Origin: Candidatus Didemnitutus sp.
Lineage (GTDB): Bacteria > Verrucomicrobiota > Verrucomicrobiia > Opitutales > Opitutaceae
Assembly: GCA_030681265.1 (NCBI GenBank)
Contig: JAUXXD010000075.1
Coordinates: 1 to 56,480 of the forward strand
Length of the DNA: 56,480 nucleotides
Direction: 5' to 3'
The first letter of the stretch is position 1. Each line of letters opens with the position of its first letter. Both the position numbers and the translations under genes were made by a program. The notes under the pieces were generated by a model. That model had not been told where the DNA came from. It saw only the letters and a program-made list of their open reading frames with translations, and searched no databases. Of the stretch, positions 1 through 56,480 are shown one piece after another.

Positions 1-2
1 TC

Positions 3-1958
3 CGCTTCGGCAGCCGCAGCACGAGCACCGGTCCGCGCGCCTATGAAATTTTTACCAGCGTCGGCAATTACAGCACCGCGGCGGCTTCGGGCGAGCTGCT
101 CAACAACAGCGTTTGGGCGCTGCAAACCGCAACCTTTGCCAATCCCGTCAGCGGCATCGCCGGCACACCGATCACCGTGCGCCTTTACGGCACCAACGGC
201 ACGGGCAGCCCCACCACTAACACTGCCAACTGGCGCATCGACGACCTTGCGGTCACCGTGCGCGTCCCGCCGGCCGCACCTTCACTCACGACCCAGCCGC
301 TCTCGCAAACCGTGCCCGAGGGCGGCAGCGCCTCCTTCACCGCCGCCATGAGTTCGCCCAGCCCCGTCTCTTATCTCTGGCGCAAAAACGGTGTCGTGAT
401 TTCCGGACAGACTGGTGCGTCTTTGACGCTCACCAACGTCACTTCCGCCGACAACGGCAGCTACCGCGCCGTGCTCACCAACGACGGTGGCTCCATCGTC
501 AGCGCCGCCGCCACCCTTACCGTGGTCGAAGCACCTACGAGTGCCGTGACGTGGACCTTCGACACCGCCGCGCCCACCAGTGGATTGCCCGTCGGTGTGA
601 CCGGCGGCACCGTTACGCAAGGCAACAACAACGGCACCACGCCGCTCCTCAGCACCACGTCGGCGTCGAGCGGCTACCCCGGATCCTCCGGCGGCAACAA
701 CGCCGGTGCCGCCGCGCGCATCGGCGCGCTCAACACCGCGACCAGCGGTTCGGCGTTTTTCACCTTCACGCTCACGCCGCCGTTGGATCGCCGCCTCGCG
801 TTGGAATTAATCAGCTTCGGCTCGCGCAGCACAGGCACCGGTCCGCAAGGCTTCACGGTTTTCACCAGCATCGATAATTTCGCCGCGCCGCTCGTCTTCG
901 GCTCGCTCAACGCGAACAGCACGTGGGCCGTGACGCCGCTCCTCGACGCCAAAGCCACCGGCACCACCGGCGCACCCGTCACTGTGCGCATCTACGGCCA
1001 CAGCGGCAGCGGCAACCCGTCAATCGACACCGCCAACTGGCGCATCGACGATTTGAAACTCACCGTGCGCAGTGTCGCCGCGTTGCCCATCGTCACCACG
1101 CATCCGCAATCGCAGACCATCGCCGAAGGCGGCACCACGATTCTCACCGTCGCGGCGAGCGGGGCCGCGCCGCTCACTTACCAATGGCGCAAAGACGGCG
1201 GTCTGATCTTCGGCGCCTCCGATACTACCTACGTGATCGAAAGCACCTCCGCCGAAGATGCCGGTTCGTATTCCATCGAAGTCACCAACCCCGCCGGCAC
1301 CGTTACCAGCAACCCCGCGCTCATCATTCTCGCGCAATCAATCAACTTCCCCACGCCCACCACTCGCTCGTTCGGCAGCGGCGCGTTCGACCTCGCCGCG
1401 ACTGCGTCCTCCGGCTTGCCCGTCACCTACGCGCTCGTCTCCGGCCCCGCCAATGTCACCGGCCGCACCGTGACCCCCACGGGCGTCGGCAACGTCACGA
1501 TCCGCGCCACGCAAAACGGCAGCGCCGACTACGCCGCGGCGACCGCGGTGGAACGCAGTTTCGCGGTGCAGTCTGACTACGCCTATTGGCAACAAACACG
1601 TTTCACCAATGGCGAGCTAGCCGACCCCGCGCGCAGTGGCCCGAACGCGATTTACGGCACGGATGGCGTGGCGAATCTCCTGAAATACGCCCTCGGCCTC
1701 GAACCGGCGCAAGACGCCACCACGCAACTCCCGAGCCCCACCGTGTCTGGTAACGCGTGGACGTTTACCTACACGCGCCCCGTCGATCGCCCCGATGTTG
1801 CATACGCCGTCGAACGTTCCACCGACCTCACAAATTGGAGCACCGCCGACGTGACACACGAAGCGGTTTCCACCAACGGCGCCACCGCCACGTGGCGCGC
1901 CAGCGTGCCTTTGAGTGTCAGCAACCAAGTCTTCTTCCGCCTCCGCGTCACGCGCTGA
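3..1958 (+). CDS. Secreted Ig-like repeat protein, 5' end outside window
   Basis: The frame is open to the left edge, so this is the C-terminal part of a larger surface or secreted protein; the first ATG at 177 is internal. Two copies of a beta-rich module are visible: one from the edge to about 268, the other at about 534-1074. Both hold FGSRST.TGP near the start and TANWRIDDL near the end. Each is followed by an Ig-like domain (about 269-530 and 1075-1350) with the Y.W.K(N/D)G and D.GSY pattern. A putative-Ig segment follows, then a C-terminal module from about 1575 with DGVANLLKYALGLEP and VERSTDLTNW. That module recurs in the subtilase next door. Adhesion or polymer binding is possible, but no catalytic motif is visible. 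Confidence 0.8.
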   Translation, partial: RFGSRSTSTGPRAYEIFTSVGNYSTAAASGELLNNSVWALQTATFANPVSGIAGTPITVRLYGTNGTGSPTTNTANWRIDDLAVTVRVPPAAPSLTTQPLSQTVPEGGSASFTAAMSSPSPVSYLWRKNGVVISGQTGASLTLTNVTSADNGSYRAVLTNDGGSIVSAAATLTVVEAPTSAVTWTFDTAAPTSGLPVGVTGGTVTQGNNNGTTPLLSTTSASSGYPGSSGGNNAGAAARIGALNTATSGSAFFTFTLTPPLDRRLALELISFGSRSTGTGPQGFTVFTSIDNFAAPLVFGSLNANSTWAVTPLLDAKATGTTGAPVTVRIYGHSGSGNPSIDTANWRIDDLKLTVRSVAALPIVTTHPQSQTIAEGGTTILTVAASGAAPLTYQWRKDGGLIFGASDTTYVIESTSAEDAGSYSIEVTNPAGTVTSNPALIILAQSINFPTPTTRSFGSGAFDLAATASSGLPVTYALVSGPANVTGRTVTPTGVGNVTIRATQNGSADYAAATAVERSFAVQSDYAYWQQTRFTNGELADPARSGPNAIYGTDGVANLLKYALGLEPAQDATTQLPSPTVSGNAWTFTYTRPVDRPDVAYAVERSTDLTNWSTADVTHEAVSTNGATATWRASVPLSVSNQVFFRLRVTR

Positions 1959-2220
1959 CAAGTTCGCCTCGGCCTCGCGCTATCGGAGCAAGCACCGCGC
2001 ACTATTCCGGCCAAAGCCACTGGACTAACCGCTCGCCATCCCGCCGAATGGAACTGGTATGAACCGGAGTCATAGGTAACACTTTGACCGGGGTTCATTT
2101 CTCGCCCGCGTGTTGACGTGCGCGAATAGCAACTCGCGGCGCAACTGTGATCTGGGATTGCGTCGCGCGGGACGCCGGGGATGCTGCTGACGCTTCTCGG
2201 AGCGATGCGCCTTTCCGTTC

Positions 2221-4113
2221 ATGTCTTCACTTCGTTCTGCTCTCCTCATCGTCGCCGCGACTGCGCTTTTGGTTGTCGGTTGGTTTGCATGGAACGTCCG
2301 GCAAACAGCGAAGTCCGCTCTGCGCAACTCGGACGCTCTCCCGGCGACCGCGCTCGTGCATTTTCCGGCTGACGCACCGGCTTCGTCTCATCCCGTAGAG
2401 AACGCGGTGGCGCAGGGGAGCGTGCTCGACGAACGAATTGAACCGGGCTCGATCGCTGGCACCTTTACTCGCCTCCGACTGGTTCGTTCACCTGTGCAAC
2501 CCGGATTGTTGCGCGTGGTCGAGCAATGGCGCGCCACCTCCGCGGGTGCACCGGTTTGCTTGCGTCGCGACATGTATCTCGCCGACCAACTCATCATCCG
2601 TGCCGCGCCGCAGACCGATGAGCGCGCACTTCAGCTTTTTGTTGCCGCCGCCGGTCTGGAGCAACTGCGTCCGATCGCACCCGGACTCTATACGGTGCGC
2701 ACGTCGCGCAGTGATCTTGACGCGGTGCCGGAGGCCTTGCGCGCGCTGGAAGCGTTTCCGGAATTGATCGCCTCGGCCGAGGCAGATGGCGTGGGTTTTG
2801 GCGGCAGTATCCCAAACGATCCGCAGTTCGTTAACCAGTGGGGCTTGCACAACACCGGCCAAAGCGGCGGCAACGTGGACGCCGATATGAATGCACCGGA
2901 GTTTTGGCAGGTCGCGGGCAACACGCCCGGCCTCGTCATCGCCGTGCTCGATTCCGGACTCAATTTCACCCACCCCGATCTGCTCGGCATCGGTTGGACG
3001 AATCCCGGCGAAATCCCCGGTGACGGAATCGATAACGACGGCAGCGGCCGCATCGATGACGTCACGGGTTGGGATTTCGTGAACAACGACAACGACCCGA
3101 CCGACGACCACGGCCACGGCTCAAACGTCAGTGGCATTATCGCGGCGAATCGCGACAACGGGGTCGGCATCGCCGGCCTGCTTTCTGGAGTGAAGCTTCT
3201 CACGTGTAAGATACTCAACAGTTCCAACAGCGGTCTCACTTCCAGTCTCATCGCGGCCACGACTTACTCGCGCCTGCGTGGCGTCCGGATTATGAACTTG
3301 TCGCTGCAAAATTTCCCGTTCAGCAGCACACTCAGCACTGAGTTCAGCGCGTGCGAGAGTGCAGGCATCCTCCTCTCGATCTGCGCGGGAAACCAGGGTG
3401 GGAATAACGACACCACGCCAAACTATCCCAGTTCCTACACCCACACGAATATCATCTCGGTTGGTAATCATGACCGCACCGACCAACGCTGGAACGGCGG
3501 CGGCACGAATTTTAACGCCTCGAATTACGGTGCCACCAGCGTCGATCTCTTCGCCCCCGGCCGCGAGATACTCAGCCCGATTCTCGGCACGAATTATTCC
3601 TACTACACCGGCACGTCGCAGGCTACACCGTTCGTCACCGCGATCGTCGGCGCATTATTCTACGCCAATCCCTCGTGGAGCGCCACAGAACTCAAGACCG
3701 CCATTCTTGGCTCCGTCACGACGCGCGCCGCTTATGCCGGACTGTGCGTGACGGGCGGACGGTTGAATGCGGTGGACGCCTTCGGCCTCGCGGTGGCGCA
3801 ACAGCCGACCCGCGACACCGACGGCGACGGTTTTTCCAATTTGTTCGAATATCTTGCCGGCACGCGGACCGACTCCATCGCGAGCGTCCCAGCCTTGGTG
3901 ACCGACCTGAGTGGGGGACTCCTGCGCTTACGACTTGCTCGCATCCCGCGCACTGGTTGGCGGTTTGAAATCGAAACGTCGACCGACTTGCAGGCGTGGA
4001 CCAACACTGGTGTCACTGACCAAAGCACGCCGAACGAGTTGGTGGGATTGATACCGTTGCGCGGCGATCCGGCGCGTGGTTTTCTGCGCGTCAAAACCAT
4101 GGCGGTTCCGTGA
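2221..4113 (+). CDS. S8 family serine peptidase (subtilisin-like), secreted
   Basis: A 630-residue protein beginning with an N-terminal hydrophobic signal or anchor (residues about 6-25) and a propeptide-like region up to about 190. The subtilase domain carries the full triad: Asp244 in VIAVLDSG, His299 in GHGSNVSG and Ser466 in TGTSQATP. The oxyanion Asn lies in SICAGNQGG. After about residue 530 comes DTDGDGFSNLFEYLAGT followed by a beta module (EIETSTDLQAWT, FLRVKT). It resembles the C-terminus of the upstream Ig protein and may serve export or retention. An extracellular endopeptidase is the safe reading; the substrate is unknown. It stands alone, with 262 bp of non-coding DNA before it in which I see no clear promoter. 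Confidence 0.9.
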   Translation: MSSLRSALLIVAATALLVVGWFAWNVRQTAKSALRNSDALPATALVHFPADAPASSHPVENAVAQGSVLDERIEPGSIAGTFTRLRLVRSPVQPGLLRVVEQWRATSAGAPVCLRRDMYLADQLIIRAAPQTDERALQLFVAAAGLEQLRPIAPGLYTVRTSRSDLDAVPEALRALEAFPELIASAEADGVGFGGSIPNDPQFVNQWGLHNTGQSGGNVDADMNAPEFWQVAGNTPGLVIAVLDSGLNFTHPDLLGIGWTNPGEIPGDGIDNDGSGRIDDVTGWDFVNNDNDPTDDHGHGSNVSGIIAANRDNGVGIAGLLSGVKLLTCKILNSSNSGLTSSLIAATTYSRLRGVRIMNLSLQNFPFSSTLSTEFSACESAGILLSICAGNQGGNNDTTPNYPSSYTHTNIISVGNHDRTDQRWNGGGTNFNASNYGATSVDLFAPGREILSPILGTNYSYYTGTSQATPFVTAIVGALFYANPSWSATELKTAILGSVTTRAAYAGLCVTGGRLNAVDAFGLAVAQQPTRDTDGDGFSNLFEYLAGTRTDSIASVPALVTDLSGGLLRLRLARIPRTGWRFEIETSTDLQAWTNTGVTDQSTPNELVGLIPLRGDPARGFLRVKTMAVP

Positions 4114-4298
4114 ACGCTCGCGTGCAGTAGCCAGCTCTGAACGAGGGACACGCCCTAGCGCACCGCGCCTTCAAGACGGCGGAGTCTGCCGAGCCAGCCG
4201 TCGGGCGTTGCAAGGTGCGAATTGATGCGCGCTAGGCCGAGAAATCTAATTCCGCCGCCGCGGGTAATTTCTCTCAAAACTTCCGCAACTCGTTCAAC

Positions 4299-4330
4299 AA
4301 AAAGCCCTCCCGAGCAGTGGGAGGGCTTCA
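4299..4330 (-). terminator. Rho-independent terminator behind tRNA fragment
   Basis: A 9-bp perfect stem (4303-4311 with 4319-4327) closes a 7-nt loop and is followed, reading the minus strand, by a run of five T (A-run at 4299-4303). It sits just 3' of the tRNA fragment and is the natural terminator of that former tRNA gene. Confidence 0.8.
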
Positions 4331-4333
4331 AAT

Positions 4334-4383
4334 TGGGTGCAGGGGTTGGATTTGAACCAACGACCTTCAGGTTATGAGCTGAA
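4334..4383 (-). pseudogene. 3' fragment of tRNA-Met (CAU), attachment-site-like
   Basis: On the minus strand the sequence reads as a tRNA from the anticodon arm to an encoded CCA. It has loop CTCATAA (4372-4378), 3' stem CCTGA, a short variable loop, a T arm with 5-bp stem around TTCAAAT (4345-4361), a 3' acceptor strand (4338-4344), a discriminator and CCA (4334-4336). The 5' half is missing: the 5' anticodon stem does not pair and no D arm follows. The break coincides with inverted arms TTCAG/CTGAA (4366-4370 and 4379-4383) around 8 nt. This is the shape of a tyrosine-recombinase core site in an anticodon loop. It is probably the distal attachment scar of an integrated element. Confidence 0.7.
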
Positions 4384-4667
4384 TATCATACACTTGCGCA
4401 GCATGGTGTTATTTCAGGAACAGCCGGTTTTGAGGCCCAATGTGGGGCTTTCTGCCTCGACCGCGTTCATCAACGTTCGCTGCCGTTCACCCATGTTCAC
4501 TTTTATCTTGGTAGCTCACGCCCGCGAGAAAGTCACCCCTCTGAAAGCTGACTGCGAAGGTTATTAGCCACACCAACCTGTTAGGAGGCCTGATCCATTC
4601 GAAGCATTTAATCGATCGGTTTTTGATGACAACCGATATCATGCGTAGTGGTTGCTCGGGTTGTGGC
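4384..4667. other. Non-coding stretch beside tRNA scar
   Basis: This forms the rest of the 554-bp gap between the subtilase and the anti-sigma gene. I see no convincing gene. A minus-strand reading of about 28 codons near 4440-4520 is open but lacks family features. The sequence resembles neither flank and may be residue of a lost integrated element. Confidence 0.4.
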
Positions 4668-5453
4668 TTAAAGAAGGTTAATAATACCAGCCTTGTCGCC
4701 CTTGGCTGCCAAAATGTGAACCAAATCGCCCTTGGTCCATGAGGCCACCGCCAAGCCGTCTTTGATCAGAATTTCAGGACTGGTTGAATCGCCCTGCGCG
4801 GCGGGCGCGAAGTCGCTCCGACGGGCGATGTAGAGATGATACACTTGGTCCCGCTTGAAGCAGACCTCCAAGACCTCGCGGCCCGCGACCGTGAGCGTGC
4901 GGCAACCCAGCGCCTGCAATCCGGCAAAATCAACCGGGAGGCCCACCGTAAGACGCTGTCCGGGCGTCTCCAGCCAACGTCCGAGCTCCCCTATCTGATC
5001 CGCATGCACTCCATCGCCGTGCATCCCCGCACTCTCGGCCAACGCGAGTTCACGCAGGGTGGCCAAGTTTGCCGGCATCGCCTCGGTGTGCCCGGCAACT
5101 GAAGTGCCAGACGGGTTTAGACGGATGAAGGCCAAGGTGCCCAGCGTCGCGATGAGCGTAAGCGAGGCGGCCATCGCCAGCCAAGGCGTGCGCCGCCACC
5201 AAGCACGTTCGTCGCGCTTCGTTGATTGTGCGGCGGCACCGGCCAGGATGAGTGCACGCAGATCGGGCGGCGGTTGCACCTGACGGAGCGCGTTGGCGAC
5301 ACTGGCGTCGAAGCGCTCTTGTTTAGCCAACCACTCGCCGAGCAAAGGATCGCGCGCCGCTTGGTCGAGTGCTTCGCGCATGGTCGGATTTTGGTCGTCC
5401 GATCCGTCGGGACGACGGGCTTGCAGAATAAATTTTGCTTCGTCGCTGTTCAT
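4668..5453 (-). CDS. Membrane anti-sigma factor partner of the ECF sigma factor
   Basis: A 261-residue protein. The cytoplasmic N-terminal domain (1-85) holds EWLAKQERFD and PPPDLRALILAGA, one membrane segment spans about 88-110 after a W-W-R-R boundary, and a C-terminal domain of about 150 residues lies on the far side. The start overlaps the sigma gene by ATGA, so the two are translationally coupled, the usual arrangement for an ECF sigma and its anti-sigma. It has no HxxxCxxC zinc motif, so it is not a ZAS-type anti-sigma. The N-terminal 75 residues align with those of the protein encoded at 49943-50701. The function is inferred from architecture and coupling. Confidence 0.75.
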   Translation of the reverse strand: MNSDEAKFILQARRPDGSDDQNPTMREALDQAARDPLLGEWLAKQERFDASVANALRQVQPPPDLRALILAGAAAQSTKRDERAWWRRTPWLAMAASLTLIATLGTLAFIRLNPSGTSVAGHTEAMPANLATLRELALAESAGMHGDGVHADQIGELGRWLETPGQRLTVGLPVDFAGLQALGCRTLTVAGREVLEVCFKRDQVYHLYIARRSDFAPAAQGDSTSPEILIKDGLAVASWTKGDLVHILAAKGDKAGIINLL

Positions 5454-6010
5454 TTCTGGCCTCCTTTTTTCGCGGAAATAGCCGGGGGAAATTGAATCAC
5501 TTTTTGATCGGCTGCGGTTAGCCGGCGTGCCAGCAAAGTTCGCAACTGGGCTTTGCCGCGCGAGAGGCGCGACATCACGGTGCCGATGGGCAATTCGAGC
5601 AGCTCGGCGATTTCCAAATAGGACATGTCTTCGAGATAAAAAAGCGCCAGCGGCGCTCTAAAGGCTTCATCCACTTCTTGCAGCGCGGCCATGACTTGCT
5701 GGCCGTCGAGCCGCTCGAAATCCCCCGCCGGTTCCAATACCGGCTCCTGCTGGCCGGGCGGCAGATCCTCGATGGATTGCGAACGTTGATCGCGCCGCCG
5801 ACCGCGCAAGAACTCCCGGTAAAGCGTGGTGAAGAGCCAAGTCTTGGCCTTGTCCTGCTCACGCAGCGAACTGCCCTTGGTCGCCCACACATAGAAAGTC
5901 TGCTGCACGAGGTCGCAGGCATCAGCCTCGCGCCGGGCGAGACTCAGGGCGAAGCGGTAGAGCGCCGCGTAGTGCGCATCGACCAAGTTAGTGAAAGCGT
6001 CGGCTGACAT
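5450..6010 (-). CDS. ECF-type RNA polymerase sigma factor
   Basis: 186 residues. Sigma region 2 lies at about 8-75 (ACDLVQQTFYVWA, then KTWLFTTLYREFL, the core-binding and -10 reading parts). Sigma region 4 lies at about 105-165 (LFYLEDMSYLEIAELL, then IGTVMSRLSRGKAQL, the HTH that reads -35). Region 3 is absent, as in ECF sigma factors. It is followed by and overlaps the membrane anti-sigma gene. Its own upstream DNA carries GGAATAAA and CTCATAT 18 nt after GGAAT, the same motif found before many operons here, so it is probably autoregulated and the likely reader of that motif. The -10 box ends 6 nt before the ATG. Confidence 0.92.
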   Translation of the reverse strand: MSADAFTNLVDAHYAALYRFALSLARREADACDLVQQTFYVWATKGSSLREQDKAKTWLFTTLYREFLRGRRRDQRSQSIEDLPPGQQEPVLEPAGDFERLDGQQVMAALQEVDEAFRAPLALFYLEDMSYLEIAELLELPIGTVMSRLSRGKAQLRTLLARRLTAADQKVIQFPPAISAKKGGQK

Positions 6011-6016
6011 CGTGGA

Positions 6017-6046
6017 ATATGAGTTCTACCCGCCCGCGTTTATTCC
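6017..6046 (-). promoter_or_regulatory. ECF-type promoter of the sigma/anti-sigma operon
   Basis: GGAAT (6042-6046, extended GGAATAAA), 18 nt, CTCATAT (6017-6023). Only 6 nt separate the -10 from the ATG, so the message may be leaderless. Confidence 0.6.
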
Positions 6047-6106
6047 GCCACTTTCAAAAATAACCTCCAATGCTCCCTTATTCCGTCCTGTCGGCATGTC
6101 GGCACC

Positions 6107-7117
6107 TCATTTTTGCAACGCGCTTTCGGGGTAAAACGCCTGCCACGCGAACCAGAAGGCTTGCACGACGGGAATCGCTTCGCCTTCCGGCCCCTGCGCC
6201 TCGAATCGGCGCGCCTCCGCCGTGTGACGCACGCGCACTTCGACGCCGCCGATCCGATCCTCGATCCACTCGCCATCGGGTATCGACGCCAAAGCGTAGG
6301 CCTTCGCTTTGCCGCCAATAACCAACCCCGCGACCCACGCCTTGCCCGGCAAATCCTCCCGGTGGGTCGGCACGGGAAACATCGTGCCCGGCATGCGTTC
6401 ATAACCGTCGTAGGGTTGCCGGGCGTAATCACGGGCAAAGCCCGTCTCGGTGGACAACACGTCCGTTTCCGGATGCACCTCGCGCCATGCCTTCCAGGTG
6501 GTCTGCGTGCTCGGAAGCCAGCGCAGTTCACGTCCTACCGCCGGTCCGGCCACCGCCTTCATCGCCAGCTGCGACCACAGGCTGTGCGTCTCGCGGTCAT
6601 ACATCAGCACGTCGCTTTGATAGAGCAGGCCCGACACCCCGAATGACCGCATCTCGCCGTCGATACGCCGGTGAAAGACCATCGCCGTGCCGCACAGCGG
6701 ACAATAGGTCACGCTGACCGCGTCGTCTCCGATGGTGTCGTTGACGATCTCGTGCCACACGAGAATGCGCAGCGGATACGCCCGGGCGACTCCACCGCTC
6801 GTCAGGCCAATGACAACATCGTCGTCGCGCAAAAACGTCGCCTGGTCGGCGGTCACGAAACGCGGCTGGTCGATGGCGGGAATGCCGTCCTTGGGCGGCC
6901 CGCCGGCCAAAATTTCCGCAACGGGAATGCTCGCGTTGCTCAGATCAAATTCCGCGTGCGCCGGACCGGCTCCGCGTGCCCCCTCGCGCCCACCGGAGGC
7001 GGCTTCGACGCGTTCCGGCCAAAGCGATAACAACAGGACCGCTTCAATAAGGATGAGACCGGCGAGACCGACGGTGGCCAAGATGCGGGCGCGCCGAGTG
7101 CGAAAGGGACTTTTCAT
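6107..7117 (-). CDS. DUF3179 domain protein, membrane-anchored
   Basis: 336 residues from the ATG at 7117; a longer GTG start at 7165 adds 16 unconvincing residues. An N-terminal membrane segment (about 11-33) is followed by a conserved periplasmic domain with RAYPLRILVWHEIVND and the YCPLCGTAMVF motif (Cys139, Cys142), hallmarks of DUF3179. The biochemical role of the family is unknown; the Cys pair and nearby His suggest metal or redox chemistry. It is the last gene of the minus-strand run led by the TlpA-like gene, 75 bp after arsenate reductase. The sigma-factor promoter lies just beyond its stop. Confidence 0.85.
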   Translation of the reverse strand: MKSPFRTRRARILATVGLAGLILIEAVLLLSLWPERVEAASGGREGARGAGPAHAEFDLSNASIPVAEILAGGPPKDGIPAIDQPRFVTADQATFLRDDDVVIGLTSGGVARAYPLRILVWHEIVNDTIGDDAVSVTYCPLCGTAMVFHRRIDGEMRSFGVSGLLYQSDVLMYDRETHSLWSQLAMKAVAGPAVGRELRWLPSTQTTWKAWREVHPETDVLSTETGFARDYARQPYDGYERMPGTMFPVPTHREDLPGKAWVAGLVIGGKAKAYALASIPDGEWIEDRIGGVEVRVRHTAEARRFEAQGPEGEAIPVVQAFWFAWQAFYPESALQK

Positions 7118-7192
7118 GGCAGGGGTAGGTTTCAGTTTTGGGTTGGTGAAAGGATTCGACGGCACACGGCGGATGCGCCGAGCGCGGCGCGC

Positions 7193-7708
7193 TCATGCGC
7201 CCAGCGCGTTCAGGATGCGTCCGGCGTGAGCCTCGGCATAACCTGCCGCGTAAGCTTCCAGGGTGCGGGCGATCTCATCGCGCACGCGGCGAAACTCGCC
7301 CCGCACCTCCTCCGGCGTGCCGGTCGCGTGCGCCGGATCATCGAAGGCCCAGTGGTAACGAAACTGTTGGCCGGGGAAAACCGGACACACCTCGTTGGCC
7401 CGTCCGCAAACCGTGATGACCGTGTGCACCGCCTGCTCCCGAAACTCGTCCAACGATTTCGACCGATGCCCGGCGATGTCGATGCCCAGCTCCGCCATGA
7501 CCGCGATGGCCTCGGGATGCACGTAACCGGCCGGTCGGCTGCCCGCGCTGGCCACCCGAAACAAATGCCCGGCGCGGGCGCGCAACAGCCCCTCGGCCAT
7601 GTGGCTGCGACACGAATTGCCGGTGCAGAGCACCAGCACGAGCGGACGCACCGGATATTCCGGTTCGAGAACAGACGCGGGAGGGTGGGATGTTGGATTG
7701 GATTTCAT
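7193..7708 (-). CDS. arsC: Arsenate reductase, thioredoxin-coupled type (LMW phosphatase fold)
   Basis: 171 residues. The phosphatase loop CTGNSCRS gives the Cx5R nucleophile pair Cys28/Arg34. The redox relay cysteines Cys101 and Cys108 (TVCGRANEVCPVF) sit 7 apart, as in thioredoxin-linked ArsC. The Asp-Pro acid motif is in WAFDDPA. The enzyme reduces arsenate to arsenite in the cytoplasm using thioredoxin. Its start overlaps the stop of the histidine kinase by one base (TAATG), so the two are co-translated. It supplies the arsenite that ArsM (48.7 kb) would methylate. No arsenite pump (ArsB/ACR3) or ArsR repressor is in the window. Confidence 0.93.
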   Translation of the reverse strand: MKSNPTSHPPASVLEPEYPVRPLVLVLCTGNSCRSHMAEGLLRARAGHLFRVASAGSRPAGYVHPEAIAVMAELGIDIAGHRSKSLDEFREQAVHTVITVCGRANEVCPVFPGQQFRYHWAFDDPAHATGTPEEVRGEFRRVRDEIARTLEAYAAGYAEAHAGRILNALGA

Positions 7709-9435
7709 TATGTCGATAAGGCGACCTGCTGCGGCGCTGATGCGGCTGGCGCGTCGGCGAGACGACGCGGGAAGTAGAGGTGGAAAACCGCGCCCACGCC
7801 GGGCCGGGGCGGAGCCAATTCCAGATGACCGCCATGCTGCTCCACGATGCCCTTGGCCGAGGCGAGCCCGAGCCCGGAGCCCTTGCCTTCGGATTTGGTC
7901 GTGAAGAAGGGCTCGAAAAGTCGCGCGCGCGCTTCATCGGAAATGCCCGGACCAGTGTCCGCGATCTCCAGGCGCACACAATCCGTCAGCCGGCAGACAC
8001 TCGCCGTGCAGTGCGCCGAGTCCCCCGGCCAATTCTGCACGGTGATGGTGACGCCGCCCGCCTCGTCCATCGCATCCCGGGCATTGATGACCAGATTGAG
8101 CAACACCTGCTCCAGCTGCGCGGGATCGAGCATCACCGGCCAGAGAACATCGTCGGCACGCACCTCCAACCGCACCCCCGCACCGGCCGCCTGAGTCAAG
8201 ATCGGCTCCATGTCCGCCAGGGCCGCGCCCAGGTCCACGGAACGCACCTGAAGTTTCTGCCTGCGCCCGAGCGCCAGCACCTGGCGGGTCAACGCGGTCG
8301 CCCGCGCGCAACTCTTCACGATCTTGTCGAGATAACCGGCTGTGGTCGGATCGTCTTCACCCGCACGCCCTCGCGCTAGATCGGCGAAACCCTGAATCAC
8401 GCTAATCAGGTTGTTGAAATCGTGGGCCACGCCACTCGCCAGCCGACCGATGGCCTCGGATTTCTGGGCCTGATAAAATTCACGCTGCGCCAGCCTCAAA
8501 TCCGTGACGTCCGCGAGCACATGCACCGTATCCTCGCATCCTCCGTCTTCCAGTCGCCGACTGTGCAGGACCGCCCGTCGCGGCACATTCCCCCGACCCA
8601 TCGGCACCGCGATCTCGGGTGCCCGCCCCGAGCCCCCGCCCCTCGGTTCCTCGATCCGCGACCACAGCTCGCCAGCGCGACTGCCGAGAATGTCCGCGCC
8701 GCCCGATTCCGCAAAAAGGCGACGCGCCTCGGCGTTTGCGAAAAGCACGCGATCCCCGGCATCGCACAACAGCACCGCCGTGGGCAGGTTCTCTAGGAAG
8801 CGGCGAAACTTTTCCTCCGCCCTGACAGTCCGACGCCTCCAGCGAGAGGAGAGCGGCCACACCGCCGCGCCGCCCGTCACAGCCATCAGGCCGATCAACA
8901 TCCCCGCCTCGCGATTCAAGCGTGACGGCATCGCCAAGGCGGCCTCCTCGCCTTTCCGTCCGCCCACATGCACCGCCACCCGCCACCCGGTGCCTTCCAC
9001 CGGAGCCTGGGCCACGATGGCCGTGCGATCAAAATTCGCCAAGGTCGAGCCCACCACCTTGCGCTCGGGGTGACACAAGACCGAGTCGGCGGAATCCAAC
9101 AAGCACACGAAGCCCGCCTCGGTCGCAGGCGTCGCGCCGAGGCTTACCTGAAAACGCGCCCGTGTGTCTTCCTGCGTGCGTCCCAGAGCGATATCGGCGG
9201 CCAGCAGCGCGGCGAGACGGCGAGCCTCGCGGTCCGCACCGGCCAGGATTTCCGCACGCTCCTGTTTTTCCGCCGCAGGATATACGCGCAGATTCAACCA
9301 GACCAACGCACCAGCTCCGACCACACAAAGCGCAAGCACGACCCCAAGGATTTCCCATCGTAGCCCGAAGCACCCCGCGAAATTCGACGAAGATCGCGCC
9401 TGCGGGGCTTTGTGTTTTTCCGAATAGGACGACAT
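7708..9435 (-). CDS. Membrane sensor histidine kinase with PAS domain
   Basis: 575 residues. Membrane helices at about 29-50 and 178-198 bracket a sensor domain of about 125 residues. A PAS-like domain follows (about 207-315), then a HisKA dimerisation segment with phospho-acceptor His338 (VAHDFNNLISV). The ATPase domain has the N box at Asn451 (NARDAMDE), G1 DTGPGIS, F box LFEPFFTTK and G2 GSGLGLA. AHDFNN marks the NtrB-like group, often found in hybrid kinases, but no receiver domain is attached and no response regulator is encoded in the window. It is in an operon between TVP38 and arsC, so it may sense arsenic, phosphate or redox stress; this is context only. Confidence 0.9.
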   Translation of the reverse strand: MSSYSEKHKAPQARSSSNFAGCFGLRWEILGVVLALCVVGAGALVWLNLRVYPAAEKQERAEILAGADREARRLAALLAADIALGRTQEDTRARFQVSLGATPATEAGFVCLLDSADSVLCHPERKVVGSTLANFDRTAIVAQAPVEGTGWRVAVHVGGRKGEEAALAMPSRLNREAGMLIGLMAVTGGAAVWPLSSRWRRRTVRAEEKFRRFLENLPTAVLLCDAGDRVLFANAEARRLFAESGGADILGSRAGELWSRIEEPRGGGSGRAPEIAVPMGRGNVPRRAVLHSRRLEDGGCEDTVHVLADVTDLRLAQREFYQAQKSEAIGRLASGVAHDFNNLISVIQGFADLARGRAGEDDPTTAGYLDKIVKSCARATALTRQVLALGRRQKLQVRSVDLGAALADMEPILTQAAGAGVRLEVRADDVLWPVMLDPAQLEQVLLNLVINARDAMDEAGGVTITVQNWPGDSAHCTASVCRLTDCVRLEIADTGPGISDEARARLFEPFFTTKSEGKGSGLGLASAKGIVEQHGGHLELAPPRPGVGAVFHLYFPRRLADAPAASAPQQVALST

Positions 9436-9445
9436 GACGGAAATT

Positions 9446-10162
9446 TTAGTTCGCCGACGTCTCGCGCAGCGCGCGGCGGGCGAGACGGGTCACATAAATG
9501 GTCACGCCCAGCGTCGCGAGCAGGCCGACGCCGAGGTAAACATAACGCAGTGTCCCGCCGTCGTCGGCTCCGACACCACCCGCCGCCGCCTCGGCCGCCG
9601 CACGTCCGATGTATCCGAGGTATACATACAGCAGGGTTCCGGGCAGCATGCCCGCCCAGCTCGCCAGCACGTAGGGCCAGAAGCGGATCGAGGTCAGCCC
9701 GAGCAGGTAATTGAGCACGTTGAACGGAAACACCGGCGAGAGCCGCATCAGGAAGACGATGCGAGCGCCCTCGCGACCAACCGCGCGGTCCACCGAGGCG
9801 AACTTTTCATTGCCGCCGAAACGGGCGCTCACCGCGTCGCGCGCCAGGTGGCGCGAGATCAAAAACGCCGCCGCCGCCCCCAGGGTCGAGCCCAGCGATA
9901 CCGCCGCCAGGCCGAGACCGATCCCAAAGATGAACCCCGCGCCCAAGGTCAGCGCCGAGCCCGGCAGGAACAACACCGCCGCGAGCACATAGACCGCCAC
10001 GAAGACAACAAATCCCCATGCCCCGAGCCCGGCCACCCAAGCGTTAAACGTCTCCAACCATTCCCCCACCGGCAGGGTGCGCAGCGCCACGAGCACGGCC
10101 ACCACCAACAGCGCGGCGACCAGCGGCTTCCACGGGAATTTTTTCTCGTTCGCGTTGCTCAT
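9446..10162 (-). CDS. TVP38/TMEM64 family membrane protein (DedA-like)
   Basis: 238 residues with about six hydrophobic segments. The family core is recognisable: FLPGSALTLGAGFIFG, then a re-entrant region, LMRLSPVFPFNVLNYLLGL and WAGMLPGTLLYVYLG. The family is thought to handle lipids or small solutes in the inner membrane; the precise role is unknown. The start overlaps the stop of the upstream flavoprotein by ATGA. TVP38 and MerA-like flavoproteins are frequent neighbours, sometimes fused, in other bacteria, which suggests joint action in a membrane redox or detoxification step. Confidence 0.88.
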   Translation of the reverse strand: MSNANEKKFPWKPLVAALLVVAVLVALRTLPVGEWLETFNAWVAGLGAWGFVVFVAVYVLAAVLFLPGSALTLGAGFIFGIGLGLAAVSLGSTLGAAAAFLISRHLARDAVSARFGGNEKFASVDRAVGREGARIVFLMRLSPVFPFNVLNYLLGLTSIRFWPYVLASWAGMLPGTLLYVYLGYIGRAAAEAAAGGVGADDGGTLRYVYLGVGLLATLGVTIYVTRLARRALRETSAN

Positions 10163-11643
10163 CGGGCGGGGTTCCAGGCGAAGAGTTTTTGGAGAAACGC
10201 CTTTTTGCCGGGCGTGAGGCGCGTGCGGTTAAACGCGTCGCCCACGCGGCGGACCGCCTCGGAGTGCGAGGGGTAGGCGTGGATGGTCGCGGCGATTTGC
10301 CCAAGAGTGAGGCCGTGCTTCATGGCCAGCGTGAACTCATGGATGAGTTCGCCCGCCCCCTCGCCGACGATGGTCGCGCCAAGGATGCGGCCCGTGCCGG
10401 GCTCGGCCACCACCTTCACAAAACCCTCCGTCTCGCGCTCCAGGATGAAGCGATCCACATGCGCCAGCTCCTGTTTGAAAATCGCGTGCGGCACACCGGC
10501 CTTTTTCGCCTCCGTCTCGTTCAGCCCCACCCGCGCCACCTCCGGCCCGGTATAGGTGCACCACGGCAGCACCGAGGTGTCGGCGGGAGTGAGTTTGCCC
10601 AGCCAGCGCAGGGGCGGGATCATGCTGCGGATGATGTTCTCGACGATCACGCGCGCATGCATGTCGGCCACGTGGGTAAATTGATAACCGCCCGCGATGT
10701 CGCCGCCCGCGAAGATGTGCGGACGCGAGGTTTGCAGGAAGCGGTTCACCTCCACGCCCTTCTTGGAGTAGCGCACGCCGGCCGCCTCCAGATTGAGCGA
10801 TTCGACGTTCGGGATGCGCCCGGCGGCGACCAGCAACGCGTCGGCCTCGATCACCCGCGTCGGGCCTTCGCCGGTCGCGGGCGCGAGCGTCAACGCCACC
10901 CCGGCGCCGTCGCCGCGCAGCGCCGCCCGCACGCCTTTCATGCCGGTGTGAAAAATCACGCCTTCATGTTCGAGCCGGGCGCGGAGCAAGGCGGAGACCT
11001 CCGGGTCTTCGCGGATGAGAATCTGCGGCGCGAACTCCACCACCTGCACCTGCACGCCGAGCCGTTGAAACACCTGGCTGAGCTCGCAGCCGATGGGTCC
11101 GCCGCCGAGCACGATCAGGGATTTCGGCGTGGGCTTCAGTTGATCGAAAATCGTCTCATTGGTGAAATACGGCACGTCGCCCAGCCCCTCGATGGGCGGC
11201 ACCGCCGCGCGGCTGCCCGCCGCGATCACGATGAAACGACCGTGCAAGCGCTGGCCGTCCACCTCGACTTCATGTGGCGACAGAAACTTTGCCTCGCCCT
11301 GAAACACGTCCACGCCGAGCGACTGATAACGCTCCACCGAATCGTTGGGCGCGATGGCCGCGCGCCGTCCGCGCATGCTGGCAAACACCTCCTGCAAATC
11401 GAAGCGCGGCTCGTGCTCGGCGAGCCCCCACTTTTTCGCTTCGCGCAGGCGTTGCACCAGTCGGGCAGAGGCGATCAGCCCCTTACTCGGCACGCAGCCG
11501 GAGTTGAGGCAATCGCCGCCCATCTTGTGACGCTCGATCAAAGCAGCCCGACCGCCGAGGCCGGCGATGGCCGCCGTGGTGATGAGCCCGGCCGCTCCGG
11601 CACCGATGGCGATGACGTTGTAGTTTTGTGTTGGGTTGCTCAT
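10159..11643 (-). CDS. MerA-like pyridine nucleotide-disulfide oxidoreductase
   Basis: 494 residues. FAD-binding motif IAIGAGAAGL (about 11-20), redox-active disulfide GGDCLNSGCVPSK (Cys45, Cys50), NAD(P)H-binding GGGPIGCELSQ, second FAD motif IFAGGDIAG, and a dimerisation domain ending with the His pair HAYPSHSE. It lacks the C-terminal Cys-Cys of true mercuric reductase, unlike the product of 23944-25422, so it is probably a low-molecular-weight disulfide or quinone reductase rather than an Hg(II) reductase. It is coupled to the TVP38 gene by ATGA and lies downstream of DUF547. Confidence 0.88.
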   Translation of the reverse strand: MSNPTQNYNVIAIGAGAAGLITTAAIAGLGGRAALIERHKMGGDCLNSGCVPSKGLIASARLVQRLREAKKWGLAEHEPRFDLQEVFASMRGRRAAIAPNDSVERYQSLGVDVFQGEAKFLSPHEVEVDGQRLHGRFIVIAAGSRAAVPPIEGLGDVPYFTNETIFDQLKPTPKSLIVLGGGPIGCELSQVFQRLGVQVQVVEFAPQILIREDPEVSALLRARLEHEGVIFHTGMKGVRAALRGDGAGVALTLAPATGEGPTRVIEADALLVAAGRIPNVESLNLEAAGVRYSKKGVEVNRFLQTSRPHIFAGGDIAGGYQFTHVADMHARVIVENIIRSMIPPLRWLGKLTPADTSVLPWCTYTGPEVARVGLNETEAKKAGVPHAIFKQELAHVDRFILERETEGFVKVVAEPGTGRILGATIVGEGAGELIHEFTLAMKHGLTLGQIAATIHAYPSHSEAVRRVGDAFNRTRLTPGKKAFLQKLFAWNPAR

Positions 11644-11659
11644 CGGGAATATAGGCGCG

Positions 11660-12421
11660 TCAGCGGCGCTCGTTCAGGCTCCAATCGTAGTCGAGGTAGG
11701 TGACGGTCCACTTGCCCGAGTCGGCGGCGAGCGAGGCGCGCACCGCCGCCGGCGCATAGGGAGCGAGGGCGCGGAGCACTGCGGCGGGTTCGCCGCCAAA
11801 GTCGGCCGCAAACCAATTAAAAATCTGCGACAACTCGGCGCGTCGCGCTTTGGCGTCGAAGCGGTTTAGCGTGCCGAGAAACACCCGCGCCTGATCGGCG
11901 AATTGCTCGTCGATTCGTTCGGCCACGAAGGCCTCGGCGCGTAGTGGCGGGCAGGATACGGCGGCGCAGACCACCGCGTAGTGGATGCGCGGTTCCTTAA
12001 GCTCGGCGCGCAGGACCTGGTGCTCGATGTGGTTGAGCGAAAGGTCGCACCCGCCCACCCGCGCCACCGGCAAGTCCCACGGCGAATCCACACCGGGGTG
12101 CGGAATATCGCGGATGCTTTTCACCGGATGATGATCGGCGACCAGCTTGAGCGTGTAGGCGTTGTAGGCGTTGATCCAAAACGCGAGTCGCGCGTCGCGC
12201 GCGCCGAGCGCGGCCACGTCGGCGGCGGCCAGCGCGTCGAGATACGAACCGAGGCGCGCGTCGGTTTTGAGCGCGGCATAGTCCACGCGACCGTTGCTCA
12301 CGCGCTCCTTGAGCAGCGCGTCCAACGTGGCGTGTTCAAACGCCTGCGCCGAGCCCGCGAGCGCGAAGCAAAATCCAAGGGCCAACGCGCACAGGCGGGG
12401 GAGGAATCGAATCAGGTGCAT
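11660..12421 (-). CDS. DUF547 domain protein, exported
   Basis: 253 residues with a signal peptide of about 27 residues (cleavage after AGSAQA). The DUF547 core is clear: FWINAYNAYTLKLV, SIRDI..PG, LSLNHIEHQVLR, AVVCAAVSCPPL and ALAPY near the end. The family is periplasmic or secreted and its chemistry unknown; the conserved Cys and His suggest hydrolase or peptidase-like chemistry. It starts 3 bp after the glycosyltransferase stop and also has its own ECF-type site inside that gene's 3' end, so it can be transcribed separately. Confidence 0.87.
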   Translation of the reverse strand: MHLIRFLPRLCALALGFCFALAGSAQAFEHATLDALLKERVSNGRVDYAALKTDARLGSYLDALAAADVAALGARDARLAFWINAYNAYTLKLVADHHPVKSIRDIPHPGVDSPWDLPVARVGGCDLSLNHIEHQVLRAELKEPRIHYAVVCAAVSCPPLRAEAFVAERIDEQFADQARVFLGTLNRFDAKARRAELSQIFNWFAADFGGEPAAVLRALAPYAPAAVRASLAADSGKWTVTYLDYDWSLNERR

Positions 12422-12424
12422 ACG

Positions 12425-13132
12425 TCAGTGAGAGCGCCCGCCCGATTTTTTATTCCGCACGAAAAACCAGCGCCCCAGGGTCAACGCATCCGCCCACGTT
12501 TGCCGCACCACGCCGCGCCGATGGAAACGCCGGTCCGAACTCACCACCACGGGACGTAACAACACGGTGCGCCCGAGCGAGCGCAGCCGCAGAGAGAAAT
12601 CCACGTCCTCCAATTCATCCGTGATCAAAAAACCGCCGAGTCGGCGAAACGCATCGGCCCGCACCCACTGCACCTGATCGCCGAAGCTCGGCCCCCCGAG
12701 TCGCACCCGCCAATCCGCCATCCATGCGGTGATCCGCAGCAGCCGCGAATCGCTGGCGAACCGCCGCCGAAAACACCCGCCCACGCACTCCCGCTCGCCG
12801 CCCAGCGCCTCGCGCACCGCTTCTCTCCAGCCCTCGGGCAGCAGCGTGTCCGCATGCAGAAACACCAAAACCTCGCCTCGTGCATGACCTGCGCCATGGT
12901 TCATTTGCGCCGCGCGCCCAAGGTTCGGCGAACGCAACACCCGCACCCCCAGTCGCCCGGCCATTTCGGCGCTGCCGTCGTGGCTGCCACCATCGACCAC
13001 GATTACCTCCACCGCCGAGTCGTTCAGCCCCGGTGCGCTCAGCACCAGGGCGAGATGCGCCGCTTCGTCGATCACCGGCACGATCACCGAAATCGTGAGG
13101 CAAGCGCGGTCGGTTTTGGCGACGGTCGGCAT
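12425..13132 (-). CDS. Glycosyltransferase family 2, arsenosugar-type (TIGR04283-like)
   Basis: 235 residues. GT-A fold with ISVIVPVIDEAAHL at the start, VDGGSHDGS, GRAAQMNHGA, FLHADTLLPEGW (the DxD-like metal site) and FGDQVQWVRADAFRRLGGF. This last set is characteristic of the TIGR04283 group, named for its repeated occurrence beside arsenosugar genes. It would transfer a sugar, possibly in making arsenosugar phospholipids. The matching TIGR04282-type enzyme is 29 kb away beside arsS. It ends one base before the TlpA-like gene's stop codon begins, so both share one message. Confidence 0.82.
   Translation of the reverse strand: MPTVAKTDRACLTISVIVPVIDEAAHLALVLSAPGLNDSAVEVIVVDGGSHDGSAEMAGRLGVRVLRSPNLGRAAQMNHGAGHARGEVLVFLHADTLLPEGWREAVREALGGERECVGGCFRRRFASDSRLLRITAWMADWRVRLGGPSFGDQVQWVRADAFRRLGGFLITDELEDVDFSLRLRSLGRTVLLRPVVVSSDRRFHRRGVVRQTWADALTLGRWFFVRNKKSGGRSH
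12428..12456 (-). promoter_or_regulatory. ECF-type promoter candidate before DUF547
   Basis: GGAAT (12452-12456, GGAATAAA), then CTCTCAC (12428-12434) after 17 nt, one shorter than most sites. It lies inside the end of the glycosyltransferase gene. The -10 ends 6 nt before the DUF547 ATG, so a leaderless transcript is possible. Confidence 0.5.
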
Positions 13133-13768
13133 TCAAAGCAGATCACCGATGGCTTTTTCAAACGCGGCACGCGGCGCGTAGCCCACCTGCCGGGCGACGA
13201 TGCCGCCCTGCCGGTCGATGATAAACGTGGTCGGCAGACCTTCGATGCCACCGAAGGCCTGCGCGATACGTTCGTCGCCCATGGCCAGCGGATAGTTGAT
13301 GCCGTATTGATCGGCAAAGGCCCGCACGATTCCCTCGCCTTGATGGTCCATCGACACGCCGACAAAGACCAACCCCCGCTCGCCCCATTCACGCTGCAAA
13401 GCCACGAAGTCCGGGATCTCTTTCCGGCACGGCGGACACCAGGTCGCCCAAAAATTCAGCACCACCACCTTGCCGCGCAGCGACTCGCCGCTGATCTCCG
13501 CGCCGTCGAGCGTCGTGAGCTTCCATGCCGGCGCGGGCACGGCGTTGGTAGCGACATTAGCCGAGGCCGGGACCGGTTTGGCCCCAAGCCCGACCGCATC
13601 CGTTACCGCCACGCACATCGGGCACAGTCCAAGCCGCCCCGAAATGAGCACGTAGGCCGCGATGCCGACGACCGCGATGCCGACAGGCCAAAACCGACGC
13701 CCCCACGAGACGCGGCGAGGAAGCGGTTCGGGAGCAGGCTGGCTGGCGGGCGTGTCAGTTGGATTCAT
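13133..13768 (-). CDS. TlpA-type thioredoxin-like thiol-disulfide reductase, membrane-anchored
   Basis: 211 residues from the ATG at 13768; a GTG 39 nt upstream is less likely because it falls inside the promoter. A membrane anchor lies at about 26-44 and ends with an extra CPMC pair (Cys49, Cys52). The thioredoxin fold has FWATWCPPCRK (Cys111, Cys114), VGVSMDHQG and the cis-Pro in LPTTFII. TlpA/ResA proteins reduce disulfides in the periplasm. As first gene of the operon ending with arsC and DUF3179 it could supply reducing power there. An ECF-type promoter precedes it, with the -10 ending 5 nt before the ATG. Confidence 0.88.
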   Translation of the reverse strand: MNPTDTPASQPAPEPLPRRVSWGRRFWPVGIAVVGIAAYVLISGRLGLCPMCVAVTDAVGLGAKPVPASANVATNAVPAPAWKLTTLDGAEISGESLRGKVVVLNFWATWCPPCRKEIPDFVALQREWGERGLVFVGVSMDHQGEGIVRAFADQYGINYPLAMGDERIAQAFGGIEGLPTTFIIDRQGGIVARQVGYAPRAAFEKAIGDLL

Positions 13769-13773
13769 GAACC

Positions 13774-13803
13774 ATGAGAGCCCCCGCATCGCGGATTTAT
13801 TCC
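13774..13803 (-). promoter_or_regulatory. ECF-type promoter of the tlpA-arsC operon
   Basis: GGAAT (13799-13803, GGAATAAA), 18 nt, CTCTCAT (13774-13780). Both boxes and the flanking TCCGC match the site at 16488-16517. It lies 5 nt from the ATG. Confidence 0.7.
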
Positions 13804-13909
13804 TCACACTCCTTGGCCGGTTCCTGACCGCGATGTAACGTCAGCGTCGGTGCCTGCAAATCCGCCGGGAACGTTTTGCCTTCTGCGTGCGGTGCTTAGT
13901 CTTGCCCCC

Positions 13910-14473
13910 ATGAAAGTGCCAGAAAGCAGCATGCCCGAAGAGGCGTATTGGGAGTCCTTGTTCGATATACCGCTGATTTTGGACCGGCTGACAATCGACG
14001 GTGCGGTCGAGCATGTGGCCGAATTGGGCTGCGGCTACGGCACGTTCACGCTGCCAGTGGCGCGACGCATCCGGGGATCGGTGTTCTCTTTCGACATCGA
14101 GCCCGCGATGATCGCACGCACCCGTGGTCGCGCTGCCGACGAGGGAGTGGGGAACATCGACGTCTCGCTGCGCGATGTGTTGGCCTCAGGCTTCGGACTC
14201 GCATCGGGATGCTGCGATGCCGTGCTGTTGTTCAATATCCTGCACTTCCCGCAGCCCGAAGAGCTGGTTCGTAAAGCCGCCGAGGCACTTCGGCCCGGGG
14301 GACGGGTGCTGGCGATTCATTGGCGCTCCGACCTCACCACGCCGCGTGGCCCGCCGATGCCTTTGCGGCCGAAACCCGCCGACGCCCGACATTGGGCCGA
14401 AGCTGCGAGCCTGATGCTTACCACAACCCATGAGCTGCCGCCCTGGCACTTCGGTATCGTTCTCACAAAATAG
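13910..14473 (+). CDS. Class I SAM-dependent methyltransferase
   Basis: 187 residues from the ATG at 13910, chosen over a GTG at 13850. Motif I is VAELGCGYGTF, followed by acidic FSFDIEPAMI, motif III-like CCDAVLLFNILHF and LRPGGRVLAIHW. It is a small Rossmann-fold methyltransferase of the methyltransf-11/25 type; the substrate cannot be told. It lacks the cysteines of an arsenite methyltransferase. It is transcribed divergently from the TlpA operon, and its 3' end overlaps the 3' end of the opposing mannosyltransferase gene by 11 bp. Confidence 0.83.
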   Translation: MKVPESSMPEEAYWESLFDIPLILDRLTIDGAVEHVAELGCGYGTFTLPVARRIRGSVFSFDIEPAMIARTRGRAADEGVGNIDVSLRDVLASGFGLASGCCDAVLLFNILHFPQPEELVRKAAEALRPGGRVLAIHWRSDLTTPRGPPMPLRPKPADARHWAEAASLMLTTTHELPPWHFGIVLTK

Positions 14474-16436
14474 ATCGGTCCGAAGTATTCGATGTATTCT
14501 CGCGCCATTTCCAACACGCCCAGCCAACCACAAAAGGCAGCCAGATCAGCATGCGCTCGGTGAGAGCGGTTTCCCACATGCCCGTCAGCTCGTGTGTGCG
14601 CCAGACCCAGAAGTAAACAAAACCGCTCAGGCTCAGCAGGCGGGTGCCGAGGTTACCGGTGATCGCCGCCCACGGGGCCAGCCAGACAAAATACCACGGA
14701 TGCACCGAGGGCAGGCAGAGCAGCAGCACCGTGAAATACCCCTCAAACGCCGTCGTCGCCCGCCGCGCGAGGAGCAGCACCGCGCCCGCCAGCGGGAGAA
14801 ACATCCACGGTATCCACGCGTTGGTGATTTCCGCCGGTCTGCGCACCAGATCCACCAACCACGGAAGAAAATCCATGCCGCGCGCCTTGGCCACGAACTC
14901 CCCCGGCCACAGGTTGCCCAGCGGGCCGAACTCCCCTCGAAACCACAGCAGCGCCAGCCCCAGGGGCAACATCCCCAGCCCCACCAACCCCGCCGCTCGC
15001 AGCGGCCTCCGCCGTTCCTGCCACGCCAGCCAGCACAGGAGCGGCGCGGTGATCCACTTCACGCCGATGCTCACGCCCACCGCCAACGCCGCCCGCCAGT
15101 ATCCGCCCGCTTCCCACGCCCGCCAAGCAAGCACCAAGGGCAACAGCAGCAGGCTCTCGAAATGCGCTCCGCCCGCCGTCGCGTAGAGCACCAGCGGATT
15201 CCACGCAAAGAGCAGCGCCCGGGCCGCCCCCAGCCGCCCGGCCAGCAGCCCGCACACCGCCAGATCCGCCGCGATAAAAACCAGTTTCCACGCCCACACC
15301 GCATCACCGAGCCCCGCCGCCATGCCGCGAAAGCCCAACTGCAATAGCGGCGGGTAGATCGCCGTCTTGTCCGGGTGATTGATGAGTCCCCACCACTCCG
15401 TCCTCAAACCGCCCAACTCCGGCGCGAGCGGCGCGTAGTGAAACGGTGAATACCCCGCGAGCTGCACCCTCCCTTCCCACAGGTAGCGCCACACGTCGTC
15501 GCCCGGCTCCATCGGGAGGAGTAGCAGTCTCGCCGCCACCGCCACGCCCCAAAACCACCAGCCGGGCGCGCCCGTTTCATCTCGTCGCTGCGCCGCACCC
15601 CAAGTCAAAACAAACCCCGCGCCCATGATCGCCGCCGCCGCCAGCAACCACGGCACGTTCGCGGCCGTCGCCGCCCCGTGCGGCCACATGAACAACGCGC
15701 CGAGCAACACCAACGCGCCCGCCCACCGCAGAGCGGGCGAGACCCGCCGCCAGGCCAGCGTGGCGATGGTCGAGAGGATGATCGTGCCCGCTTGCACGCT
15801 GCCCTTGATCGTGCCGGAGATTTTGGAACGTCCGCCTTGCCGCCGCCGGTAGCCAACCGGCAGTTCCACGATCCGCGCGCCCACCTCCACCGCGCGCACC
15901 TGCATCTCAATCGTCCAGCCAAAACCCCGGTCGCGCATGCCGATGGCGTCGTAGAGCGTGCGCCGCACCAACCGCAGCGGACCAAGGTCGCGATACTGGT
16001 GGCCCCAACCGAGCCGGATGAGCGCGACCGAGAGGGCGTTGCCGAAATTCTGCACCGGCGTCATCACCGCGCGCGCCTCGGCCCGCGCCCGGCGATCACC
16101 GAGCACGAAATCCGCCCCGGCGCGCGCCTCGGCGATCAAGCGCTCCACATCAAGCAAGTCGTCGCTGCCATCGGCGTCGCAGAACAGAATCCATTCCACG
16201 TCCGACGGCAGATCGGCCGTGCCCGTCCAGCAGGCCTGCCCGTAACCACGCCTCGCCTCGACCACCACCTCCGCCCCCGCCTCGCGGGCACGCGCCACGG
16301 TCGCGTCGGTGCTGCCGTTGTCCACCACGCGGATGCGCTCCAGCCCGAGTTCGCGCAGCCCCGCGACCACGTCGGCGATGGTCGCCTCTTCATTGAGCGC
16401 GGGGATGATGACTTGCAGAGTGGAGCGTTCCAGCAT
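14463..16436 (-). CDS. GT2 glycosyltransferase fused to a membrane mannosyltransferase-like domain
   Basis: 657 residues. The N-terminal GT2 domain (about 1-225) resembles dolichol-phosphate mannose or polyprenyl-phosphate glycosyltransferases (VIIPALNEEATI, VVDNGSTD, LFCDADGSDD, YRDLGPLRLVRR, PVGYRRRQGGRSKISGT). It is followed by about ten hydrophobic segments of a GT-C-like polytopic domain (PGDDVWRYLWEG, NHPDKTAIYPPLLQ, FAWNPLVLYATAGG). The fusion suggests that the first half makes a lipid-linked sugar that the second half uses, as in ArnT or MptB-like enzymes. It has its own ECF-type promoter, back to back with that of the next gene. Confidence 0.8.
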   Translation of the reverse strand: MLERSTLQVIIPALNEEATIADVVAGLRELGLERIRVVDNGSTDATVARAREAGAEVVVEARRGYGQACWTGTADLPSDVEWILFCDADGSDDLLDVERLIAEARAGADFVLGDRRARAEARAVMTPVQNFGNALSVALIRLGWGHQYRDLGPLRLVRRTLYDAIGMRDRGFGWTIEMQVRAVEVGARIVELPVGYRRRQGGRSKISGTIKGSVQAGTIILSTIATLAWRRVSPALRWAGALVLLGALFMWPHGAATAANVPWLLAAAAIMGAGFVLTWGAAQRRDETGAPGWWFWGVAVAARLLLLPMEPGDDVWRYLWEGRVQLAGYSPFHYAPLAPELGGLRTEWWGLINHPDKTAIYPPLLQLGFRGMAAGLGDAVWAWKLVFIAADLAVCGLLAGRLGAARALLFAWNPLVLYATAGGAHFESLLLLPLVLAWRAWEAGGYWRAALAVGVSIGVKWITAPLLCWLAWQERRRPLRAAGLVGLGMLPLGLALLWFRGEFGPLGNLWPGEFVAKARGMDFLPWLVDLVRRPAEITNAWIPWMFLPLAGAVLLLARRATTAFEGYFTVLLLCLPSVHPWYFVWLAPWAAITGNLGTRLLSLSGFVYFWVWRTHELTGMWETALTERMLIWLPFVVGWACWKWRENTSNTSDRSIL

Positions 16437-16450
16437 GGCAGGCGTTTCCC

Positions 16451-16480
16451 GTCAGAGGCGCGGCGCGTTCGATCTATTCC
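16451..16480 (-). promoter_or_regulatory. ECF-type promoter of the GT fusion gene
   Basis: GGAAT (16476-16480, GGAATAGA), 18 nt, CTCTGAC (16451-16457). The -10 contains TCTGA, the classic sigma-E type core. Seven bases separate it from the divergent site at 16488. Confidence 0.65.
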
Positions 16481-16487
16481 TTCGGCG

Positions 16488-16517
16488 GGAATAAATCCGC
16501 CCGCGCCCGGCTCTCAT
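16488..16517 (+). promoter_or_regulatory. ECF-type promoter of the flavoprotein-ferredoxin operon
   Basis: GGAAT (16488-16492, GGAATAAA), 18 nt, CTCTCAT (16511-16517), 19 nt before the ATG. Confidence 0.7.
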
Positions 16518-16536
16518 CGACTCCAGCCGCCCACCT

Positions 16537-18840
16537 ATGCCGAATCTCTTTTCCCGCTACGCCGATTGGCTTCACCTACGCTGGCCCGCCGGTTCGGTTG
16601 AAAAACTGCCCGAGGTCAACTCCGACGGCACCACCGCCGTGCCCGGCGTGCGCGTGGTCGGCGACCTCACCGGCGTGCCCCTGCTCAAGTTCGCCGCCGA
16701 TTCCGGCGCGCGCGCCGTGCAGGCCATCGCCGCCGAACTCGGCTCCGCCAAGGCTGGCGCGGACGCCTCCGACGGCCCCGCCGATCTCGCCATCGTCGGC
16801 GGCGGCGTGGCCGGACTCTCCGCCGCCCTCGAAGCGAAAAAGCTCGGCCTACGTTTCGTCGTCTTCGAGGCCGCCCAGCCCTTCGCGACCATTGCCAACT
16901 TCCCCAAGGGAAAACCGATTTTCACCTACCCCACCGACATGCGTCCGGCCGGCGACCTCGCCCTCACCGCCGACGTGAAGGAAGACTTGCTCGCCGAGTT
17001 GGAGGCCCAGCGCAGAGCCGCCGACATCGAGCCGCGCCGCGCCCGCATCGAGCGCATCGAACGCCAGGGCGACCTGCTCTTGCTGCACCATCCCGACGGG
17101 CAACCCTTCCGCGCCCGCCGCGTCATCGTCGCCATCGGCCGCAGCGGCAACCACCGCAAACTCGGCGTGCCCGGCGAAGACCTCGACAAGGTCTCCAACC
17201 GCCTGCACGACCCGGCGGCCTTCGCCGGACAAAACGTGCTCGTGGTCGGCGGCGGCGACTCCGCGCTCGAAGCCGCCACCGCCCTAGCCAAGGCCGGTGC
17301 GTCCGTCACGCTCAGCTATCGCGGCAAGGCCTTCGCTCGCGCCAAACCCGAGAACGTGGACGCCCTCGCGCCCGCCGACGTTTCCGTCGTGCTCGACAGC
17401 ACCGTGCGCGCCATCGCCGCCGACAGCATCACGTTGAAGACGCCATCCGGCGAAACCCCATTGCCCAACGACGCCGTGTTCTCGCTCATCGGCCGCGAGG
17501 CCCCGCTCGATTTTTTCCGCCGCAGCGGCATCCCGATTCAGGGCGAGACGTCGCTCGTCGGCTGGTTGGGCGTCGCAGCGCTGCTGCTCTTTTGCGTGTT
17601 CGTTTACTCGTGGAAAGGCGGTGGCCCCACCGAGTCGTGGATCAATCCGTCCGCGTGGGCCGACTCCCTGCGCGAGACCGCCTCCGACCGCACCACGTTG
17701 CTCGGCACGCTCGCCGTCTCGATGAAGTCGCGCTCGTTTTACTACACGCTGATCTACAGCCTCGCGATCTTCGCCTTCGGCCTCGACCGCATGCGCCGCC
17801 GCCGCACGCCCTACGTGAAGCGCCAGACGTGGACGCTCATGGCCGTGCAATGGCTGCCGCTCTTCATCCTGCCCGAGATCATCCTGCCGTGGGCGGGCTA
17901 CAACGGCCTCTTCTCCTCCGGCCTCGGCGCGCTCATCGGCGACAACCTCTTCGAAAGCTACATCTCCGCCGCCGACTACGCCGCCGCCGCGTGGCCCGAC
18001 TGGGGACACCCCCGCGCCTACTGGCGCGCCTACGGCTTCATTTTGGCGTGGCCGCTCAACGTGTATAACGTCTTCACCGATTCGCCCCACTGGTGGTGGA
18101 TCGGCATCGGTGCCGTGCAGACCTTTGTGCTGATCCCACTCGCCATCTGGCGCTGGGGCAAAGGCGCCTACTGCGGCTGGGTCTGCTCCTGCGGCGCGCT
18201 GGCCGAGACGATGGGCGACCGCCACCGCCACAAGATGCCACACGGCCCGTTTTGGAATAAACTCAACTTCATCGGCCAGGCCTTCCTCGCCGCCGCCTTC
18301 GCCCTGCTCGCAGTGCGCGTCGTCGGATGGATTTTCCCCGGCTCCTGGGCCGACCGCAGTTTTCACCTCCTGCTCGAAGGCAAAGACTCCGGCGGGCAAC
18401 TCACGGCGGGTTTTGCCTTCAGCTACAAGTGGTTCGTGGACGTCCTTTTTGGCGGCATCCTCGGCGTGGGCCTCTACTTCAAATACTCGGGCCGTGTGTG
18501 GTGCCGTTTCGCCTGCCCGCTGGCCGCGCTCATGCACATCTACGCGCGTTTTTCCCGCTTCCGGATTTTCGCCGACAAGAAAAAATGCATCTCGTGCAAC
18601 GTCTGCACCTCCGTCTGTCATCAGGGCATCGACATCATGAGCTTCGCCAACAAAGGCCTGCCGATGGAGGACCCCGAGTGCGTGCGGTGCTCGGCCTGCG
18701 TGCAGAGCTGCCCCACGGGAGTGCTCACCTTCGGCCAACTCCTCGCCAGCGGCCAGCCGCTCTTCGACAGCCTGCCCGCCTCGCCGGTGCAGATGCAGGA
18801 AAAACGCCTCGCCCAAACTCCCGCCGCCGCCGCCCGATGA
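16537..18840 (+). CDS. FAD oxidoreductase fused to NosR-like membrane domain and 2x[4Fe-4S] ferredoxin
   Basis: 767 residues. The N-terminal thioredoxin-reductase-like flavoprotein has FAD motif LAIVGGGVAGLSAALEA (about 84-100) and NAD(P) motif VLVVGGGDSALEAA (about 234-247), but no CxxC redox pair. A membrane part follows (from about 345) with several helices and paired cysteine motifs YCGWVCSCG and WCRFACPLAA, as in NosR/NapH-type proteins. The C-terminus holds two [4Fe-4S] sites: Cys684/687/690/694 and Cys715/718/721/725. It should move electrons between NAD(P)H, membrane quinones and a partner. It is coupled by ATGA to the rhodanese gene. Confidence 0.85.
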   Translation: MPNLFSRYADWLHLRWPAGSVEKLPEVNSDGTTAVPGVRVVGDLTGVPLLKFAADSGARAVQAIAAELGSAKAGADASDGPADLAIVGGGVAGLSAALEAKKLGLRFVVFEAAQPFATIANFPKGKPIFTYPTDMRPAGDLALTADVKEDLLAELEAQRRAADIEPRRARIERIERQGDLLLLHHPDGQPFRARRVIVAIGRSGNHRKLGVPGEDLDKVSNRLHDPAAFAGQNVLVVGGGDSALEAATALAKAGASVTLSYRGKAFARAKPENVDALAPADVSVVLDSTVRAIAADSITLKTPSGETPLPNDAVFSLIGREAPLDFFRRSGIPIQGETSLVGWLGVAALLLFCVFVYSWKGGGPTESWINPSAWADSLRETASDRTTLLGTLAVSMKSRSFYYTLIYSLAIFAFGLDRMRRRRTPYVKRQTWTLMAVQWLPLFILPEIILPWAGYNGLFSSGLGALIGDNLFESYISAADYAAAAWPDWGHPRAYWRAYGFILAWPLNVYNVFTDSPHWWWIGIGAVQTFVLIPLAIWRWGKGAYCGWVCSCGALAETMGDRHRHKMPHGPFWNKLNFIGQAFLAAAFALLAVRVVGWIFPGSWADRSFHLLLEGKDSGGQLTAGFAFSYKWFVDVLFGGILGVGLYFKYSGRVWCRFACPLAALMHIYARFSRFRIFADKKKCISCNVCTSVCHQGIDIMSFANKGLPMEDPECVRCSACVQSCPTGVLTFGQLLASGQPLFDSLPASPVQMQEKRLAQTPAAAAR

Positions 18841-19418
18841 CCCGCCCGTCACGCCGCCCACGTCGAGTCGCTGTCCTGCTTCTGCTCGCCCTCACCGCCA
18901 CCGCCACGCTTTTCGGCATGACCCGCCTCCGCCATTTTGTTTTCCCGTCGCCCGTCACGTGGGACGAAGTGCGTTGGCAAATCGCGGAGAATTTCCCCTC
19001 CGTCCCCCAACTCGGCACGACGGAGCTGGCCGCGATGCTGGGCGATCCCGCCGGCCCGCGTCCGCTGTTGATCGACACCCGCGCCGCGCGCGAATACGCC
19101 GTCAGCCACCTGCCCGGCGCACTCCACGCGGAGATGATCGAGGATGTGCGCCGCCTGCTTGCCACCGCGCCGCGTGACCAGGCGGTGGTGCTGTATTGCT
19201 CGGTCGGCTGGCGCTCCAGTCGCCTGGCCGCCGACCTCCTGCAAGCCGACCCCGCGCGCAGCGTGCACAACCTCGACGGCTCCCTCTTTCAATGGGCCAA
19301 CGAAGGTCGGCCCCTCGTCACCCCCGACGGCACCCCGACGCACCGCGCCCATCCCTACGACCAACGCTGGGGGCGTCTGCTCGACGCGCGACTTCACGCG
19401 GAGAATCCCCGCCCATGA
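18837..19418 (+). CDS. Rhodanese-like domain protein, membrane-anchored
   Basis: 193 residues from the ATG overlapping the previous stop. A hydrophobic anchor lies at about 11-28. The rhodanese domain has LLIDTRAAREY (Asp80, Arg82), HLPGALH and the active-site loop YCSVGWRS with Cys121. The family moves sulfane sulfur or, with other loops, acts on arsenate or phosphate; the six-residue loop fits sulfurtransfer. It sits between an Fe-S flavoprotein and a hydroxylase and may supply or detoxify sulfur for that electron chain. Confidence 0.87.
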   Translation: MTRPSRRPRRVAVLLLLALTATATLFGMTRLRHFVFPSPVTWDEVRWQIAENFPSVPQLGTTELAAMLGDPAGPRPLLIDTRAAREYAVSHLPGALHAEMIEDVRRLLATAPRDQAVVLYCSVGWRSSRLAADLLQADPARSVHNLDGSLFQWANEGRPLVTPDGTPTHRAHPYDQRWGRLLDARLHAENPRP

Positions 19419-20167
19419 TCACCGCCGCCGACATCGCGCCCCTGCGCCCGTGGCTGGCGGGTGGCTTGCTCGTGGGCCTCTTGGTCTGGGAAGTGGCGCA
19501 GCCGTATTTCGCCGCGTTCACGCGCGGCCCGCAGGCCTGGCGACGTCGCGGAAAAAACGCCGCCATCAACCTCGGGCTCGGCCTGCTCAACGCCGCCGTG
19601 GTCGCGGTGGTGTTTGTCGGCCTCTGGGCCGCGACGACCCGCTGGGCCGCCGCGCATGATTTCGGTCTCTTGCGCTGGCTGTCGCTCGCCGATGGCTGGC
19701 GCTGGGTCGCGGCCCTGTTGCTGCTCGATGCCTGGACCTACACCTGGCACCGGCTCAACCACACCGTGCCCTGGCTCTGGCGTTTCCATCGCCTGCATCA
19801 CGCCGACGAGGAGATGAACGTGACCACGGCCAGCCGTTTTCACGTCGGCGAAATCGTGTTGTCGTCGCTCTTGCGCATCCCGCTGCTGGCCTTGCTCGGC
19901 GTCGGCTTGGAGGAGCTGGCGATCTACGAGACCCTGCTGTTTGCCGTCGTGCAGTTTCACCACGCCAACATCGCCCTGCCCGAAAAGGCGGACCGCGTTT
20001 TGCGTCTGATCATCGTCACGCCCGCACTGCACCGCGTGCATCACTCCGTGGTCCGGGCCGAGGCGGATTCAAATTTCAGCTCCCTCTTCTCGTGGTGGGA
20101 TCGCCTGTTCGGTTCCTGGCGGCTCGTGCGCGATCCACGCTCCATCCGCTTCGGCGTGGATGACTGA
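19415..20167 (+). CDS. Sterol desaturase / fatty acid hydroxylase family membrane enzyme
   Basis: 250 residues, starting at an ATG that overlaps the rhodanese stop. Several membrane helices carry the three di-iron histidine boxes: HRLNH (112-116), HRLHH (125-129) and HRVHH (206-210), plus FHHAN (182-185). The family hydroxylates or desaturates fatty acyl or sterol-like lipids with O2 and a reductant. The flavoprotein-ferredoxin at the head of the same operon is a plausible electron donor, which would make this a self-contained lipid hydroxylase unit. Confidence 0.87.
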   Translation: MITAADIAPLRPWLAGGLLVGLLVWEVAQPYFAAFTRGPQAWRRRGKNAAINLGLGLLNAAVVAVVFVGLWAATTRWAAAHDFGLLRWLSLADGWRWVAALLLLDAWTYTWHRLNHTVPWLWRFHRLHHADEEMNVTTASRFHVGEIVLSSLLRIPLLALLGVGLEELAIYETLLFAVVQFHHANIALPEKADRVLRLIIVTPALHRVHHSVVRAEADSNFSSLFSWWDRLFGSWRLVRDPRSIRFGVDD

Positions 20168-20200
20168 CAGCTACCGGCGGCCCGAATATCCTCGGCCGAT

Positions 20201-20929
20201 TCAACGCGCGGCGTCGCCCACCTCGATCCAGTCGAGCCACGCCTCGGAGCGCGAGGCGCTGTTGTCCGCGTCGCCCATGATGGCCAGGCGGAAACGGCGC
20301 GGGGCGGCCTCGCCGGTGATGCGGCGATAGTCCGCCGCCGGGTCTATCTCCACCTCGCGCCATTCGCCGCGCTCCGCACGCGCATAGGTCCTCGGCAGCA
20401 TGATGACGCGATCGGTGTAGGGATTTTCAAAATACGCCGGCAGTCCCGGCGTCTCCGTCCACACATAGGCCAGCGACCGCACCGGCAGGTAACCCAGCTC
20501 GCGAAACGGGGCCTTGCGCAGCGCGTAACGCTCCAACCAGCCCGCCTCTTTTTCCGGGCGCTCGTAGATCACGTAAACGCGCAGCGCATAGTCGTCGCCC
20601 GGCTTGGTGCGCGGGTCGGGCGCGGTTGGCAGGCGGTCGGCCCGCCAGCGCCAGCGCACGCGATAATCGCGTCCCTCCGGCACGGTGAACGCCTGTTGCG
20701 AGAGCAAACCCGAGGCCGCGCCCGCCGACACGACGCACAGGACCGACGATCCGTCCCGCGTCTCCACCGCGTAATCCGTCGTCTGCGGTATCTTGGGGAA
20801 AATCCAGTCGGCCCACGCCGTGCGGTCGGCGAAATCGTCGCGAAACAGCGGCGCGGCCTCGTCCGCCGACCAGGCGGAAGGAACAATTCCGAGAAGATAC
20901 GGGATAAGCAAAATCCAACGGGTGTTCAT
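20201..20929 (-). CDS. DUF3047 domain protein, exported
   Basis: 242 residues from the ATG at 20929, which overlaps the upstream gene by ATGA. The signal peptide ends near PSAWSA. The mature part reads as a beta-sandwich with FRDDFADRTAWADWIFPKI, YRVRWRWRADRLP and LRVYVIYE, characteristic of DUF3047. It ends IMGDADNSASRSEAWLDWI. Function unknown; the domain resembles carbohydrate-binding or concanavalin-like folds. It is the third gene of a small operon behind an ECF-type promoter. Confidence 0.82.
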   Translation of the reverse strand: MNTRWILLIPYLLGIVPSAWSADEAAPLFRDDFADRTAWADWIFPKIPQTTDYAVETRDGSSVLCVVSAGAASGLLSQQAFTVPEGRDYRVRWRWRADRLPTAPDPRTKPGDDYALRVYVIYERPEKEAGWLERYALRKAPFRELGYLPVRSLAYVWTETPGLPAYFENPYTDRVIMLPRTYARAERGEWREVEIDPAADYRRITGEAAPRRFRLAIMGDADNSASRSEAWLDWIEVGDAAR

Positions 20930-21282
20930 GATTCGTAGTGGTTGAGTAAATACAGGACGCTGCCCGCGAAAAAAAACGCCGCGACGCACCAGAGCAGCAC
21001 GAGCCCGAGGTAGAAACCCAGGCGGCGATTCAGGCCCAGTGGCAGCACGAGCAGAACTTCCAGCGCCCCGAGGATTACGAGCGAGCAGAGCGGCCAGGTG
21101 TAGCCGCCGACGCCCACCCGCCCGGTCAGGAAAAACAGGCTCACGTTGAGGATGACGAGCAGGTTGGTCGCCCGCGAGAGGTTGCCCAGCAGCACGTCGA
21201 GATTGTCGTGCAGGCAGCCCTGGCACTCCCGCCAAAGCTGGGCAAACCACCCTCCGCCATCGACGGGTTCCGGCCGGCTCAT
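20926..21282 (-). CDS. Small membrane protein, unknown
   Basis: 118 residues. A short cytoplasmic start with GCLHDNLDVLLGNLSRATN precedes three hydrophobic helices (about 38-55, 62-82, 88-112). I do not recognise a family. It overlaps both neighbours by ATGA (21279-21282 and 20926-20929), so the three genes form one tightly coupled unit. Confidence 0.7.
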   Translation of the reverse strand: MSRPEPVDGGGWFAQLWRECQGCLHDNLDVLLGNLSRATNLLVILNVSLFFLTGRVGVGGYTWPLCSLVILGALEVLLVLPLGLNRRLGFYLGLVLLWCVAAFFFAGSVLYLLNHYES

Positions 21283-21467
21283 GGCAGGCGCTCCTTCGCC
21301 GGAATCGGCATGGGAGCCTCACGGGTTGGCGGAGACACCATCCAGCCTGCGATCAAAACTCCGATCACGAGCGCCATGGCGAACAAACGTCCGGCGAAAC
21401 CGGGGCGAACGGGGACCAGTCGAAGCGTCGTTGAACATTGCTCGCAGGCAAACACACGGGGCTGCAT
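21279..21467 (-). CDS. 62-residue CxxC membrane microprotein
   Basis: It starts with a CEQC pair (a zinc-ribbon-like MQPRVFACEQC), one membrane helix at about 28-45, then a proline-rich tail. The start is set by the ECF-type promoter, whose -10 ends 5 nt before this ATG, and by the ATGA overlap with the next gene. No known family; a redox or metal-sensing microprotein is conceivable. Confidence 0.6.
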   Translation of the reverse strand: MQPRVFACEQCSTTLRLVPVRPGFAGRLFAMALVIGVLIAGWMVSPPTREAPMPIPAKERLP

Positions 21468-21472
21468 GTCGT

Positions 21473-21502
21473 GTGAGAGCGCGGCGCGGCGTGGTTTATT
21501 CC
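21473..21502 (-). promoter_or_regulatory. ECF-type promoter of the CxxC/DUF3047 operon
   Basis: GGAAT (21498-21502, GGAATAAA), 18 nt, CTCTCAC (21473-21479), 5 nt before the ATG: a likely leaderless message. Confidence 0.68.
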
Positions 21503-21588
21503 CGCGCCATTTGCCGGATCGTGGTTCGCACGTTGGCGAGGCGGCAGTATCCCTGAGGATTGCGCAGCAGCGAAAGCAAAGCTCCCGT

Positions 21589-22473
21589 TCAGAGTTGGAC
21601 GCGGAATCCCGCACTGAGGATGTAGTCGGTTTTGAGCTGGCCGCCGTTCAGTTCCTGAATGAGCGGCACCTGCACGGAGATCTCGGCCACCCAGCGTTGC
21701 GTGACATATTGCAGGCCGGGCGAGACAAACAGTGTGTAGCCGCCGGAGTCGCCAACCTTGTCGCCGTTCTGTTCGTCGCGCTGCGCCCAGATGCCGTTCA
21801 ACTCAAGAACGCCATAGACGAATGCGGGGACGCCCGCGTCGGGCAGCGTTCGCGGCGAAAGCCGGTATTGAAACGCGGCATTGTGCGTGAACGTGTCGCC
21901 GAAGCGAAAACCGTTGGCGCGCGTGTTGAATTTGTATCCCAAATCGAAATCCGCCTGCCACTGGAGTCGCTGCCAGCTAAAAACTCCGGCCACCACCGGA
22001 TCGTAACTGCCGGAGCCAAGCTGGAGCGGTTGGGGCAATCGGCCCAGCGAGTCACGGGCGTCATCGCGGCCCGTGGGAAACTTCAGTCCGCCGAGAATCT
22101 GGGCGCGGAACGTCTCGCCCGGCCGGTCCAGCTGGAACACCTGATAGCGCCCAAGCAACGTGCTGTCGCCGAAACCGTCGTCGCCGCGCTCAACGCCGGC
22201 CATCGTGAGCTTCTTGTCGAGCCACGGCACCATACCGATCAGCGCGAGCTTCTCCGTCACGCCATACACCAGCACCGACGGAACCGCGAAGACTTCGAGA
22301 TCGCGCGAGGAATCCTGCGCTTTCATGAAACGCACCTGCTCGCGCCAAAGGACCTCGCCCTCATGCACCGGCAGCGCCGTGTCGGTGTTGATGGGCGCGG
22401 CCGTCGCCATGGCCGCAAGAAAGATGCCGCCGAATAAACCCGGCGCGAAAGAGCGGATGAGGTGGATGCTCAT
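21589..22473 (-). CDS. Outer-membrane beta-barrel protein of mercury operon
   Basis: 294 residues from the ATG at 22473, coupled by ATGA to the HMA gene. The signal peptide ends near ATAAPI. The mature protein has alternating beta strands ending in a C-terminal aromatic-poor strand, with features of the transporter/MetA-pathway group: ALIGMVPWLDKKL, GDSTLLGRYQVFQ, LGGLKFPTGRDD and SPGLQYVTQRW. Such proteins are outer-membrane porin-like proteins often found next to copper or mercury genes. Position at the end of the mer operon suggests passage or sensing of metal at the outer membrane. Confidence 0.78.
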   Translation of the reverse strand: MSIHLIRSFAPGLFGGIFLAAMATAAPINTDTALPVHEGEVLWREQVRFMKAQDSSRDLEVFAVPSVLVYGVTEKLALIGMVPWLDKKLTMAGVERGDDGFGDSTLLGRYQVFQLDRPGETFRAQILGGLKFPTGRDDARDSLGRLPQPLQLGSGSYDPVVAGVFSWQRLQWQADFDLGYKFNTRANGFRFGDTFTHNAAFQYRLSPRTLPDAGVPAFVYGVLELNGIWAQRDEQNGDKVGDSGGYTLFVSPGLQYVTQRWVAEISVQVPLIQELNGGQLKTDYILSAGFRVQL

Positions 22474-22826
22474 TTCTTCTCCTCCGGGTCGGATTTCTCT
22501 CCGCCCTCGGGAGCGGGCTTGGCATCGAAACGAATCTGGCCGGCCGTGAATCCGGCTTTTTTCACCGCCTCGCGCAGCTCCTTTTCGCCGACCGCGCGAC
22601 CGGGTTTGAGATGCAGGACGGCCTCGCCGTTTTTCAGCGACGTGGTCACCCCTGCGACTGCATCCAGTTTTTTCAGATGCTTTTCGAGTCCCTGGACACA
22701 AAACGGGCAGGAGAGTCCTGCGACCTGAATAAACACATGGGTTGGCCCCGCCTCCTCGACTGCCGAGGCGGTGACCAAGAAGAACGAGGATAATGCGAGC
22801 GCGACGGTTACGATTAGTTTTTTCAT
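22470..22826 (-). CDS. Exported heavy-metal-binding (HMA) protein, MerP-like
   Basis: 118 residues: a signal peptide (about 1-22), then one HMA domain with VAGLSCPFCVQGLEKHL, giving the metal-binding pair Cys40/Cys43, and a charged tail. It looks like a periplasmic Hg(II) or copper chaperone. The SCPFC variant of the usual CxxC is also seen in exported MerP-like proteins. It would pass metal to the HMA domain of MerTP or take it from the outer-membrane protein encoded next. Confidence 0.85.
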   Translation of the reverse strand: MKKLIVTVALALSSFFLVTASAVEEAGPTHVFIQVAGLSCPFCVQGLEKHLKKLDAVAGVTTSLKNGEAVLHLKPGRAVGEKELREAVKKAGFTAGQIRFDAKPAPEGGEKSDPEEKK

Positions 22827-22860
22827 GTTGGGTTGAGATTGTTCCTGTTCGGCCTCCGGC

Positions 22861-23913
22861 TCAGCGCCCTCGCCCGGATGCCGGGTCCGTGAGCCGCAAC
22901 ACGATGATGCGGTTCCCGGCGTAGTCGGCTGCGTAAACCTGATGCCCATCGGGCGACACGGCGATTTTCCCCGGGGAGTGGATCGCCGGATCGGCGTCGG
23001 GTATTTTCCACTCCGCCACGTAGCCACCCTGCTGCGACAGCAGCACCACGCGGTGATTGCCACTGTCCGCTACATGGATGAATCCGGCCGGCCCCACGGT
23101 CACACCGGTGGGCACGTTGAAGCCCGTCGCCGAGGTGGCCGGTCGCGGCCACAGATGCGCCGCCCGCCGTGCAGGACGTCCGTTGGCGTCGAACCACTGG
23201 AGTTGATAATTGTAGGCATCCGCAACGATCAGGCGACCGTCGTCGGCTGCGTGAATGCCCGTGGGGTAGTTCAGCGCGCCGTCACCCCGCTGGCCCGGAT
23301 GGCCGATCATCGTCTGAAACACGCCTTCGCCGGAAAATTTTTGAATCCGGTGATGGTAGAAATCCGCGACATACACCGAACCAGCTCCGTCCACCGCCAG
23401 GCCCGCCGGAGCGTCGAACTCTCCGGGGCCGTCGCCCGGCCGGCCAAATTGAAGCAGATACCTGCCGTCCTTCGTGAACTTCTGCACCCGATCCTGATCG
23501 TAATCCGAAACGAAGACCGATCCATCCGGTGCCACCGCCACGTCCACCGGGTTGCTGAATTCTCCCGGCCCGCTCCCGTCCCGCCCCCACTCGGCCCTGA
23601 ACCCGCCGGAAGCATCCAGGCGGATCACCCGCTTCCGTGCATCGACGACATAAACGTCGCCATCCGGCGCCACCGCGATGCCGTTGGGGCGGTCAAAGTT
23701 CCCGCCGGGCACCTCGGCACCGTCCCAATAGCCGGCCAGTTCGTAGCGGTGCGACACAGAGCCGGAGGCGGCATGGGGAATTTTCCACGGGGTTGACCCC
23801 ATGAACAACGCGCCCGCGATGGCTATCGCGAGCAGGACGAAAGCGCCGACGAAAATTCGCGCAACACGGGTGTATCCCGGCGCTGTCCCGACTGGTTTTT
23901 CTTTTTTCATCAT
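22861..23913 (-). CDS. NHL-repeat beta-propeller protein, membrane-anchored
   Basis: 350 residues. An N-terminal helix (about 19-39) precedes about six NHL repeats (PNGIAVAPDGDVYVVD, NPVDVAVAPDGSVFVSD, APAGLAVDGAGSVYVAD, VPTGVTVGPAGFIHVADS and so on), predicted to form a periplasmic beta propeller. It is not a standard mer gene. The place between merA and a MerP-like gene, 30 and 34 bp from each, suggests a role in metal handling or as a scaffold; this is inference. Confidence 0.88.
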   Translation of the reverse strand: MMKKEKPVGTAPGYTRVARIFVGAFVLLAIAIAGALFMGSTPWKIPHAASGSVSHRYELAGYWDGAEVPGGNFDRPNGIAVAPDGDVYVVDARKRVIRLDASGGFRAEWGRDGSGPGEFSNPVDVAVAPDGSVFVSDYDQDRVQKFTKDGRYLLQFGRPGDGPGEFDAPAGLAVDGAGSVYVADFYHHRIQKFSGEGVFQTMIGHPGQRGDGALNYPTGIHAADDGRLIVADAYNYQLQWFDANGRPARRAAHLWPRPATSATGFNVPTGVTVGPAGFIHVADSGNHRVVLLSQQGGYVAEWKIPDADPAIHSPGKIAVSPDGHQVYAADYAGNRIIVLRLTDPASGRGR

Positions 23914-23943
23914 TATCGAAATTCAACTTTTCTCGGGGCTGCG

Positions 23944-25422
23944 CTACGCAGCACAGCAACTCAGTTTGTTCACATCTTTGCCGAACGACAAAGCGGCCAC
24001 CTTGATGCCCTCGCTGAGCGTGAGGTAGGGATGAAACGCCGACGCCAGTTCCCGCACCGTGATGCCGTGGCGGATCGCGAGCGCCGCCTCCATGAGCAGC
24101 TCCCCGCCCTCCGGGGCGAGGATGCGCGCGCCGAGGAGACAATCAGTTTCCCGGTCGCGAATCAGCTGAATGAATCCACGCGTGTCCCGCGCAGCCAAGC
24201 TGCGCGGAACCTGCGAGAGCGGCAGGGTGCTGGCTTCGGCGGCGAGGCCGGCAGCTTCGGCTTGCGCCAAGTCGAGACCCACGCCCGCGACCTGCGGATC
24301 GGTGAACACCACCCAGGGCAACGCCGCATAGTCGCGCGGACGGGCTGCGTCGGTGAGCGCGTTCTCGGCCGCCAGCGCGCCCTCGTAGGCGGCGGTATAA
24401 ACGAACATCGGCTCGCCGATGACATCACCCGCCGCGTAAATTCCCGGCACGGCGGTCTGAAGGTGGGCATCAGCCTGGATGAATCCGGACGCGTCCACCT
24501 GCACCCCGACTTGATCGAGTCCAAGCCCGTCGGCGTTGGGCGTGCGGCCGGTGGCGACCAGCACGCGGCTGGCGCGAATGACCTCGCGTTGTCCGTTGAC
24601 CACGGCTTCCACGACGACATCGGTGCCGTCCTTGGATACCCGATTCACGGCGACTCCCGTGACGACACCGAGGCCCTCTGCCTTCAGGTGGGCGGTGAGT
24701 TCGTCCGTCAAGGCCGGCGACTCGGTCGGCAGGATGCGCGCCGAGCGTTGGAGCACGGTCACGCGAGTGCCGAGCCGGGAGAAGAGCTGCGCGCATTCCA
24801 GCGCGATGTAGCGCCCACCCAGCACGAGCAACGACTCGGGCAGCTCGGTCAGCTCAAAGGCGGACTCGTTGGTGAGGAACGGCACGTCGGCGAGTCCGGG
24901 AATGTCGGGCGCCGCCGGCCGCGCACCGGTGCAGAGAAGCACGGCGTCGCCGCGCAGGCGCTCGCCGTTCACCTCGACCGTGCGGGCGTCGATCAAGCGG
25001 CCTCGCCCGCGAACGAACTGGATGCGGGGATCGTCGCCGATCACATCGGCGTATTTGGCCTGGCGCAGCGCCTCGACGAGTTCGCGTTTTTGACGCACGA
25101 CGGCGGCGAAATCCGTCAGCCTGCCCGTCGTTGCGATGCCCGCGAAGGGGGCCGGCGATTGCGCGCGATGCAAGGTTTCCGCCGCGCGCAGGAGCGTCTT
25201 GGAAGGCACACAGCCGACGTTTACGCACGTGCCGCCCATCGGCAGGCCGTCGTTGATGATCGTCGCGCGCGCACCGAGGCCCGACGCCTTGAGCGCGGCG
25301 GCAAAGGCGGCCCCGCCACCGCCCACGATCAGGAGATGCTTGCCGTCGGCACGCGTGCAGCGGGCCTCGGGAACGGTGGCGGTGGAGTTTTCGGTTCGGT
25401 TGGTGGAGCAGCAATCGGACAT
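23944..25422 (-). CDS. merA: Mercuric reductase
   Basis: 492 residues. FAD motif LLIVGGGGAAFAAALKA, active-site pair GGTCVNVGCVPSK (Cys66, Cys71), NADPH region LLVLGGRYIALECAQ, FAD motif IYAAGDVIG and, decisively, the C-terminal Cys489-Cys490 pair that hands Hg(II) to the active site. It reduces Hg(II) to volatile Hg(0) in the cytoplasm with NADPH. It lacks the N-terminal HMA (NmerA) domain; an HMA domain is instead on MerTP. It lies 12 bp after merTP. Confidence 0.95.
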   Translation of the reverse strand: MSDCCSTNRTENSTATVPEARCTRADGKHLLIVGGGGAAFAAALKASGLGARATIINDGLPMGGTCVNVGCVPSKTLLRAAETLHRAQSPAPFAGIATTGRLTDFAAVVRQKRELVEALRQAKYADVIGDDPRIQFVRGRGRLIDARTVEVNGERLRGDAVLLCTGARPAAPDIPGLADVPFLTNESAFELTELPESLLVLGGRYIALECAQLFSRLGTRVTVLQRSARILPTESPALTDELTAHLKAEGLGVVTGVAVNRVSKDGTDVVVEAVVNGQREVIRASRVLVATGRTPNADGLGLDQVGVQVDASGFIQADAHLQTAVPGIYAAGDVIGEPMFVYTAAYEGALAAENALTDAARPRDYAALPWVVFTDPQVAGVGLDLAQAEAAGLAAEASTLPLSQVPRSLAARDTRGFIQLIRDRETDCLLGARILAPEGGELLMEAALAIRHGITVRELASAFHPYLTLSEGIKVAALSFGKDVNKLSCCAA

Positions 25423-25434
25423 GGATAGGGATGA

Positions 25435-26022
25435 TTATTTGACGGAGGAGCGTTCAGCCGGGAACCCGCTGCCGTCGATGAGCGCGAGCAGTTGGTCGTG
25501 GCTTGTGACCGAAGGATCGTAGATCAACACCGCCGCCTTGGTGTCGTAGTCCACGGCCGCCTGTTTCACACCCGGAGCCCGACCGAGGGCGGCTTCGATA
25601 CCTGCGGCGCAGGACGGGCAGTCCATGGAGGGAATCAGCACGCTGAGTTTGGCGTCACTCGCAGCGACTGTCGCGGCGTTGATCTGACTATTCGCCGCTG
25701 GCAGCGACGGATAGATGGCCGCGCCGAGTGCCACCAAGGTGCCCAGCCACAGGCTGATCCGCGCCGCCTTGCCGGGCGGCCGGGCGCATGAACCCGCTTC
25801 GCAGTCCGCTCTGGGGCGGCGGTAGGTGAGATACCAAGCCACGCCCAACAGCACAAAAGTGACGCCGAGAAAGACCGGCCGCCACTGAGCGAACCAGGCC
25901 GAGGCGGCGAAGCTCCCGAGCCCGAGGCCGAGCGACACCAGGGGACCGATGCAGCACAACGAAGCCGCCAGCCCGGCCACGAGTCCTCCGGCAAGAGAGA
26001 GGGTGCTCGACGATTTTTTCAT
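25435..26022 (-). CDS. merTP: Mercuric transporter MerT fused to a MerP-like HMA domain
   Basis: 195 residues. The MerT part has a first helix with the vicinal pair Cys23-Cys24 (SLCCIGPL), a second helix, a loop pair Cys74/Cys79 and a third helix at about 87-106. The C-terminal HMA domain (about 125-195) has SMDCPSCAAGIE (Cys135, Cys138). It brings Hg(II) through the inner membrane and passes it to MerA. The T-P fusion is a known variant. It is first in the operon, read from the MerR-type promoter immediately upstream. Confidence 0.93.
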   Translation of the reverse strand: MKKSSSTLSLAGGLVAGLAASLCCIGPLVSLGLGLGSFAASAWFAQWRPVFLGVTFVLLGVAWYLTYRRPRADCEAGSCARPPGKAARISLWLGTLVALGAAIYPSLPAANSQINAATVAASDAKLSVLIPSMDCPSCAAGIEAALGRAPGVKQAAVDYDTKAAVLIYDPSVTSHDQLLALIDGSGFPAERSSVK

Positions 26023-26028
26023 GGTGCC

Positions 26029-26060
26029 AGCCTACACCCTGTAGTTAGGTATAGGGTCAA
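26029..26060 (-). promoter_or_regulatory. MerR-type mer promoter/operator
   Basis: Reading toward merTP: -35 TTGACC (26055-26060) and -10 TAGGCT (26029-26034), separated by 20 bp, the over-long spacing typical of MerR-activated promoters. Between them lies the interrupted palindrome 26036-26057 (ACCCTGTA/TATAGGGT, 7 of 8 matched). MerR bound here would untwist the spacer when it has Hg(II). Confidence 0.85.
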
Positions 26061-26077
26061 GGGGTGTTATCAAAATT

Positions 26078-26491
26078 ATGACCATAGGAGAACTGGCGAA
26101 GGCCGCGAAAGTCAGTGTGCAGACGCTGCGTTTTTATGAGCGCGAGGGCCTGCTCGGGCCGGTGCATCGGCGGACGGATTCAGGTTATCGCGAGTTTGAC
26201 GAGGACGCGTTGGCGCGTCTGACCTTCATTCGGCGCGCGCAGCAAGCGGGTTTCGCACTGTGCGATGTTCGGGAGCTGATCGAATTGCAGGTCTTACCCC
26301 TGGAGGCCTGTGCGGATGTGCGGATCAAGGTGAACGCCAAGCTCGCGGAGGTCGAAGCGCGCATGCAAGAATTGCTACGTGTGCGCACGGAACTACGCCG
26401 CTTGGAGCGGGCCTGCGCCCGCGCCGAAACGCGGAGCGATTGCCCTTGTCCCGTGCTCGATGAATTGGGACGACCGAAGCCGTCCGTTTGA
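26078..26491 (+). CDS. merR: Hg(II)-responsive MerR regulator
   Basis: 137 residues. An N-terminal winged HTH (GELAKAAKVSVQTLRFYEREG) precedes a dimer helix. Cys78, Cys113 and Cys122 have the 35 and 9 residue spacing of the Hg(II)-binding cysteines of Tn501 MerR (82/117/126), so this is a mercury sensor rather than a zinc or copper one. It is divergent from merTP, with the operator in the 55-bp gap. The regulator represses and, with Hg(II), activates that operon. Confidence 0.94.
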   Translation: MTIGELAKAAKVSVQTLRFYEREGLLGPVHRRTDSGYREFDEDALARLTFIRRAQQAGFALCDVRELIELQVLPLEACADVRIKVNAKLAEVEARMQELLRVRTELRRLERACARAETRSDCPCPVLDELGRPKPSV

Positions 26492-26498
26492 CTACGCC

Positions 26499-26951
26499 TC
26501 ATTCCGCGCAGGCCGGGTCGCCCTGAATGTAGCAACGCAGGTGACGCGCCTCCTGTTCGCGTTCGGTCAACTGCCAGCGGTTCACGTCGCCGATGGAGAT
26601 CAGCCCGGCCAAGCGCCCGTCTTCCATCACCGGCAGATGCCGGATGCGCCGCTCCATAAACAGCCGCATGGCCTCGTCCACCGAAGTTGCCGGCGATACG
26701 GTGGCCACTTCAGTAGTCATGACCTTGCCGACCGGTGTCGCCATGAGGTCGATACCCTCGCCGACAACGCGGCGGAGAAGATCGCGTTCGGTGAAGATTC
26801 CGACGGGCCTACGCTCGTCGTCGGTGACCAATAGCGCGCCGATGTGGAGTTCGTTCATCAGGTGGACGGCGACCGCGACGGACTCCTCCGGCGAGATCAT
26901 GGCCACCTGTGCGCCCTTGTGGGCCAATAGCAGGGATAGCGGGGTGCTCAT
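26499..26951 (-). CDS. CBS-domain pair protein
   Basis: 150 residues made of two CBS domains: VAMISPEESVAVAVHLMNE...FTERDLLRRVV and VSPATSVDEAMRLFMERRIRHLPVMEDGRLAGLISIGD. Stand-alone CBS pairs bind adenosine nucleotides (AMP, ATP, SAM, NADH) and modulate partners. The start at 26951 is supported by an ECF-type promoter whose -10 ends 4 nt before it. The gene is convergent with merR (7-bp gap) and divergent from the OB-fold operon. Confidence 0.9.
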   Translation of the reverse strand: MSTPLSLLLAHKGAQVAMISPEESVAVAVHLMNELHIGALLVTDDERRPVGIFTERDLLRRVVGEGIDLMATPVGKVMTTEVATVSPATSVDEAMRLFMERRIRHLPVMEDGRLAGLISIGDVNRWQLTEREQEARHLRCYIQGDPACAE

Positions 26952-26955
26952 GTGA

Positions 26956-26985
26956 ATAAGAGCCGCCACCTCGTTTCCGTATTCC
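26956..26985 (-). promoter_or_regulatory. ECF-type promoter of the CBS gene
   Basis: GGAAT (26981-26985), 18 nt, CTCTTAT (26956-26962), 4 nt before the ATG. Divergent from the site at 27015. Confidence 0.62.
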
Positions 26986-27014
26986 CACCGCCGCAGCCTA
27001 TAAATCGCGATGCG

Positions 27015-27044
27015 GGAATAAGCTCCCGGCCAACGCGCTCTTAT
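27015..27044 (+). promoter_or_regulatory. ECF-type promoter of the OB-fold/YceI operon
   Basis: GGAAT (27015-27019, GGAATAAG), 18 nt, CTCTTAT (27038-27044), 21 nt before the ATG of the OB-fold gene. Confidence 0.65.
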
Positions 27045-27065
27045 CCGCATTCCCGCTTCTCGAAC

Positions 27066-27536
27066 ATGACCAAAAAATCTCTCTTCATAAAAACCGCCTT
27101 CGCCGCCGGTCTGCTTGGCCTCGCCGCCGGCGGCTACGGCCTCTACCTTTGGAATATGCCCCATCGCGATGTCCAAGCGGCCAGGGTGGACTACACGCTC
27201 ACCGCCGACGCCCTGGTCGCGGAGTATCTCGCCGACGCCACCGCCGCCGACGCCAAGTATCTCGACGCCGAGGGCCAGTCCCGCGTGCTCGCGATCACTG
27301 GCCGCGTGCATGCCCTGCGCGTCAACCAGGCGGGCGAGACCGTCGCCGTCCTGCGCGGCCCCGACGCCCAGGCCGGCGTCGCCTGCTCCTTCACCCTCGC
27401 GACCAATCCCGCCGACGACGCGCTCAAGATCGGCGACACCATTACCGTGAAAGGCGTCATCCGGGCCGGCGCCCAATATAGCGACGTGCTCGAATCCTAC
27501 ACCGACGCCGTCGTCGAAAAATGCGCCCTGCTTTGA
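27066..27536 (+). CDS. OB-fold (tRNA_anti-like) exported protein
   Basis: 156 residues with an N-terminal membrane helix or signal (about 8-28). The mature part has LTADALVAEYLADATAADAKYLD, then ITGRVHALRVNQAGETVAVLRG and GDTITVKGVIRAG, the signature of the small tRNA_anti-like OB-fold family seen mainly in Bacteroidota and Verrucomicrobiota. Ligand unknown. It is the first of a long plus-strand run under the ECF-type promoter. Confidence 0.82.
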   Translation: MTKKSLFIKTAFAAGLLGLAAGGYGLYLWNMPHRDVQAARVDYTLTADALVAEYLADATAADAKYLDAEGQSRVLAITGRVHALRVNQAGETVAVLRGPDAQAGVACSFTLATNPADDALKIGDTITVKGVIRAGAQYSDVLESYTDAVVEKCALL

Positions 27537-27583
27537 CCGCCAATCGCACCTCTTTCCTTCCAAGCAAAAAACATATCCTAAAA

Positions 27584-28153
27584 ATGAATACATCCGTCCG
27601 TCTGCTCGTTATCGCCGCCTCCGCGCTGATCTCCGCTTCGGTCGCCCACGCTGAAAAGCTGGTCACCCAAAACGCACAAATCTCGTTCTTCTCGACCACG
27701 CCCGCCGAGGACATCAAGTCGGTCAACAACAGCGTCGTCAGCTCCCTCGACACCGCCACCGGCGAGGTTGCCTACTCGGTGCCCATGCAGAGCTTCGAGT
27801 TCGAAAAGGCGCTCATGCAAAAGCACTTCAACCAAGAAAAATTTCTCAACACCAAGGTCCACCCCCGCGCGACCTTCAAGGGCAAGATCACCAACCTCGC
27901 CGACATCGATTTCACCAAGGACGGCACCTACCCGGCGACCATCGTCGGCGTGCTCAACATCAAGGGCGCGGACAAGGACGTGAGCGAGACCGGCACGCTC
28001 ACCATCAAGGGCGGCGCCATCACCGCCGAGGCCAAGTTCAGCCTCACGCTCGCCGATTTTGGCGTCACTTTCGTCGAGGGAAAACCGTCCAAAAACATCG
28101 CCAAGATCGTCGAGGTGACGGTCAAGGCCCCCTACGCCGCCGCCGCGCAATAA
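27584..28153 (+). CDS. YceI family lipid-binding periplasmic protein
   Basis: 189 residues from the ATG at 27584; a start at 27521 would overlap the previous gene without a signal peptide. The signal peptide ends ASVAHA. The mature protein is a YceI lipocalin-like barrel (ISFFSTTPAEDIKSVNNSV, MQKHFNQEKFLNTKVHPRATF, VSETGTLTIKGG). The family binds isoprenoid or fatty amphiphiles. YceI and the OB-fold protein are common neighbours in Bacteroidota. A role in membrane lipid or quinone traffic under stress is inferred. Confidence 0.88.
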   Translation: MNTSVRLLVIAASALISASVAHAEKLVTQNAQISFFSTTPAEDIKSVNNSVVSSLDTATGEVAYSVPMQSFEFEKALMQKHFNQEKFLNTKVHPRATFKGKITNLADIDFTKDGTYPATIVGVLNIKGADKDVSETGTLTIKGGAITAEAKFSLTLADFGVTFVEGKPSKNIAKIVEVTVKAPYAAAAQ

Positions 28154-28196
28154 TCGCGCCGGTTCCTCGCGCCACACCCTCGCTCACATCGCCTCC

Positions 28197-29411
28197 ATGC
28201 CCGCCCGCATCATCCTCACCTCCGGTCCCGGCAACGCGCCCATCGACGGCGTGCGCCGCATCACCAACCACTCGACCGGAGCGCTCGGCGCGCGGCTGGC
28301 CGCAGCCTTCCACGCCGCCGGGCACGAGGTGATTTGTCTCCAGGGTCACGGAGCCACCGCACCCTGCGACCCGCGCCACGCCCGCGTGCTGTCGTTCGTG
28401 ACCAACGAGGATCTCATGAAACACCTCGCCGCGCTCGCACACGAGGAGCCAGCGCCCGCGCTGGTGCTCCACGCCGCCGCGCTCTGCGATTACCATGTCG
28501 CCGAGGTTACCTCTGCCGACGCCGACCGCGCGCCCGTCACCGCCACCGGCAAGCTCGACAGCCGCGCCGGCTCGCTCCTCCTCCGGCTCGACCCCGCGCC
28601 CAAGGTCATCACCCGCCTCCGCGCCTGGTTCCCCTCCGCCCGCATCGTCGGCTGGAAATACGAACTCGACTTCACCCCCGACCAACTCGTCACCCGAGGT
28701 ATCCGCCAGCTCGCCGAATGCCACACCGATCTTTGTGTGCTCAACGGCCCCGCCCATGGCCCCGGCTTCACCGTGCTCTCGGCCGACGCCACCGCCGAGC
28801 CCATATCCGATGCCGACGCCCTTGCCGCCAGCCTCGTCGCCCTGCTCGACCAGCCGCCCGCGACACCCGACGCCGTCAATCCACTCTCCATGCTCAACGA
28901 ACACCTCCGCACCGCCGCCCTTGCCATTCTTGACCAAGGCCTCGACCTGCTCGCCACGCTCTCGCCGGCCGACTACGGCCAATCCCTGCCGCAAGCCTTC
29001 AACGCCTCCATCGGCGGCCACTACCGCCACTGCCTCGACCACTTCGAGTGCCTGCTCGCCGCCCCCGGCGACGCCATCGACTACGACGCCCGCCGCCGCG
29101 ACGAACGCATCGAACGCGAGCCCGCCTTCGCCGCCGAGCGCACCCGTCAACACTCCTCCGCCCTGCGCGCGCTACCGGCCGCGCGACTCGACGCCACGAT
29201 TTCGGTGCGTTGCAAGGTCGCCTACACCGGTTCCGATTCCCCGCTCGTGCCGTCCACCGTCGCTCGCGAACTCATGTATGCCATCGTCCACGCCGTGCAC
29301 CACTACGCTCTCATTGGCGTGATGTGTCGCCTGCTCGAACTCCCGCTCACCCCCGGCTTCGGCATCGCACCCTCCACGGTGCAACACCGCGCAACGACCG
29401 CTTCCGCCTGA
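28197..29411 (+). CDS. CoaB-like (phosphopantothenate-cysteine ligase) domain fused to DinB-like domain
   Basis: 404 residues in two parts. Residues 1-220 resemble the CoaB/DFP domain: ILTSGPGNAPIDGVRRITNHSTGALG (as in GGTxEPIDxVRxITNxSSGxxG), VLHAAALCDY, KLDS and PAPKVITRL. Residues about 230-395 look like a DinB/YfiT four-helix metal-binding domain, with histidines in SIGGHYRHCLDHF and AIVHAVHHYALIG. A CoaC decarboxylase domain is absent. It is unlikely to be the housekeeping CoaB; a thiol-transfer or detoxification role fits DinB. The fusion is unusual to me. Confidence 0.7.
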   Translation: MPARIILTSGPGNAPIDGVRRITNHSTGALGARLAAAFHAAGHEVICLQGHGATAPCDPRHARVLSFVTNEDLMKHLAALAHEEPAPALVLHAAALCDYHVAEVTSADADRAPVTATGKLDSRAGSLLLRLDPAPKVITRLRAWFPSARIVGWKYELDFTPDQLVTRGIRQLAECHTDLCVLNGPAHGPGFTVLSADATAEPISDADALAASLVALLDQPPATPDAVNPLSMLNEHLRTAALAILDQGLDLLATLSPADYGQSLPQAFNASIGGHYRHCLDHFECLLAAPGDAIDYDARRRDERIEREPAFAAERTRQHSSALRALPAARLDATISVRCKVAYTGSDSPLVPSTVARELMYAIVHAVHHYALIGVMCRLLELPLTPGFGIAPSTVQHRATTASA

Positions 29412-29442
29412 GTCGCGCCCGCTACCCCTGTCGCTACCCGCC

Positions 29443-30192
29443 ATGTGCACCATCACCTGGACCGCCCGCCCCGACGATGGCTACCAACTCGTCTTCAGCC
29501 GCGACGAGCAACGCACCCGCCTCGCCGCCAGCCCGCCGCTCGTCACCTCGCGCGCGGGCGTCTCCTTGATCGCACCTCATGATCCCCAGGGCGGCGGCAC
29601 CTGGATCTTCGCCAACGGCCACGGCCTCACCGCCTGCCTGCTCAACTTTTACGACGCCCCCGCGCCGCCCCCGCCACCGTCCGAGGGACGCGAGAGTCGC
29701 GGACGCCTGCTGCAAGCGCTGTCCGCCTCGCCCGACCCCGAAAGTTTCGGCCGACTACTGGCCCAACTCGTCGCACCCGGACGCCATCTGCCCTGCATGC
29801 TGCTGGCGCTTGCCCCGGCGGCTCGCGCGCTGGCCTGGACGTGGGATGGCCGCCAACTCGCGCCGCGCCCCGCGCCCACGCCGGGGCTGATAACCACCTC
29901 GTCGTTCGATGCGCCCCGGGTCGTGCCCGCACGCCACACCGCCTTCGCCACTTGGCGCGAGGAAGACGCGCAGGATTTGCCGGATTTTCACCGCGCCACC
30001 TCCGCCTCGCCGGACGCCTTTTCCGTGCGCATGTCGCGGCCCGACGCTCGCACCGTCAGCCTCACCGAGGTCGTCTGCACGCCGACCGAGGGATGTCTCT
30101 CGATGTCCTATTTCCCGCGCGAGGCGGACGGTCCGTTTTCCTCCGGCCAGACCTGGCAACTGACCGTCTGCGATCCGCGTTACAGCTTTTGA
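29443..30192 (+). CDS. NRDE (TANGO2-like) family protein
   Basis: 249 residues. It begins MCTITW, has the SRDEQRTR motif, GGGTWIFANGHGLTACLLNFY and a late GCLSMSYFPR. The N-terminal Cys and NRDE-type motif define the family, structurally related to Ntn hydrolases. TANGO2 is linked to heme and lipid homeostasis in eukaryotes; the bacterial role is unknown. It sits 31 bp after the CoaB-DinB gene and 8 bp before the acyltransferase gene, in one run. Confidence 0.87.
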   Translation: MCTITWTARPDDGYQLVFSRDEQRTRLAASPPLVTSRAGVSLIAPHDPQGGGTWIFANGHGLTACLLNFYDAPAPPPPPSEGRESRGRLLQALSASPDPESFGRLLAQLVAPGRHLPCMLLALAPAARALAWTWDGRQLAPRPAPTPGLITTSSFDAPRVVPARHTAFATWREEDAQDLPDFHRATSASPDAFSVRMSRPDARTVSLTEVVCTPTEGCLSMSYFPREADGPFSSGQTWQLTVCDPRYSF

Positions 30193-30200
30193 TCCCGCCC

Positions 30201-31997
30201 ATGCCCATCGTCACCGCCGCCGCCCGCCCGCGCCCCATCGACACCGCCCTCGCGTTGCCCGCGTCGTTGCGCGCGCCGTATCGCGCGGTGCAGCCGCTGG
30301 TCGAGGCGGCGTTCTCCTTTCCCGCGCTCTGGCGACTCTACGGCGCCAGCGCCACCACCGGCCTCGCGGGCCCGGCCTTCGCCGCCGACGTCCTGCATCG
30401 GCTCGGCGTGGAATGGACCATCTCCGACGCCGACCTGGCCGCGCTGCGCGCCATCGAGGGGCCGATGGTCATCGTCGCCAACCACCCGCACGGCGGACTC
30501 GACGCGCTGGTCGCGGTGCAGGCGCTGGAGCGCATCCGTCCCGGCGCGTGGACGATGCTGGCCAACCAAGCGCTGTGCGCCGTGCCCGAGTTTGCGGACC
30601 GCTTGATCCCGGTCGATCCGCTTGGCCGCACCGAAGCCAGCCTGCGGCTCAACGCCGCCGGCCTGCGCGCGGCCCGGCGCTTCCTGCAAAAACCCGACGC
30701 CGTGCTCGGCCTGTTCCCGGCCGGTCGGGTGTCGCACCGTCAGCCCGCGCTGAACGGTGCCGTCTGCGACCGGCCTTGGTCCGCGCATGCCGCACGCCTC
30801 GCCGAGGCCGCCGGGGCGACGCTGGTCGTGCTGCATTTTACCGGGGGCAACAGCGCCCGCTTCCTCACCGTGCCCCCGGCCTGGAAACACTTCCGCGCCC
30901 TCTGCCTGTGCCGCGAACTGGTGCGCCCGACCACGCGGCGGCTGGAGGTCCGCCTCGCCGCAACGCTACCGCCCGGCGAGGTCGCGCGGCTCATGAAGTC
31001 GCCGCCCGCCACCGTCGGCGCCCGCCTGCGCGCACGCTGTTACCTGCGAGCCGATGCCGACGCGCCGCGTCCCGCAACCGCGAGTCGTGACAACGCCCAC
31101 GCCGGACCTCCCGCGGTGTGTGCGCCCGTGCCGGTCGATGAACTAGCCGCCGAGATCGACGCGTTGAACGACGAGCACCGCCTGCTTCGCTCGTCCGACC
31201 AGGAGATCGACGTGTTGCTCGTGCGCGGTGCCCGCGCGCCGCTGCTTTTGCGCGAACTCGGCCGCGCCCGCGAAATCACCTTCCGCGCCGCCGGCCAGGG
31301 CTCGGGCCGCGACTGCGATGTCTCGCCCGAGGACGACTACTACGAACACCTCGTGCTCTGGCATCGCCATGAACGTCGGCTCATGGGCGCGTATCGGCTC
31401 GGCTTCACCCGCGACATTCTCGCGCGGCACGGCCCAAGCGGCCTCTACCTCGATCATGTCTTCAAGATCAATCCGTCCTTCTACGAGGAACTCGGTCCCG
31501 CCATCGAGTTGAGCCGTTCGTTCGTGTTGCCCGATTACCAACGCGACAACCGCGCGCTCGCCCTGCTCTGGCGCGGACTCGGCGCGGCGGCGACCACGCG
31601 CGGTTGCCCGACCTTTTTCGGCTCGGTGACCATTTCCAACCAACACCACCCGGCCACCCGCGCCCTGCTTACCGGCTACCTCGCTCGCGCCCACGCCGAC
31701 ACGGCGGAACTGCGCACGCTGGTGCGCGCGCGCCACCCGTTCCGGCCGACCACCCGTTATCACTCGCTCGCGGCCGAGGCCTACGCCGACGCGCCCATCG
31801 AGGCGCTCGGCCCGCTGGTGGACGCGCTGGAAAACGGCGAGCGCGGCATCCCGCCGCTCATGCGCTACTACTGTTCGCTCGGGGCGAAGTTCCTCGCCTA
31901 CCACGTCGAGCCCACGTTTCAGGATGCGCTCTACTGCCTGCTGCGCGTGGACCTGCGAACCATCCCCGACGGCTACCGCCGACGGTTCCTCGGATGA
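30201..31997 (+). CDS. Bifunctional acyltransferase: PlsC-like plus OlsB/GNAT-like (OlsF-like)
   Basis: 598 residues. The N-terminal half is a PlsC-type O-acyltransferase with ANHPHGGLDAL (Asn94, His95, Asp101) and LGLFPAGRVSH. The C-terminal half (about 330-598) is the N-acyltransferase of the OlsB/hemolysin group: LLLRELGRAREITFRAAGQGSG, YYEHLVLWHRHERRLMGAYRLG and ELSRSFVLPDYQ. This order matches OlsF, which makes ornithine lipid in two acylations, the C-terminal domain acting first. Ornithine or another aminolipid is thus the likely product. The following gene overlaps by ATGA. Confidence 0.82.
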   Translation: MPIVTAAARPRPIDTALALPASLRAPYRAVQPLVEAAFSFPALWRLYGASATTGLAGPAFAADVLHRLGVEWTISDADLAALRAIEGPMVIVANHPHGGLDALVAVQALERIRPGAWTMLANQALCAVPEFADRLIPVDPLGRTEASLRLNAAGLRAARRFLQKPDAVLGLFPAGRVSHRQPALNGAVCDRPWSAHAARLAEAAGATLVVLHFTGGNSARFLTVPPAWKHFRALCLCRELVRPTTRRLEVRLAATLPPGEVARLMKSPPATVGARLRARCYLRADADAPRPATASRDNAHAGPPAVCAPVPVDELAAEIDALNDEHRLLRSSDQEIDVLLVRGARAPLLLRELGRAREITFRAAGQGSGRDCDVSPEDDYYEHLVLWHRHERRLMGAYRLGFTRDILARHGPSGLYLDHVFKINPSFYEELGPAIELSRSFVLPDYQRDNRALALLWRGLGAAATTRGCPTFFGSVTISNQHHPATRALLTGYLARAHADTAELRTLVRARHPFRPTTRYHSLAAEAYADAPIEALGPLVDALENGERGIPPLMRYYCSLGAKFLAYHVEPTFQDALYCLLRVDLRTIPDGYRRRFLG

Positions 31998-32515
31998 CGA
32001 CACGGCACTTTTTTTCGCGCCTGCTGCTCGTCGCGTTTCTCGCGTGCGCGTCGGTCGCCGCCGCCGAGCCGGTCCTGCACCTGACGGGAGAATCGGCGCG
32101 GCGGACGTTCCTCGTCAAAGTGTATGATATTTCCCACTACGCGGAGCCGCCGCTCGGCGACGACGTGTTCGCGCACGCCGGATTGCGCCGGGTCGAGATG
32201 GTTTTCGCCCTGTCGGTAGGGCCGGAGCGATTAAAGACCGAGATCGCGAAGGCGCTGCGTGATCGCGCCACGCCGGAAGAGTGGGAACGGATGCAACCTT
32301 CGCTCCGGGCCTTCGAGACACCGATCACCGCCGGCATCGGCAAGAGCGACCGCTTCGTGCTCGACTGGTTTGCCGACGGCACCCTGGTGAGCCGTTTCCA
32401 AGGGCGCGAATTGAGCCGGATCACGGACGACGCGTTTGCCGCCGCAATGTGGGGCCTGTGGCTGGGGGAACGCAGCCTGGTGAACCGCGCGGACCTGTTG
32501 CGCGAGTGGCGATGA
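31994..32515 (+). CDS. Chalcone isomerase-like exported protein
   Basis: 173 residues with a signal peptide (cleavage near SVAAA). The domain shows LTGESARRTFLVKVYDISHYAE, KTEIAKALRDRATPEEWERM, GDRFVLDW-like KSDRFVLDWFADGTL and AAMWGLWLGERSLVN, typical of bacterial chalcone-isomerase-fold proteins. In bacteria these probably bind fatty acids rather than isomerise flavonoids. It overlaps both neighbours by ATGA, between the OlsF-like enzyme and a DoxX-like protein, in keeping with lipid work. Confidence 0.84.
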   Translation: MTTRHFFSRLLLVAFLACASVAAAEPVLHLTGESARRTFLVKVYDISHYAEPPLGDDVFAHAGLRRVEMVFALSVGPERLKTEIAKALRDRATPEEWERMQPSLRAFETPITAGIGKSDRFVLDWFADGTLVSRFQGRELSRITDDAFAAAMWGLWLGERSLVNRADLLREWR

Positions 32516-33018
32516 GCGCACCACGCGTCTCACGTTTCACGACCGGTCTGCGCCGCGCCCTGCATTGCCAAGGCGCGCCGGCCCGGCTGGGACCGAGACT
32601 GCGCACGCCCTTCCTGTTCGGCCTGCGCCTGGCGACGGGCGGCCACTTCCTCGTGGATGGGCTGACCCGTTTCGGCGATCTCGCCGGCGGTGCGCGCTTG
32701 TATGGCGGCTTGGGCATCCCTTTGCCCTGGGCTTACGCCCTCATCGCGGCCGGGGTGGGCACGGTCGGCGGCTTGGCCCTCGCCCTCGGCTGGCAGACGA
32801 CGCGGGCGACGGCGGCCTTGTTGTTCCTGCTGCTCCTCGTGCAACTCGCCCGCGAACCCGAGGTTTTGCGAACCCTGCTCGCGGCGAATCCCGCGCCTTG
32901 GTTGGGTTCGCGGCAGTTCCCGGTTTTTTTCGCAACCGCTGTGCTCTGGATATTCGGCCCCGGACGCTGGTCGTTGGACGCCAGGCAGCTCACCAAAAAC
33001 TCTGATGTCGGGGAATAA
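32512..33018 (+). CDS. DoxX-like membrane protein
   Basis: 168 residues, about four helices: FGLRLATGGHFLVDGLTRF, an intermediate pair (WAYALIAAGVGTVGGLALALG, TAALLFLLLLVQLA) and FPVFFATAVLWIFGPGRWSLD. This is the DoxX/SURF4-like pattern of small membrane redox-associated proteins. The last gene of the tightly overlapped run; its 3' end contains a weak ECF-type site for the nitroreductase. Confidence 0.7.
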   Translation: MSAPRVSRFTTGLRRALHCQGAPARLGPRLRTPFLFGLRLATGGHFLVDGLTRFGDLAGGARLYGGLGIPLPWAYALIAAGVGTVGGLALALGWQTTRATAALLFLLLLVQLAREPEVLRTLLAANPAPWLGSRQFPVFFATAVLWIFGPGRWSLDARQLTKNSDVGE

Positions 33019-33040
33019 ACGGGCCGCGAAATACTCCCAG
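33012..33040 (+). promoter_or_regulatory. Weak ECF-type promoter candidate before nitroreductase
   Basis: GGAAT (33012-33016, GGAATAAA), 17 nt, CTCCCAG (33034-33040). The -10 is poorer than at other sites and the ATG is 63 nt on. Confidence 0.4.
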
Positions 33041-33103
33041 ACACGCGACGCATCTGGGCCGTTTATTTTTTCCGGCCGGCATCCCGCACAATCTAATCAA
33101 TCC

Positions 33104-33709
33104 ATGAACATCACCCAAGCCATAGACCATCGCCGCGCAGTAAAACACTTCGACCCAGGGCACGCCATGCCCGAAGCGGAGTTGCGCGAACTCCTCCGGC
33201 TCGCGCGCCTCGCGCCGTCGTCCTTTAACCTGCAAAACTACCGCTTCGTCGTCATTCGCGACGGGGAGCTGCGCCGCAAGATCCGCGCCGTGGCTTGGGA
33301 TCAGTCGCAGGTGACCGACGCCTCCGCGCTCATCCTGCTCTGCGCCGATTTGCGCGCGCATGAGAAAGACCCCGCCCGCTACTGGGCCCACGCGCCGCAG
33401 CCGGTGCAGGATTTTTTGGTGCCCGCCATCGGCCAGTTTTACGGCGGCAAGCCACAGCTCATCCGCGACGAGGCGATGCGCTCCATCGGCCTCGCGGGCA
33501 TGACGCTCATGCTGGCCGCCGTGGGCCTCGGCTACGAATCGTGCCCGATGATCGGCTTCGACGCCGAGGCGGTGTCGAAACTGATCAACCTGCCGCCCGA
33601 CCACGCCATCGGCTTCATGGTCGCGATTGGCAAACCGGTGCAGGCCCCGTGGCCGCGCGGCGAGCGCCTGCTCGATGCCGAGATGGTGATCCACAACCGG
33701 TTCGGCTGA
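33104..33709 (+). CDS. Nitroreductase family FMN oxidoreductase
   Basis: 201 residues. HRRAVKHFDPGH near the start (Arg-His of FMN phosphate binding), LARLAPSSFNLQNYRFVVI, VGLGYESCPMIGFDAEAV and IGFMVAIGK are the family signatures. It reduces quinones, nitro compounds or unsaturated electrophiles with NAD(P)H. It is convergent with the nitronate monooxygenase gene (3-bp gap) and fits the electrophile-stress theme of 33-39 kb. Confidence 0.9.
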   Translation: MNITQAIDHRRAVKHFDPGHAMPEAELRELLRLARLAPSSFNLQNYRFVVIRDGELRRKIRAVAWDQSQVTDASALILLCADLRAHEKDPARYWAHAPQPVQDFLVPAIGQFYGGKPQLIRDEAMRSIGLAGMTLMLAAVGLGYESCPMIGFDAEAVSKLINLPPDHAIGFMVAIGKPVQAPWPRGERLLDAEMVIHNRFG

Positions 33710-33712
33710 GCG

Positions 33713-34786
33713 TCATCGTTTCGCCGCTCCCTCGCACAACGCCGTCATCAGTTCCGCCGCCTTGCGGTGGCGGAGCAGCGGGGCGGCTTGGCCGGCGTAA
33801 AGGGGAATCCACTCCGCCCGTCCTTGGGCGATGGCCGCCCGTTTTAGCGGCGAGGTGAACCACGAGGGGCGCGGATACGGCAGGTTCGGCCCCGCCTCCA
33901 GGCATTCCAGCAGGCGGTTGGGCAAAAAGCGCGCCAGTCGCCCCGTGACCGCGCGGGTGAGGCGCGAGTCGCCGGCCTGCTCACCGGCGAGCAGGCGCTC
34001 GCGGTGCGCATCGCCCGCACCCGATTCCTCGCAAGCGAGAAAGGCCGTGCCGATCTGCACCGCCTGTGCCCCAAGCGCCAGCGCCGAGCGCACTCCGCGC
34101 GCATCGGCGATGCCTCCGGCCGCGATCACGGGGATGCGCACCCGAGCCGCGACCCTCGGCACAAGTGCCAGGGTGCCGTGCAACGACTCTTCGGCCGCGC
34201 GCATAAACGACGGTCGGTGTCCGCCCGCCTCGAACCCTGTCGCCACCACCGCATCCACGCCCGCCGCTTCCAGCGTCACCGCCTCTTCCACCGTGGTGGC
34301 CGCTCCCACCGTGATGATGCCGCAGTCGCGGCAGGCCCGCAAAATCGCCGACGAAGGCACACCGAAAACAAAGCTGAACACCGCTGGTCGCGCCGCGATC
34401 ACCGCATCCGCTTGGGCCTCAAAATCCGCCGCGACCGGCAAGGGCTCGGTCAAAAGGGGCGGGCACGGCAAGCCCAGTTCGGCATGAGCCTCGGCCAAGC
34501 GCGTGCACATGTCGGCGTGTTCCGCCGGATCAAGGACGCGACCGGGGGCGTCGTCGTTGGATACCCAAAGGTTGAGCGCGAAGGGGCCGGGAGTCGCCGC
34601 ACGGATGTCGGAGGAGAGCCGCAGAATTTCCTCCGGCGCGAGCAGATGCGCGCCGTAGGAACCCAGCCCCCCGGCGTCGGCTGCGGCGGCGACGAGCCGC
34701 ACCGTGGACAATCCGCCGCCAAAGGGGCCCTGAATGATCGGATGACGCAGCCCGAGGCGGCGGACGAGGTCGAGTGAAGGAGACAT
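33713..34786 (-). CDS. Nitronate monooxygenase (NPD family)
   Basis: 357 residues. TIM barrel with PIIQGPFGGGLST at the start, FALNLWVSNDD, FSFVFGVPSSAILRACR, the catalytic His in GFEAGGHRPSF, VIAAGGIADARGVRSALALGAQAVQIGTAFLACEES, all typical of FMN-dependent nitronate monooxygenases. It oxidises nitronates such as propionate-3-nitronate. It has its own ECF-type promoter between it and the upstream tetR gene. Confidence 0.9.
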   Translation of the reverse strand: MSPSLDLVRRLGLRHPIIQGPFGGGLSTVRLVAAAADAGGLGSYGAHLLAPEEILRLSSDIRAATPGPFALNLWVSNDDAPGRVLDPAEHADMCTRLAEAHAELGLPCPPLLTEPLPVAADFEAQADAVIAARPAVFSFVFGVPSSAILRACRDCGIITVGAATTVEEAVTLEAAGVDAVVATGFEAGGHRPSFMRAAEESLHGTLALVPRVAARVRIPVIAAGGIADARGVRSALALGAQAVQIGTAFLACEESGAGDAHRERLLAGEQAGDSRLTRAVTGRLARFLPNRLLECLEAGPNLPYPRPSWFTSPLKRAAIAQGRAEWIPLYAGQAAPLLRHRKAAELMTALCEGAAKR

Positions 34787-34828
34787 GGCGCGTAGTGGTT
34801 TGGTTGTTACGAATTTCTTGCGAGGTCC

Positions 34829-34858
34829 GTTGGAGTTCTCGAACCGCCGCCCTATTCC
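34829..34858 (-). promoter_or_regulatory. ECF-type promoter of nitronate monooxygenase
   Basis: GGAAT (34854-34858, GGAATAGG), 18 nt, CTCCAAC (34829-34835), 42 nt before the ATG. Confidence 0.5.
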
Positions 34859-34874
34859 GTCGCGCCGCGTGCCT

Positions 34875-35495
34875 TCACGCGGCCGTCGCGGCCTCCACGA
34901 GCACCCTCGCGGCGTCCTTGGCCTCGGCGGCGGCCGCCGGGCTGCGCTGGATGAAGGCCAATACCGTCGCGCCCTCGATCAAGAGCGCCAGTTGCCTGGC
35001 CAGCGCGTTGCGGCGTGTGCCGGACAACTCCAGCTCTCCGCACAGTCGCTGCAGCAGGGCGAGGCAGCCGGCCTTGAACGCCACCGCCGCCTGACGCGGC
35101 AAATCGCTCTCCTCGGGGTATTCGCTCGCCGCCTTGATGAACAGGCAGCCGTGAAACCCCGGCGAACGAAACCAGTCGTCCAGCCAGTCAAACACCGCCA
35201 GCACCCGGCCCGCCGCGCCGCCGCGCGCCCGCGACACCTTCGCCTCGATCTCGCTGACGATCTCCGCCGCTCGCCGCTCCAGCACCGCCGCGATCAGAGC
35301 CTCCTTGGACGGGAAATGTTTGTAGAGCGTCATCTTCGCCACCCCCGCCTCGGCCAGCACCGTGTCTATGCCTACCGCATGGTAACCCTGGCGGGCAAAC
35401 AGACCGCGGGCGACATCGAGCAAATGCTCGCGCTTGGCCGAGCGCGCCTTGACGGGCGAGGCGGCGGAGCGGGCGATCCGGGCGGGCTTTTTCAT
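34875..35495 (-). CDS. TetR/AcrR family repressor
   Basis: 206 residues. The N-terminal HTH (about 22-66: ARGLFARQGYHAVGIDTVLAEAGVAKMTLYKHFPSKEAL) is typical. The ligand domain has FHGCLFIKAASEYPEE and a second Cys in FKAGCLALLQRLCGEL; cysteines at such places sense electrophiles in NemR-like regulators. It is divergent from the dsrE operon. Two palindromes in the 145-bp gap are the probable operators, so it should control both itself and that operon. Confidence 0.88.
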   Translation of the reverse strand: MKKPARIARSAASPVKARSAKREHLLDVARGLFARQGYHAVGIDTVLAEAGVAKMTLYKHFPSKEALIAAVLERRAAEIVSEIEAKVSRARGGAAGRVLAVFDWLDDWFRSPGFHGCLFIKAASEYPEESDLPRQAAVAFKAGCLALLQRLCGELELSGTRRNALARQLALLIEGATVLAFIQRSPAAAAEAKDAARVLVEAATAA

Positions 35496-35534
35496 GGGTG
35501 CCAGCGTGCCGAAAAAAACGGGAGCGGCAACCGA

Positions 35535-35552
35535 ATAGACAGAACGGTCTAT
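35535..35552. promoter_or_regulatory. TetR operator, site 1
   Basis: Inverted repeat ATAGAC-N6-GTCTAT, same half-site as the palindrome 16 bp further right. It lies nearer the tetR start and probably mediates autorepression. Confidence 0.65.
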
Positions 35553-35561
35553 TTTTTGTTT

Positions 35562-35591
35562 GGAATAAATAGACAGGTCTGTCTATCTAAG
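35562..35591 (+). promoter_or_regulatory. Candidate ECF-type promoter with TetR operator in its spacer
   Basis: GGAAT (35562-35566, GGAATAAA), 18 nt, ATCTAAG (35585-35591), keeping the TCTNA core. The perfect palindrome ATAGACAG-GT-CTGTCTAT (35569-35586) fills the spacer, so a bound repressor would block polymerase. Confidence 0.5.
35569..35586. promoter_or_regulatory. TetR operator, site 2 (perfect palindrome)
   Basis: Two 8-bp arms ATAGACAG/CTGTCTAT around 2 bp, 55 bp before the dsrE-like ATG. Confidence 0.75.
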
Positions 35592-35640
35592 CTCACGAAG
35601 GTCGCCAATCCGGCGAATCCATCCACACCGAAAAAACACC

Positions 35641-36012
35641 ATGAAAACAGCCATCATCATCCTGTCCGATCCGAAGTCCGGCGAAGAGGCCCTGGGCCGC
35701 GCCTTCAACGCGCTTGCTCTGGCGCACGAGAGCCGGGCGGCGGGCGACGAGGTCAAAATCGAGTTCGTCGGCGCCGGCACGCGCTGGCCGACCGAGCTGA
35801 CCAAGCTCTCGCACCCGGCCAACGGGCTATACAACCAGGTGCGCGATCTGGTCGCGGGCGGCTCCTGCGGCTGCGCGGCCGTCTTTGGCGCGACCGAGGG
35901 TCTGCAGGCCTGCGGCGTGCCGCTGAGCACCGGCCAGGCCCTGCCGGGCACTCCGGGCCTGACCAGCCTGCGCCAGTATCTGGCCGACGGTTGGCAAACC
36001 CTGTTGTTCTGA
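35641..36012 (+). CDS. DsrE-family small soluble protein
   Basis: 123 residues. A Rossmann-like DsrE/F fold: MKTAIIILSDPKSGEEALGR, AFNALALAHES, VKIEFVGAGTRW and a Cys-rich segment GGSCGCAAVFGATEGLQACGV. The cysteines may carry sulfur in persulfide relay, or the protein may serve a different small-molecule role, as many stand-alone DsrE proteins do. It is first in a three-gene run controlled by the divergent TetR. Confidence 0.82.
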   Translation: MKTAIIILSDPKSGEEALGRAFNALALAHESRAAGDEVKIEFVGAGTRWPTELTKLSHPANGLYNQVRDLVAGGSCGCAAVFGATEGLQACGVPLSTGQALPGTPGLTSLRQYLADGWQTLLF

Positions 36013-36093
36013 TCGTCCCTGATCGCGCCGACCGGGCTCGTTTGCACGAGTCCGGCCGGCGTCACCCGCGCCCGTCAGTTGTTCACGCTCATC

Positions 36094-36708
36094 ATGGCCC
36101 ATCATTATCTCGACACGGTTTTCACCTCCGACGTGCGCGCGGCGCAGAAGCGTTTTTACGGGCGCGAGCAAGCCTTGCCGCCGTCGCCGGGCCCCGACGC
36201 GCTCGGGCCGGACGAGGCGGCGTTTATCGCCGAGGCCGACAGCTTTTATCTCGGTTCGGTCAACACCGATGGCTGGCCCTATGTGCAACATCGCGGCGGA
36301 CCGCGCGGGTTTCTCCGCGTGCTCGACCCGCACACACTCGCATTTGCCGATCTCGGAGGCAATCGGCAGATAGTCAGCGCGGGCAACGTGATCGCCAACG
36401 ACCGGGTGGCCTTGTTCATCATGCACTATCCGCGTCGCCAGCGGCTCAAATTGCTCGGCCACGCCAGCTTCGTGCCCGCCGCCGATGCGCCGGAGCTGAG
36501 CGCGCAACTCGCCCCGCCCGAACTCGCCCCCCGTCTGGTCGAGCGCATCTGTCGCATCCGCGTGGTGGGCTTTGACTGGAATTGCCCCAAATACATCACC
36601 CCGCGTTTCACCGCCGCCGAGGTCGAGGAGGCCTTGGCCCCGCTCCGCGAGCGAGTGGCCGCGCTCGAATCGGCGCTGCAAGACGCCGGGCTGCCCCCGC
36701 CTGTCTGA
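36094..36708 (+). CDS. Pyridoxamine 5'-phosphate oxidase-family flavin protein
   Basis: 204 residues from the ATG at 36094. Split-barrel flavin-binding fold: [77 protein letters not shown] and [13 protein letters not shown]. The last motif is typical of the group of FMN/F420-type flavin proteins annotated as pyridoxamine-phosphate-oxidase-like; the true substrate is probably not pyridoxamine. Second gene of the dsrE operon. Confidence 0.87.
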
Positions 36709-36743
36709 GCGCGTTTTCTCGTATTCACTTTTTCATCACCACC

Positions 36744-37214
36744 ATGGACACACCCAGACCACCCCTGCCTCCGTTCGACGAAACCGCCGCCCGCCAAAAG
36801 GTGCGCGCCGCCGAAGACGCCTGGAACACCCGCGATCCCGAACGCGTCTCGCTCGCCTACACGCCCGACACGATCTGGCGCAACCGTTCGGAATTTCTCC
36901 ACGGTCGCGCCGAGGTGGTCGGGTTTTTGCGCCGCAAGTGGGCGCGCGAACTGGAGTATCGGCTCATCAAAGAGCTGTGGGCATTTGGCGAAAACCGCAT
37001 CGCGGTGCGCTTCGTTTACGAGTGGCGAGACGCCGAGGACCGGTGGTGGCGCTCGCACGGAAACGAAAATTGGGAGTTCGCGGCGAGCGGCCACATGCAC
37101 CGCCGCCACGCGTCGATCAACGACGTGGCGATCACCGAGTCGGAGCGCCTCTTCCGCTGGCCCCAGGGTCCTCGTCCGGCCGATCACCCGTCGCTGAGCG
37201 AACTGGGCTTGTAG
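36744..37214 (+). CDS. DUF1348 / NTF2-like (SnoaL) protein
   Basis: 156 residues. [66 protein letters not shown] and [18 protein letters not shown] form the DUF1348 pattern, an NTF2-like cone fold that binds a small hydrophobic ligand. No function is assigned to the family. It often accompanies TetR, DsrE and pyridoxamine-oxidase-like genes, as here. Confidence 0.9.
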
Positions 37215-37256
37215 TGAATTGGCGCACGACAAGACGGTGCCAGCAACCGGGTCGGC

Positions 37257-37754
37257 TCACGGTTTGCGACGCTTGACCGCGGCAACACCGAGCAGCGTCA
37301 CCAAACGCTGGTCGAAGCTGAAGGGCTGCCCTGCGTCCACCCAGCTCCATCGCCAGTCGGGGTGGCGCGCGTTAATCAGCAGGTTATGTTCGCCGGGAGT
37401 GACCGCGCTGGGCACCAGCAAGGCCGGGCTCAACGCGCCATCGCACCAACGATTGCCCTCGGCTTGTGCCGCCGGAAGCAAATCGGGACCGTTCCAACCG
37501 GCAGGCACCGCAGGCAGGGGAAGGATGGCCGATTCGGGCACTTGAATTTCGTAAAGCCGGTGCGGGGCCAGGTGGTCGAAGCGTTTGTAGTGGACCAGTC
37601 GCTCCAACGCCGCGAGCGAACGGCTTTCGGCCGCATAGTCCAACAAGCGCGGTGCGGCGTGCCAGCGACCATCGGCGGAATGTCCACTCAGGCCGGAGAA
37701 AGCAGCCTGGGCATCCGTTCCGAACTTTTTTAAGACGAGTCGAAAGGCCCTCAT
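37257..37754 (-). CDS. RES-domain toxin
   Basis: 165 residues. RES family features: DGRWHAAPRLLDYAAESRSLAALERLVHY (Arg and Tyr of the NAD pocket), LPAGWNG-like VPAGWNGPDLL, GNRWCDGALSPALLVPSAVTPGEHNLLINARHPDW. RES toxins degrade cellular NAD+. The start overlaps the antitoxin stop by ATGA. In the second-position RES-xre order, antitoxin first. Confidence 0.9.
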   Translation of the reverse strand: MRAFRLVLKKFGTDAQAAFSGLSGHSADGRWHAAPRLLDYAAESRSLAALERLVHYKRFDHLAPHRLYEIQVPESAILPLPAVPAGWNGPDLLPAAQAEGNRWCDGALSPALLVPSAVTPGEHNLLINARHPDWRWSWVDAGQPFSFDQRLVTLLGVAAVKRRKP

Positions 37755-38149
37755 ACCGGCACGCCATGAGCCATCGCTTGAACCAGGTTTTCCACTTTTC
37801 GGCTCCCGATATCCGTGGCGAGCATTTCAAGCGGCGTGCGCCCGCCCAGCGCCGAGTCAGGGCTGCTCAGCCACTCCGCGATGGCGGCGTCGTTGGTGAA
37901 AATTTCGGCGGCGGCGTTGCGCACGCGAGCCACGCGCAGCATGCGCTCCGATTCGCTCATGGTCAGCCGCTCGCCAGCGGCTTTTCGCGCGGTCATGGTC
38001 CGCTGGGAGAAACGCAGACTGGAGATCAAGGTTTTCTCCGAGACGCCAAGTTTGCGGGCGATCTGCCCAAGCGTCTGCCCCGGCAGGCCACGCTCCAATT
38101 GACGGACCTGCTCTTCAACCGGGGACTCCGACAAGGTAAAAACATTCAT
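37751..38149 (-). CDS. Xre/MbcA/ParS-type antitoxin
   Basis: 132 residues: an N-terminal HTH (LGQIARKLGVSEKTLISSLRFSQRTM) and a C-terminal toxin-binding domain with WLSSPDSALGGRTPLEMLATDIGSRKVENLV, the DUF2384 signature. It neutralises the RES toxin and represses the operon. The ATG abuts a pair of palindromes, with a -10-like TATAAC only 11 nt upstream, so the message is probably leaderless. Confidence 0.92.
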   Translation of the reverse strand: MNVFTLSESPVEEQVRQLERGLPGQTLGQIARKLGVSEKTLISSLRFSQRTMTARKAAGERLTMSESERMLRVARVRNAAAEIFTNDAAIAEWLSSPDSALGGRTPLEMLATDIGSRKVENLVQAMAHGVPV

Positions 38150-38183
38150 GGCAATATTGCGTTATAGATTAAGCAATATTGCC
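38150..38183. promoter_or_regulatory. Autoregulatory operator of the Xre-RES pair
   Basis: Two copies of the palindrome GCAATATTGC (38151-38160 and 38173-38182), each extended to GGCAATATTGC/GCAATATTGCC so that the whole is also symmetric. TATAAC (38161-38166 on the minus strand) lies between them. The spacing suits cooperative antitoxin binding over the promoter. Confidence 0.8.
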
Positions 38184-38210
38184 AGAACGGAAATTCAGTC
38201 AAGCGGATCG

Positions 38211-38768
38211 TCAAGCCGATTTCTTCCACGCCTGCGAGGCGAAGGCGGGATCGAGCGGAGCCTGGGCGAGGTGGTTGGTGTAGTTGCTCAGGGTCTTGAG
38301 CGCGTTGATCGTGAGCACGTCGAGGATCTCGTTCTCGCCGAAGCCGGCGGCGTGAAAAGCGGCAATCTCGTCGGCGGGCACCCAGCCGCGATGCGCGACG
38401 ACTGCGCGGGCGAAGCGGGTGAGCGCGGCCACGCGGGCATCGGCGGCGGGCCGACCGTCACGCACCGCCTGGATGGTCTCGGCCGGGGCCTTGGCCATGC
38501 CGGCGACGACCGAGTGAGCGGCCACGCAGTATTCGCAACCGTTCTCGGCACTGAGCGCGATCATGAGCACCTGTTGCTCGGCCGGGCTGAGCACGGAGCG
38601 CTCTTGGATGAGCTTGGCGAGGCGCAGGTAGGCCTCGACCGCGAGGGGCGAGTTGGCGAGCGCGCCATAGACGTTGGGAATAAAACCGTAGGTCTTTTGA
38701 ACCTCGTTAAGGGTGGCCTGAGCGGCGGAAGACGGAGCGGTGGCGGGAGTTTGGATCGGGAATGACAT
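38211..38768 (-). CDS. AhpD/carboxymuconolactone decarboxylase-family peroxidase
   Basis: 185 residues. The AhpD-type active site is intact: SAENGCEYCVAAHSV with Cys78, Cys81 and His85. LNEVQKTYGFIPNVYGALANSP near the start and FGENEILDVLTINALKTLSNYTNH near the end place it with uncharacterised peroxidase-related enzymes. It would reduce peroxides or act on electrophiles with a thiol partner. It is read with the tautomerase gene, 51 bp upstream. Confidence 0.9.
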   Translation of the reverse strand: MSFPIQTPATAPSSAAQATLNEVQKTYGFIPNVYGALANSPLAVEAYLRLAKLIQERSVLSPAEQQVLMIALSAENGCEYCVAAHSVVAGMAKAPAETIQAVRDGRPAADARVAALTRFARAVVAHRGWVPADEIAAFHAAGFGENEILDVLTINALKTLSNYTNHLAQAPLDPAFASQAWKKSA

Positions 38769-38819
38769 GATAGGTGTGTGGGTTTTGGGTTCTTGTTTAT
38801 TGGTTTACGGACGGGAAAT

Positions 38820-39050
38820 TCACGCGGCGCAGGTCGAGCCGGACGCCATGCGGCGGAGCGCATCGGTGGTGACCGGCTCGCCGCCGACACCCCAGGCCCC
38901 GGAGGGCACTTCTTCGAGCAACACCCAGGTGACCGGGCGCAGTCCTTCGCCTTCTACCGACACGACGGCGTCGGTGACTTTGCGGATGAGTTCCTCTTTT
39001 TGAGCGGGGCTCAGGAAGTCGCTGATCCCTTTGATTTGAACGAGTGGCAT
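38820..39050 (-). CDS. 4-oxalocrotonate tautomerase family protein
   Basis: 76 residues starting MPLVQIKG, so the catalytic Pro is residue 2 before processing. AQKEELIRKVTDAVVSVEGEGLRPVTWVLLEEVPSGAWGVGG is the tautomerase superfamily pattern. These small enzymes tautomerise enols or dehalogenate. An ECF-type -10 and a TetR palindrome lie directly upstream. Confidence 0.88.
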   Translation of the reverse strand: MPLVQIKGISDFLSPAQKEELIRKVTDAVVSVEGEGLRPVTWVLLEEVPSGAWGVGGEPVTTDALRRMASGSTCAA

Positions 39051-39078
39051 GATGTTTCTGTGGGTTGGTTTTTACTTG

Positions 39079-39094
39079 TGGACCGTTCGGTCCA
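39079..39094. promoter_or_regulatory. TetR operator before the tautomerase gene
   Basis: Perfect palindrome TGGACCG-TT-CGGTCCA, immediately downstream of the ECF-type -10. A degenerate copy lies before the tetR gene itself at 39718-39731. Confidence 0.75.
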
Positions 39095-39096
39095 AA

Positions 39097-39126
39097 ATGG
39101 GACGCAAAAAAGCCGGGGCTTATTCC
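39097..39126 (-). promoter_or_regulatory. ECF-type promoter of the tautomerase-AhpD operon
   Basis: GGAAT (39122-39126, GGAATAAG), 18 nt, GTCCCAT (39097-39103). The -35 overlaps the tetR stop codon. Confidence 0.5.
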
Positions 39127-39704
39127 AGCGAACGCAGAATTTGTTGGACGATCTTTTTGATGCGGGCGGCGGGCAGGCCGGCTTTGGCCTGGGAGCGGAG
39201 TCCGCCGACATTGGTTGCGAGGTAGGCGGCGAGAGTCTCGTCGTCGGCCTCGGCGGAGATTTCACCCGCCGCGCGGGCACGTTGAATCGCCTTCCGAAAG
39301 ATCCCCTCGAAACGATCCAGCAGGCGGCGGATCTCGCGGGCGAGTTCCGGGTCCGAGGTCGCGACTTCGTTGGCGCTGTTCATCAGCAGGCAACCGCAGG
39401 GCGAGGCTTCGCGGGCCTCGTTGACGACTCTTTCCAGAACCTGACGAATAAACCCGAGGGCAGACGGCGACGCATCCAGCCCTGCTTCCATCGCGGTGGC
39501 CTGGGTCTCGCAGTAGTGACGCAGACAATCGACGAAGAGGTGCTCTTTGCTGCGGAAGGCCGCGTAAAAACTGCTGCGAGAAAGTCCCAGCGTGCCCACG
39601 AGATCATCGAGCGAGGTGCCGCGAAATCCCTGCTTCCAGAAAACCCCCGTGGCGGTGGCAAGGGCCTCGTCGAGGGCGAAGTTTCTGGGACGTCCGGCGG
39701 TCAT
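39120..39704 (-). CDS. TetR/AcrR family repressor
   Basis: 194 residues from the ATG at 39704 (MTAGRPRNFALDEAL, the classic TetR opening). The HTH is TSLDDLVGTLGLSRSSFYAAFRSKEHLF. The ligand domain has ASPCGCLLMNSANEVA, a Cys pair at the site where AcuR/NemR-like repressors carry reactive cysteines. It precedes the tautomerase and peroxidase genes on the same strand and is likely their repressor through the palindrome at 39079. Confidence 0.9.
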   Translation of the reverse strand: MTAGRPRNFALDEALATATGVFWKQGFRGTSLDDLVGTLGLSRSSFYAAFRSKEHLFVDCLRHYCETQATAMEAGLDASPSALGFIRQVLERVVNEAREASPCGCLLMNSANEVATSDPELAREIRRLLDRFEGIFRKAIQRARAAGEISAEADDETLAAYLATNVGGLRSQAKAGLPAARIKKIVQQILRSLE

Positions 39705-39717
39705 GTGACCAGAATAA

Positions 39718-39731
39718 GGACTGAACGTTCC
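39718..39731. promoter_or_regulatory. TetR autoregulatory operator, imperfect
   Basis: GGACTGAACGTTCC, 14 bp before the tetR ATG. It matches GGACCG-TT-CGGTCC of the downstream site in both half-site ends. Confidence 0.55.
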
Positions 39732-39778
39732 ATAATTGCAAGCCGTGACCGTTTTTTGACTGTGTTCACAGCGAGCGC

Positions 39779-41293
39779 TCACCGCGCCACGCGTGGCAAA
39801 AGGTCGCGAAAGGACAGAGCGGCGAGCCCGAGAAACCCGGTCGCCTTGCAGCAGAGCAGCAGCGCGGTCAGCGAATGTCCGAGCGCGGCGAAATAGACCG
39901 CTCCGGCGAGCATCACCGACCCGAAGGCGGATTCGACGCAGGTGAGGCCAAGAAAGAGTCCGCGACTGCGCAGACGACCGAGCAAACCGCCGACCACGGC
40001 CTTCGCTCCTCCTTTGGGTGTGCGCACGAATTCGCCGCCGCGTTGAAAGAGGCCTTCGATGACGGCGAGCGTGTTGGTGATGCTCATGGCCAGCCCGAAG
40101 GAGAGAATCAACGGCGACGCCGCGAAGATCAGCAACGCCTCGCGCAGTGATCCGCCCCGCAGGCGGCGTGCCGCGAGATAAAGGCCGATGGTCGCCCAAA
40201 ACGTAAACACGAGCAGCACCGGTTGGCCGACGATGAGCGAGGTTTCTCCGGGGGCCGCCGCCCAGACAAAATACGGCACCAACAGCGCGGCGAACGCGAT
40301 CAGCAGCGGGTGGATAAAGCCGACCAGGAGATGCCACGCCGCCTCGCGTTTGACGCGGCCCGCCACGTCGGGCGCGCGCAGGATGGTGGCGAGCTGTTTA
40401 CGCATTACCTGGATGCCGCCCTTCGTCCAGCGGCGTTGCTGGGATTTGAAGGCGGTGATGTTTTCGGGCAATTCGGAGGGCACGCCGTAGTCGCCGCGAT
40501 AGACGAAACGCCAGCCGCGCAACTGGGCGCGGTAGCTGACGTCGAGATCTTCCGTGACGGTGTCGGGCGTCCAGCCACCGGCCTCTTCGAGCGCGGCGCG
40601 TCGCCAAATGCCGGCGGTGCCGTTGAAGTTGAAATAGAGTCCGGCAGCATGGCGCGCGGCTTGTTCGACGACGAAGTGCGCGTCGAGAAACAGCCCTTGG
40701 AAGCGGGTTAACAAGCTCGCCTCCCGGTTGCTGAATTCCCACCGCGCCTGCACGAGGCCGATATCGGGCGCGTCGCCGAAGTGCGGCATGAGCGTGGTGA
40801 GAAAATCCGGCGCGGGACGGAAGTCGGCGTCGAAAATCGCGAAGTAGTTCGCCTTGGTAAGCGTCATGCCGAGAGCGAGCGCGCCGGCCTTGTAGCCGGT
40901 GCGGGTGCCCCGACGTATGTGACGAAAGCAGAGTGCCACGTCCGGATGATTATCGAGCCAGGCGGCGATGCGCGTGCTGGTGTCGTCGGTGGAGTCGTCA
41001 AGGAGCTGAATTTCCAAGCGCTCGGCGGGCCAGCGCAACCGTGCCACGGATTCGAGGAGGGCCTCGACCACGAGGGGCTCGTTATACACGGGACATTGCA
41101 CGCAGACCAGCGGGGTATCGTCGGCGGACTGCGGATCGGGCACGGTGGATGCCTCCGTCGCAGTGGATGCGCGCGGGCGTTTATGGCGCAGGTAAAGCGC
41201 GAGCATCTTCACCTTGTGAAAAGCGAAGGCCGCCATTCCCGCCACGAGCAGGAAGTAAACGACGATGAGGACTTGGCGGGCGGTTTCGGACAT
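39779..41293 (-). CDS. Processive GT2 glycosyltransferase, cellulose-synthase-like membrane enzyme
   Basis: 504 residues. One N-terminal helix (about 6-26), a GT2 catalytic domain with CVQCPVYNEPLV, LQLLDDSTDDT-like QLLDDSTDDTS, FAIFDADFRP (DxD), TEDLDVSYR and QQRRWTKG, then about five C-terminal helices. The D,D,TED,QxxRW set marks beta-glycosyltransferases such as ceramide glucosyltransferase-like and cellulose-synthase-like enzymes. Last gene of the arsS operon, so the acceptor may be an arsenolipid precursor; this is inference. Confidence 0.85.
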   Translation of the reverse strand: MSETARQVLIVVYFLLVAGMAAFAFHKVKMLALYLRHKRPRASTATEASTVPDPQSADDTPLVCVQCPVYNEPLVVEALLESVARLRWPAERLEIQLLDDSTDDTSTRIAAWLDNHPDVALCFRHIRRGTRTGYKAGALALGMTLTKANYFAIFDADFRPAPDFLTTLMPHFGDAPDIGLVQARWEFSNREASLLTRFQGLFLDAHFVVEQAARHAAGLYFNFNGTAGIWRRAALEEAGGWTPDTVTEDLDVSYRAQLRGWRFVYRGDYGVPSELPENITAFKSQQRRWTKGGIQVMRKQLATILRAPDVAGRVKREAAWHLLVGFIHPLLIAFAALLVPYFVWAAAPGETSLIVGQPVLLVFTFWATIGLYLAARRLRGGSLREALLIFAASPLILSFGLAMSITNTLAVIEGLFQRGGEFVRTPKGGAKAVVGGLLGRLRSRGLFLGLTCVESAFGSVMLAGAVYFAALGHSLTALLLCCKATGFLGLAALSFRDLLPRVAR

Positions 41294-41341
41294 GAAAAAC
41301 GGGTGCGGAACACAGTGCGTTGAATTGGGCCGGGCCGGGGT

Positions 41342-41725
41342 TCAGCCGCGCTGTGAGCGCCAATCGGCCAGGGCGGCCTCGACCTCGGTGATCAAGGTCG
41401 CGAGCCCGTTGGCGACTTCGATGTCGGCCGCTTCGAGCAGAATTTCCACGCCGGGGCCGTCCTCCACCAGGATGAGGGGCAGCGGGTGTTCCGCCAGGTC
41501 GGGGTAGCGCTCCTGAAAGGTGTCGCGGTAGAGAAAGGCGGTGGGAAAGGGCTGCCCGGCGAGGTAGGTTTGCCAGGCGCGCAACATGCCGGTGTGGCCA
41601 TAGGTGATTTTGCAAAGGCTGCACGCGTAGGTCTCGGGCGAGATGAGTTTGTGCGCCCAGCCGGCGGCCGCGTTGAAGAGTCCGGAGTCGGCGTTGTAAA
41701 CGAGCAGCAGGCGCGGAGTATTCAT
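41342..41725 (-). CDS. Conserved unknown protein of arsS operon, CxxC motif
   Basis: 127 residues. It begins with LLLVYNADSGLFNAAAGWAHK, then a YACSLCKITYG segment with a CxxC pair, then FLYRDTFQERYP and a C-terminal helix. The opening recalls the thiol-oxidoreductase DCC family, but the Cys pair is in a different position, so I leave it unassigned. It is coupled by ATGA to the TIGR04282-type glycosyltransferase and followed by a second glycosyltransferase. Confidence 0.75.
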   Translation of the reverse strand: MNTPRLLLVYNADSGLFNAAAGWAHKLISPETYACSLCKITYGHTGMLRAWQTYLAGQPFPTAFLYRDTFQERYPDLAEHPLPLILVEDGPGVEILLEAADIEVANGLATLITEVEAALADWRSQRG

Positions 41726-42429
41726 GGGGCCAAAGGGGCACAAAAATCGGTTGGCGGCGCCTCCACGCCAAAGAGTAGCGCGGCGTGTTTTTGCAGGTCC
41801 GCCAGGGTGTCCACATCGTCCCGAACGGACAGGCAGAGGGGAATGAGGCCGACTGCATCGGTCTTCTGTAGTGTGGCCGTCAATACACCGCTCGTGCTCC
41901 ACGGTATGTCGGCAAAAATCTCGGGCTGCGGCAGCGTGAGGCCGATGAGGTAGTAACCACCGTCACTCGCCGGACCGAGCACGACTTCATGCGTGCCCAG
42001 CGCTCCGGCGGCGGACTGGAGCGCGTCGCGGTCCAGCTCCGGGCAATCGCCACCGATCACCAGCACGGCGGCTGCGCCATGCGCGAAAGAGGCGTTGACC
42101 GCACGGGTCAGGCGCTGGCCGAGGTCGCCGTCCGCCTGCGGACACAGGCGCGGGCGCGGGCCGAGCCAGTCACGCATTTCCTCGTGGGCGTCGGCGGGGG
42201 CGAAATGCACCTCGACCGGCCAGTGGGCGGGAATCGCGGCCAACTGGCGCTCGACCAACAGGCGATAAATCCGCGTCGCTTGCGCGGGGCCGACATCGGC
42301 GGCGAGGCGGGTCTTGACCGTGCCTTCGCGCGGAGCCTTGAGCATGACGACGACCGTCGGCAAGCGATGGCGACGCTCACGTTGCATGGCGGGTCCTACG
42401 TTGGAGGGAACTGAAGACACGGCGGACAT
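41722..42429 (-). CDS. TIGR04282/DUF2064-type glycosyltransferase of arsenosugar biosynthesis
   Basis: 235 residues. VVMLKAPREGTVKTRLAADVG, FAPADAHEEM, LGQRLTRAVNASFAHG, LVIGGDCPELDRD and LGPASDGGYYLIGL are diagnostic of the DUF2064 nucleotidyl/glycosyltransferase-like family named for its link with arsenosugar genes. The start at 42429 is favoured by an AGGGA Shine-Dalgarno 7 nt before it; an internal ATG at 42387 is the alternative. It lies 16 bp after arsS. Confidence 0.88.
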   Translation of the reverse strand: MSAVSSVPSNVGPAMQRERRHRLPTVVVMLKAPREGTVKTRLAADVGPAQATRIYRLLVERQLAAIPAHWPVEVHFAPADAHEEMRDWLGPRPRLCPQADGDLGQRLTRAVNASFAHGAAAVLVIGGDCPELDRDALQSAAGALGTHEVVLGPASDGGYYLIGLTLPQPEIFADIPWSTSGVLTATLQKTDAVGLIPLCLSVRDDVDTLADLQKHAALLFGVEAPPTDFCAPLAP

Positions 42430-42445
42430 CGCGAGTTCCCTGCGT

Positions 42446-43462
42446 TCAGGCGAGCTGGGTGGCCGGGGTCGCGTCGGCCTCCGCCTCCGCTTCGGCGTCG
42501 ATCAACGAGCCGGTGCAACTAGAGCCAGCCCCGGCGGTGCAGCCATAGCAGTGCGCGGCGGTGGCGATGGGAGCACCTTCGAGCGCGGCGGGATCGAGAT
42601 CCCAAAGATGACGCACGCCGCGTCCGACGACACCCGCCATCGGGAGCTTCATCATTTGGTTGAAGTCGCAGTCGAAGAGTTCGCCCTGCCAGCTCACGTT
42701 GATCGTGTCGCGACACATGAGGCCGGCGACGGTCGCGGGGTTGAAGGCGTTGACCAGAAATTCGAGGTAGGACTCGTAGTGGCCGTTGTGCCGCAGCCAG
42801 GACGCGAAGCGCGAGACGGGCAGATTGGTGATGGTGAAGAGTTGGTTGAACTCGATGCCGAAGTGTTCGCGCAGCTCGCGTTTGTAGTCGGCCTCCAGTT
42901 CGGCCTGCGGGCCGGGGAGCTTCGCGCCGTTGGGGTTGAAGACGAGGTGGAGCGGCAGCGCGGGATCGATGCCGTAGCCGAGCGCGTTGAGTTTTTGCAG
43001 GGCGGCGATGCTCGAATCGAACACGCCCTCGCCGCGTTGGGCGTTCACGTTTTCCGGCGAGTAGCAGGGCATGGAGGCGACGATCTCCACGCGGTGCGTG
43101 CGGAGAAACTCGGCCATGCCCTCGTAGCCGGGCTCCAGCAGGATGGTGAGGTTGCAGCGGTCGATAATGGTGGCTTGCGGATCGAGCGTGCGCAGAGCGC
43201 TGACCAGATACTTGAAGGCGGGCATCATCTCGGGCGCGCCGCCGGTGAGGTCGATGACAGGCAGGCGCGCGCGGCGTTGCCAGGCTAGGATGCGGTCAAC
43301 CGTCTCGTAATCCATGATCTCCTTGCGACCGGGACCGGCGTTCACGTGGCAGTGCGAGCAGGTAAGGTTGCAGAGTTTGCCGACATTGAGCTGAAGGATG
43401 CGCGGCGCGGCGCGGCGCAGGGTCAGACCGTGACGGGCGAGGGTTTCGGTAAAGGTGGGCAT
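42446..43462 (-). CDS. arsS: Arsenosugar biosynthesis radical SAM protein ArsS
   Basis: 338 residues from the ATG at 43462. The radical SAM cluster motif is LCNLTCSHCHV (Cys31, Cys35, Cys38), followed by DLTGGAPEM. The C-terminal Cys-rich DUF3641 domain has GLMCRDTINVSWQGELFDCDFN and the end motif HCYGCTAGAGSSCTG. This is the ArsS (TIGR04167) family. ArsS adds a 5'-deoxyadenosyl group to dimethylarsenite, giving the adenosine precursor of arsenosugars. ArsM, which makes the dimethyl arsenical, is encoded 5 kb away under the same type of promoter. Confidence 0.95.
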   Translation of the reverse strand: MPTFTETLARHGLTLRRAAPRILQLNVGKLCNLTCSHCHVNAGPGRKEIMDYETVDRILAWQRRARLPVIDLTGGAPEMMPAFKYLVSALRTLDPQATIIDRCNLTILLEPGYEGMAEFLRTHRVEIVASMPCYSPENVNAQRGEGVFDSSIAALQKLNALGYGIDPALPLHLVFNPNGAKLPGPQAELEADYKRELREHFGIEFNQLFTITNLPVSRFASWLRHNGHYESYLEFLVNAFNPATVAGLMCRDTINVSWQGELFDCDFNQMMKLPMAGVVGRGVRHLWDLDPAALEGAPIATAAHCYGCTAGAGSSCTGSLIDAEAEAEADATPATQLA

Positions 43463-43511
43463 AGGGAAAAGGGTGGTGCTACGAGTCCGGACCGATGGGC
43501 GGGCGATGACG

Positions 43512-43541
43512 GTAAGAGTGATTGGGAGGGGCATCTATTCC
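43512..43541 (-). promoter_or_regulatory. ECF-type promoter of the arsS operon
   Basis: GGAAT (43537-43541, GGAATAGA), 18 nt, CTCTTAC (43512-43518), 49 nt before the arsS ATG. Confidence 0.62.
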
Positions 43542-43594
43542 GGGAAAAGTTACGCGCCGATTGCCTCCGTGCCGCCTTCGGCGTAAACGGCTGC

Positions 43595-44221
43595 ATGATG
43601 TTATCCTTATTCGCGCAAAACGTGACTCGTCTCACGGCTGTTCTGGCCGGTGTTTTTTTGATGTCTTCCTTGGTTATGGCCGAGCCGGCGTCCGACTGGG
43701 CGAAGGTCGGCGACACGGTGCCCGACGTGAAACTGCTGACCGCGGACGATGCGGCGGTGTCGCTGCGCGAGGTGGTGAAGGAGAAGCCCGCCGTGCTCAT
43801 TTTTTATCGGGGTGGCTGGTGCCCGTATTGCAACCGGCACCTCGGGGCCTTGGCCGAAATCGAGGGCAAGGTGCTCGCGGCCGGTTATCAGATTCTCGCG
43901 ATCAGCCCCGACCAGCCGGCCAAGCTCAAGGCCACGCCCGACCGCGAAAAGCTTGGATACCGCCTGCTCTCCGACCGCAAGGCGGAGGCGGCGCAGGCGT
44001 TGGGCATCGCCTTTGAGGTGCCGGCCGAGCTGGTGGCGAAATACAAAAACGAATACAAGATCGACCTCGAAGCAGCCTCGGGCGAGACGCACCATCTGTT
44101 GCCGCATCCGGCGGTGTTTGTGATCGGTCGCGATGGCGTGATCCGCTACGCGCACGTAAACCCCGACTACAAGATCCGCCTCACGCCGGAAGAAATTCTC
44201 GCGGTGATCGAGGCGAAGTAA
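43595..44221 (+). CDS. Peroxiredoxin-like AhpC/TSA family protein, exported
   Basis: 208 residues with a signal peptide (cleavage near SLVMA). The thioredoxin-fold domain has AVLIFYRGGWCPYCNRHLG (Cys76, Cys79) and AISPDQPAKLKATPDREKLGYRLLSD, typical of bcp/AhpC-like peroxiredoxins with a CxxC instead of the usual resolving Cys. It would reduce peroxides or disulfides outside the inner membrane. Divergent from arsS, convergent with pstB; I see no convincing promoter. Confidence 0.87.
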   Translation: MMLSLFAQNVTRLTAVLAGVFLMSSLVMAEPASDWAKVGDTVPDVKLLTADDAAVSLREVVKEKPAVLIFYRGGWCPYCNRHLGALAEIEGKVLAAGYQILAISPDQPAKLKATPDREKLGYRLLSDRKAEAAQALGIAFEVPAELVAKYKNEYKIDLEAASGETHHLLPHPAVFVIGRDGVIRYAHVNPDYKIRLTPEEILAVIEAK

Positions 44222-44247
44222 GGGTCGGTCCTGGCTGGAAACGCCGC

Positions 44248-45099
44248 TCAAACGAAGGCGCGCAGACAGGCCGGATTGGAGAAGAACGCATCGCAACACG
44301 CCGAGTCCAGCACCCGACCCGCACTGTCGGCGTCGGGGCACAGGCAAGTCACCCAGTCGGTGACGCGGCGAGCCTGTTCGAGGTTGTGCGTGACGAGGAC
44401 CACGGTGCGCGTGCGCCTCAACTCCAGAATCAACTGTTCAATCAACTCGGTCGAGCGGGCGTCGAGCGCGCTGGTGGGTTCGTCCATCAAGACCACCTCG
44501 GGATCGACCGCGAGCGTGCGCGCGAGGCAGAGGCGTTGCTGCTGCCCCACCGATAGACGCAGCGCCGACTCGGCGAGACGGTCCTTCACTTCGTTCCACA
44601 GGCCTGCTTGGCGCAGGCTCTCCTCCACCAACTCGGCGCGCGCCGCCTTGGTGAGCGGCGCATGGTGGCGTGCGCCGAAAACCACATTGGCCGCGATGCT
44701 GGTTGGAAACACCGCCGGTTGTTGAAACACCATGCCGATGCGCCGTCGGAGAGCGTCCGCATCCTCGCCCGACGCGCACACGTCGCGGCCCTTGAACAAC
44801 ACCCGCCCGCGCACCTTGTAGCCGGGTTGCAGATCGAGCAGACGATTAAACGCGCGCAGCAAGGTGCTTTTGCCCGCGCCCGACGGCCCCACCAACCCGT
44901 AAACCTGACGCGGCGCGATGCGTAGCGAAACGTCGCGCAAAATCACCCGTCCGCCCACGCTCACACCCAGACCCTCGGTCGCGAGCACGGGCGGTGCGTC
45001 GGCGGCGTTTTCCGGCATCCGGCAGACGCAGTCGGCGGAATTCTTTACCGGCGCTACCGGTGCGACCGGTGAATCAATGGGCGGTGCGGGACGGATCAT
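44248..45099 (-). CDS. pstB: Phosphate ABC transporter ATP-binding protein
   Basis: 283 residues. Walker A GPSGAGKST (71-79), PstB-type FNRLLDLQPGYKVRGRVLF, Q loop GMVFQQPAVFP, signature LSVGQQQRLCLAR, Walker B VVLMDEPTSALD and His switch LVTHNLEQA. It powers phosphate uptake. An N-terminal extension of about 38 Pro/Ala-rich residues is unusual; a start further in is possible. It overlaps pstA by 26 bp. No phoU follows. Confidence 0.93.
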   Translation of the reverse strand: MIRPAPPIDSPVAPVAPVKNSADCVCRMPENAADAPPVLATEGLGVSVGGRVILRDVSLRIAPRQVYGLVGPSGAGKSTLLRAFNRLLDLQPGYKVRGRVLFKGRDVCASGEDADALRRRIGMVFQQPAVFPTSIAANVVFGARHHAPLTKAARAELVEESLRQAGLWNEVKDRLAESALRLSVGQQQRLCLARTLAVDPEVVLMDEPTSALDARSTELIEQLILELRRTRTVVLVTHNLEQARRVTDWVTCLCPDADSAGRVLDSACCDAFFSNPACLRAFV

Positions 45100-45943
45100 G
45101 GGCTTTGAGGCGCAGCGGCAGCGCGGCAAGGTTGAGCAGGAGGGCGAGCGCGACGAGCACGAGCGCGGCACCCCAGAGATTGGCTTGCGCGCCCGGATGC
45201 AGCGAATCCTGCGCGAGCACGAAGATGTGATACGGCAGCGCCAGCACGGGGCTGTCGGCGATGCCGGTGGGCCAAGTCGCGCCGGAAAAAATCGCGGCGG
45301 CGAAGAGGATCGGCGCGGTCTCGCCCGCCGCCCGCGACAGCCCGAGCAGGGAGCCGGTGACCAGCCCCGAAAAACTTTGCGGCAAGACCACGGTGCGCAC
45401 GATCACCCCGCGCCCGAGGCCGAGCCCGGCCGCCGCCTCGATAAAGCGCGGCGGGATCGCCGAGATGCGTTGGCCGAGCGCCAGCGCGAGCGTCGGCACG
45501 ATCATCACCCCGAGCAGAATGCCACCGGAGAGCCACGACTTTCCCCAACCAAGCAGCCCCACAAACACCACCAACCCGAGAATGCCAAACACCACGGACG
45601 GCACGCCGTTCAGCATCTGCAAAACCCCGGCCATCACCCGCCGCGCGCGCGAGTGCCTCGTCAGATAAAATTCCTGCGTCAGCGCCCAGGCCAGCGCCAG
45701 CGGCGTGGCCACCACCAGCGCGCTCGCGATCAAAACGAAGGTGCCGACCAACTGCCACACGACACCGCCTTCGGCACCGGCCTCGCGGCTGCCCGTGGTC
45801 AAAAAAGCAAAATTCACCGCCCCCGCCCCGCGCGCGAGCAACACGCCGAGCACGCCGATGACCACCGTCAACACCAGCGCCGCCGCGAGCGCGGCCAGCG
45901 CCGGCACGGCCATCGAGAGCAAACGCCGTCGCAGCGCGAACAT
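45074..45943 (-). CDS. pstA: Phosphate ABC transporter permease PstA
   Basis: 289 residues from the ATG at 45943, which shares one base with the pstC stop (TGATG). Six helices with the binding-protein-dependent permease loop GLGLGRGVIVRTVVLPQSFSG and VVFGILGLV. REAGAEGGVVWQLVGTFVLI near the start and LSRAAGETAPILFAAA are diagnostic of PstA. Together with PstC it forms the phosphate channel. Confidence 0.93.
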   Translation of the reverse strand: MFALRRRLLSMAVPALAALAAALVLTVVIGVLGVLLARGAGAVNFAFLTTGSREAGAEGGVVWQLVGTFVLIASALVVATPLALAWALTQEFYLTRHSRARRVMAGVLQMLNGVPSVVFGILGLVVFVGLLGWGKSWLSGGILLGVMIVPTLALALGQRISAIPPRFIEAAAGLGLGRGVIVRTVVLPQSFSGLVTGSLLGLSRAAGETAPILFAAAIFSGATWPTGIADSPVLALPYHIFVLAQDSLHPGAQANLWGAALVLVALALLLNLAALPLRLKAHDPSRTAH

Positions 45944-46854
45944 CAGGCCGCGCCCTCCGTTTTGGTTTTGCGTCCGCGCAGCCAACCCGCCGTGAGCACG
46001 CTGCCGCCCGACAGCGCGAGCAACACCAGCACCAGGGCCATCAACGCGCCCCAATGCACCGGATCGCCGACCGCGAGCGCCACCTCCGCGCCGCCGAGTT
46101 TGCTGGTCAATGTCTGTCCGGGGACGGTCAGCGAGGCGAACGACAGCAGACGCTCCGGCCACTGGTTATCCATGCGACCGATTACCAGAAATACCGCCAC
46201 CGTCTCGCCCAGCGCTCGCCCCAGTGCCAGTAAAGCTGCGGCCACGATACCGGGCCAAGCTTGCGGCAACGCCACCGTGAGCACCGCTTCGGCGCGGGTG
46301 AGGCCGAGCCCACGGGCGGCTTGTCGTTGCGCGGCCGGCACGTCGCGCAGGGCGTCGTCGCAAAGGGTGGTAAGGGTCGGCAAGATCATCACCGCGACCA
46401 ACACCCCGGCGGTGAGCAAGGTGTCGCCGCTCCAGGCGTCCCACGGCGCGAGCAGGTCGTGCATCCACCCGCGCAGGAAGACCACGCCGAGCAGGCCGTA
46501 AACCACCGAGGGCACCGCCGCGAGCAACTCGACCGCGACCTTCGCCGCCAGCCGCGCGCCAGGCGGCAGGTATTCGCCGAAAAACACCGCCGCGCCCAAT
46601 CCGAGCGGAAGCGCCAGCAGCAACGCCACGCCCGCGACCACGACGGAGCCGTGGATCATCGCCAACGCCCCGAAACGCTCCGCACGGTAAAACCACTCCG
46701 CCTCCGTCAAGAGCCCCGCGCCCGCGTGCCGCCAGCCGGGCAAAGATTCCGCCGCGATCAGACCCAGCGCGGCGAGCAGGGCCAGCGCGAGCGCGGCGAC
46801 ACCGGCGAGGCCCGCCCAGCGCCAAGGATCAAGCGTGCGGAAACGGAGTTTCAT
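45943..46854 (-). CDS. pstC: Phosphate ABC transporter permease PstC
   Basis: 303 residues. Six helices; WFYRAERFGALAMIHGSVVVAG, LAAVPSVVYGLLGVVFL, ARGLGLTRAEAVLTVALPQAWPGI (EAA loop) and ALGRALGETVAVFLVIG are family markers. 19 bp after pstS. It is placed in an operon with arsM, so the transporter may matter for arsenate as well as phosphate entry. Confidence 0.93.
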   Translation of the reverse strand: MKLRFRTLDPWRWAGLAGVAALALALLAALGLIAAESLPGWRHAGAGLLTEAEWFYRAERFGALAMIHGSVVVAGVALLLALPLGLGAAVFFGEYLPPGARLAAKVAVELLAAVPSVVYGLLGVVFLRGWMHDLLAPWDAWSGDTLLTAGVLVAVMILPTLTTLCDDALRDVPAAQRQAARGLGLTRAEAVLTVALPQAWPGIVAAALLALGRALGETVAVFLVIGRMDNQWPERLLSFASLTVPGQTLTSKLGGAEVALAVGDPVHWGALMALVLVLLALSGGSVLTAGWLRGRKTKTEGAA

Positions 46855-46873
46855 GGTTTGCGGGGTCCATGCG

Positions 46874-47734
46874 TCACGGGTTTTCGGATACGGCGAGATC
46901 CGCCAGCGCGAGGTAGCCGTGTTTGCGCACCAGCGCCTGTCCAGGTGCGGCGAGCAGATAGTCGATCAACTCCTTCGCGGCCCCGGCGGGCTCGCCGTCG
47001 GTCACGACAAAGAGCGGACGGCTGAGCGGATACGTCCCCGCCTTGATCGTGGCGGCGGAGGGAAACACCGGCTCGGCCTCCGCCGTCGCGCGAATGCCGA
47101 GGGCGTGGATGGTTTCCCCGTCCACCCAGGAAAACGACAACTGTGAAAGCGCACCGCGCGTGCCGGCGACCTTGCTGCGTGCCTCCTCGTTGGCTCCGAC
47201 TTCGGGGTGCGCGACCGATGGCGCGGCGGAGGCCTTGCCGTAGAGCCAGGCGGCGAAGACCTCCCACGTGCCGCGTCCCGGCTCCTTGTTGAAAAAAACG
47301 ATGCGGCGGTCGGGACCGCCCAGCGCCTTCCAGTTGGTGATACGCCGCTCGTAGATGCCCTGGAGTTGTTCTCGGGTGACAGCGCGCACGCCGCCCTCCC
47401 ACACGTCGTGCGAGACGATCAACGCGACCGCGTCCTCGCCGATATGCACGGGATGAAACGCCACCGCCGGATGACGCTCGCGATCAGCGGCGGCCACGGG
47501 CTTGGAGGACATGGCTATCTCCACGCGCCCCTCGCCCAGCGCCGTGAGCCCGCCCGAGCTGCCGCCGAGCGTGTCCACTTGGATGATTAAAGACCGCTCC
47601 GCGCGCAGAACTTCGGCGGCCTCGGCCACCACGGGGTTGACGGTGGTCGAACCTTGCACGCGGAGCGGAGAGGCATGAAGAGCGGAAGACAGCGCGAGCA
47701 GCCCAAGCAATGTATTGATGAAAGATGTTTTCAT
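46874..47734 (-). CDS. pstS: Phosphate-binding periplasmic protein PstS
   Basis: 286 residues: a signal peptide (about 1-21) without a lipobox Cys, then VQGSTTVNPVVAEAAE (phosphate-site Ser-Thr), GGSSGGLTALGEGRVEIAMSSKPV, NKEPGRGTWEVF and YPLSRPLFVVT. It captures phosphate for PstCAB. Whether it discriminates against arsenate cannot be read here. Only 3 bp follow the SRPBCC gene. Confidence 0.92.
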   Translation of the reverse strand: MKTSFINTLLGLLALSSALHASPLRVQGSTTVNPVVAEAAEVLRAERSLIIQVDTLGGSSGGLTALGEGRVEIAMSSKPVAAADRERHPAVAFHPVHIGEDAVALIVSHDVWEGGVRAVTREQLQGIYERRITNWKALGGPDRRIVFFNKEPGRGTWEVFAAWLYGKASAAPSVAHPEVGANEEARSKVAGTRGALSQLSFSWVDGETIHALGIRATAEAEPVFPSAATIKAGTYPLSRPLFVVTDGEPAGAAKELIDYLLAAPGQALVRKHGYLALADLAVSENP

Positions 47735-47737
47735 GGG

Positions 47738-48685
47738 TCAGCAGGCCGAGGGAAGAAGCCGGGCCAGACGCTTCGATTTGCGGGGGAGGTCCGCCGCGCC
47801 GCTCGCGCCCTCCGTCATGCGTCCCACAGCGGCGGGAATCATGCGGTCCATTTGCCACGCCAGCATGGGCAACAGCATCACGCCCATCCAGCGACTGCGC
47901 GGAATCAGTTCCCACCAGACGGTGACTTCGCTTCGTCCATCACCGGCGTCGGAAACAATCCATCCGCCCTGCATCGCACGCACCGGAAAAGGGAACCCCG
48001 CCTCATCGCACAAGAAATCCAGGGTGATGCGACGCGCGCCGGAATCGAACTCGACACATCGCTCCGCCCACGTGTGTCCACCGGTATCCGTGCAGACTCG
48101 CACCGCATCGACCCCCGCGCTCGCTCCACCTCGCAGTGCGGAATTTTGCAGGAAGGGCATGAAGCGGGAAATCCCGCCCAAATCCGCCACATGCGCCCAA
48201 AGCTGCTCGGCTGGCGCATCCGCGCCGACCACCAGGCAATGACGCATACGAACTCTCTTGTCGTCCGTCACGCGGTGCGCGAGTAGGACGCCACGCGCCT
48301 GCCCCAGCGCGAATCCAGACACGATCAGGGCGACGCCCGCGACCAGACCGAGCCCAAGCGGCGAGAGATGATGCCCGAGCAACAACAGGCCCGCGACCGA
48401 AGCCAACACCCAGAGGCCATCACCGGCGATGGCGTAGAGCGCCCGCCAAGTCGCCACCCGACGACGCGTCGCCTGATGCACGAGGTCGGCGGCAAAAACG
48501 AGCAGCCCCAGGCCTATCGCAGCGACCGGCCAGGTCGCGGAGGAGATGCCGAGCCAAGCGGATACCCGCTCGGGGGCGAAGAACATCACGGCACCGCTGG
48601 TGCTGGAAAAAAGCGCGTTGCCCAGCAACGCGGTCCGGAGTGGGCCCGAATCAGGCACGGCGGAGGATGGTGAAGATGAATTCAT
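47738..48685 (-). CDS. Four-helix membrane domain fused to SRPBCC (polyketide cyclase-like) domain
   Basis: 315 residues from the ATG at 48685. The N-terminal half has four helices (about 17-130: LRTALLGNALFSSTSGAVMFFAPERVSAWLG and following). The C-terminal half (about 148-300) is a START-like SRPBCC domain: VVGADAPAEQLWAHVADLGGISRFMPF, WAERCVEFDSGARRITLDFL and VTVWWELIPRSRWMGVMLLPMLAWQMDR. SRPBCC domains bind lipids or aromatics. It lies between arsM and pstS, so it may handle arsenolipids; this is inference only. Confidence 0.78.
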   Translation of the reverse strand: MNSSSPSSAVPDSGPLRTALLGNALFSSTSGAVMFFAPERVSAWLGISSATWPVAAIGLGLLVFAADLVHQATRRRVATWRALYAIAGDGLWVLASVAGLLLLGHHLSPLGLGLVAGVALIVSGFALGQARGVLLAHRVTDDKRVRMRHCLVVGADAPAEQLWAHVADLGGISRFMPFLQNSALRGGASAGVDAVRVCTDTGGHTWAERCVEFDSGARRITLDFLCDEAGFPFPVRAMQGGWIVSDAGDGRSEVTVWWELIPRSRWMGVMLLPMLAWQMDRMIPAAVGRMTEGASGAADLPRKSKRLARLLPSAC

Positions 48686-48740
48686 GGGCGGAGCGTCGGT
48701 TGAGTTTTTTCGATGAAACAGCGTGGTCGAAAGAGAGGAG

Positions 48741-49907
48741 TTAGCAGCAGCTGGAGCCCTCCCCCGAACCCCCACCGGGCGCGCAGCACGCGGCGGCCTC
48801 GGTGGTGGTGGCGTAGTCGGTGCCCTTGGTCTCGCGCGGATCGCGCACGGCTTGCTTGCAGCTCGCGTAGGTCTTGGCCTCGGCGAGCGGCACGGGTGTG
48901 AACGGCTCGATCAACTCGAACGCGTCGCCGTAGTGGCCGGCCTTGATGAGCTGGAAAGTCTTGTCGCAAATCGCCTCGCGCACGCCGCGTCGGAAGGTGT
49001 GGCCGTCGTCGTCGGTGAAGGCCTTGCCCGGCCCCTTGTAGATGATGGCCTGGCGGCGTTCGAGGCAGGGGCCTTGTTTGCCCTTGTAGGCGCGCACCGT
49101 GATGGAGCGGAACTCGATGCCGGCGACCGTGCGCCATGGGGCCGCGTCGTATTTGACCAGCTCGATGCCGTGAAACCCGGCCTGCTCGAAGGCGGCGAGA
49201 AACTCACGCTCAGTCAACGCGCCGGAGATGCAGCCGCTCCACAGCTCGGGGTCGCGTTGCAGGTGGTCGGGCACGATCTCGTCGCTCACGATGTCGGAGA
49301 TGACGGCGCGGCCGCCGACCTTCAGGACGCGGAAGAGTTCGGCGAACATCTGCGCCTTCAGGTGAGGCTCGACGAGGTTGAGCACGCAGTTGGAGACAAC
49401 CACGTCGATGCTGGCGTCGGGCACGAGCGGATGCTCGCGACGCAGGCGGGCGGCGGCGGCCTCGGCGGCGAGCCAGCCGTTGGCGTCGCGCACGGGCGCG
49501 GCGGCGAGTTCGGCGTCGAGCCGTTCGAGATCGAGCGCGAGGTCTTGGATGCGGCCCTTGCGAAACTCGACGTTGTCGTGGCCGATGCGCCCGGCGACGA
49601 CCGGCGCGTTGCGACGAGCGACTTCCAGCATGTCGTCGGTCATATCGACACCGATCACGCGACCGGTCGGGCCGACCACCTGCGAGGCGATGAAGCATAT
49701 TTTCCCGGTGCCGGAGCCGAGATCGAGGACCGTCTCGCCGGGCTGCACCCAGCGGGAAGGATCGCCGCAACCATAGTCGCGCTCGATGACCTCGGCGGGG
49801 ATGACCTTGAGGTATTTTGGGTCGTAATCGACGGGGCAACAGAGGGCGGCCTCGGCGGCTTTTGCTGCGTTGGAGTAGCGTTCACGGACGGCGGTTTCAG
49901 TGGTCAT
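48741..49907 (-). CDS. arsM: Arsenite S-adenosylmethionine methyltransferase
   Basis: 388 residues from the ATG at 49907. SAM motif VLDLGSGTGKICF with Cys71, then VSNCVLNLVE (Cys174) and WSGCISGAL (Cys226), the three conserved arsenite-binding cysteines of ArsM. Further Cys47, an N-terminal Cys23-Cys24 pair and a C-terminal Cys-rich tail (AACCAPGGGSG..SSCC) are present, as in many bacterial ArsM. It methylates As(III) to mono- and dimethyl arsenicals, the substrate for ArsS. It lies 35 bp after the second anti-sigma-like gene and before pst genes. Confidence 0.95.
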   Translation of the reverse strand: MTTETAVRERYSNAAKAAEAALCCPVDYDPKYLKVIPAEVIERDYGCGDPSRWVQPGETVLDLGSGTGKICFIASQVVGPTGRVIGVDMTDDMLEVARRNAPVVAGRIGHDNVEFRKGRIQDLALDLERLDAELAAAPVRDANGWLAAEAAAARLRREHPLVPDASIDVVVSNCVLNLVEPHLKAQMFAELFRVLKVGGRAVISDIVSDEIVPDHLQRDPELWSGCISGALTEREFLAAFEQAGFHGIELVKYDAAPWRTVAGIEFRSITVRAYKGKQGPCLERRQAIIYKGPGKAFTDDDGHTFRRGVREAICDKTFQLIKAGHYGDAFELIEPFTPVPLAEAKTYASCKQAVRDPRETKGTDYATTTEAAACCAPGGGSGEGSSCC

Positions 49908-49942
49908 GGTTGGTTGGGAAAGAGATGGGTTCAGAAAGAGGA

Positions 49943-50701
49943 TCAGATGGGACCGGAAAGGAGGGCGCGGGCATCTGCGGGATCGGCGAACGGACCGAGC
50001 GCGTAACCGTGCTTGGCATCCCGCCAAAGCATAAGCGTGGTGGCCGCGTAGGTCTCGGCGCGGGCCTCGGCCAGAGGCGGCAATTCGCCAAACGCATCCG
50101 GACGCTCAAAAACGAATAGAAGCACGGTGCGCCGTTCGTCGCCGACGAAACAAAGCAGCGAAACCTTGCCCTGCGGCGTGTCCCACTCCTGGCAGCCGAG
50201 CAACATGAGCCCGGCCAACCGGGAAGGCAGGTTGTCGGGCATAGGGGCGCTGCGCGCCGCCAGCCACGAGCGGATGCGGGCGACGTCGCCGCTCATCAAC
50301 CCGAGGGAAAGCTGGTGCTGGGAAAGTTGATGAGCCGCCTCGGCCAACGAGACCGGAGCGGGGCCGGACGGCCGCCGCAGGGTGGACCACGCGACGGACA
50401 GGGAGAGACCGAGGATCAGTCCCGCCGCAACCGGCCAGGCGGCCCTTCTCCACCAAATTGCGCGAGTGGGGTGGCCAGCGCGTGCTCCAGCCAGAATCGT
50501 GGCGCGCAAATCAGGAGGGACCGGGATGGAGCGTAAGGCTTGGGAAATCGCGCGATCCGTGCGGCGCTGATTATTCAGCCACTCACGCAACTGCGCATCA
50601 TGGCGGGCCAAGTTCAAAGCTTGGGCAAAACAGGGATCGTGTGCGTCGCCTCCGGTCGGACGAAATATCCGCAAAAGTTGTTGGGCGATCATGCGATTCA
50701 T
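49943..50701 (-). CDS. Second anti-sigma-like membrane protein, paralogue without adjacent sigma factor
   Basis: 252 residues from the ATG at 50701, chosen because the N-terminus then aligns with the anti-sigma protein at 4668-5453: RP-G-D near the start, REWLNNQRRTD against GEWLAKQERFD, and VPPDLRATILAGARA against PPPDLRALILAGAAA. One membrane helix lies at about 90-110 after an IWWRRA boundary. The C-terminal domain is longer and differs. No sigma gene is next to it. An ECF-type promoter lies upstream (50807-50836), and arsM follows. Another ATG at 50743 is possible. Confidence 0.65.
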   Translation of the reverse strand: MNRMIAQQLLRIFRPTGGDAHDPCFAQALNLARHDAQLREWLNNQRRTDRAISQALRSIPVPPDLRATILAGARAGHPTRAIWWRRAAWPVAAGLILGLSLSVAWSTLRRPSGPAPVSLAEAAHQLSQHQLSLGLMSGDVARIRSWLAARSAPMPDNLPSRLAGLMLLGCQEWDTPQGKVSLLCFVGDERRTVLLFVFERPDAFGELPPLAEARAETYAATTLMLWRDAKHGYALGPFADPADARALLSGPI

Positions 50702-50806
50702 GGCTGCACAGTCGGAAATCGGGGCGAACACAGGGTGTCCCATCCCGGCATGAAACGCGGGCGGAGGCTGATTTGAATGCGCGGCTGACGATAATTCACG
50801 ACAGCC

Positions 50807-50836
50807 GTAAGAACGCCGGACGGACCACTTTATTCC
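50807..50836 (-). promoter_or_regulatory. ECF-type promoter of the anti-sigma-2/arsM/pst operon
   Basis: GGAAT (50832-50836, GGAATAAA), 18 nt, TTCTTAC (50807-50813). The leader is about 100 nt if the ATG at 50701 is used. A start further upstream (50863) would precede this promoter. Confidence 0.55.
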
Positions 50837-51014
50837 CGTGAACTCGACGGCCGAAAGTAACATTACCCACTTTCGTCAAATTCGCCTGTTCACGGTTTCT
50901 TTGAAAGGGCTGGTAGCTGTAAGGGGTGAACATCGCCACGAGCTAGGTTAAGGCAATTTAGAATACAGCTATAATCTAATTACCAACTATTTAAATAATT
51001 ACCGTGAGAAAGAC

Positions 51015-51042
51015 TTGACAAATACTATGGGCGGTAGATAGT
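51015..51042 (+). promoter_or_regulatory. Sigma-70-like promoter candidate
   Basis: TTGACA (51015-51020), 16 bp, GATAGT (51037-51042), 21 bp before the ATG of the next gene. The -10 matches TATAAT at four of six. Confidence 0.4.
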
Positions 51043-51063
51043 GGCATATACAACACACCGCGT

Positions 51064-51471
51064 ATGGCTTCAAAAATGTTCAACTTCCCTCTCACGCCCG
51101 CCGCTGCGGAACGACTTAGTGCCGTGCGGGCGAGCACTGGACTCTCACACGCGGTCAACCTGGCGTGGGGCATGAAGCAATGGGTCGAGGCAGGAGGATT
51201 GACCGAAGGAGTGGTTTTTTCTCCAGAGTCCTCAGCGAGGCAGCAGAAAGTCCTTAAGCTCCCGCCCGAAGCAGCTTCAGATCTGGCATTTCTCAGGGAG
51301 AGAACGGGGCTGCCCCTCTGGCGAGTGGCCGACGGCGCTTTATTCTTCTGCACGATTAAACGGCATCCTGACGCCATTGCTGTAGATCGGAACCCCAAGC
51401 TCGCGGAGTTTACCGATGAAGAAATTCGTATCGAAGCGACGCGGAGAGGCTTTCGCGTAGAAAAAGACTAA
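51064..51471 (+). CDS. Unknown protein with duplicated helix-turn-like half
   Basis: 135 residues. Two similar halves: FPLTPAAAERLSAVRASTGL (about 8-27) and LPPEAASDLAFLRERTGL (about 69-87), each followed by a helix rich in Ala/Trp. The pattern (L-P-x-x-AA-x-x-L-x-x-LR-x-x-TGL) recalls ribbon-helix-helix (CopG/Arc-like) proteins, which would make this a fused tandem dimer and hence a DNA-binding candidate. I do not recognise a named family. It is the first gene of the AT-rich block. Confidence 0.6.
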   Translation: MASKMFNFPLTPAAAERLSAVRASTGLSHAVNLAWGMKQWVEAGGLTEGVVFSPESSARQQKVLKLPPEAASDLAFLRERTGLPLWRVADGALFFCTIKRHPDAIAVDRNPKLAEFTDEEIRIEATRRGFRVEKD

Positions 51472-51505
51472 AATATGTTTTGCATAAAAATATATGCCAC
51501 TAGCT

Positions 51506-51526
51506 ATGCCGCAATTAATGCGGCAT
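51506..51526. repeat. Inverted repeat between unknown genes
   Basis: ATGCCGCA-ATTAA-TGCGGCAT, a perfect 8-bp stem with a 5-nt loop, 35 bp after the stop of the 135-residue gene. There is no T run on either side, so it may be an operator or a weak terminator. Confidence 0.5.
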
Positions 51527-51606
51527 TATGAGACAAACATCTCAACCACGATCTTCCAGTAGGCCATTAACAACAGACGCATCAATAATCCCAAAACTAC
51601 AAATAT

Positions 51607-52290
51607 ATGAAAAACAGCAAACGTATTGAAGAGAGAAGTAACAGGTCTATCAATTACGAAATTTTAGTCAGCCCGTGGCTGCACAAGTATATTGATAGTC
51701 GGGAATTCCTGACCAAGATCAAGGCACGCAACATTACATTAGAAGTCGAGCTGTGTGTCATGTTGATGGGCTACATTGAAGACCCTGATCGCGATCATGC
51801 ATATGCGGTTTTCAAAAACGTTAACATCTCCAGACTCGAAGCCGATGAGCTAATGTCTCAATTCGAGTCTGAACTCCAAAAACATGGAGTGGACATCGCC
51901 AAAATGCTGGCAAAATCCACGCAGAGGTGGGCGAAATCAAATATTTTTGAATGGGCGAATTTTACGATCAACAGAATTCTGGAGTCCATCGTGGTTGATA
52001 TTTCCATATGCTCTCAGCAATTCGATGACCGCGTTCTAGAGCGGGTGATCATCGTATTATTGAATAATCTGGCGGACCATAAAGACAAAGAGGCCAAACT
52101 AACGCTTGAAATACTGGGGCTCTCGGGGGATTTGGACGCCTTAATCGAAAACTTTCGGGATCATTGGTCGCGCTATATGAGCAAGGTCGCTGACTCAAGG
52201 ATGACCCCCAGTGAAAGGATCTCGAAAGCGCAAATCGATGGCCTTCGCGGGGCTTTCTTAAAATTACACATGAAAGATGCGGATCAATAA
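51607..52290 (+). CDS. Unknown protein in AT-rich block
   Basis: 227 residues, mostly alpha-helical by appearance, acidic and lysine-rich, with no signal peptide or membrane segment. Segments such as VSPWLHKYIDSREFLTK, VAVYMLMGYIED-like VMLMGYIEDPDRDHAYAVF and RVIIVLLNNLADHKDKEAKL are not from a family I know. It is followed 22 bp later by another unknown gene, with which it probably shares a message. Confidence 0.6.
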   Translation: MKNSKRIEERSNRSINYEILVSPWLHKYIDSREFLTKIKARNITLEVELCVMLMGYIEDPDRDHAYAVFKNVNISRLEADELMSQFESELQKHGVDIAKMLAKSTQRWAKSNIFEWANFTINRILESIVVDISICSQQFDDRVLERVIIVLLNNLADHKDKEAKLTLEILGLSGDLDALIENFRDHWSRYMSKVADSRMTPSERISKAQIDGLRGAFLKLHMKDADQ

Positions 52291-52312
52291 GCAACAACCA
52301 AGAGGATGAGCC

Positions 52313-52711
52313 ATGCATGAAGAATCTGATAAATTAACACTAGGAGAGGTGTGTTTAGCTAAAACGATTGCTAGGTTTACCCTGGCCAGGTCGCTGCACT
52401 TGAAAGAAAAGAGCGAAGCCTCAATTAAAAGGCTCAAGTATCATCTGACCGATTACGAAGACGAGGAGGCGCTACGCCTCCTGAAGCCGGATGAGCCGAA
52501 TCATAATATCAAAATACATCGCATGGTGAATCATCTGGTATCGTCCGCACTCAGGAAACGCGGCGCGACTGTGATCATTGTCAAGGTGAATGCCTCGGCC
52601 TATCTGGGGTGGCTTCGTAAAAACGACATGCCGAATAATGCGGCAAACCGAGCCTTATACATTTCAACGGCACCGTATTGCGGTGCGATCCAGCAGGATA
52701 AGGGATTTTGA
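52313..52711 (+). CDS. Unknown small protein in AT-rich block
   Basis: 132 residues. The start is preceded by AGAGGA, a fair Shine-Dalgarno. The N-terminal half is helical with KRLKYHLTDYEDEEALRLL; a central segment ATVIIVKVNASAYLGWLRKND could be a beta-alpha unit. No recognised family. It lies between the 227-residue gene and the DUF3987-type ATPase gene. Confidence 0.55.
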   Translation: MHEESDKLTLGEVCLAKTIARFTLARSLHLKEKSEASIKRLKYHLTDYEDEEALRLLKPDEPNHNIKIHRMVNHLVSSALRKRGATVIIVKVNASAYLGWLRKNDMPNNAANRALYISTAPYCGAIQQDKGF

Positions 52712-52806
52712 TGCAGGCTTGTGTTTGGACGCGTTTTGGACACGCATTTCTATCATAAGTCATTTATTTTAAATAAATAACGAAGTGAGATCAAATATTC
52801 CATCCA

Positions 52807-54183
52807 ATGCGCCACCGAAGCTACAGTAACGTAAAGAACGCCCCGATGTTCCAAGCATGGCATGAGAATGTCCGATCAGGAGTAGCGCCTTGCGGCGGGC
52901 ATCCCGGCGACTCAGAGCCATCAATCAAGCGTATAGAGGAATTCATCGCGCACATTGAACTCGCACAAATCCCCAAAGCGCCCTTGTCGCAAATCTTTCC
53001 ACGCGGGCATATACTCCATGACGTTATTGATGTATTTTACGAACGGAGCCTCATTCCGGTGGAGATACCGATATGGACATTATTAATTCTGGTTGCCCAA
53101 TATCTTGGTCAGAAAGGTGTATCGCTTGAGATGGACTTGGCGGACATCGGCGGCAGAAACTCAATTAAGCCGAATCTCTGGATTTTATTATTTGCATCAT
53201 CGGCATCCGGAAAAACCCTGATCTTTGATTCAATGAAAGATGGGCTGGGTGAAATTAGCGTCACTCAGGCACCTGCTTCGACTGCAAAACTTCGTGCCCA
53301 AATAATTATATCAGAAGGGCGGCCCATGCTGCTGCTTTGGGACGAGTTTGGACAGGACATAAAAATGGCAAAATCAGGGAGGGGGAATTTCCTGGGGCTA
53401 CAAAAGCTTCTGATAAATGCCTACAATGGCGAAGTTGGCCCGTCTTTGGCAAATGGAGGTATTCAGAGCAAGACTTCGGCCCAAGTATCTCTCTTGGCAT
53501 TAAGCCAAGGAGAGTTGATTAGTGATCACTTCTCTTGGCAGGACTGGAGTTCAGGATTAATGCAACGATTCACCTTTGTATACGCGGGGACTCAAGCTGA
53601 GCCAATCAGCGACTTGGAGTATGGCAGGAAGATTGATTTCTCTGAAGTAATAAAGACCATAGCCAGCCATGGGTTCATGGAGCAGCTGTGGAGTCTTTTA
53701 TGCTCAAACTGCATTCACAGCCAATATCACACTAGCGACGAAATCATCGAGTTCGAACAGAGGAGCGTTGGCGAACTACGGCGAAAGATAGGATCTCATC
53801 AGTCATTCCTCTCCAGGTCTTTATTCACTGCTAGAAAGCTGGCACTGGTGTTGCACATCCTCAGCGGCAATTCCTCGCAAGTGATAACAATGGACGATTC
53901 AAAACTGGCGTGGAGTTTGATCGAAGGGAGCTTACATGATCTGAAGTTCCTGTCCGACACCAATGAGCAACGTTGCTTGGTGGAAGCATTCAACAAGGCC
54001 GAAAATGCATATCACTCGATGAACAATAAAGCTGATTTCACCTATAGTCACCTAATGTCACGCACGTTGAGCGGTGCCTACAAAAACGGATTGGATAAGG
54101 ACGTCGTTCGATTTATTCATAAAGCCGTCGTGCATAAAAATAGAACCCTCGGTGATGCCAAGGGCCTCACGCATGGGCTGTGA
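52807..54183 (+). CDS. DUF3987/YfjI-type P-loop ATPase
   Basis: 458 residues. Walker A in FASSASGKTLIFDS (about 130-143), Walker B in MLLLWDEFGQDIK, a sensor-like VSLLALSQGELI and a C-terminal helical region with LVLHILSGN. These fit DUF3987 proteins, primase/helicase-like ATPases common on plasmids, phages and integrative elements. A primase part is not fused here. It points to a mobile-element origin of the AT-rich block. It is convergent with the DUF499 gene. Confidence 0.75.
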   Translation: MRHRSYSNVKNAPMFQAWHENVRSGVAPCGGHPGDSEPSIKRIEEFIAHIELAQIPKAPLSQIFPRGHILHDVIDVFYERSLIPVEIPIWTLLILVAQYLGQKGVSLEMDLADIGGRNSIKPNLWILLFASSASGKTLIFDSMKDGLGEISVTQAPASTAKLRAQIIISEGRPMLLLWDEFGQDIKMAKSGRGNFLGLQKLLINAYNGEVGPSLANGGIQSKTSAQVSLLALSQGELISDHFSWQDWSSGLMQRFTFVYAGTQAEPISDLEYGRKIDFSEVIKTIASHGFMEQLWSLLCSNCIHSQYHTSDEIIEFEQRSVGELRRKIGSHQSFLSRSLFTARKLALVLHILSGNSSQVITMDDSKLAWSLIEGSLHDLKFLSDTNEQRCLVEAFNKAENAYHSMNNKADFTYSHLMSRTLSGAYKNGLDKDVVRFIHKAVVHKNRTLGDAKGLTHGL

Positions 54184-54208
54184 GGCTCTACGAAAGTGCA
54201 TCGGGCTA

Positions 54209-56480
54209 TTACCCCGCCTCAAAACCACCCTTCACCTTCAGCACCTTACTGTTCTCCGAAACGGTGCGGATGACGCCGTCCGGGAAGCCAGCGGGGAGTT
54301 CGGCTTGGATTTCCAAGGTCACCTTCACGTCTGCACCGACCAAAGCCACCAAGTGCTCAATCAGCTCCTTGGAGAGATTGCCCACGTCTCGGTTCACTCG
54401 CGCAGGGTCGATTTCCACGGTGCCAAAGTAGCGTGTAGGCTTGGCTGGAGCCGGTGGGCTGACAGGTGATCCCGACGTATCCCCGCCTACAATGGAGGTG
54501 CTCCCGCCTGCTGTGGCTGGCAAATTGGGTGATGAACTGGAGTGCTTGGAGGCTGGCTCCACGGGCTGCTCGGCAGCGAACTGAACGTTGGCTGCGGAGG
54601 GTTTTACCAATACCCCGTCTCCTTCAATTGAGACGTGGAAGCCGACACCTGTTCGCAAACCGCGATAGCGCTTTGCGACCTCATCCCAACTGTCCGCGTA
54701 GGCGAAACCGTCGGTTACCCACGTGAGCAGGCCAACGCCTTCACGCACAGCCTCCTCCAGCACATCGGGCGACCGCAGCCGTGGGAGATAGAGGTAACGG
54801 GCAAAGTCCTCCACGAGCTGCTTGATGGCCACATGCTCACCGCGCCACAGAGGCACCTTGTCGAGTTCGAGCCGGAGCGATGACGCCCCCAGCGTGGCGT
54901 AGAGCAGGCCTTCGCTTTTCAGTTTTTTGGATGCGCGCTGGGCCAGATCGTCCTGCCCCTGCAGCTTAAGGTCATTCCAAGTGATCTCCGAGCTACCCAC
55001 AGCCTGCGAGGGCACGAGCAGCCAAACGTAGGTTTCGGGAATGCGGAGCTTAACCGTATCTTCCGCCGCTTTGTGCTTGGTCTTGGCCTGACGCGACTGA
55101 AACGCATCGAGGTTCAGTTCGTCGTGACTCTCGTCGATAGAGCGCCACGCGAGCTGCTGCCTCACCGCTTGCGAGAGTTCCCCGAGGCGTGTGCGGTCGG
55201 CTCCAAGGAACACCAATGCGTTCGCATACTGGCGTGGACTGGAGCCACGCGTGCTCAGGATTTTCGCCGCTTGGTCACGCGCCGCACTACTCGGGTCTTT
55301 CGAGCCATGCGCGGTTTCGGGGCCGAGAATCACCAGACGGATCGGTTGCTCGTCAGGGATGTCCACGGACCCTCCTGGACACGCATGCACGCGGGTGAAA
55401 TCACCCTTGGCTCCGGCGAGGTCGCGCAGACGCCGACGGATTTCCTCCATCACGTCATCATCCGAAAGCTGGGCCGCCTTGCTCTCTGCCAGACGATTGA
55501 CGCTGGGCTGAGTCGAGAACCAGTAGCGCTTGCCATCTTCGTAAAGGTAGGTCGCCTGACCGTTCAGCCGACGCAACGCACCTCCAAACGTCGCGACCGT
55601 TTCGCCCGGCTGCACGCAGCCTAACTTAATTTGGCGATCATCGAGACCCTTGTTGGTCGCACGAAGCGTAGGGGCGGAACCCAAGTAAAGGGTGCGGGCC
55701 ACACGACGGGTCGCGGAATAACGGCCGAAATTCGGGTTCTCGCGGTCGAGCTTCAACGGAAGCGAATTTGATCCGTCGATGTCCTTCTCCAGCACGGGCA
55801 CCCACTGATCCTCCAGATAGCGAGTCAGCTCAAACTGCACCGCTGGGTCGTCCACTGGCACACACGCAGGCATGATGAGAAGTGATTTGTCGTTCCGCTC
55901 CCATAGCGAGTGGATGACTGAAGCCATGAGGCGCAACACGCCGCGCGTGCGCTGAAACTTCACCAGTGACGACCAATCGTTGTAGAGGCGGTCGAAGAGT
56001 TCGGGGTGAATGGGGTAGGCCGCCTTGATGCGGTCCTCATAACGGTAGTCGGTGCAGTCGGCAGGAAACTCCTGCGCCTGACTCTGGTAGAGTTCGGCGT
56101 AGGCACGAGCTACGGTATCACGGGCCTTGAACAGGGCGGGATCGGAGATCGGTTTGAAGAGACGGCGACGGACAATCTCGAAACCTTCCTCCGCGCTAGC
56201 GGGACGCCATGGCGACTCGACGCGACCGATGGCGTTTTTCAGGCGCTCCAACGCATCGCGACCACGCTGGCCACCCACCTCGACATCCGAGACGTCATTG
56301 TAGGCGTTGGTGGTATGCGGATTGGTTTCGGACGCGGGGATACTGACCACCAGCAGCGTCTGCTTTGCGGCCTTGGCCGCCTCGCTCAAAGTTTGGGCGA
56401 ACGTGAAGTGAGTTTCGAAGCTGCCTCCCGGCAGGTCATTCGCATCGTGGAGCTGGCGCGCGTAGGCCACCCATTCGTCG
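54209..56480 (-). CDS. DUF499-family ATPase, defence-associated type, N-terminus outside window
   Basis: The reading frame runs through the right edge (DEWVAYARQLHD at the edge), so the N-terminal part with the P-loop is missing. What remains is 757 codons. Conserved DUF499 stretches include LPGGSFETHFTFAQTLSEAA, IGRVESPWRPASAEEGFEIVRRRLF, AYPIHPELFDRLYNDW, FQRTRGVLRLMA and LVFLGADRTRLGELSQAVR. A linker rich in Ser/Pro/Gly (about 54440-54540) precedes a conserved C-terminal domain. In other genomes such proteins lie with DUF1156 methyltransferases and helicases in anti-phage loci. Its GC content is higher than that of the block to its left. Confidence 0.85.
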   Translation of the reverse strand, partial: DEWVAYARQLHDANDLPGGSFETHFTFAQTLSEAAKAAKQTLLVVSIPASETNPHTTNAYNDVSDVEVGGQRGRDALERLKNAIGRVESPWRPASAEEGFEIVRRRLFKPISDPALFKARDTVARAYAELYQSQAQEFPADCTDYRYEDRIKAAYPIHPELFDRLYNDWSSLVKFQRTRGVLRLMASVIHSLWERNDKSLLIMPACVPVDDPAVQFELTRYLEDQWVPVLEKDIDGSNSLPLKLDRENPNFGRYSATRRVARTLYLGSAPTLRATNKGLDDRQIKLGCVQPGETVATFGGALRRLNGQATYLYEDGKRYWFSTQPSVNRLAESKAAQLSDDDVMEEIRRRLRDLAGAKGDFTRVHACPGGSVDIPDEQPIRLVILGPETAHGSKDPSSAARDQAAKILSTRGSSPRQYANALVFLGADRTRLGELSQAVRQQLAWRSIDESHDELNLDAFQSRQAKTKHKAAEDTVKLRIPETYVWLLVPSQAVGSSEITWNDLKLQGQDDLAQRASKKLKSEGLLYATLGASSLRLELDKVPLWRGEHVAIKQLVEDFARYLYLPRLRSPDVLEEAVREGVGLLTWVTDGFAYADSWDEVAKRYRGLRTGVGFHVSIEGDGVLVKPSAANVQFAAEQPVEPASKHSSSSPNLPATAGGSTSIVGGDTSGSPVSPPAPAKPTRYFGTVEIDPARVNRDVGNLSKELIEHLVALVGADVKVTLEIQAELPAGFPDGVIRTVSENSKVLKVKGGFEAG

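Follow-up and report, generated by a model that had tools for sequence, protein, structure and literature searches.

Results

An anti-sigma-like gene without an adjacent sigma gene

The window analysed here is a 56,480-nt stretch of contig JAUXXD010000075.1 from Candidatus Didemnitutus sp., whose genome (3.56 Mb, 220 contigs) is 98.9% complete. It carries an ECF sigma gene with its cognate anti-sigma gene, referred to here as the paired copy, and a second anti-sigma-like gene, the orphan, which heads a set of genes beginning with arsM (Table 1). The preliminary description had reported that the orphan lacks a sigma partner and lies behind an ECF-type site. Both observations hold: a six-frame sigma-profile search of the whole window matches the sigma gene at 5450-6010 and no other sigma of the family, and the site is present at 50836-50808(-). 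The start codon at 50701 is backed by the ortholog alignment; the list of open reading frames has an earlier start at 50863.

Table 1. Features of the orphan locus and of the paired sigma/anti-sigma locus in the window
Feature	Coordinates	Strand	Remarks
Orphan anti-sigma-like gene	49943..50701	(-)	252 aa; anti-sigma domain (ASD) 1-76, predicted membrane helix 89-108, extracytoplasmic domain ~113-252
Orphan promoter, GGAATAA-N16-TTCTTA	50808..50836	(-)	Kind that precedes sigma genes of the family; 135 nt before the ATG
Leader, orphan promoter to orphan	50702..50807	(-)	Position of the sigma gene in relatives; no recognisable sigma remnant
arsM-like methyltransferase gene	48741..49910	(-)	Next gene 3' of the orphan, 32-nt gap
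Promoter before arsS	43513..43541	(-)	Reads CTC, as against GTC before arsS in G096 and G043
arsS	42446..43534	(-)	TIGR04167, 427 bits (cut-off 300)
Paired-sigma promoter, GGAATAA-N16-CTCATA	6018..6046	(-)	
ECF sigma gene	5450..6010	(-)	Proposed present partner of the orphan
Paired anti-sigma gene	4668..5453	(-)	Cognate of the ECF sigma 5450..6010

BLASTP aligns the orphan with the paired copy over 216 residues (33% identity, E 1e-26), so the likeness first described for residues 1-75 and their motifs is confirmed and reaches beyond them. These residues are the most similar part, with 46.7% identity to the paired copy (median over the 77 other rows of the alignment, 41.3%), and the orphan has the motifs EWL..Q.R.D, PPDLRA.ILAGA and WWRR. 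Over its whole length, it is homologous to sigma-linked anti-sigmas.

The AlphaFold2 model of the orphan (mean pLDDT 88.8, and only 54-73 at residues 71-110) has helices at residues 3-11, 23-34, 36-58, 63-76 and 89-108, the last of which was assigned as a membrane span from its sequence. The first four of these, up to the one at 63-76, make up the N-terminal part, so that the protein would share the four-helix anti-sigma layout described for RseA and ChrR (PMC4598750), a likeness of predicted helices only; among the PDB matches listed for residues 1-76 there was no anti-sigma domain. The best PDB match of the extracytoplasmic part is the C-terminal domain of RseB/MucB (2p4b, residues 217-313; Z 7.3, rmsd 3.4, 93 residues), a Z below 8 that may reflect a common arrangement only. 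RseB or MucB structures take the top six places, and the match is weak in Foldseek (E 0.022). In contrast to RseB and MucB, the domain is fused to the anti-sigma part in the orphan. Cys170 is found in 77/77 and Cys184 in 76/77 of the other aligned rows; given that both are near-universal in the family, they are not arsenic-specific, and the earlier idea that the orphan senses arsenic or phosphate is unsupported.

The paired copy matches DUF3379 (PF11859) and NF052375, both under cut-off (E 7e-6 and 3e-6), and the order of sigma then anti-sigma gene in relatives of the orphan adds to the likeness with a DUF3379/NF052375 protein accompanied by an ECF sigma. The orphan differs in that it matches neither model and has no adjoining sigma gene. 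Our literature search found nothing joining DUF3379 to a sigma factor.

The arsM-like gene scores under the NF040538 cut-off. Downstream lies a pst-like set, in which PstC is above its cut-off and PstS and PstB are under theirs, as well as a gene for a TIGR04282 glycosyltransferase (above cut-off). The window also contains a TIGR04283 arsenosugar glycosyltransferase gene at 12425-13132 (above cut-off) and an arsC-like gene at 7193-7708 (under cut-off). Taken together, arsS and the TIGR04282 and TIGR04283 glycosyltransferases mark an arsenosugar-type cluster. The listed arsS frame begins within its promoter, and the true start is probably near 43462. The orphan had been placed at the head of an arsM-pst operon; arsM and pst-like genes do lie downstream, but a single transcript is uncertain since a terminator-like hairpin with a T run follows arsM (48632-48614(-), within the frame listed for the following gene). 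The stretch shows no excess of such hairpins (11, versus 8.1 in shuffles).

Relatives of the orphan are linked to a sigma gene

A profile of the arsM-operon type, built from four of its six members and run over 252 genomes of the family, recovered six members in five genomes at 381-454 bits, the next match scoring 159. The two G465 members, which were outside profile building, scored 382 and 384 bits. Besides the orphan, the type occurs in a genome of the same genus (G096), in G043, in G058 and twice in G465. All five of these orthologs have a sigma gene directly upstream, and in all five arsM or arsS lies downstream, as it does at the orphan. That relatives of the orphan carry their own sigma, which appears to have been lost here, was missed in the preliminary description.

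The full-length tree places the orphan and three orthologs in one clade (100/98), and the tree of the C-terminal domain groups it with all five (100/100). This domain is clearly of the arsM type: it scores 131.6 bits with a profile of three orthologs versus 43.0 with the common type found elsewhere in the family, and its nearest matches are 47, 43 and 42% identical, the next being at 32%. The sigmas of three of the five orthologs group with those of a sister pair (SH-aLRT 94, not starred). In a wider set, a sigma gene lies upstream of 93/99 anti-sigma rows; the other six are the orphan, one G023 locus counted twice, a fusion protein in G071 and the second stretches of two paired proteins. A search for a sigma remnant in the orphan leader found none (best E 0.37, filters off). 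We conclude from these comparisons that the orphan state is very probably derived, through loss of the sigma gene in this lineage.

The 252 genomes contain 20 arsM loci, in 19 genomes. Nine have a family anti-sigma gene upstream: seven of these also have a sigma gene, and the other two are the focal locus and a locus truncated by its contig end. The remaining 11 have neither family sigma nor family anti-sigma in the flank. Some arsM genes in the family are headed by an ECF sigma/anti-sigma pair, an arrangement that we found stated in no paper.

Anti-sigmas outside the six-member type were also found ahead of arsM, at L113, L142, L181 and L207 (G003, G054, G471 and G458, respectively). L113 and L142 belong to another subclade, which L181 resembles by eye. 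At L165:1877-2878 (G071:C1), on a stretch without a sigma gene, a family anti-sigma domain is fused to a multi-helix membrane protein, and a membrane protein similar by eye adjoins the lone G023 anti-sigma (L105:7961-8719 and 8763-9530); neither the fusion nor the G023 neighbour had a Pfam match at E 0.01.

Besides the orphan and the window pair, a query of the whole genome with the anti-sigma sequence returned a third copy, which lies on contig C29 with its own sigma (738-1259), and a marginal fourth match (E 0.012). The genome has 31 Sigma70_r4_2 matches, 30 of which were examined as loci. Among these, identity to the window sigma exceeds 35% only for that sigma itself and for the one on C29.

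One promoter type recurs across the window

A GGAATA element followed by a TC-containing -10 element stands 33-43 nt (once 69 nt) before 26/30 sigma genes of the family, and the GGAATA hexamer was found upstream of 80/92 sigma genes in a larger set. At the orphan the distance is 135 nt, as would be expected had a sigma gene been excised behind its promoter. The window holds 13 strict sites versus 0.16 expected; of the loose form, 15 of the 51 sites in the genome fall within these 56 kb, and a reversed-pattern control gave 6 in the genome. In this respect, the window resembles a single-sigma regulon. Each of the 13 strict sites, which span positions 6018-50836, has an open start of ~100 codons within 34-236 nt.

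The base before TC in the -10 element is C at 11 sites of the window and G, T and A at one each, the T being that of the orphan promoter itself; at the relatives' loci (six stretches), it is G at 15 and C at two. The C versus G classes of window and relatives differ with a Fisher p of 2.4e-5, calculated over sites that are not independent. A GTC promoter is also found at a common-type pair in the same cluster of G043, and the sigma promoter of G058 is CTC.

The G043 pair (L099:13914-15197) lies ~21 kb from the arsM-type pair, and both pairs have the same promoter class. In two further genomes, arsM stands behind a GGAATA-type site with neither family sigma nor family anti-sigma in its flank (L201:1454 in G032; L202:794 in G070); trans control by a sigma encoded elsewhere is possible at these loci.

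The orphan anti-sigma domain has lost the signature of its own type

Subtracting the common-type from the own-type ASD score gives -6.7 bits for the orphan, compared with +18.3 to +52.2 for the seven sigma-linked members, namely five orthologs and two sister genes. For this scoring each member was left out of its profile; near copies of L037, L170 and L194 stayed in theirs. Residue 65 is Ala or Gly in all seven and Leu in the orphan. Leu65 is found in 72/77 other rows of the alignment (78 rows), and the five exceptions are exactly the three orthologs and two sister genes it contains. Residue 72 is Thr in six of the seven and Ile in one, and Gly in the orphan; T72 also occurs in other rows. The orphan, with L65 and G72, thus lacks the own-type signature (A/G at 65, T/I at 72).

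Against the consensus of the orthologs, the orphan has the common-type residue at positions 15, 65, 66, 70, 71 and 72. Among these six, only position 65 separates the types strictly, positions 15, 66, 70 and 71 being mixed among the seven members. At positions 7 and 36 the common-type residue is kept in the orthologs' consensus and absent from the orphan, and its common-type score of 81.0 bits is not above the orthologs' 75.1-87.0. The clear result is hence the loss of the own-type signature, not an overall approach to the common type. In helix 4, own-type residues have been lost and residues of the commoner type are present, most cleanly at 65. Common-type anti-sigmas pair with sigmas like that at 5450-6010.

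The fourth ASD helix of RseA contacts sigma region 2.2 (PMC4598750). The sigma columns that separate own-type sigmas here (62, 69, 73, 140 and 150) fall, by our own assignment, in regions 2.3-2.4 and 4, not 2.2. We also considered an exchange of the ASD with the paired gene. Trees of the ASD and of the C-terminal domain differ, but a single history for both is not rejected by AU tests, and such an exchange is not claimed here: p for the orphan ASD staying with the orthologs was 0.59, 0.84 and, in a later test, 0.34 (75 columns). The quick ASD tree resulted from a poor search, as trees constrained to the competing grouping had better scores. By reasoning on the best tree, a reversal and two independent gains are equally short when the sister clade is placed outside.

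The orphan has changed quickly and kept conserved positions

Between the focal genome and G096, which holds the nearest ortholog, ArsM is 82.9% identical and the anti-sigma 45.1%. At ArsM identities of 81-89%, sigma-linked anti-sigmas are 74-82% identical (three pairs among G043 and the two G465 members, which are not independent), and G096 and G043, with ArsM at only 70.2%, still share 52.0% in their anti-sigmas. By comparison with these sigma-linked pairs, the orphan is accelerated. It nevertheless retains 30/34 family-conserved columns, versus 27-29 in three orthologs. None of 1000 simulations of unconstrained drift to the same identity reached its common-type ASD score of 81.0 bits (mean 14.0), and it keeps 23/29 common-type ASD columns, versus a maximum of 14 under drift. 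The gene is therefore likely to have retained a function and not to have decayed, despite its fast evolution.

Discussion

We propose that the orphan descends from the anti-sigma member of an ancestral sigma/anti-sigma pair, of the kind that heads arsM/arsS operons in relatives. In a cluster holding two pairs with overlapping promoters, a situation still present in G043, one sigma might have become dispensable, and comparison with the relatives argues strongly that a deletion removed the sigma gene that lay between its promoter and the anti-sigma gene. The orphan would have stayed under selection and changed quickly. Its value would have lain in adding a second sensor and a second brake, and it would then have shifted to the remaining sigma at 5450-6010, which it would bind in trans, 44 kb away. 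The promoter type of this sigma appears to span the whole cluster, including the site before the orphan. The sigma would consequently co-produce ArsM and a second membrane anti-sigma, that is, negative feedback with a second sensor domain.

That the orphan acts on this sigma had been suggested before, and the suggestion stands in part. The missing own sigma, the small number of candidate sigmas and the vanished own-type signature speak for it; the ASD, whose overall distance to the common type is no smaller than in the orthologs, and the rival sigma on C29 speak against it. As the orphan promoter is one of the family's sites, feedback is plausible. On the sequence comparisons available, we consider the window sigma about as probable a present target as not, and we give similarly even weight to the combined account, in which loss of the sigma gene was followed by partner switching onto the window sigma and the arsenosugar-type cluster acquired a second brake that is self-regulated. 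The difference in promoter class between the cluster (mostly CTC) and the relatives' loci (mostly GTC) agrees in part with such a switch. More tentatively, the orphan could have been re-specified to the paralogous cluster sigma alongside a shift of the cluster's promoters from the GTC to the CTC class, giving one sigma with two membrane sensors, one of them from its own regulon. A point against partner switching is that ECF subclasses in general show little cross-talk, according to a review (PMC4598750).

The fast evolution of the orphan could also indicate a relic, a partnerless anti-sigma carried ahead of arsM after the sigma was lost. The disparity between 45% identity in the anti-sigma and 83% in ArsM would fit, as would the end branch of the orphan (0.81 and 0.95 in two trees, versus 0.34-0.44 for three orthologs in the first) and the replacement by Leu of His194, which is found in 71/77 other rows. 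We nonetheless regard a relic as unlikely, because the frame has stayed open over 252 codons after large divergence and both the family-conserved and the common-type ASD columns are retained to the extent described above. Less probable still is that the orphan binds the C29 sigma, which would tie the arsenic operon to that conserved pathway. This sigma is the only other one resembling the type among the loci examined, and its anti-sigma forms a group (99/92) with the anti-sigmas of four genomes belonging to the same genus; the promoter type, however, fills the window, which is home to the other sigma, although C29's own promoter is similar.

While the full-length trees, in which the orphan branches outside the sigma-linked orthologs (91/88 and 100/91), would allow a lone anti-sigma as the old state to which relatives added a sigma, this is very unlikely: nearly every anti-sigma row has an upstream sigma, the grouping of own-type and sister sigmas matches that of their anti-sigmas, and the sigma-type promoter of the orphan lies at 135 nt, not at 33-43 nt. 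We attach just as little probability to an assembly error that left out the sigma gene or misjoined the locus. The genome is a draft of 220 contigs and G+C falls from ~0.66 downstream to 0.3-0.5 just upstream, but values below 0.5 start at ~50850, upstream of the promoter, and such an error would not explain the changed ASD.

Returning to the proposed switch to the window sigma, NepR-type proteins, a different family of anti-sigma factors, are soluble. Two anti-sigmas acting on one ECF sigma are already known from Sinorhizobium meliloti, where RpoE2 is served by RsiA1 and RsiA2, one of them encoded elsewhere (PMC8103513), which is the arrangement proposed here, but with anti-sigmas of the NepR type. 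Loss of a second sigma is not described for RpoE2 in the excerpted text of PMC8103513. Our literature search found nothing on an arsenosugar/ArsS/ArsM operon, nor the wording "orphan anti-sigma factor". Cross-talk and insulation of sigma/anti-sigma pairs are poorly understood (PMC4598750). With five relatives that have the sigma and one that does not, the locus offers a small natural experiment on rewiring, and the residues to consider for specificity are 65 first, followed by 66 and 70-72.

A low-G+C insertion as the direct cause of sigma loss is unsupported: values below 0.5 occur only from ~50850 onward, upstream of the promoter at 50836, and not between promoter and orphan. The region 50850-54200 is mostly low in G+C (0.43-0.53 in 600-base windows, versus ~0.66 downstream) and, directly upstream of the orphan promoter, holds small unknown genes and a DUF3987-like gene (under cut-off). 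It is adjoined by a DUF499 gene at 54209-56470 with a partial, under-cut-off match to an anti-phage-associated family.
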